The notes under the pieces: generated by a model | Seen by the model: only the letters and a program-made list of their open reading frames with translations | Told to the model about the DNA's origin: nothing | Databases searched by the model: none | Shown here: positions 1 to 24,462 of the stretch, one piece after another | Position numbering within the stretch: position 1 is the first letter of the stretch | Layout: the number at the start of each line of letters is the position of its first letter | Translations under genes and position numbers: made by a program | IMG/VR virus record: IMGVR_UViG_3300017708_001613 | Coordinates: 1 to 24,462 of that record | From: a virus | Reading direction: 5' to 3' (one strand) | DNA length: 24,462 bases

Positions 1-2991
1 ACTAGATAATGATCCAGTTAAAGCATCTAAGTCAGCTGATGTTGCTCCGGTTCCTCCTGTTATATCAACAGTACCCTTTATATTAAGGTTTGAACCGTCC
101 CAGTATATATAGTTACTACCCTCTATACCGTTTCCTACTCTAAACTCACCGTCGCCGTCAATGTACACTCCATCTCCGTCTCTTCTAGTAATGGCGCTTG
201 CTGTTGGACCTGCTGTTAAAGTCCCATTATTAAGTGAACTAGAAATCATAAACGTAGAAGTCTCTAACGAGAATGTTTCAGTTTTTATTACTAGGTTACC
301 ATCTGTAAAGTTGTCTAAGGAAATAAAGTTTGTGTTACCTCCAACTTTCCAAGCACCATCAGTATACCAGTAATTATTATTATTTACATGTATTCCGTCA
401 TTAAATGCTCCTGTGGTTCCTGATACTTTTCTACCTATAGATATTTTTTGACCTGTTTCTAAGCCTCCTGCTACTGTAGCAACATGAAGTATACCGGCAA
501 TAGATCCTGTTTCTGCTGTTATTGCTCCTCTAAAGAAACCGTTTTCCGTATATAAGCCAAATCCTGGTTCGTCATTACCGTAAAGGTATCCTGATGATAA
601 ACCTGATAAGTCTCCTAATCTAGATTTTAACTGTAAGTCATATACTCCAGAGCCTGTTCTTTCTACTATGTCCATATAAGGAGTAGAAATATCTCTTGGG
701 TTAGCATTCATAAGAATATACCCAGAAGATATATCTTTAGAAGGATTATATACTCCTGTTGATAGAATTACTTGACCTTCGTTTAAAGCTCGTGGAGAAG
801 AAACTAACCCAGAAAGGAATTCATTATCAGTATTTACCAAAAATACAGTATCCGATGTAGTATGTGAATCTGGTGCTGTATCATGATAACCTCTAATTAC
901 CGTTAAGGTTTTATTGGTATCATCTTTACCTACTACTTTAAATCTTTCTTCGTCTATTTTAATAATAGCTTGTAGATTAAACGCACTCATATTACCTGAT
1001 ACGGTAATAGTAGTAGATGTAGTATCTGATATAGGTGATGCTAAAGTAGTCAAAGAAGAAGAAATTGGTGGAGTACCACCGAAGCCTCTTTCAACATAAA
1101 TTTCTCCTGCTAATCCGTCTGGATCAATAGATGCTGTATTATATACTAAAGAAGAATCAGCTGAATATCTTTTAGAACCGGATAGGTACATATACTCTAC
1201 ACTAAACCCTGTGTCATCAACTGTCTTTACTTTTAATATTTCTCCTTCTTCAAATCCTGATACATTTGCTAAGGATAAAGTAACTGCATTAGCAGCATAA
1301 GAAGAAGAACCTGCTATTATATTACCATTTGTATCTTTTAATGATTCTATAGTAGATGCATTAGTAACCATTAACTGACCACCAACTACGTTGACTGATT
1401 CTTTTTCAAATACAGTGGTTCTTAAAGTACCACGTATTCTCATATTTTCAAATTCCGCTGAGCCGTTTCCTAGATTAGATATTCTCCAACCTTTTAAACC
1501 TGTTGCAAAGTTAGAAGTTTCTATATTACCTGATGAATGAATTATTAATCCTGTTTCATTTTCACCGTAATTTTCTCCAAACCCAGCAGCGGGTACTGTT
1601 CTGATTTGAGAATCAGTAACTTCCCATCCTCCAATCTTGTTACCTTGCTGACCAAACATTGCAATAGTATTAGCACTTCCTGTGCCAGAACCATTAAATA
1701 TTTTTATTCCGTAGAGATCATCTGCTGCATCTGATATCTCACCTAATCTTATAATTTCTTTCGAACCAGTATCAAATATAGTTAGTCTTGTAGTAGCCGT
1801 ATCGATATCGAAATTAGTCGTATCTAACTTAAAAGTATCTGTCTTAATATCAACACCACTGGTTGTATCAAACCTTACGTAGTTACTAGCGTCTTTAGTT
1901 AGATCCAATGAAGGCACAGTACTATCCATACCTAAAATTATACCTGCATCATCAGTTCCAAAACCAGTCTTAGACCCAGCAATTAACATTGCATCTTGAA
2001 CGCTTCCTGATATCTTAATTTTGTTTGTAGTACCTATTTCGATTGCAGATGATGCTCCTAACATCTTAACGGTTCCACCTCCAAGAGACATAGAAGCTTC
2101 TGTTGAAGATATTTCTATGTTAGAAGCAGATATTTCTAGTAGCTTAGTAGCTATACTAACGTCTGTACCGTCAAACTTGACAAAGCTTTCTGATCCATCT
2201 CCTACATGGAATCTCGGAGTACCACTATTATATTGTAACTGAATACCTGAATTACCGAATGTAGAGCTGTTTATAGATATACTTTCTTCTGTAGCATCTA
2301 AAACTATATTTGTTGATTTTTTTATTTGAGAATTGGTAATTTGCCAACCCGCTATTTGACCCCCACTAAATAAGACTGCTGAACCAGTTATATCTCCACT
2401 TCCTTTTAAGCTAAAATTTGAAGCTGATATAAAGTGATCTGTAGAAGAAGCAGAACCAGATATAAAAAAAGAAGGAACACCTAATACTTCAGGTCCATGT
2501 ATAGAACCAGGAGTTATATTAAATCCTCCTATAAGACCGGAAGAAGCTGTTATGTCCCCTTCTATGATTGCACCTGAAGCGTGTAAGAATCCGCTAGATG
2601 AAATTGCAAAATTAGAACCAAAATGTACGTAGTATGGAGCGTTAGAGGCAGGATCGAAATCTATATACCATTCATCTGAGCTTAAATTACCTCCATCAGA
2701 GTTTGGTCCTTTAGTCTTGTCGTAGAATTGACCTTGAAATAAATCAACTATCATTCTACTACCGGTAATCTGATTATCTTTTATAAAGACATCTCCTATA
2801 GATCCACCATTAGCTTGGAAATCTGCAAAAGCTTGACCACCAACAGGTACATTAATACTAGTACCGTCTTTTCTTTGTAGTGTTAGGTTATTTTCACTAA
2901 ACGAAGCTGTAAAGAAAAACGACCTAAAATTTGCATCTAATTCCTCGTGAGTTAGAGGAGCATTCTTTTCGTCTCTTAGAGTTATAGCCAT
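1..2991 (-). CDS. Large tail fibre / receptor-binding protein, C-terminal part outside the window
   Basis: The frame is open without a stop from the ATG at 2991 to the window edge, giving at least 997 residues; I checked every codon. The start is supported by AGGA eight bases upstream and by an N terminus matching that of the fibre at 3032-4663 (MAITLR, then an ELDxNFxxFF motif near residues 16-27), probably a shared virion-attachment module. The body is Ser/Gly/Thr-rich beta-type sequence with many ITGSG/SGS turns. It has three copies of an hxGWxITxSxI-like unit (about residues 150-165, 210-224 and 450-464). A module with IDEERFKVVG and TLTVIRGYHDT (about 650-705) recurs in the 592-residue protein upstream. 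This composition is typical of trimeric fibres of T4-like marine phages. The receptor-binding tip would lie in the missing C-terminal part. Fibre identity is inferred from composition and context; no enzymatic motif is seen. Confidence 0.8.
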   Translation of the reverse strand, partial: MAITLRDEKNAPLTHEELDANFRSFFFTASFSENNLTLQRKDGTSINVPVGGQAFADFQANGGSIGDVFIKDNQITGSRMIVDLFQGQFYDKTKGPNSDGGNLSSDEWYIDFDPASNAPYYVHFGSNFAISSSGFLHASGAIIEGDITASSGLIGGFNITPGSIHGPEVLGVPSFFISGSASSTDHFISASNFSLKGSGDITGSAVLFSGGQIAGWQITNSQIKKSTNIVLDATEESISINSSTFGNSGIQLQYNSGTPRFHVGDGSESFVKFDGTDVSIATKLLEISASNIEISSTEASMSLGGGTVKMLGASSAIEIGTTNKIKISGSVQDAMLIAGSKTGFGTDDAGIILGMDSTVPSLDLTKDASNYVRFDTTSGVDIKTDTFKLDTTNFDIDTATTRLTIFDTGSKEIIRLGEISDAADDLYGIKIFNGSGTGSANTIAMFGQQGNKIGGWEVTDSQIRTVPAAGFGENYGENETGLIIHSSGNIETSNFATGLKGWRISNLGNGSAEFENMRIRGTLRTTVFEKESVNVVGGQLMVTNASTIESLKDTNGNIIAGSSSYAANAVTLSLANVSGFEEGEILKVKTVDDTGFSVEYMYLSGSKRYSADSSLVYNTASIDPDGLAGEIYVERGFGGTPPISSSLTTLASPISDTTSTTITVSGNMSAFNLQAIIKIDEERFKVVGKDDTNKTLTVIRGYHDTAPDSHTTSDTVFLVNTDNEFLSGLVSSPRALNEGQVILSTGVYNPSKDISSGYILMNANPRDISTPYMDIVERTGSGVYDLQLKSRLGDLSGLSSGYLYGNDEPGFGLYTENGFFRGAITAETGSIAGILHVATVAGGLETGQKISIGRKVSGTTGAFNDGIHVNNNNYWYTDGAWKVGGNTNFISLDNFTDGNLVIKTETFSLETSTFMISSSLNNGTLTAGPTASAITRRDGDGVYIDGDGEFRVGNGIEGSNYIYWDGSNLNIKGTVDITGGTGATSADLDALTGSLSS

Positions 2992-3002
2992 TCTGTCTGT
3001 CC

Positions 3003-3015
3003 TTTATTATAAATA
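3003..3015 (-). promoter_or_regulatory. TATTTATAATAAA element upstream of the large fibre gene (candidate late promoter)
   Basis: The sense strand reads TATTTATAATAAA, ending 11 bases before the ATG at 2991. The same 13 bases occur before the genes starting at 7395 and 9217. It contains a TTTAT-A-ATAAA dyad and no TTG-type upstream element. The T4 late box TATAAATA is present exactly, but on the opposite strand. A promoter role is inference. Confidence 0.45.
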
Positions 3016-3031
3016 CGCTCTAAATTGCTTA

Positions 3032-4663
3032 TTAGCCGGTATACATAATATAGGCTAAAGCATAAAAGCGAGGAATGTGATATGATGGTGTTATTGTGTG
3101 ATTATGTCCTTGTCCTGAACCTTGGCTGTTTGTTGTTCCGTTTCTCCAGTATACATATTTATTATCTCCGTCTGAGTCTCCGCTTCCTTTATATCTAGTA
3201 CCGCCTAAGTAGTCTACTCCATGAATTGCTCCACCTGCTCCTATACCGGGGTTATTAATTTCTATATAATAAGAATCTTTATATGTATGAGTATGTGAAG
3301 GTAGTTGAGCAGCAGTAAGTTGTGTTGAGCCTACAGTACCGAAATGACTGTGATTTGTATTACCTCCTGTTGCTACTGCACTTCCTGATATTGATGTTGT
3401 AGGGGTACCTGAAGTGTTATTAGAAGAGACTATAAATCTATTTCTTAAATCTGGTGTATCAACTGAGTTATATGTTTCTCCGTCGCATAAGTTCCATCCT
3501 GCTGGTAGTGATTCAACAGCACCGGACCACATTATTATACCTCCTTGTGGGATTGGAGCTGCATTTACTTGTTTAGCTACCCCTCCGTTAGTTTCTCTAA
3601 CTAAGAAGTTGTAATTAGAAGCAGAAGCAGCGTTGTCAACGGTATTAAGAGTAACTGAACCTGATAGAGTAGTTGAACCACTTATATAGGCATCAGAACT
3701 ACCTGATAGTATTCCTCCGATTTTACCTGTACCGTCTACTTCAATATTACCAGAACCTGTTATATTACCAACTACATGTAGTACTTCTTTTGGAGCTGAA
3801 GTTCCAACTCCAACTTTACCGCCTGCCATAAAACTTGCTACTAGTTTGTTGTATGTAGGCTCGTTACTGGATGTAACCGGTGCTGATATTATGTGGAATC
3901 CTTCTAAACCTGTTTGAGATTGAACACCTACAACTACTTCTCCTTTTTGAGGACCTTCTAATATTACCCCTCTTTCGTTACCTGCTAATAAGTTGTTACC
4001 GGCCGTATTTTCAATTCTAGGATTTCCTGAATCCCAGGTAAATAATTTTGATCTGTAGTTATCTGTATGATCTTTACCAAATATAATACTACCCTTTATA
4101 ACATAGTCCCCTAAAGATGCATCAGAACCTTTGTGAGTTATTGTTCCGTCACCTTTAATTCTTAAAGCTTCTTCAGATAGATTTGTAATAAAAACAATAT
4201 CTGCATTAGAATCTGAGTGCCAGTTACGTACTGTTAAGTCTTTATCCGTACCTCCGTATGTTAAGCTTGCTGATGCTGCTCCTTGTTGAATGTATACACC
4301 ACCTGCCTCTATAGCTAGATTACCTCCGTCTATTCTAAGTCTTTCTCCGTTTTCTAAAGAACCTGTTCCTATTGCTAGACCTCCTACAGCACTGTCGTAA
4401 AAAGTGTTAGTTGCTCCAAAGTTAATACCGTCAGCGTTATACTGTACTGAGTTAACTGCTCCAACTACTTCGCTAGAGCCTGTATATGTATTCATTGCTA
4501 TATTTATGCCTCCTGCTGACTGTAGACTACTTCCTGTGTAATGAAGTGTTAGTTGTTTACCGTCACTAGAAACAGAAGCAGAATAGAAAAAATTATGAAA
4601 ATTTAAATCTAATTCTTGATAAGATAGAGCAGATCCTTTTACGTTTCTTAATGTTATTGCCAT
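3032..4663 (-). CDS. Tail-collar domain fibre (short-tail-fibre-like)
   Basis: This 543-residue protein should be a baseplate-attached fibre that contacts the cell. Residues 1-50 match the N terminus of the larger fibre downstream (MAITLR, ELDLNFHNFF). A VGVGTSAPKEVLHVVGNI segment near residues 285-305 is a common fibre/chaperone-linked beta motif, followed by GSG-rich repeats. From about residue 369 comes a phage tail collar domain: PQGGIIMWSG, then LPAGWNLCDG, TPDLRNRFIV, a His-rich stretch (NHSH, LPSHTHTY, GHNHTITP) and a terminal PRFYALAYIM. In T4 gp12 this fold holds metal ions through histidines; the HxH patterns here suggest the same. The start lies two bases after the previous stop. 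It may be the functional counterpart of gp12, but overall similarity to gp12 cannot be judged by eye. Confidence 0.85.
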   Translation of the reverse strand: MAITLRNVKGSALSYQELDLNFHNFFYSASVSSDGKQLTLHYTGSSLQSAGGINIAMNTYTGSSEVVGAVNSVQYNADGINFGATNTFYDSAVGGLAIGTGSLENGERLRIDGGNLAIEAGGVYIQQGAASASLTYGGTDKDLTVRNWHSDSNADIVFITNLSEEALRIKGDGTITHKGSDASLGDYVIKGSIIFGKDHTDNYRSKLFTWDSGNPRIENTAGNNLLAGNERGVILEGPQKGEVVVGVQSQTGLEGFHIISAPVTSSNEPTYNKLVASFMAGGKVGVGTSAPKEVLHVVGNITGSGNIEVDGTGKIGGILSGSSDAYISGSTTLSGSVTLNTVDNAASASNYNFLVRETNGGVAKQVNAAPIPQGGIIMWSGAVESLPAGWNLCDGETYNSVDTPDLRNRFIVSSNNTSGTPTTSISGSAVATGGNTNHSHFGTVGSTQLTAAQLPSHTHTYKDSYYIEINNPGIGAGGAIHGVDYLGGTRYKGSGDSDGDNKYVYWRNGTTNSQGSGQGHNHTITPSYHIPRFYALAYIMYTG

Positions 4664-4665
4664 GG

Positions 4666-5703
4666 TTAAATATCTAGTTTTACTACTACTGTTGTTTCAT
4701 TATTATCAGATACCGGTGTTGCTTGAGCTAGTTTTGCTACTGCTATAAGTTCGTTAGTATCGTTATATAAACCTACCGATGTAAAGTAAGGGTTGAAATA
4801 ACTTCCAGTTATATTATCTGCTAAAGATCCACTACTATCTTTTAAACTAGTAGGATTCGAGCTAAAGTTAAATTCATTTTCCTTAATTGGACAATGATAG
4901 TTATATGTATAAATAGGTTGAGATGATTGCCAATCTAAGCTTCCAGAAAAATAGTTAGCATAGTATGCTCCTACTGCTGGGTTGGTTATTACTATTAGTC
5001 CATGTGAGTATATAACATTACCTACTACTCTGTTTGGTTGAGATGCTGATAGTATTAAATTACCGTTTTTGTCATCAATCAGTGTTGTTTTATAATCATC
5101 AAAACCGGGTACAACAAATTCTCCTTCTGTTTCATTTATATAGGTTTCTTCATCTTCTATATATTCATCGTCCTGTAGTGTTGTTGCCCCACCGTAAAGA
5201 GTATCTATTTCTTCAGCAAAACTTTCTGATACGTACTCTTGACCTGAAGCATCTACATAGTTAGAACTTGATACAGAAGTAGGAGGTTCTAACCTAACAC
5301 TTCCTGGTTTAATATAAACGCCAAATAAATTTTGCGGAATTGATATTACTGTAAATTTTCCTTGATCTCTCCTTTGATTAGCAGTATATGAGCTTTGCAG
5401 ATAGTTTTCATATGCTGAGCCTGACATTTGATCAGAGCCGGTTGTTGGCATCCCTGTATCATCATACCCTGAATAGTATAGGTGTTTAATACTATTATAT
5501 ACTAACCTAGAATAATGTTGAAATTTAGTTCCTTCAAGCTTTACATCTGCCGTTGAGGGTAACCATTCACCAGAACCAGAAATACCGATATAGGTTTCAA
5601 CACCGAAATCGTTGTGCTGACTCCCGCTTATACTAAAGCTTTTATGAGCTACATGAGAGGTTAAGTAGGAATCTTCTTTTTTTAATTTTTTGTAGGCAGC
5701 CAT
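4666..5703 (-). CDS. Virion protein, paralogue of the next upstream gene
   Basis: This 345-residue protein is not a family I can name. Its C terminus (about residues 270-345) has ENEFNFSSNPTS, then YFTSVGLYNDTNELIAVAKL and a final VVVKLDI. The upstream neighbour ends with EFNYSNNPSN, ITSVGLYNDNNDLLGVAKL and IRIKLDY, so the two are tandem paralogues sharing a C-terminal domain. The N-terminal half is different and contains GSGEW, SGSA and an acidic segment (YIEDEETYINETEGEF, about residues 180-196). Position between a collar fibre and other outer baseplate proteins suggests a baseplate-to-fibre connector or decoration protein. It lies three bases after its paralogue and two before the fibre gene, so it is almost certainly co-expressed with both. 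Confidence 0.6.
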   Translation of the reverse strand: MAAYKKLKKEDSYLTSHVAHKSFSISGSQHNDFGVETYIGISGSGEWLPSTADVKLEGTKFQHYSRLVYNSIKHLYYSGYDDTGMPTTGSDQMSGSAYENYLQSSYTANQRRDQGKFTVISIPQNLFGVYIKPGSVRLEPPTSVSSSNYVDASGQEYVSESFAEEIDTLYGGATTLQDDEYIEDEETYINETEGEFVVPGFDDYKTTLIDDKNGNLILSASQPNRVVGNVIYSHGLIVITNPAVGAYYANYFSGSLDWQSSQPIYTYNYHCPIKENEFNFSSNPTSLKDSSGSLADNITGSYFNPYFTSVGLYNDTNELIAVAKLAQATPVSDNNETTVVVKLDI

Positions 5704-5706
5704 TCA

Positions 5707-6729
5707 TTAATAATCAAGTTTGATTCTTATTAGGGCTTCTTTAGTAAAATCTTTAAGTAAAGGTTTAGATAACTTAGCTACTCCTAATAAATCATTATTA
5801 TCATTATAAAGCCCTACCGATGTGATATAAGCTTGTGGATTGTTAACCATAGCGTTATGTCTTAGTTCTCCTGATCCTGTTATGTTAGAAGGATTATTGG
5901 AGTAATTAAATTCTCCATTTCTTACTCTAACAAAAATATAATTAGAAGAAATAGTCTCTTCGGAGTTAAGCTTAAATGACTTTGCTCCTGCTAGATTCAT
6001 AACTCCAAATAATGTAGCATTATTAGCTCCATTTAAGTCTGCAGAACCAGTTACAAAGTCCATATTAGCTAAGTGGTTATCTAATGCTTGACCATTTAAA
6101 AGTATAACTCCAATATCCGGTAAAAATATTCCGAAAGAAGCTATATAACTATTATCTGAAGAATATCCGGTACCTCCATCGAAAGATACTCCATTTGAAC
6201 CTGATATTATTTCATATGCTCTTCCTGCATCTGTAAATCGTATAGATGAAACTTGACCGCTATCGTCTGTTAACTTTAATTCATTAGCACCAGAATCTTT
6301 TAAGGTTAGGTTAAATGTTCCTGGCATTAGTTTTTCTTTATATCTTGCTCTATCAACAGATATGGCAAAGAATCCTTTTGTAGAAGGAATACCTCCAAAA
6401 AGAAGATCTTGTTCTTCATCTCCTAATACTAAAGATCTGTACTGTCCGTATATAGCTGAAGATGGAGATTTACCTGCAACGTTGCTATTAAAAGGAGTTG
6501 CTCCTAAACCTGCTTGATTTCCGTATGCTATTGAAAATTGCACTGAAGCGTTTGAAAGATCTGAGCCTGTTTGGTATACGTTCAAATAGTAGTCACCACT
6601 GGTTGATGATTCTTGAGTAGATGAAGTAAAAAATGTTTGTAGTTCATATGTATCAGTTGACCATACGGTAGATGATATGGAATCTGAACTTACTATTACG
6701 TCTTCGTTATCGAATGCTTTAAATGACAT
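5707..6729 (-). CDS. Virion protein, paralogue of the next downstream gene
   Basis: This 340-residue protein shares its C-terminal domain (about residues 268-340: NGEFNYSNNPSN, YITSVGLYNDNNDLLGVAKL, IRIKLDY) with the 345-residue protein immediately downstream. The N-terminal region starts MSFKAFDNEDVIVSSDSISS and carries STSGDYYLNVYQTGS-type beta sequence. A KLMPGTFNLTLKDSGANELKLTDDSG segment (shown in two parts: KLMPGTFNLTLK and ELKLTDDSG) looks like a beta-sandwich. No catalytic motif, signal peptide or membrane segment is visible. Its placement among fibre and baseplate genes points to a virion component, possibly a fibre-attachment protein. The start is the ATG at 6729, six bases after the preceding stop; no clear Shine-Dalgarno is present. 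Confidence 0.6.
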   Translation of the reverse strand: MSFKAFDNEDVIVSSDSISSTVWSTDTYELQTFFTSSTQESSTSGDYYLNVYQTGSDLSNASVQFSIAYGNQAGLGATPFNSNVAGKSPSSAIYGQYRSLVLGDEEQDLLFGGIPSTKGFFAISVDRARYKEKLMPGTFNLTLKDSGANELKLTDDSGQVSSIRFTDAGRAYEIISGSNGVSFDGGTGYSSDNSYIASFGIFLPDIGVILLNGQALDNHLANMDFVTGSADLNGANNATLFGVMNLAGAKSFKLNSEETISSNYIFVRVRNGEFNYSNNPSNITGSGELRHNAMVNNPQAYITSVGLYNDNNDLLGVAKLSKPLLKDFTKEALIRIKLDY

Positions 6730-6735
6730 ATCTTA

Positions 6736-7395
6736 TTAGTTTGTTTTGGTTATGTTAATTGGAATAGTTATTCTAGCTCCACTATCTCTACCAATAATAG
6801 TAATTGTACTTGTGAGTACGTTGCTTGAAGATCCATATAACGTATTAATAGTTGTTCCTGTTAGGTTGATAGATGTTCCTATCACTGTTTTAGATACGTT
6901 AGTACCTAAAGTTCCTGATTCGTTTAAAGCTTCTGCATCAGCAGTATTAATACCTACACCTGTAAAGTTAGAAAGTAGTCTTATATCTGCAATAGATACT
7001 GTGTATCCGCTAGATTCATAAGCTTGAGATGCTCCTAAGAAGTTTAAAGTTTGAGGAGTAATAGTTAAAGAAGCTCCTTGTTTAAGAGTAATTGATGCAT
7101 AACCAGCCTCTAGTATTGGAAGTTTTGCAGTACCTCTTGGAAGGGTAGCTAATTTATATTTCATTATTTGAGTTTCATCAGGAAATGCCTCTAATAGGGG
7201 CATGTTCTCGATTGCTTCACCGTAAAATGCAGAACCAGATGGGTGAGTAGTATTATACAGTGTATAGTCTATCTCATCATCCGCTAAAGCAAACTGGGTG
7301 ATACGAAAGGAGCCATCGCCTCTTGCTAGTAGCTCTCTCCCTTTCTTGGTTAAGATTGCGTCGACTGTTACGACTGAGTTATTTAAGTATCCCAT
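6736..7395 (-). CDS. Conserved phage structural protein (MGYLNN-type)
   Basis: This 219-residue protein starts MGYLNNSVVTVDAILTKKGR, followed by ELLARGDGSFRITQFALADDEIDYTLY. I recognise this N-terminal pattern from conserved structural proteins of marine T4-like phages, but it has no settled function that I know of. Residues 1-75 look like a compact mixed domain. The rest is Thr/Ile/Ser-rich beta sequence ending with TITIIGRDSGARITIPINIT, which resembles an Ig-like fold. No active-site motif is seen. The ATG at 7395 lies behind one of the three identical TATTTATAATAAA elements, so this gene may head a transcription unit running through the two paralogues and the collar fibre. A baseplate or tail role is inferred from the neighbours. 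Confidence 0.6.
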   Translation of the reverse strand: MGYLNNSVVTVDAILTKKGRELLARGDGSFRITQFALADDEIDYTLYNTTHPSGSAFYGEAIENMPLLEAFPDETQIMKYKLATLPRGTAKLPILEAGYASITLKQGASLTITPQTLNFLGASQAYESSGYTVSIADIRLLSNFTGVGINTADAEALNESGTLGTNVSKTVIGTSINLTGTTINTLYGSSSNVLTSTITIIGRDSGARITIPINITKTN

Positions 7396-7410
7396 TTTCT
7401 AACTTTTATG

Positions 7411-7423
7411 TTTATTATAAATA
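7411..7423 (-). promoter_or_regulatory. TATTTATAATAAA element upstream of the MGYLNN-type gene (candidate late promoter)
   Basis: This is the second identical copy of the 13-mer, ending 15 bases before the ATG at 7395 in a 43-base gap. The sense strand just upstream extends it to TATATTTATAATAAA, close to the Bacteroidota -7 pattern TAnnTTTG except for the last base. No TTG sits about 20 bases further up, which would fit a T4-style late promoter lacking a -35 element. The role is inference. Confidence 0.45.
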
Positions 7424-7438
7424 TATTGTTTTCTACTT

Positions 7439-9217
7439 TTAATTAAAAGAACCTGATGTGCAGGTTAATGTAGATACTACATACCCTGTTTCGTCTGTTC
7501 TAATTACTGTTCTATTATCTTTTACCCAAAGTAAACTATTACTAGCTGCTAAAATTCTACTCTTATCTAACTGAAAGACTCTAGTACCGCTGAATCTAGT
7601 AACTGTTCCTTCAGCAAAACCAGTTGCTATAGGAGTAGTTCCTAATGCTCCTCTAACTACTTGTATTTCTTTTGCATTAACTGATTGTAGGTTTAACCCA
7701 CCTATATTAACGTTTAGTATATTAGATATTTGCATTATTTCAATATCAGGTGTACTTCCTGAGGTAAACTGTACAAAGTCTCCAACTGCTAGTGCAAGCA
7801 AATCTTGCGGTTGTCCTATGAGTATAGTAGATGTATCTACATCATCAGTAAGAACGTTTGCACCGGGACCTATTGAAGATGTATAAAATGTAGTGGATGT
7901 TACTGTACCTACAGCTGATGTATTGTTAGTAGGTAGTGAATCTGAACCAAAGAATAAAAAATCTTCTAACTCTCCTCGATTGCTTAATGATTGACTACAT
8001 ATAAAATCAGTGTCTTCGTCTGGTCTGTACCTTTTAGCTGCAAATGAAGTAGCACTAATAGCAGGGTCTAGACCTCCGTAATCAGCAGAGTTTGTCTTAG
8101 TACCATTATACCTAGCATTAGTTAATCCTGTATCTGTATAGAAAGAATCTTGAACCTCAGCTTTTGCAGCATATGGAAATTGATCTGCAAAGAATTGAGT
8201 TACTTTTAAGTAGTCTACTTGACTACCTTCCTGGCTATTAAGGAGTGGGGTAATTGCTATTGCAGTATCTCTAATCGCAGGGTTATGTATTCTTGCAGTT
8301 ATTTTGGTTTGTTGAACAAGCCTAACAAATACATTGCCTGATGTGAAGCTACCTGATGTAATATTTTGTTTAAAAGGAGAGTATGTAAAATTAAGTTCTC
8401 CTTGAGTATGAATCTGGCTAACTAAGTTAAATTTAGAACGGTGACTATTAGAGTTATCAAAATCTTTATTGTCATCTACTTCTATTCTTAGAGTTGTTTC
8501 AGCTTTTAGGCCTAAACTTGAATCAGTATAAGTACCTAATCCTAATGGATCTATATCTATAACGTCTGTTTGCGGTACACCTATTGCAGATTCTAAATCA
8601 GGAGTTAGTACTCTTAGTTCTAAATCTCTGTTATTAAAAAATTCCTGTGTTGAGGAGGTTAGTGGAGCTATAATATTGTTACTAGATGTACTGAATAACG
8701 ATTCTTTGTAGGTTGGTTCAATACCGTCTACTCCTATATAGTTAGTTGTAAAAACTATTTCTCCAAATCCTGCTATTGCATTAAAATTATTAGGACGTAC
8801 TTGACCACTAGATCTATCTATATCGTATCTAAGAAATGATTTTTCAGGAGTATCTGCATTAGAAATAATAGCATTATAATTATTATAGAAAAAAGGTTCA
8901 GCTAAAAAAGGAGATATTGCTATATTCTTATCTACACCTCCTGTTATTGAATTAATAACTGTATCTTCAACATCTATAAAATAAAAATCGTTTTTTTCGT
9001 TTACAGAATTTACAACTAAACTAACGTTACCGGAACCTGTTATAGGTAGAGATATTCTCTGCAATTCATTTAAAGAAAGACCAATATCATCTCCATCTAA
9101 ATCGCTGTTGCGAATAGTAATAGCTTTTACATGTTCTTGATTATTAATTGTTTTATATAGAACATTAATCGAACCTGATGCTGGTGGAGTGTTAGAAAAT
9201 TGACCTTGACTTGGCAT
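7439..9217 (-). CDS. Large virion protein, outer baseplate or fibre-associated
   Basis: This 592-residue protein is not one I can name. It begins MPSQGQFSNTPPASGSINVL and has a stretch with AITIRNSDLDGDDIGLSLNE (about residues 33-52). It is rich in beta-type sequence with ITGSG, SGSFTSG and FTSGS turns. Near residues 480-530 is a module with VGDFVQF, EIMQISNI and IQVVRGALGT. The same type of module (VIRGYHDT) is found in the large fibre at the left end, so domains have been shared between virion genes. The C terminus ends LTCTSGSFN. No enzyme motif, signal peptide or membrane helix is visible. It is preceded by a TATTTATAATAAA element and lies just downstream of the giant tail protein, which places it in the outer baseplate or fibre set. 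Confidence 0.55.
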   Translation of the reverse strand: MPSQGQFSNTPPASGSINVLYKTINNQEHVKAITIRNSDLDGDDIGLSLNELQRISLPITGSGNVSLVVNSVNEKNDFYFIDVEDTVINSITGGVDKNIAISPFLAEPFFYNNYNAIISNADTPEKSFLRYDIDRSSGQVRPNNFNAIAGFGEIVFTTNYIGVDGIEPTYKESLFSTSSNNIIAPLTSSTQEFFNNRDLELRVLTPDLESAIGVPQTDVIDIDPLGLGTYTDSSLGLKAETTLRIEVDDNKDFDNSNSHRSKFNLVSQIHTQGELNFTYSPFKQNITSGSFTSGNVFVRLVQQTKITARIHNPAIRDTAIAITPLLNSQEGSQVDYLKVTQFFADQFPYAAKAEVQDSFYTDTGLTNARYNGTKTNSADYGGLDPAISATSFAAKRYRPDEDTDFICSQSLSNRGELEDFLFFGSDSLPTNNTSAVGTVTSTTFYTSSIGPGANVLTDDVDTSTILIGQPQDLLALAVGDFVQFTSGSTPDIEIMQISNILNVNIGGLNLQSVNAKEIQVVRGALGTTPIATGFAEGTVTRFSGTRVFQLDKSRILAASNSLLWVKDNRTVIRTDETGYVVSTLTCTSGSFN

Positions 9218-9226
9218 TTGTTATTT

Positions 9227-9239
9227 TTTATTATAAATA
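9227..9239 (-). promoter_or_regulatory. TATTTATAATAAA element upstream of the 592-residue protein gene (candidate late promoter)
   Basis: This is the third identical copy of the 13-mer, starting directly after the TAA of the giant tail gene and ending nine bases before the ATG at 9217. It occupies over half of a 22-base gap. With the other two copies it argues for a conserved cis element rather than chance AT-rich sequence. Its role is inference. Confidence 0.45.
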
Positions 9240-12200
9240 TTAACTTATACTTTTATTGTACTTATCTAATAGCTTCTGTCCTCCATACGTATCGTAAACA
9301 AAGTATGATAGGTGCTTACCGAACCATTGAGTTACCTGTCCTATCAAATTATTTTTAGGAAGTACTCCAATATCGTACCCCATCCATTCTGTCCAAGGCT
9401 TACATAAGAAGTACACTAGTGGTGTTAATTTAGGATTTTTTCTCATAAATTTAACAACTTTTCTAGCCCACATCTGGTAGCCTATAACTAGTCTAGGATC
9501 TACTAAGAATGTTCTTTCCCCCCATTGTTCATCTGCATTCCATATTTCTTCCGGTAGGTACCCTTGTCGGTATAGTTCGTTACATATAATCTTATTTCCA
9601 CCACCACTACCGGTTCCAGTACCGTAGGGTAAACCTTTAAGGTTATGAGATAATATTCCTTCCGATATGTAAGTCCAAGCTTTTTCTACACCTAATTGTA
9701 CTACATCTCCATCGTTATATTCTTCAATCTTAATAAACTTTTTACCAGAGAGTATATCTCCTTCTTTTAAATCTTTAGCAGGAATAAATTCGGCTTTATT
9801 ATCTACGTAAAGCCTATGTTCAGGTGAAACTATCAATTCTTTGTCTCCTATAAATAACTTTATTCTCTTACTATGAAAAACTTTTTTACCCATTACTATA
9901 GCGCTCATCCACTCCAAAGTTCTTTCTTGCCTTGTTCTTACAATATCGCCAACTACTATTCGACCTGCTGTTTTATTAGAACCATCCCCCATTAGTATAC
10001 TTGTCTGTAAACCTACACATGTTGACTGGTAAGATTGAACTACTTGTACAGTATCTAATGTTGTTCCTCCTGTTTTTAAGGTAAAGGTAACTGAACGTGT
10101 AGCTCCTGTTGAATTAGCACTAATAGATGCTACCACTGTTCCTGAACCTGTTCCGGAACCTCCGGAAGAGATTGAAGCCCAGTTTGCATTCTCAGATACT
10201 GTATAATTAATAGTTGCTGGAGTACAAAGTACAGGTAGGGAGATATTTTGAGCAACTTGACTTACAGAATTATATATATTAGGTCCTGCTATATAACCTT
10301 CTATTACGTTCTTTACTATTGAATCTGTTTTATTTGAACTAGTATTTCCAGCTACATCGGTTAAGTTTGCAGTAACTGTTAAAGTACCGTCTGGTAAGTT
10401 GTGGTTAGTTATAATGAAGTCTGATGTAGATATGTTTGTACCTGAAGGAAGATTATTAAATCCTTGATTATCTGTGTAAGGTGTTCCTCCACCTGTAGAC
10501 GATATGCTTATATTTACACTTCCTCTTTCATTATTCGGTATTCCATCTACTCTTATGTATATTGTGTTAGAACTAAGGGTTAATGCACTAGCATTAAATG
10601 CTACATTCTCTTTAAAATCTACCGAAGTTAAAGTTGGTATTACTGTATCTTTAAGACTTGCTGTTAATGTATTAGTATTTGTTTCTGAAGCAGCGTCTGA
10701 AGGGTCTTTTCTTGTAGCAAAGGACCCGGTGTTGTTACTAGAATCCTTTAATTTTAATTTAAGAAGTACGTCTTGACCGTCTGGAAGTGAAGTTGTATCT
10801 ATAGTTGCTGATTGAGTTACTGCGTTTGTTACAGTACCTGTAGCATATACTTCTGTGGAGTTACCGGATACCGAAGCAGTAACAAAATATGTTGAGTTTA
10901 ATTCTCCATCATAAATTAAAAACGGAACAGATGCTTTATTGCTATTGTTTATCGTACCGGTTGCAAGGTTCCATGTAGCTGTATATCCTACTGGTGGATC
11001 TTCATCAAATTTAGAACAGTCTGCAACTTCAAGTACCTTACCTTGATCTCCTCCTCCAGAAGTACCTTTAATTAAAAGACTATTACCGTCTTGTATTTTA
11101 AACCACTTATCTGCAGTTGCAACTCCAAAAGTTGTATTACCGTTTATATCGTCAAATATAAAATCATTTACTGCAGGTATAGTACCCGTACCGCTATGGT
11201 ATTTCTGTACACCTGAGAAAGAGCTTGCACAAGATCCTGTACCGTCAGCAAAGGTATCTACATCTAAACTAAACCCGTTATATTGATTTGCAGATCCTTC
11301 ATCTACCGTAACTATATCGTAATTAAGTCCTGGTGGATTTGCTACCTTAAAGATGTTTTGTTTATTAAGTTCTCCATCTGTAATTTCTATATAGCTTCCG
11401 CTTAGTTCTCCAGAGAGTTTTGGAGACTCATCATCTACCCATTTAGGAGCAGAGCCAGACATCGTAGCAATATCTTTTTTGTATATGGTTGTTTTTTCTC
11501 CTCTTTTTATAGTATTTAAAGGCTTTGTATAATTAACGAAGTAAGTTAATAAGTCTGTTTCTGCTTCAAGAGTAGCTGCTGCTATAATTACATCGTTAGC
11601 TAATGGAGTGAAAGATGCAGAGAAGTTTCCGTTGTTATCTCTAGCAACCCAGCTGTTTTGACCATGAGGACTATAATCAATAGGTATAATATGTGGATGC
11701 GCATTTATCAGCTGTTCTGTATGAGTCCAGTTATTACCTGCAGTATCAAATCTTTCTTTTATTGATTCTGAGCTAAACATTAAGTAGAAGTTTAAGTCAG
11801 TATTTGTGTTTCCTTCATACGGAGTATATACCGTGCCAAACCTTACGGTATCTGGAAATGTGTAAACCGTACTATCTGGATGATAGTATTCTGTCCCTCT
11901 TACGACTATTTCGCCTGGGTTTGAAGTGGTTCGATTTGAAAAGTCAGGTTTAAAAGTAAAGTTACTAATACCTCCTACTTTAGAAGGCCAGTAAGATTCT
12001 AATTCTTTTTGAATAAATACTCCTTTTCTTTGTATATTATACGAACCTCCATCAGATCCTGATATGTCTGTTATAGGTATACTTGCAGAGTATTCAGGTC
12101 TAGTCCCCGACATTTGAGGAGTTTTAGCTTTTGACCTTTCTAATAAATTTGGTTTTATAATAATACCTGTATCTAAAGTACTAGAAGCAGGAACAAAGTC

Positions 12201-14303
12201 TTTTATCATCTTAAATAAAACGTTATCATAAAACTTAAGTAGTCTTATAAAGTCATTTAATTCAAAACGTTTAATATTAATTAGTAGACTCTCTAAAAGT
12301 TTATTAAGATCTTTATATGAAGATTCACCGCTGTCTCTTGGATCACCTATATAATCGTCAATATTGAAAGAACTAGCTAGTTGAGTTAATAAGTAAGTAT
12401 CAATACTGTTAGTAGGAGAGAACCCTACTTCTAGTCTATGAGTATCTCTAACTCTATCTACTTCTGATTTTTGAATAGATTTATCTCTAGTTAAGACTTT
12501 ACCGACTGATCCGCTTATTCTATTTTCTACTCTAATCTTTTCAGTAGAAGATTTTCCGGTACCAAATTCAGTAAATTTATCGGATCCTACAGTATCACCT
12601 CCGTACTGTTTTATAGCTAAGTAACTAGAAGGAACTCCGAAACAGTTTATCAAGGCTCTTAATCCTCTCTCTGTTCCTTTAGTTTTCATTAAAAATGGTA
12701 AGTTGTGGTAAATTCTTTTATACACCTCACCTTCGTAATTCTTTCTAGATACGGGCTGTGAGTCAGATGGTACAGCAGGAACTTGCAAAAAGGTATTAAC
12801 TAACTCTTCGGTACTTCCGCTATCATAAGTATCTGCTATAAGGTATTTGAATAAATCATTAGAACCTTCTACAGAGTTATACAGTTTGGCTCCAAAGTTT
12901 ATTAACGTCTCTCTTACTATATCTTTAGATATACCTACATCTAGTCTATTGTCGTTATCGTACTTGTCTGTTACAGCTTTTGTATATATCCATAAATTAT
13001 CAAAATGCTGTCCTATCATGTTTACAAATAGTATTGCAGGATTGTTGTTAGTATCTTCTGCTAGGTAAGACGGTAGTGTGTTAGATAGTACGTCGTAATT
13101 CGAGGTGTCATAATTAGATGCGCTATTTAATTGACTTGAATACCAGTTTGCTGCTTCTGAAGATGTAGTATGGAGGTTAATGTGTGGTTTAGCAGAAGTA
13201 GATTTAGGCCAACTATTTGAACCACTTTCATAATATAAGAATCTATCGTAGTGATCAAAGTTATTTACTACTCCTTCTATAAGCTTATCGTACTTAGTTC
13301 TACTAGTAGTAGCTACTAAAATAGAGGATGAATCTAAAGCATCTCTACTAGATTGATAAGTTTGAATAAGTTCTACTTTATATTTAAAATTCTTTAATCT
13401 TTCTTGAGCTGATGAAAAGTTTATGAAGTTGCTATACTCTGAATAGTCAATGTTTATGTCTACGCTTTTTTCATTTAGATAAGAAAATATTTCTCTATTA
13501 GAATTTAAATTAGAAAAACTAAAAAGCTCGTTAAAGTCAAAATATTCTGTAGGAACTGCATCGCTGGTGTTTAGCTCTATGTTAAAGTTTGCTCCTGCTA
13601 GTCTTGGAAATACTTCAGGATCTTCTTCTATATCTACATTTATTTCTACAATGCAAGAGTCACTTACTTTTTCTACAACTTGAGCTTCTGATTTAATTCC
13701 GTAATCTTCTGGTAGAGGTTCGTATAGTTTTAATGCTACAGTAAACTTATCGTCTAACTCATAAACATCAACATTTGTTACTATAAAAAGATCATTGCTA
13801 CCTAAGTTAAGCCAAACTTCTTCAAAATAATTAGAATTATTTAATTTAGCTTTTATGTTTTCAGTTAAGGTAATAAACCTACTAGTATCAATTTTATCAG
13901 AATGTAATAATATTTCTTGTCTATCTTCTGAAATATTAGTTATATATAGCGGCTGTTTTGCGCTACTTATACTATATAAGTCATTAAGAAAGTGAAAAAC
14001 TATTTTATGATCAACTCCTGCAAAACCATTGGCAATAGATATTTTTTCTGGCTCTAGCGTAAAGTCTGTTATGTTTCCTTCTGCATCTGTTTCTACAGCA
14101 GAAGAGATATTATAATCATATAGGGAAAATACTTTAGCGTTTTCTAAAGAATAAAAATGAGTTTCTATATAATTTATAGAGGGATCATAGTTTTTGTTAA
14201 TCTGATAGTTTTCTATCAAATTTAAATCTGCAGACGTATAGTTTTCGTTTTCAGGAACCGAGTTATACTCTCTTTCTATAGTGGTGTACGTTATTTTTGC
14301 CAT
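9240..14303 (-). CDS. Giant tail/baseplate protein with Ig-like, BACON-like and C-terminal Hint domains
   Basis: This 1687-residue protein is probably a baseplate wedge or tail-tip component. It sits where T4 carries the large wedge gene 7, but homology to gp7 is not shown. Residues 1-720 are mixed alpha/beta and include LPFLMKTKGTERGLRALINC near 533-552, a pattern I know from phage tail proteins. Residues about 1120-1330 contain two Ig-like units with LPDGxxxxxKLxDxxxNTG-type ends (SLPDGQDVLLKLKLKDSSNN; NLPDGTLTVTANLTDVAGNT). A BACON-like domain follows at about 1355-1427 (ENANWASISS, ending VQVVQSYQ). BACON domains are typical of Bacteroidota proteins and some of their phages. A Hint domain spans 1429-1554, then a Gly-rich linker and a helical C-terminal domain. 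The start is one base after the preceding stop. The frame is intact, with no frameshift. Confidence 0.8.
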   Translation of the reverse strand: MAKITYTTIEREYNSVPENENYTSADLNLIENYQINKNYDPSINYIETHFYSLENAKVFSLYDYNISSAVETDAEGNITDFTLEPEKISIANGFAGVDHKIVFHFLNDLYSISSAKQPLYITNISEDRQEILLHSDKIDTSRFITLTENIKAKLNNSNYFEEVWLNLGSNDLFIVTNVDVYELDDKFTVALKLYEPLPEDYGIKSEAQVVEKVSDSCIVEINVDIEEDPEVFPRLAGANFNIELNTSDAVPTEYFDFNELFSFSNLNSNREIFSYLNEKSVDINIDYSEYSNFINFSSAQERLKNFKYKVELIQTYQSSRDALDSSSILVATTSRTKYDKLIEGVVNNFDHYDRFLYYESGSNSWPKSTSAKPHINLHTTSSEAANWYSSQLNSASNYDTSNYDVLSNTLPSYLAEDTNNNPAILFVNMIGQHFDNLWIYTKAVTDKYDNDNRLDVGISKDIVRETLINFGAKLYNSVEGSNDLFKYLIADTYDSGSTEELVNTFLQVPAVPSDSQPVSRKNYEGEVYKRIYHNLPFLMKTKGTERGLRALINCFGVPSSYLAIKQYGGDTVGSDKFTEFGTGKSSTEKIRVENRISGSVGKVLTRDKSIQKSEVDRVRDTHRLEVGFSPTNSIDTYLLTQLASSFNIDDYIGDPRDSGESSYKDLNKLLESLLINIKRFELNDFIRLLKFYDNVLFKMIKDFVPASSTLDTGIIIKPNLLERSKAKTPQMSGTRPEYSASIPITDISGSDGGSYNIQRKGVFIQKELESYWPSKVGGISNFTFKPDFSNRTTSNPGEIVVRGTEYYHPDSTVYTFPDTVRFGTVYTPYEGNTNTDLNFYLMFSSESIKERFDTAGNNWTHTEQLINAHPHIIPIDYSPHGQNSWVARDNNGNFSASFTPLANDVIIAAATLEAETDLLTYFVNYTKPLNTIKRGEKTTIYKKDIATMSGSAPKWVDDESPKLSGELSGSYIEITDGELNKQNIFKVANPPGLNYDIVTVDEGSANQYNGFSLDVDTFADGTGSCASSFSGVQKYHSGTGTIPAVNDFIFDDINGNTTFGVATADKWFKIQDGNSLLIKGTSGGGDQGKVLEVADCSKFDEDPPVGYTATWNLATGTINNSNKASVPFLIYDGELNSTYFVTASVSGNSTEVYATGTVTNAVTQSATIDTTSLPDGQDVLLKLKLKDSSNNTGSFATRKDPSDAASETNTNTLTASLKDTVIPTLTSVDFKENVAFNASALTLSSNTIYIRVDGIPNNERGSVNISISSTGGGTPYTDNQGFNNLPSGTNISTSDFIITNHNLPDGTLTVTANLTDVAGNTSSNKTDSIVKNVIEGYIAGPNIYNSVSQVAQNISLPVLCTPATINYTVSENANWASISSGGSGTGSGTVVASISANSTGATRSVTFTLKTGGTTLDTVQVVQSYQSTCVGLQTSILMGDGSNKTAGRIVVGDIVRTRQERTLEWMSAIVMGKKVFHSKRIKLFIGDKELIVSPEHRLYVDNKAEFIPAKDLKEGDILSGKKFIKIEEYNDGDVVQLGVEKAWTYISEGILSHNLKGLPYGTGTGSGGGNKIICNELYRQGYLPEEIWNADEQWGERTFLVDPRLVIGYQMWARKVVKFMRKNPKLTPLVYFLCKPWTEWMGYDIGVLPKNNLIGQVTQWFGKHLSYFVYDTYGGQKLLDKYNKSIS
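9243..9641 (-). other. C-terminal domain following the Hint cleavage site (residues 1555-1687)
   Basis: These 133 residues start LKGLPYGTGTGSGGGNK, a flexible linker. A helical, aromatic-rich domain follows, with NELYRQGYLPEEIWNADEQ, LVIGYQMWARKVVKFM and CKPWTEWMGYDIGVLPKNN motifs. If the Hint domain cleaves as predicted, this part would be released as a protein of about 15 kDa or stay bound non-covalently. I do not know its function. Confidence 0.5.
9642..10019 (-). other. Hint / bacterial intein-like (BIL) domain, residues 1429-1554
   Basis: The 126-residue segment has the key Hint residues in order. Cys1429 opens block A (CVGLQTSILMGDGS, then GRIVVGDIV). SPEH with His1496 forms block B (IVSPEHRLYV). 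The end is a block F/G pattern, TYISEGILSHN, with His1553-Asn1554. The residue after Asn is Leu, not Cys, Ser or Thr, so the usual splicing nucleophile is missing. This matches B-type bacterial intein-like domains, which mostly cleave their flanks. The length leaves no room for a homing endonuclease. Domain identity is read from motifs; cleavage is inference. Confidence 0.85.
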
Positions 14304-14304
14304 A

Positions 14305-15345
14305 TTAATCTATAAATGTATATCCTAATTCGTCCTCTTTATCAGGATCTTTAAAAGTAATAATTCTTGTTCTTACATTATTTTTAAAGTTAGACACTGC
14401 TTCAAATCCAGCTTTTATTTCATGAGCATTGTATCCGGCTTGTTTGAGCTCATCTACTAAAAAGTCTAAAGTCATATCACCGGCTTGATTTCTGCTGGAA
14501 GGAATTAGATATGTAAAGTTGTTAGCTCTCCCGTATCCTCTTCTTCTTCTTACTGAGTAGAATTCTCTTGCGTCTTTATCATCAGAGAAAAACCAAAAGT
14601 AGTTACTGCCCCTTTGTCTCCAGTATGACGAATTACTACGTGATGAGTAATAACCATTCCTACCTGCTACTATAATCCAGTAATTCTTAGGTTTTTCTAA
14701 AAATATTTTAGCATAGTATAATTGACCTTTTTTTCTTTTACTCATTAAGTCTACTATCTCTTGAGATGCTACACCGGTATCTGCTTTTGCTGCTTCGGCT
14801 TCTGCTTCTGCTTTTGCTTCTGCAGACTTTTCTGCTGCTTCAGCTGCTTTCTTAGCTGCTTCTTCTGCTTGTTTAGAAGCTAATTCAGTAGCTCTATTTG
14901 CTAAACTGTTAGCTTGTTCTAAAGTAGCTATTGTAGCGTTTGCTGTTTCTAGTTGAGTTCTTAGTAGTTGCATTTGCTCTGCATCTTCAAAGTTGAGCTC
15001 TCCACCACCAGCTAATTGAGTTTCTAATTCTAAAATTCTTCTATTGCTTTCTAGAATCTGGTTTCTTAAAGAAGCTACTTCGTCTAATAATGGTTGAATA
15101 CTTTCTAGTTGTGCATCAATTTTATATAATTCAGAACTCCTTTCTACTAAATACTGATGAGACCTGTCTTCTCCCTCTATTGGAATACTTACATAAAGTT
15201 TATCATATAACCTAAATAACTCTTCTATAGTATCTGGGTCAACAACAGGTTCAGGTTCTTTAAAAAACTTAAACTTGTTATCAATAACACTTACGTACTC
15301 ATTACGGTCGAATACTGTCTTTTTTATTTCTACCTTTTTAGACAT
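14305..15345 (-). CDS. Coiled-coil virion protein with Ala-rich rod and aromatic/Arg-rich C-terminal domain
   Basis: This 346-residue protein is not in a family I can name. Residues 1-65 form a charged N-terminal part (MSKKVEIKKTVFDRNEYVSV). Residues 68-150 are a heptad-like coiled coil (SLRNQILESNRRILELETQL; QLETANATIATLEQANSLAN). Residues 156-189 are an Ala/Glu/Lys-rich helical rod (KQAEEAAKKAAEAAEKSAEA). Residues 206-346 form a separate domain rich in Tyr, Trp, Phe and Arg (YYSSRSNSSYWRQRGSNYFW, then FYSVRRRRGYGR). The architecture suggests an extended rod with a globular head, as in baseplate spokes, whiskers or tape-like connectors. The start overlaps the end of the preceding gene by eight bases, and the giant tail gene follows after one base, so the three are probably translated together and may form one assembly. 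Confidence 0.6.
   Translation of the reverse strand: MSKKVEIKKTVFDRNEYVSVIDNKFKFFKEPEPVVDPDTIEELFRLYDKLYVSIPIEGEDRSHQYLVERSSELYKIDAQLESIQPLLDEVASLRNQILESNRRILELETQLAGGGELNFEDAEQMQLLRTQLETANATIATLEQANSLANRATELASKQAEEAAKKAAEAAEKSAEAKAEAEAEAAKADTGVASQEIVDLMSKRKKGQLYYAKIFLEKPKNYWIIVAGRNGYYSSRSNSSYWRQRGSNYFWFFSDDKDAREFYSVRRRRGYGRANNFTYLIPSSRNQAGDMTLDFLVDELKQAGYNAHEIKAGFEAVSNFKNNVRTRIITFKDPDKEDELGYTFID
14779..14880 (-). repeat. Alanine-rich coding repeat in the coiled-coil protein
   Basis: The plus strand repeats GCTTCTGCTT/GCTGCTTC-like units that encode an AEAAxKAAEA-type helix (residues 156-189). The copies are imperfect, so this is a low-complexity coding tract, prone to change in length, rather than a tandem DNA repeat. 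Confidence 0.6.
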
Positions 15346-16435
15346 TTCTTACCACCTTAAATATTTCGTTAGTATCTACTACCATTGTTGAACCATCTAT
15401 TTCTGTTTTTACTAATACTCTATAGTATCTTTCTGGCTGTAAGCCGTCCATAAACACATCAAAGTAGTTACTAGTAGCGTCGTGATTAATAATAGTACCT
15501 GAGCTGTAATCAAATATCATCTCTTCTGTATTCTCATCTTTTAATGCCCATTGAGAGCCTGTAGGTAGTACATTATTAGAAGTGTATGCAGAAGAAGTAG
15601 TGAAAGTCCTTGTTGGGTACTTAGAACGACAATGTAGTCGAAATCTCTGTACGTCTTTATCGGTATATTCACCTTTATTATTTCTCAATGTAATTACACA
15701 ATCAGAATCATTCAACTCCGGTAAAGATCCTGTATAGGAACCTGTAGCTGTTGATCTAATTTCTACATGAGGAGGGTATATAGTATTTGTATTACTTCCG
15801 TAGTACTTTAAACGTACTGATGCTGATTGATTAAACTCTAAATCATCTGCTAGTTTTAATATTATACCATTATTATCTAATGTATCGTCATAGTATTTAG
15901 AAAAGATAGAAGTAATATCAGTTTCTATATCAAAATTATTTTGTCCAGAGAAATTTTCAGTAGCTGAGTAGTTAGTATACCAAACTCCACCGCCTTTATT
16001 TCCTACCTGATAAGAACTGGTTACGTTAGAATCATAGCTAGCGGTCTGCCATTGGTTTGTTTTACCGGCATTTTTAAATCTCCAACTACATCCCGTAGTA
16101 TTATCAGGAGAATCTCCAAATTTACCGGTTCCTTCGTCCCAAGAAGAAGATAGTGGAAATGCTTGTACGCTTATATCTATAGGGAGTTCGTTAGCCATAG
16201 CTAAATTCATTACTAAATGAACTTCATAGTTGCTATCTCCTGCGCTTTTAGTTACAGTGTTAATAGCATTTTTTATATCTACAGTATCCCATTTAATAAG
16301 GGTACGTGCTGTTTGACCTCCTGCTGAGGTATTATACCCTGCTATCTCTAACAGCTCATCTCTTCCGTTATTAGCAAGAGGTTTTTCTGTATAGATAAAA
16401 GAATCGTTTGTCGGAAATAATTTAAATACTGCCAT
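15338..16435 (-). CDS. Virion protein with DNRLRE-like beta-sandwich domain
   Basis: This 365-residue protein has an N-terminal region (about 1-230) resembling the DNRLRE domain, a jelly-roll fold common in surface proteins. The signs are PTNDSFIYTEKPLANNGRDE at the start, a TARTLIKWD strand, a SSSWDEGTGKFGD motif near residues 94-106, and SVRLKYYGSN with PPHVEIR closing the fold. The C-terminal part (about 235-365) contains LPTGSQWALKDENTEEMIFD and LQPERYYRVLVKTEIDG, which look like a conserved phage baseplate domain with a fibronectin-like strand pattern. It follows gp6 by one base and overlaps the coiled-coil gene, so it is most likely a baseplate wedge component, perhaps at the gp8 position. 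That equivalence is positional inference only; no sequence link to gp8 was seen. Confidence 0.6.
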   Translation of the reverse strand: MAVFKLFPTNDSFIYTEKPLANNGRDELLEIAGYNTSAGGQTARTLIKWDTVDIKNAINTVTKSAGDSNYEVHLVMNLAMANELPIDISVQAFPLSSSWDEGTGKFGDSPDNTTGCSWRFKNAGKTNQWQTASYDSNVTSSYQVGNKGGGVWYTNYSATENFSGQNNFDIETDITSIFSKYYDDTLDNNGIILKLADDLEFNQSASVRLKYYGSNTNTIYPPHVEIRSTATGSYTGSLPELNDSDCVITLRNNKGEYTDKDVQRFRLHCRSKYPTRTFTTSSAYTSNNVLPTGSQWALKDENTEEMIFDYSSGTIINHDATSNYFDVFMDGLQPERYYRVLVKTEIDGSTMVVDTNEIFKVVRNV

Positions 16436-16436
16436 T

Positions 16437-18239
16437 TTATAATGTTGTTACTCTTCCTTGTATATCACTGTTAGGAAATTTTATTTCAAATATCATTGGG
16501 TCTAACGATGGATATACTATATTATTTTTTGTTGCTCCTTCGATATCGTAATCAAAAGTAGAATAAACACCTCCTACTTTAGTATTTAGTTTAACTTGTT
16601 GTACTGTTTGTACTCCTTTAACTCTATCTAGTAGAGTATATATTGAAGATAAGTTAATAGGCTGGTTAATTGACCATTTATCTATGTTAAAGAATTCTTT
16701 TAATTCTTGGGTACAGTTAAGTATAACCTCTCTTGAGCTAAAATTAGGTAGGGTTATTATATCAAACTTAACTCCTATATTAATCACAAATGCATCTTTA
16801 ATGGTACAGCCATCTGTTAATGATTTAAACTGTCCAATATAGGTTTTAACATTATTTTTTAACTCTGGGGTTGCTTCAATAAGGTGTTTATCGTTATCGT
16901 ACGCTAGTACGTAAAGACATACTCCTAAAGGATTATATACGTTACTATTAGCTGTTGGTAAATCTGCATCTGTAGTTACAAATGTTTTAGCTATAGACCC
17001 TAAAGTAGTAGGTAGAGTTAATGCTCTAAAAGCGTAATCTTGTTTAGTTACTATTCTACCTTGTTCATTAAAAGCTCTCAAGGAATTTTGTCTTATCTCT
17101 TCTACTGTATCACCGTCTTTACCGCCTACGGCAGCTTCTTCATTAATAAATCCTAAAGTGTCGATATATGTATTATCTGTTACAGTTGTTTGAACTGATG
17201 TTTGACTTGCAAGAGTGTTTGCTGAAATATTAGAGCTAATACCTCCGCCTCTTATGTATCTTACTGTTAAAGTAGTATTAGAAGGTGCGTTTCCATATGC
17301 AGAGCTAAATGTAAAGTTTGATGGATCATACGCGTAATCAGCTCTCCTTATTCCTTGATTAGTACCAGATCCTGCATTAGTAGGATTAGGTAGGAAAGCA
17401 TCGTCGTTAGATGAAGACATTCCTGCTCCAAATTGTATTTCTAGTTTTCCTGTTGAGTTAAATCTAGATACAAATCTATTAGTTGCTGTTGAAACTGAAA
17501 GTAAGTAAGGAACAACACTAGAATTATCTCCGGTATTAATTGCTTCTGTAAATACAGTGTCTTGTCCTAAGTAGGGTACTTCGTGGTATACGTTTCCATC
17601 AGCATCTTTTACATCTAGTATACCTATTATTTTAGAATCATCTATAGTAAGAGTTAAAAATTTAGATGCACTCCCAACAGAGAACTGTGTAGATATTATC
17701 TCTCCTGAAGTTGCTTTAACTTTCTTTTTTAATTCATACTCTGTAGGATTACCGTCACTGTCTATACTGTAGATTGCTACTTCAGTTGGATCAAAAGAAC
17801 TAGAAAAGCTAAAATCAACTTTACTGTCTAGTACAAATTTTTCTGAACCAGCACCTAGTACACTGCTTTCTCCTACAATAATAGCTTGATCAAAGTTTGG
17901 AAGGTAGTTAGAACCTGATGCTGCTACTCTCTGTGTCGCTGTTACGTTAACTGTTGATGCAGTAGTTACTCTAGGTTTATACCCCATCATATAGGCCATG
18001 GAGTAAAGATTACCAGGGTCTTGAGCGTACTGTAAGAAGGTTTCTTGTAATTGAGAATCTTGATAAAATGATAGTATATCTCCTACATAAGCAGACATTT
18101 CCATAAACATCATACCGGGTGATGTAGGTGAAAAATCATTATAAGTGTCAGGAAAATAGTTTTTTGCTAACTCTACTAACTGTCCTCTTAAACTAGAGAA
18201 GGTTTTGTCGGTGTATTTTATTTTAATATCTTGAGCCAT
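16437..18239 (-). CDS. 6: Baseplate wedge protein, gp6 / baseplate J-like
   Basis: This 600-residue protein should be the wedge subunit that forms the inner ring of the contractile-tail baseplate. The N terminus has the typical helical part: FSPTSPGMMFMEMSAYVGD (about 37-54) and SFYQDSQLQETFLQYAQDPG. The middle is variable beta sequence. Residues about 366-406 hold the J-family signature GGKDGDTVEEIRQNSLRAFN, followed by GRIVTKQDYAFRA. The C-terminal domain includes VKTYIGQFKSLTDGCTIKDA and WSINQPINLSSIYTLLDRVK. Its length is close to T4 gp6 (about 660 residues). The ATG overlaps the gp25 stop codon (TAATG), indicating coupled translation, and the gp25-gp6 order matches T4-like and other contractile systems. 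Confidence in the family is high; the symbol is by analogy with T4. Confidence 0.9.
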   Translation of the reverse strand: MAQDIKIKYTDKTFSSLRGQLVELAKNYFPDTYNDFSPTSPGMMFMEMSAYVGDILSFYQDSQLQETFLQYAQDPGNLYSMAYMMGYKPRVTTASTVNVTATQRVAASGSNYLPNFDQAIIVGESSVLGAGSEKFVLDSKVDFSFSSSFDPTEVAIYSIDSDGNPTEYELKKKVKATSGEIISTQFSVGSASKFLTLTIDDSKIIGILDVKDADGNVYHEVPYLGQDTVFTEAINTGDNSSVVPYLLSVSTATNRFVSRFNSTGKLEIQFGAGMSSSNDDAFLPNPTNAGSGTNQGIRRADYAYDPSNFTFSSAYGNAPSNTTLTVRYIRGGGISSNISANTLASQTSVQTTVTDNTYIDTLGFINEEAAVGGKDGDTVEEIRQNSLRAFNEQGRIVTKQDYAFRALTLPTTLGSIAKTFVTTDADLPTANSNVYNPLGVCLYVLAYDNDKHLIEATPELKNNVKTYIGQFKSLTDGCTIKDAFVINIGVKFDIITLPNFSSREVILNCTQELKEFFNIDKWSINQPINLSSIYTLLDRVKGVQTVQQVKLNTKVGGVYSTFDYDIEGATKNNIVYPSLDPMIFEIKFPNSDIQGRVTTL

Positions 18240-18649
18240 TATTGTTCAAAATTTATAGTTATTTCATCTTCAACTTGAGTATTTACTATTTTAAAGTTCA
18301 TAGTAAAACTAATAGTATTAGAATCGGGTAAACCCAAAAGTTTTAAATTTAAAATCTCTAACTTAGGAAAGTACTTAGCTAGTGCATCTCTCATTAAAAA
18401 CTCTAAATCTGTTAAGTTATCTCTATTAATATTTTCGAATATTAAATTTCTTATACCAGAACCAAAAGTCGGATTAAAATATTTTTCACCTTTTCCTGTT
18501 AATATGTAATTAACTAAATTAGCTTTAATTGCTTCTTTTGTTTCGAAAGTAGAGTTAAACACTGCCTTACCGGAAAATGGTAGAGCTACCCCTACTGCTT
18601 TTCTAGGCTGTAAATCTAATGGATCTATTTTCTTAACTTCAAATGCCAT
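18239..18649 (-). CDS. 25: Baseplate wedge protein gp25
   Basis: This 136-residue protein belongs to the GPW/gp25 family, the small wedge protein that joins gp6 and helps start sheath assembly. The family motif is clear: LTGKGEKYFNPTFGSGIRNL followed by IFE (residues 50-72), including the conserved GKGER/K-xxNPxFG core. The preceding segment KANLVNYIL and the C-terminal strands FTMNFKIVNTQVEDEITINF fit the compact fold. Its length matches T4 gp25 (132 residues). An AGGA lies ten bases upstream of the ATG at 18649. The gene follows the 142-residue gene by one base and overlaps gp6 by TAATG, as expected for a wedge operon. The family is named after a lysozyme-like activity once proposed for gp25; I see nothing that demands enzymatic function. 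Confidence 0.92.
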   Translation of the reverse strand: MAFEVKKIDPLDLQPRKAVGVALPFSGKAVFNSTFETKEAIKANLVNYILTGKGEKYFNPTFGSGIRNLIFENINRDNLTDLEFLMRDALAKYFPKLEILNLKLLGLPDSNTISFTMNFKIVNTQVEDEITINFEQ

Positions 18650-18650
18650 A

Positions 18651-19079
18651 TTATACTAATCCTGCGTTTACATTACTTTTTGCGGCGGCAGCTTTATATA
18701 CTGCTCCTGCTTTTTTTACAAAGTCTAAATTAGTGATATCTAATCCAGGTTGATTGCCTGCATTCATATTCATTTGATTGGCCATACTAGATGCCATATT
18801 AGGCATACCTGATACCATATCAGATGTTCCGTTTAGAACGGTTCGATAATCTTCAGTAGACATATTACTTTTAGTCTGTTGTAGCATCTCTTGCAAGCTC
18901 TTACTACCTGCTACAGGAGTAGTAGGTGTTGGTTGAGGTACAACGACATTTGGTTGTTTGTACTCATTTGTTGGAGTACTAGCAACTTTCACAGCTTCGT
19001 TAAGGATGTCCTGTAACTCTTCCTTAACAGCTGATCTAACCTCTTCTCGTATGATTGTACGTAATTGATTTAGTTTCAT
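18651..19079 (-). CDS. Small virion-associated protein with amphipathic N-terminal helix
   Basis: This 142-residue protein begins with a charged amphipathic helix (MKLNQLRTIIREEVRSAVKE, then ELQDILNEAV). I have seen this pattern at the start of many marine T4-like virion proteins, but its role is not known to me. A Pro/Thr/Val linker (about residues 37-58) leads to KSLQEMLQQTK and a Met/Asn-rich tract (about 77-112). The protein ends in an Ala-rich helix, KKAGAVYKAAAAKSNVNAGL. No catalytic motif is seen. It lies between the gp5-region genes and gp25, one base before gp25, so a baseplate assembly role is plausible. The ATG has no Shine-Dalgarno; a TATTTAT box ends four bases upstream, so the transcript could be nearly leaderless if that box is a promoter. 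Confidence 0.6.
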   Translation of the reverse strand: MKLNQLRTIIREEVRSAVKEELQDILNEAVKVASTPTNEYKQPNVVVPQPTPTTPVAGSKSLQEMLQQTKSNMSTEDYRTVLNGTSDMVSGMPNMASSMANQMNMNAGNQPGLDITNLDFVKKAGAVYKAAAAKSNVNAGLV

Positions 19080-19083
19080 ATTA

Positions 19084-19090
19084 ATAAATA
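19084..19090 (-). promoter_or_regulatory. TATTTAT box before the 142-residue gene
   Basis: Sense CTATTTATTAAT runs into the ATG in a 17-base gap. It shares only the TATTTAT core with the 13-mer copies. It could be a weak late-type box giving a near-leaderless mRNA, or chance AT-rich sequence. Confidence 0.25.
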
Positions 19091-19096
19091 GTTAAG

Positions 19097-19930
19097 TTAT
19101 GGAAGTTGATTGTTAATTCTAAATTTTATTTCATCTATCAGTACTTTTGTTGAAGAACTAAATGATACTGGTCCTCTCATTACTACAACTCCTCTATCAT
19201 TTTCTACTTGAGCGAACCTTCTTTTAGCAAAACCTGGTGAGTTCTTATCTTCTTGTATTGTAATGGTATAATTCTTATAAAAATACCTACCTTTACCGTC
19301 TGTTGAGCTAAGCTCTATTCCTGCATTAGTTGGTAAATTTTCTATAAGAGAAAGTACTTCTGTCTTTTGATCTTGAGGAAGTTCTTCTACACATTCAAAT
19401 AATTGTAAATCTATACTCTCTAGTTTCTGCTTTACTGGATCAAGACCGTCTAGGCTTAAGCTTGTTAAATCTAATATTGCTTTTTGGTCTTTTTGTAACA
19501 TGTCTACTATTTGACATGCTATATTTAATAACTGTGCAAATCTGTTCTGTCCACCGATAGAAACATCTGCTAATACACCCCCTACATCAAAATCACCACC
19601 TACTGGTGGGTTACCTATAGTAGTAGGTATTGCTATTTGCTCTAATACTAGTACGGTAGCTTTTGCTCCCTGTATAGGTGGGTCTAGTATCTCAGCAAAT
19701 CGTTTTACTGGTGCAATTTTCTGTTCAACTAAATTAATCATATTTAATAGTTGATCTCTTATTGCGAGTAATCTTTTTAATTCTTCTACAGGTGGACAAG
19801 TTTGATTCATTATCTGTTCAATAATCTTGTTCACTTCCTCGTATACCTTAGCTATAACTCTAGCTTCAAGCTTTGCAAGGTAATTGGCTATAAAAAGCGC
19901 TATCTGCGATGGGGGTATACTACAAGGCAT
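19097..19930 (-). CDS. Conserved helical baseplate-region protein of unknown function
   Basis: This 277-residue protein starts MPCSIPPSQIALFIANYLAK. It continues as helices to about residue 90 (VYEEVNKIIEQIMNQTCPPV; RDQLLNMINLVEQKI). A Gly/Pro-rich central part (TIGNPPVGGDFDVGGVLADV) leads to another helical block (LNIACQIVDMLQKDQKAILD). The C-terminal 65 residues change to beta sequence (GRYFYKNYTITIQED, then RGPVSFSSSTKVLIDEIKFR). No signal peptide is evident, and no enzyme motif is seen. The ATG overlaps the stop of the gp5-like gene (TAATG), so it is translationally coupled to the spike. A hub or spike-associated role is a guess from position; T4 hub genes 27, 28 and 29 differ too much to compare by eye. 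Confidence 0.55.
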   Translation of the reverse strand: MPCSIPPSQIALFIANYLAKLEARVIAKVYEEVNKIIEQIMNQTCPPVEELKRLLAIRDQLLNMINLVEQKIAPVKRFAEILDPPIQGAKATVLVLEQIAIPTTIGNPPVGGDFDVGGVLADVSIGGQNRFAQLLNIACQIVDMLQKDQKAILDLTSLSLDGLDPVKQKLESIDLQLFECVEELPQDQKTEVLSLIENLPTNAGIELSSTDGKGRYFYKNYTITIQEDKNSPGFAKRRFAQVENDRGVVVMRGPVSFSSSTKVLIDEIKFRINNQLP

Positions 19931-21117
19931 TATTCTGTATAAACTTTTTTAGATTTTAAATTACTATTCCCTCTAGGGTTTAGCTGTCTTTTAAGCTGCT
20001 TCAATACTATAGCGGTAGAATTACCTCTTAAATTGATAGTAGGTATAGAATGACCTTTAATAGTCTTAGCTTTACCCATTGCTTTAGAAAGACCTATAAT
20101 TTGATTTAATATATCTTCTAAGTACGCTTCTAACCTATGTCCTAGTACTACCGGTTGTTTACTTGCTCCTTGGCTTATTCTTGCTTTAGAACCTAAATAA
20201 ACTTTTTCAGCATCTATACACATATACTCTTTACCGTCTATATTGACTGATGTTGAGTTTAACCCTATAGAGTTATTACTTGATAATAGTATATCACTCT
20301 TTCGAGCATTTAGGGTTAATCTATCTGCGTTAAATAGTATCTGAGATCCTTTATATTTACTAGGTAAGTCTGGTTTCTTATCGTAAGAATCTCTTTTCTT
20401 ATTTACTAGCTCTAACGGAATTGTATTATCCGATGTTAAAAATATAGAAGAAGGATCTTTATTTATGTCCTCTATTACATGATTGTATCCATTGTCAGCC
20501 TGTTTTTGGCCATTACTTATGATTAATAAAGGTTTATTTTCATTAGAGTTATCCGTAAAAGGAGATTTTTCATGAGGCATTCCTGCAAACCGTATGCTTT
20601 GTCCTAATCTACCTTCCAGTAGCATATCTCCAGTAAAAGGTTGAAGAGGAGCTAGTTTATCGTTTATATCTAAACCCTTACCTATATTTACGTTTTCTGG
20701 TTTATCTTCGGTCTTTACAGGTATAGCGTTGTGGTGTGGATGATTCCATATAGCATAAGGTGTAATATAGTAGTACCTTCCTACACCAGTACCCTCATCT
20801 ACAAATCGATCAGGTCCTTTAGTTAAAAAGACTATTTCATTCTTTAGAGGAAGTATTTTAGAATGTGCACTTATCGGATAAGCTTGACCGGTATAATCTT
20901 CTTCTCCGGTTTCTGATGTATCTAAATCGGTTTGTTTTATTAGCCTATAGAATATCATTCCTATACTATTAGGACCGCCGTACTGTTTATACATTGGGTG
21001 GTCTGAATCTAGTATAACGTCGATTACTCTAGCAGGGGAAGTATCGTCTTTTTTAATGTCGGATAACTTACCAGGTAGGTTCTGTTGGGTTCGAAAATTA
21101 TAATCTATAAAGCTCAT
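19930..21117 (-). CDS. 5: gp5-like baseplate spike protein without recognisable lysozyme domain
   Basis: This 395-residue protein is probably the central spike at the tail tip. The N-terminal part (about 25-150) fits the gp5/VgrG-type OB-fold region: SPARVIDVILDSDHPMYKQY, GGPNSIGMIFYRLI and SKILPLKNEIVFLTKGPD. A central segment has LLEGRLGQSIRFAGMPHE and IISNGQ, typical of gp5 homologues in marine T4-like phages. The C-terminal part (about 255-310) consists of short alternating strands (ADRLTLNARKSDILLSSNNS, IGLNSTSVNIDGKEY) suited to the triple-stranded beta-helix. T4 gp5 carries a lysozyme domain between OB fold and needle; I cannot find an equivalent here. The gene overlaps its upstream neighbour by four bases (ATGA). 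Equivalence to gp5 is from pattern and position. Confidence 0.75.
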   Translation of the reverse strand: MSFIDYNFRTQQNLPGKLSDIKKDDTSPARVIDVILDSDHPMYKQYGGPNSIGMIFYRLIKQTDLDTSETGEEDYTGQAYPISAHSKILPLKNEIVFLTKGPDRFVDEGTGVGRYYYITPYAIWNHPHHNAIPVKTEDKPENVNIGKGLDINDKLAPLQPFTGDMLLEGRLGQSIRFAGMPHEKSPFTDNSNENKPLLIISNGQKQADNGYNHVIEDINKDPSSIFLTSDNTIPLELVNKKRDSYDKKPDLPSKYKGSQILFNADRLTLNARKSDILLSSNNSIGLNSTSVNIDGKEYMCIDAEKVYLGSKARISQGASKQPVVLGHRLEAYLEDILNQIIGLSKAMGKAKTIKGHSIPTINLRGNSTAIVLKQLKRQLNPRGNSNLKSKKVYTE

Positions 21118-21482
21118 TCTTTATCTTCGCTTTCTTCTGATATATCTTTTACTTCATCTTTTATCTCTTCAGAATCTTCTAATAATTCCTGTAATGAGTC
21201 AAAATCAAACAATTCACCGTCTCCGCCTTTAGCTGTAATAGCTTCTAGTCTTTGTATCACTGTGGCTAGTTTAATTAAGTGTTCATCGTTTTTTACACCG
21301 ATTTCCATATACTCTTTAATCATAGGTACAATCAAAGTTGCATCTCCTATGTTTTCTATAAGAGGTTTAAGTTCACCTATTAAGGCTTTAACTTGGGATT
21401 TAGTCTCTCTAGAATTATCGTAGATTTCACCAAATAGATCAGATAGAGATTTACCTTGAAAAATTTCTTTACTACTGTCCAT
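21114..21482 (-). CDS. Small acidic helical phage protein beside gp5
   Basis: This 122-residue protein starts MDSSKEIFQGKSLSDLFGEI and is almost wholly helical. One central stretch is IVPMIKEYMEIGVKNDEHLI, followed by KLATVIQRLEAI. The last 35 residues are strongly acidic (LQELLEDSEEIKDEVKDISE). I recognise the pattern as a conserved small protein next to the spike gene in marine T4-like phages, but no function is known to me. It may be an assembly factor or chaperone for the hub; that is inference from size, charge and position. A TATTTAT box ends 17 bases before the ATG, and its stop overlaps the gp5 start (ATGA), so it probably heads the baseplate transcription unit. Confidence 0.6.
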   Translation of the reverse strand: MDSSKEIFQGKSLSDLFGEIYDNSRETKSQVKALIGELKPLIENIGDATLIVPMIKEYMEIGVKNDEHLIKLATVIQRLEAITAKGGDGELFDFDSLQELLEDSEEIKDEVKDISEESEDKE

Positions 21483-21499
21483 ACTATAAATGTTTTTAT

Positions 21500-21506
21500 A
21501 TAAATA
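21500..21506 (-). promoter_or_regulatory. TATTTAT box heading the baseplate gene cluster
   Basis: Sense CTATTTATATAAAAAC lies in the 27-base gap after the sigma factor gene, 17 bases before the ATG at 21482. That spacing matches the copy before the large fibre gene. The opposite strand reads the T4 late octamer TATAAATA exactly. A promoter here would drive gp5 to gp6 and beyond. Confidence 0.35.
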
Positions 21507-21509
21507 GAT

Positions 21510-22214
21510 TTAAACTAACTTTGTTTTAATTAGTCCTACATTATTATATTTTTCAAATGATTTATAGTACTCTACTTTTAACTTGTTTACAACCTTAGTT
21601 AGGTGTGGAGTTTCACAATCAGTCATCTCTCTTATATAAATATACAGAGCTTTCTTCTTGAAGATATCTAAATCCTGTCTAGTCTTAAATATCGTTAAAA
21701 TAGCGTCTGCTATCTTTCTTTCGTTATCTTTTGGAAATAACTCATCTAAAATTGTATAAGTCTCATCTACATACATATCTAAAAAGGTACCTAGAGTTAT
21801 AGCTTTATCCTCATTAGATATAGGGGAAGGATTGTAACCTTCTTGCATTTCATCAAAAGTTCCGACTTTTTTAAGGTTCTTATAATTCTTATTATTATAG
21901 TTGATCAACCATCTCTTAACGATAGTACCGAAATACGAATAAGCTTTGGCTCCATTTGTAGGATCAAACTTCATAATCTTCTCTTCGTAAAGCATAGATA
22001 CTATTTCATGCTTTAAATCTTCTATTTTCTCTACATCTGTGTAGTAGAACTTAAAAGTATGTATAATGTTTTCGGCTAATTTGTAGAAAGGGTAGTAAAT
22101 ATGATCAGTAAAGATAGAGCTTCTGTAGTCCTGGTCTAGTGATTCATTAAATTTTACAATATATTCTTCTGTCTCTTTTGTAAAGTAGTTAGCTTTGCTC
22201 TTTTTTCTCGCCAT
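21510..22214 (-). CDS. 55: gp55-like late-transcription sigma factor
   Basis: This 234-residue protein resembles T4 gp55, the phage sigma subunit that directs host RNA polymerase to late promoters. The match is in the sigma region-2-like part (about residues 36-115): ENIIHTFKFYYTDVEKIEDL, KHEIVSMLYEEKIMKFDPTN, then AYSYFGTIVKRWLINYNNKN. T4 gp55 has the same order of features (KQEMIADGIE, then [20 protein letters not shown]). The remainder is helical and Lys/Glu-rich. It is somewhat longer than T4 gp55 (185 residues). The first 26 bases overlap the end of the membrane-protein gene, and no Shine-Dalgarno is present, so translation is probably coupled. It sits directly before the baseplate cluster it would activate. 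The family call is by eye and fairly secure. Confidence 0.78.
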   Translation of the reverse strand: MARKKSKANYFTKETEEYIVKFNESLDQDYRSSIFTDHIYYPFYKLAENIIHTFKFYYTDVEKIEDLKHEIVSMLYEEKIMKFDPTNGAKAYSYFGTIVKRWLINYNNKNYKNLKKVGTFDEMQEGYNPSPISNEDKAITLGTFLDMYVDETYTILDELFPKDNERKIADAILTIFKTRQDLDIFKKKALYIYIREMTDCETPHLTKVVNKLKVEYYKSFEKYNNVGLIKTKLV

Positions 22215-22509
22215 AATTATCTGGGAGCATATATCGGTCTAGCTCTTTTTGTACGTTTTGCATTTGTTTAAAAAAGTAACCGACCTCATCATCTGATTGA
22301 AAGACCCCTCGTTCATCGAGCTTGCTAAGGTGCTTTTTAGAATCACCTATTAAATTAGAAATATTCTGAAGGTACTGTGTTTGATCTACTGTAATATCTT
22401 CGTATGTCTCTACTTTTATAAGTAAGTTTCTTATAATATAAGATAAAATAATTATAATTCCAACTAATATTCCGGAAATTATGTAAAATAGTGTAGGATT
22501 TATGTCCAT
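22189..22509 (-). CDS. Small single-pass membrane protein
   Basis: This 106-residue protein has one clear hydrophobic helix at residues 7-31 (LFYIISGILVGIIIILSYII), right after a short MDINPT start. The remaining 75 residues are charged and helical (VDQTQYLQNISNLIGDSKKH; GYFFKQMQNVQKELDRYML). The arrangement suggests an N-terminal anchor with a cytoplasmic coiled segment. No family is recognised. The ATG overlaps the stop of the HD-domain gene (TAATG), and its 3' end overlaps the sigma gene by 26 bases, so the three are one translational unit. Possible roles include a spanin-like or membrane-tethering accessory, but no lysis motif is present and I would not assign one. Confidence 0.65.
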   Translation of the reverse strand: MDINPTLFYIISGILVGIIIILSYIIRNLLIKVETYEDITVDQTQYLQNISNLIGDSKKHLSKLDERGVFQSDDEVGYFFKQMQNVQKELDRYMLPDNYGEKKEQS

Positions 22510-23243
22510 TATAGGTTTTTTAACATGTTAGTAAGGCCTTTTGAGGAATTTACCCGCTTGCCTGTGGAAGAATTTGTCTTTTTTATGTTTGGAGTAGAGG
22601 TTCCGCCGTTTTTCTTCCAAATATCGTACTCTACCTTGGATGCTAAGAAGTCTGCAGTGTGTAATACTGATATTATAGCTGTTTTCTGTCTAGAAGACTC
22701 TACATTACTAAAAAAGTATGCTTCATTAGCTTTATCGAACACACCATCATGACATCTGATAGCTAAAAATTCTTTTTGATCTACTTTTATACCAAACTTC
22801 TGTAAAATATATAAAGATCTGTCTGGAATAAGCATAAAATCTAGGTCTGGGTTGTAAGTATACATTTCTGATAGCTTATCTTGACGCCATTTATCAGTCT
22901 GAGGTATATAATTTGGTTTATCTCCATCTCCTAACTTACCTAAGTCGTGGAATAGAGCAGAAAATACTAATTGCTCTTCAGTATAGTCTACAGTACCACC
23001 CATTTTAATGTATAGCCTATGCTGTTCTATAGCATATTGAACTACTCTATTAACATGATCAACGTATCCACCGGGAAAAGCATTATGAAACCAAGTCTTT
23101 CCACTAGCAGGTGCCATCATATAGGTTTCTTCCATATGTTTAAGCATTTCCTTACATTGAATAGCTCGTCCACCAAGATATGTTTCAATAATCTTAAGAT
23201 GTTTTTGATAATTACTAGAAATTTGTTCTGCTGTTAAGCTCAT
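22509..23243 (-). CDS. HD-domain metal-dependent phosphohydrolase
   Basis: This 244-residue protein carries the HD-superfamily metal-binding residues in the right order. His63 is in GGYVDHVNRVVQYA, His99-Asp100 in FSALFHDLGKLGDG, His165 in AIRCHDG, and Asp198 in SVLHTADFLASK. HD enzymes hydrolyse phosphate esters such as dNTPs, nucleoside monophosphates, cyclic nucleotides or (p)ppGpp; nothing here fixes the substrate. T4-like marine phages often carry such a gene, and a nucleotide-pool role is the common guess. The last 30 residues are polar and probably disordered (PNIKKTNSSTGKRVNSSKGL). It heads the HD-membrane protein-sigma set and follows the largest non-coding gap of the window. No Shine-Dalgarno is evident before the ATG. 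Confidence 0.85.
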   Translation of the reverse strand: MSLTAEQISSNYQKHLKIIETYLGGRAIQCKEMLKHMEETYMMAPASGKTWFHNAFPGGYVDHVNRVVQYAIEQHRLYIKMGGTVDYTEEQLVFSALFHDLGKLGDGDKPNYIPQTDKWRQDKLSEMYTYNPDLDFMLIPDRSLYILQKFGIKVDQKEFLAIRCHDGVFDKANEAYFFSNVESSRQKTAIISVLHTADFLASKVEYDIWKKNGGTSTPNIKKTNSSTGKRVNSSKGLTNMLKNL

Positions 23244-23381
23244 AATACATTATTTAATTATTAATAACTAATAAACTATATATATCTATATATTAATATA
23301 ATACTTTAATAAAAAATTTATAAAATAATAATTTATCTATTATATATTATTGAAGATAATAAAAATATGGCAGAAAAGCAA
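23244..23381. other. AT-rich intergenic region upstream of the HD gene
   Basis: These 138 bases hold no gene and are almost all A and T. Sense-strand stretches such as TATAAATTTTTTATT and TAATATATAGATATATATAG could hold a promoter or a protein-binding site. I found no convincing TTG/TAnnTTTG pair and no GC-rich hairpin terminator. It is the most likely place for the promoter of the HD-sigma unit. Confidence 0.5.
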
Positions 23382-23771
23382 CTAATATAATAAGTATTTT
23401 AGTTTTTTCTGATTTCTCCACTTGGATTGAGTGGGATATTTAACAAAATACACTTTGATATCGGCCTGATAAGCGTATTTAGTAAAGAATATCTTTTTAT
23501 CCGCTGTATAACTTTTATCCGTAAAGTACCATAACCCCTTATTTCCTTTAGCTCTATGTGGATAAGATACTACATATACTAATAAATCGGCTTGACTAGG
23601 GTATTTTACTTTAAAAACCTTAAAATCTGCACGATATTCATAATCTACTACGAATAATTGTTGGGATTGAACAGGAGTTGCGTATAATATACAAATAAAA
23701 AACAATAAGCCGGAGGCCGCCGCGCGAAACGCGCGCAAGTTGCCCCGAGAATTTTTATAGATATAATCCAT
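23382..23771 (-). CDS. Predicted secreted DUF6150-like repeat protein
   Basis: This 129-residue protein has a basic N-terminal region, a hydrophobic stretch (SGLLFFICILYA, residues 20-31) and a likely cleavage zone TPVQSQQ, so it looks exported. The mature part repeats a short beta unit: RADFKVFKVKYPSQ (47-60), ADLLVYVVSYPHRA (61-74), TADKKIFFTKYAYQ (89-102) and ADIKVYFVKYPTQS (103-116), with GNKGLWYFTD between. I recognise this as the DUF6150 type, known mainly from Bacteroidota and of unknown function. It lies two bases after the 59-residue gene, so the ATG at 23771 is reasonable. The coding region for residues 8-21 falls in a GC-rich island unlike the rest of the window; a TTG inside the hydrophobic stretch is a less likely alternative start. 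The gene was probably acquired from a host relative. Confidence 0.7.
   Translation of the reverse strand: MDYIYKNSRGNLRAFRAAASGLLFFICILYATPVQSQQLFVVDYEYRADFKVFKVKYPSQADLLVYVVSYPHRAKGNKGLWYFTDKSYTADKKIFFTKYAYQADIKVYFVKYPTQSKWRNQKKLKYLLY
23709..23750. repeat. GC-rich palindromic island inside the 5' end of the DUF6150-like gene
   Basis: About 32 of 42 bases are G or C, against roughly one third for the window. It contains a perfect hairpin CGCGCG-AAA-CGCGCG (23721-23735) and a smaller GCC-GGA-GGC dyad (23709-23717). In frame it encodes RGNLRAFRAAASG of the signal-peptide region. It resembles a dispersed palindromic unit of bacterial origin inserted in frame, but only one copy is in the window. 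Confidence 0.6.
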
Positions 23772-23773
23772 TA

Positions 23774-23953
23774 TTAGCAGTCCCAGTATTGTTCTACAGA
23801 TTGTTCATTAGATTGAGAGGATAGTATATCATAAGCCTCATCAGCAGTGATACATATCTCTTGTCCGTTACGTTTAACGGTAGCACATTCTTCACCAGTT
23901 AGGTAATCGGTAAAAAAACCAGTAACAAAATCTTCTTGAGAGTAATTAACCAT
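23774..23953 (-). CDS. Small hypothetical protein, 59 residues
   Basis: The frame from the ATG at 23953 to the TAA at 23776-23774 encodes 59 residues beginning MVNYSQEDFVTGFFTDYLTG and ending VEQYWDC. It is acidic and has three cysteines (positions 23, 34 and 59). There is no membrane helix or signal peptide. AAAGG lies seven bases before the ATG, one of the better Shine-Dalgarno sequences here, which supports a real gene. The stop is followed after two bases by the DUF6150-like start. A CATVKRNGQEICITADEAYD core suggests a small beta-hairpin plus helix, but I recognise no family and propose no function. A promoter candidate lies just upstream. Confidence 0.6.
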   Translation of the reverse strand: MVNYSQEDFVTGFFTDYLTGEECATVKRNGQEICITADEAYDILSSQSNEQSVEQYWDC

Positions 23954-23976
23954 AGTATAACCTTTATTATTTAAAC

Positions 23977-24008
23977 ATAAATATAAGAAAAATAAGTCAG
24001 GGAGGCAA
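23977..24008 (-). promoter_or_regulatory. Candidate promoter for the 59-residue / DUF6150-like unit
   Basis: The sense strand has TTG at 24008-24006, 20 bases, then TATATTTA at 23985-23978, which matches seven of eight positions of the Bacteroidota TAnnTTTG element. Read as sigma70 it is TTGCCT, 17 bases, TATATT. The -7 part overlaps a TATTTAT box (23983-23977). The transcript would start about 15-20 bases before the ATG at 23953. Confidence 0.45.
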
Positions 24009-24446
24009 CTATTTAAGTAGATTCTTTGCCTCTTCTAGTACCAGCATTTGTATATATGTTACTATTGACTGGCATTTCTCATATTGTTCTACGGACTCAA
24101 AGTAATCAAGTAGAGTGTTTAGAGCTGTAGAGGTTGATTTCTTATCATAGGAGTCGCCAATGCTGTAGATAGTCTCTAAGGAGTTCAGGTTGATTCTGAG
24201 AAGATAGTTAAATAGCTTGTTATAGAATTTATGCTTGATAGTTGGTTCGGCTTTGATGAACTCTTTAGGATAATTCTTAAGATATAATATCCTCATCATT
24301 TCATAGTTCTCTAATCCACGAGTAACCATACCCATTAGAACAAAAGGATTATCTAATATATCCTCTGCTCCATGCTCTTTATATATCTCCTCGTCTCCTT
24401 TCTCGAAGATACTAAATAGTGTATGTGGATTTAACTTTTGCATCAT
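24009..24446 (-). CDS. Hypothetical helical protein, start uncertain at window edge
   Basis: This 145-residue protein (from the ATG at 24446) is almost wholly helical: SIFEKGDEEIYKEHGAEDIL, GLENYEMMRILYLKNYPKEF, KLFNYLLRINLNSLETIYSI and VTYIQMLVLEEAKNLLK. There is no signal peptide or transmembrane segment and no motif I recognise. Two ATG codons stand in tandem (24446 and 24443). The frame stays open to the window edge at 24462, so a start further upstream cannot be excluded. A TATTTAT box ends two bases before the first ATG. The next gene begins 55 bases downstream behind its own promoter candidate, so the two may be separately controlled. Helix-rich character might suit a phage assembly chaperone, but that is only a guess. 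Confidence 0.6.
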   Translation of the reverse strand: MMQKLNPHTLFSIFEKGDEEIYKEHGAEDILDNPFVLMGMVTRGLENYEMMRILYLKNYPKEFIKAEPTIKHKFYNKLFNYLLRINLNSLETIYSIGDSYDKKSTSTALNTLLDYFESVEQYEKCQSIVTYIQMLVLEEAKNLLK

Positions 24447-24448
24447 AC

Positions 24449-24455
24449 ATAAATA
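24449..24455 (-). promoter_or_regulatory. TATTTAT box at the start of the 145-residue gene
   Basis: Sense CCTATTTATGTATGATG runs into the tandem ATGs. It shares only the seven-base core with the stronger copies and may be coding if the gene starts further upstream. Confidence 0.2.
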
Positions 24456-24462
24456 GGATTCT

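What the first reader, a model, noticed from the sequence alone, without database searches (positions are those of the whole stretch)
9240..10019. Intein-like Hint domain inside a giant phage tail protein, predicted to cleave instead of splice
Sequence: Cys1429, SPEH with His1496, and His1553-Asn1554 are all present in 126 residues, with Leu at the +1 position. Known: B-type bacterial intein-like domains lack a +1 nucleophile and tend to cleave at one or both ends. Inference: the tail protein is self-cut after assembly, freeing or re-linking a 133-residue C-terminal domain. Because the Hint domain joins the end of a BACON-like domain directly, cleavage could also leave a thioester at the BACON C terminus, able to attach the virion to an amine on a cell or another subunit. 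Such maturation of a baseplate protein would be a new use of a Hint domain.
Basis: partly seen in the sequence, partly recalled or inferred. Interest (0 to 1): 0.8.

Follow-up and report, generated by a model that had tools for sequence, protein, structure and literature searches.

The report
Self-cutting domain in phage baseplate protein
A large protein from the tail-base region of an uncultured, probably Bacteroidota-infecting phage carries a complete intein-like self-processing domain of the kind called a type A bacterial intein-like domain; related phages show that such domains recur, with their catalytic residues intact, near the ends of phage proteins, where the piece behind them is swapped or lost, so phages may trim or re-join tail parts by self-cleavage.

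Summary
Residues 1429-1554 of the 1687-residue protein (9240-14303, minus strand) form a Hint domain: the AlphaFold model matches intein-like domains (VIA-align Z about 11-15), and a profile of relatives finds bacterial intein-like (BIL) domains first (E 2e-22). Cys1429, SPEH and His1553-Asn1554 are present and Leu is at +1.

Two interpretive points change. First, it fits type A BIL, not B: type A keeps the terminal His-Asn and can both cleave and splice. Second, freeing the 133-residue C-terminal domain cannot be the whole purpose. The closest relative (L200) keeps the Hint under purifying selection but ends 14 residues after His-Asn, and another relative (L055) has the same C-terminal domain without a Hint.

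Among 72 non-identical related phage Hints, the first Cys is present in all 71 that can be scored, His-Asn in 70, and no +1 residue is Cys, Ser or Thr (Lys in 64). What follows is exchanged repeatedly (tree: at least 8 changes), a pattern like polymorphic-toxin HINT cassettes.

Most likely it self-cleaves at Asn1554, with thioester chemistry at Cys1429 and possible nucleophile-free re-ligation. Activity is inferred, not shown. New variant of a known kind.

The parts
9240..14303 (-). 1687-aa baseplate-region protein carrying the Hint domain
   Evidence: ORF; homologue of immuto35A_161, next to gp25 and Baseplate_J genes
12066..14303 (-). conserved N-terminal part, residues 1-746; defines the orthologous tail protein family
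   Evidence: tblastn to many viral contigs and to Flavobacterium phage immuto, 51.6% over residues 170-576
10032..10271 (-). BACON-like domain, residues about 1345-1424, just before the Hint
   Evidence: PF13004 E 3.4e-5, PF19190 E 3.2e-4, both just under the gathering score
9642..10019 (-). Hint (type A BIL-like) domain, residues 1429-1554
   Evidence: purifying selection against L200, dN/dS about 0.26
10017..10019 (-). Cys1429, predicted block A nucleophile
   Evidence: conserved in L200 and in all 71 scorable of 72 related phage Hints
9816..9827 (-). Ser-Pro-Glu-His1496, block B [TS]xxH motif
   Evidence: SPNH in L200; the His is kept in 76 of 77 near-full-length Hints
9642..9647 (-). His1553-Asn1554, block G, predicted Asn-cyclisation site; +1 residue Leu1555
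   Evidence: His-Asn in 70 of 72 related phage Hints
9597..9641 (-). Gly-rich linker, residues 1555-1569 (LKGLPYGTGTGSGGG)
   Evidence: sequence; low model confidence here; Gly-rich linkers follow many related Hints
9243..9596 (-). C-terminal helical cap domain, residues 1570-1687 (KIICNEL...GYQMWAR...), modular and exchangeable
   Evidence: about 80 relatives at C-termini of other phage proteins; one per record in 14 of 15 records searched; model pLDDT 92.8 with no PDB fold match
14305..15345 (-). neighbouring coiled-coil protein; in several relatives the gene in this position carries the KIICNEL cap instead
   Evidence: synteny table, sequences

Best explanation
Residues 1429-1554 are a type A BIL-like autoprocessing domain placed between a BACON-like domain and an exchangeable C-terminal helical cap of a contractile-phage baseplate-region protein. 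Cys1429 can form a thioester with residue 1428, and Asn1554 can cyclise and cut before Leu1555. With Leu at +1, transesterification to the C-terminal side is impossible, so the expected products are mainly cleaved: BACON-side protein, Hint, and a free 133-residue cap beginning at Leu1555. A minor re-ligated product is possible by attack of the new Leu1555 amine on the thioester. The Hint behaves as a mobile processing cassette near phage protein C-termini; its kept function does not depend on which cap, or whether any cap, follows. Shown: fold, motifs, conservation, exchange of what follows. Inferred: chemistry, products, biological purpose.
For: Model and profile matches to BIL domains. Catalytic Cys, [TS]xxH and His-Asn all present and kept in L200 at 59% identity with dN/dS about 0.26, while the BACON next door is only 39% identical. 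In related phage Hints: Cys1 in 71 of 71 scorable, His-Asn in 70 of 72, +1 never Cys/Ser/Thr. Type A BILs with His-Asn and no +1 nucleophile cleave predominantly and can splice by amine attack (PMC4031507). Near-identical Hints are followed by different tails; the C-cap label needs 10 changes on the Hint tree, at least 8 forced.
Against: No biochemical or proteomic data. The block F Asp of gp41-1 (D107) aligns with Gln, and the following block F His with Trp, so rates could be low. The window's +1 is Leu while 64 of 70 related Hints have Lys. Several related Hints end at His-Asn-Lys, where C-cleavage would release almost nothing. The sample was gathered with patterns that favour the block A and B motifs, so Cys1 conservation is partly built in; His-Asn and +1 were not part of the patterns. 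dS is near saturation.
Confidence: 0.62

Rival explanations
1. Nucleophile-free splicing: the Hint removes itself and the Leu1555 amine attacks the thioester, joining the BACON end to the linker and cap, so the mature protein has the Hint-less architecture seen in L055/L273.
For: Type A BILs can splice this way (PMC4031507). L055/L273 carry the same protein with the cap joined directly through a Gly-rich linker and no Hint. Pelagibacter phage HTVC033P has a cap 57% identical to a Hint-linked one but without a Hint.
Against: Cleavage usually dominates in type A BILs. In L200 splicing would only add a 14-residue tail. The regions upstream of the cap in L055 and the window were not shown to be alignable.
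Confidence: 0.18
2. Conjugation: the Cys1429 thioester is resolved by an amine or other nucleophile outside the protein, linking the BACON end to another subunit or to the cell surface, in a Hedgehog-like way.
For: Closest solved structures are BIL2 domains of the T. thermophila BUBL1 locus; that BIL2 acts in conjugation of ubiquitin-like domains is recalled from memory, not checked here. In L200 and in the terminal Hints only the N-side product is substantial.
Against: No acceptor, no sterol-binding region and no partner identified. His-Asn is kept even in terminal Hints, which Hedgehog-type chemistry should not need.
Confidence: 0.07
3. The Hint is catalytically dead and kept as a structural spacer.
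For: Block F Asp and His are replaced; the L200-window pair sits on a long branch of the tree.
Against: Every residue needed for thioester formation and Asn cyclisation is kept in both window and L200, and almost without exception across the wider family.
Confidence: 0.09
4. A degenerate mini-intein caught while decaying after loss of its +1 nucleophile.
For: Small size without an endonuclease; structural similarity to gp41-1 intein.
Against: Not one of 70 related phage Hints has Cys, Ser or Thr at +1; they sit in variable C-terminal regions; the profile prefers BIL domains to inteins.
Confidence: 0.04

Closest known systems
Type A bacterial intein-like (BIL) domains, such as C. thermocellum BIL (2lwy)
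   Same: Hint fold, Cys at position 1, terminal His-Asn, no +1 nucleophile, variable host-protein region
   Different: Lies in a phage baseplate-region protein before an exchangeable helical cap; activity not measured
Tetrahymena BIL2 domain of the BUBL1 locus (6y75, 6tmm)
   Same: Best structural and profile match
   Different: A ciliate locus; about 19% sequence identity
gp41-1 phage intein (6qaz)
   Same: Similar size and fold, aligned end to end
   Different: gp41-1 is a splicing class 1 intein; the window has Leu at +1 and Gln where gp41-1 has the block F Asp
HINT autopeptidase of polymorphic toxins (PT-HINT)
   Same: Hint just upstream of an exchangeable C-terminal domain (PMC3482391)
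   Different: The cap has no recognised toxin domain; that survey reports HINT never with the contractile-tail-like T6SS and PVC systems
Flavobacterium phage immuto protein immuto35A_161
   Same: Orthologous N-terminal part and gene order
   Different: No Hint or cap visible at its C-terminus

Membership tests
Hint superfamily | Horseshoe all-beta Hint fold | tested here: met
   Foldseek and VIA-align to inteins, BIL and Hedgehog, Z about 11-15
Hint superfamily | Block A nucleophile and block B [TS]xxH | tested here: met
   Cys1429 and SPEH1496
Type A BIL | C-terminal His-Asn | tested here: met
   His1553-Asn1554; definition in PMC4031507
Type A BIL | No nucleophile at +1 | tested here: met
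   Leu1555 in the window, Val in L200
Type A BIL | Lies in a variable region of the host protein | tested here: met
   Identity to L200 falls from 72% (residues 1-746) to 39% in the BACON domain beside the Hint
Type A BIL | Cleaves, and sometimes splices, in an assay | not testable with these tools
   needs expression and mass spectrometry
   His1553-Asn1554 present
Class 1 intein | Cys, Ser or Thr at +1 | tested here: not met
   Leu1555
Class 1 intein | Block F Asp | tested here: not met
   Gln at the gp41-1 D107 position in the phmmer alignment
Hedgehog (Hog) autoprocessing domain | Sterol-recognition region after the Hint | tested here: inconclusive
   The region after the Hint is a confident helical bundle with no PDB match found by Foldseek
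Polymorphic toxin with HINT | Exchangeable C-terminal domain just after the Hint | tested here: met
   tail types vary behind closely related Hints
Polymorphic toxin with HINT | C-terminal domain is a toxin, with an immunity gene | tested here: inconclusive
   No Pfam toxin hit for the cap; no immunity gene recognised

The most novel reading that the evidence does not exclude
Tailed phages carry a family of BIL-type domains, strictly lacking a +1 nucleophile and mostly with Lys there, which form a covalent bond from the cut end of a tail protein to an amine on another virion subunit or on the host surface.
Probability: 0.08. Interest if true: 0.88.

Novelty: new variant of a known kind. Interest (0 to 1): 0.6.

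Why it matters
Autoproteolysis by BIL/HINT domains is described for secreted bacterial proteins and toxins, and one broad survey found HINT never with contractile injection systems. A recurrent, catalytically intact family near the ends of phage proteins, with the downstream piece swapped freely, would be a general maturation or part-exchange mechanism for virion proteins, directly testable by mass spectrometry, and a source of new self-cleaving or ligating domains.

Tried and rejected
A close-sequence scan of viral contigs with the Hint alone found nothing; relatives came only through the C-terminal cap, the N-terminal part or a DNA pattern. PHROGs had no hit for the protein. No solved structure matches the N-terminal part by profile, so its equivalence to a particular T4 baseplate protein is not settled. 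The cap has no PDB fold match (Foldseek best E 2.5), which does not prove a new fold. The phage isolate collection gave no record with both the Hint and the cap of this kind; a Vibrio phage hit was opened but not resolved. Decaying-intein and type B readings were rejected on the +1 and His-Asn evidence. The paper library is open-access only, so 'not described' is limited to it.

Full report
What is there. The ORF at 9240-14303 (-) encodes 1687 residues. The window is a 24.5-kb record classed as a virus. Gene order gp25-like, Baseplate_J-like, two further genes, then this protein is matched, with the same flanking genes, in the cultured Flavobacterium phage immuto, whose homologue follows genes annotated as baseplate assembly and wedge proteins. 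So this is a baseplate-region protein of a contractile phage, probably of Bacteroidota. The exact T4 equivalent is not settled.

Is the Hint real? Single-sequence searches are weak (Pfam E 0.013; gp41-1 intein E 0.008 over the whole domain; NCBIfam E 0.024). The AlphaFold model (Hint about pLDDT 75) matches solved Hint structures across the superfamily: BIL2 of Tetrahymena Z 14.9, Ssp DnaB mini-intein 14.8, C. thermocellum BIL 13.4, gp41-1 about 13, Hedgehog 12.8 (Foldseek E 1e-9 for BIL2). A profile of 16 phage Hints with the window first ranks BIL2 (2e-22) and C. thermocellum BIL (1e-19) above gp41-1 (3e-12) and Hedgehog (6e-4). One caution: rows of A6 and A9 include clear Hints, which helps these matches; tblastn with the window Hint alone still reaches terminal phage Hints at E 4e-7 to 1e-5, and those score above the Pfam cutoffs (for example L188, Intein_splicing E 6e-17).

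Which kind? Published definitions (PMC4031507; PMC7765530): type A BILs end in His-Asn, lack the +1 nucleophile, mainly cleave and can splice by amine attack on the thioester; type B BILs lack the block G motif. The window fits type A, not B. It is not a class 1 intein: Leu at +1, and Gln where gp41-1 has the block F Asp.

Is it likely active? The closest relative, L200 (76% over the conserved region, full synteny), keeps the Hint at 59% identity with Cys1, SPNH and Ser-His-Asn, Val at +1. dN/dS is about 0.26 for the Hint against 0.45 for the adjacent BACON (dS is near saturation, so only the order is safe). Across 72 non-identical Hints from the loci, Cys1 is present in all 71 scorable, His-Asn in 70, and +1 is Lys 64 times, Phe 3, Ala, Gly and Arg once each, never Cys, Ser or Thr. 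The search patterns favoured blocks A and B, so only the His-Asn and +1 counts are unbiased. Such conservation is hard to explain for a dead domain.

What does it act on? The C-terminal domain (KIICNEL...GYQMWAR...CKPWTEWM) is a confident six-helix bundle (pLDDT 92.8) with no PDB match. It is a modular C-terminal cap: about 80 relatives sit at the ends of varied phage proteins, one per record in 14 of 15 records searched. In several relatives it ends the protein encoded between the g15338 homologue and the homologue of our protein, that is, in the position of the window's coiled-coil gene 14305-15345. In L055/L273 it ends the same protein as here but without a Hint. Hint and cap are therefore independent modules.

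How general? Hint followed by a cap of the I/V-C-T type occurs in several other carriers, including DUF4815 proteins of other large phages. Elsewhere the Hint is followed by a second Hint, by other short domains, by the body of a gpJ-like protein, or by 1-14 residues. Bacterial proteins, for instance of Bacteroidota and Pseudomonadota, also end in Hint-His-Asn-Lys. On a tree of 76 Hints the label 'cap follows' needs 10 changes, at least 8 forced by well-supported branches; the window and L200 form their own long-branch clade, loosely beside a group of terminal Hints of Bacteroidota and phages. A cap 57% identical to a Hint-linked one occurs without a Hint in Pelagibacter phage HTVC033P.

Mechanism. 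Best supported: type A BIL autoprocessing, with C-terminal cleavage at Asn1554 and a thioester at Cys1429; products mainly cleaved, re-ligation possible. Freeing this particular cap cannot be the conserved purpose, because L200 and the terminal Hints keep the full active site with nothing substantial behind it. If splicing occurs, the window product would resemble the Hint-less L055 architecture, which keeps that rival alive. Conjugation through the thioester is possible but untested. All chemistry is inferred.

Novelty. Open papers found by the searches describe phage Hints as inteins, for example in terminases (PMC3556154), not as processing domains of virion proteins. BFVD already labels phage proteins 'Hint domain containing', so the presence is annotated though apparently unexplained. 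The polymorphic-toxin survey states HINT was never found with T6SS or PVC systems (PMC3482391), which makes a contractile-phage baseplate-region example notable. I rate it a new variant of a known kind.

Noticed in passing
L106 residues 1264-1586, L097 1285-1605, L127 1238-1683, L175 264-775, L193 435-858: Two to three Hint domains in tandem in single phage proteins, nearly all ending in His-Asn, often with Lys at +1.
   Followed up: partly
L178, L186, L188, L191, L192; bacterial loci L285, L287, L292, L298, L302, L303: Proteins that end exactly at Hint-His-Asn-Lys; C-cleavage would free one residue, yet His-Asn-Lys is kept. Unexplained.
   Followed up: partly
L104 residues 16-151; L179 8-161; L189 4-157: Hint at the very N-terminus of phage proteins; L104 has gpJ-family domains behind it (PF24801, PF13550).
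   Followed up: no
window 14305-15345 (-): Coiled-coil protein whose C-terminal part differs from relatives, where the gene in that position often carries the KIICNEL cap; in phage immuto the homologue is a gene of only 339 bases.
   Followed up: partly
window 23382-23771 (-): DUF6150 protein (PF19647 E 2e-22) made of short repeats.
   Followed up: no
window 4666-5703 and 5707-6729 (-): Two adjacent proteins with similar C-terminal parts, probably a tandem duplication in the tail cluster.
   Followed up: no
L145/L290: A Hint-cap phage contig (32,453 bases) also appears in a Flavobacterium single-cell genome (SCGC AAA160-P02), suggesting the host.
   Followed up: no
L121 residues 548-610: DUF4815 phage protein with a match to the E1_FCCH domain of ubiquitin-activating enzymes (E 6e-16).
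   Followed up: no
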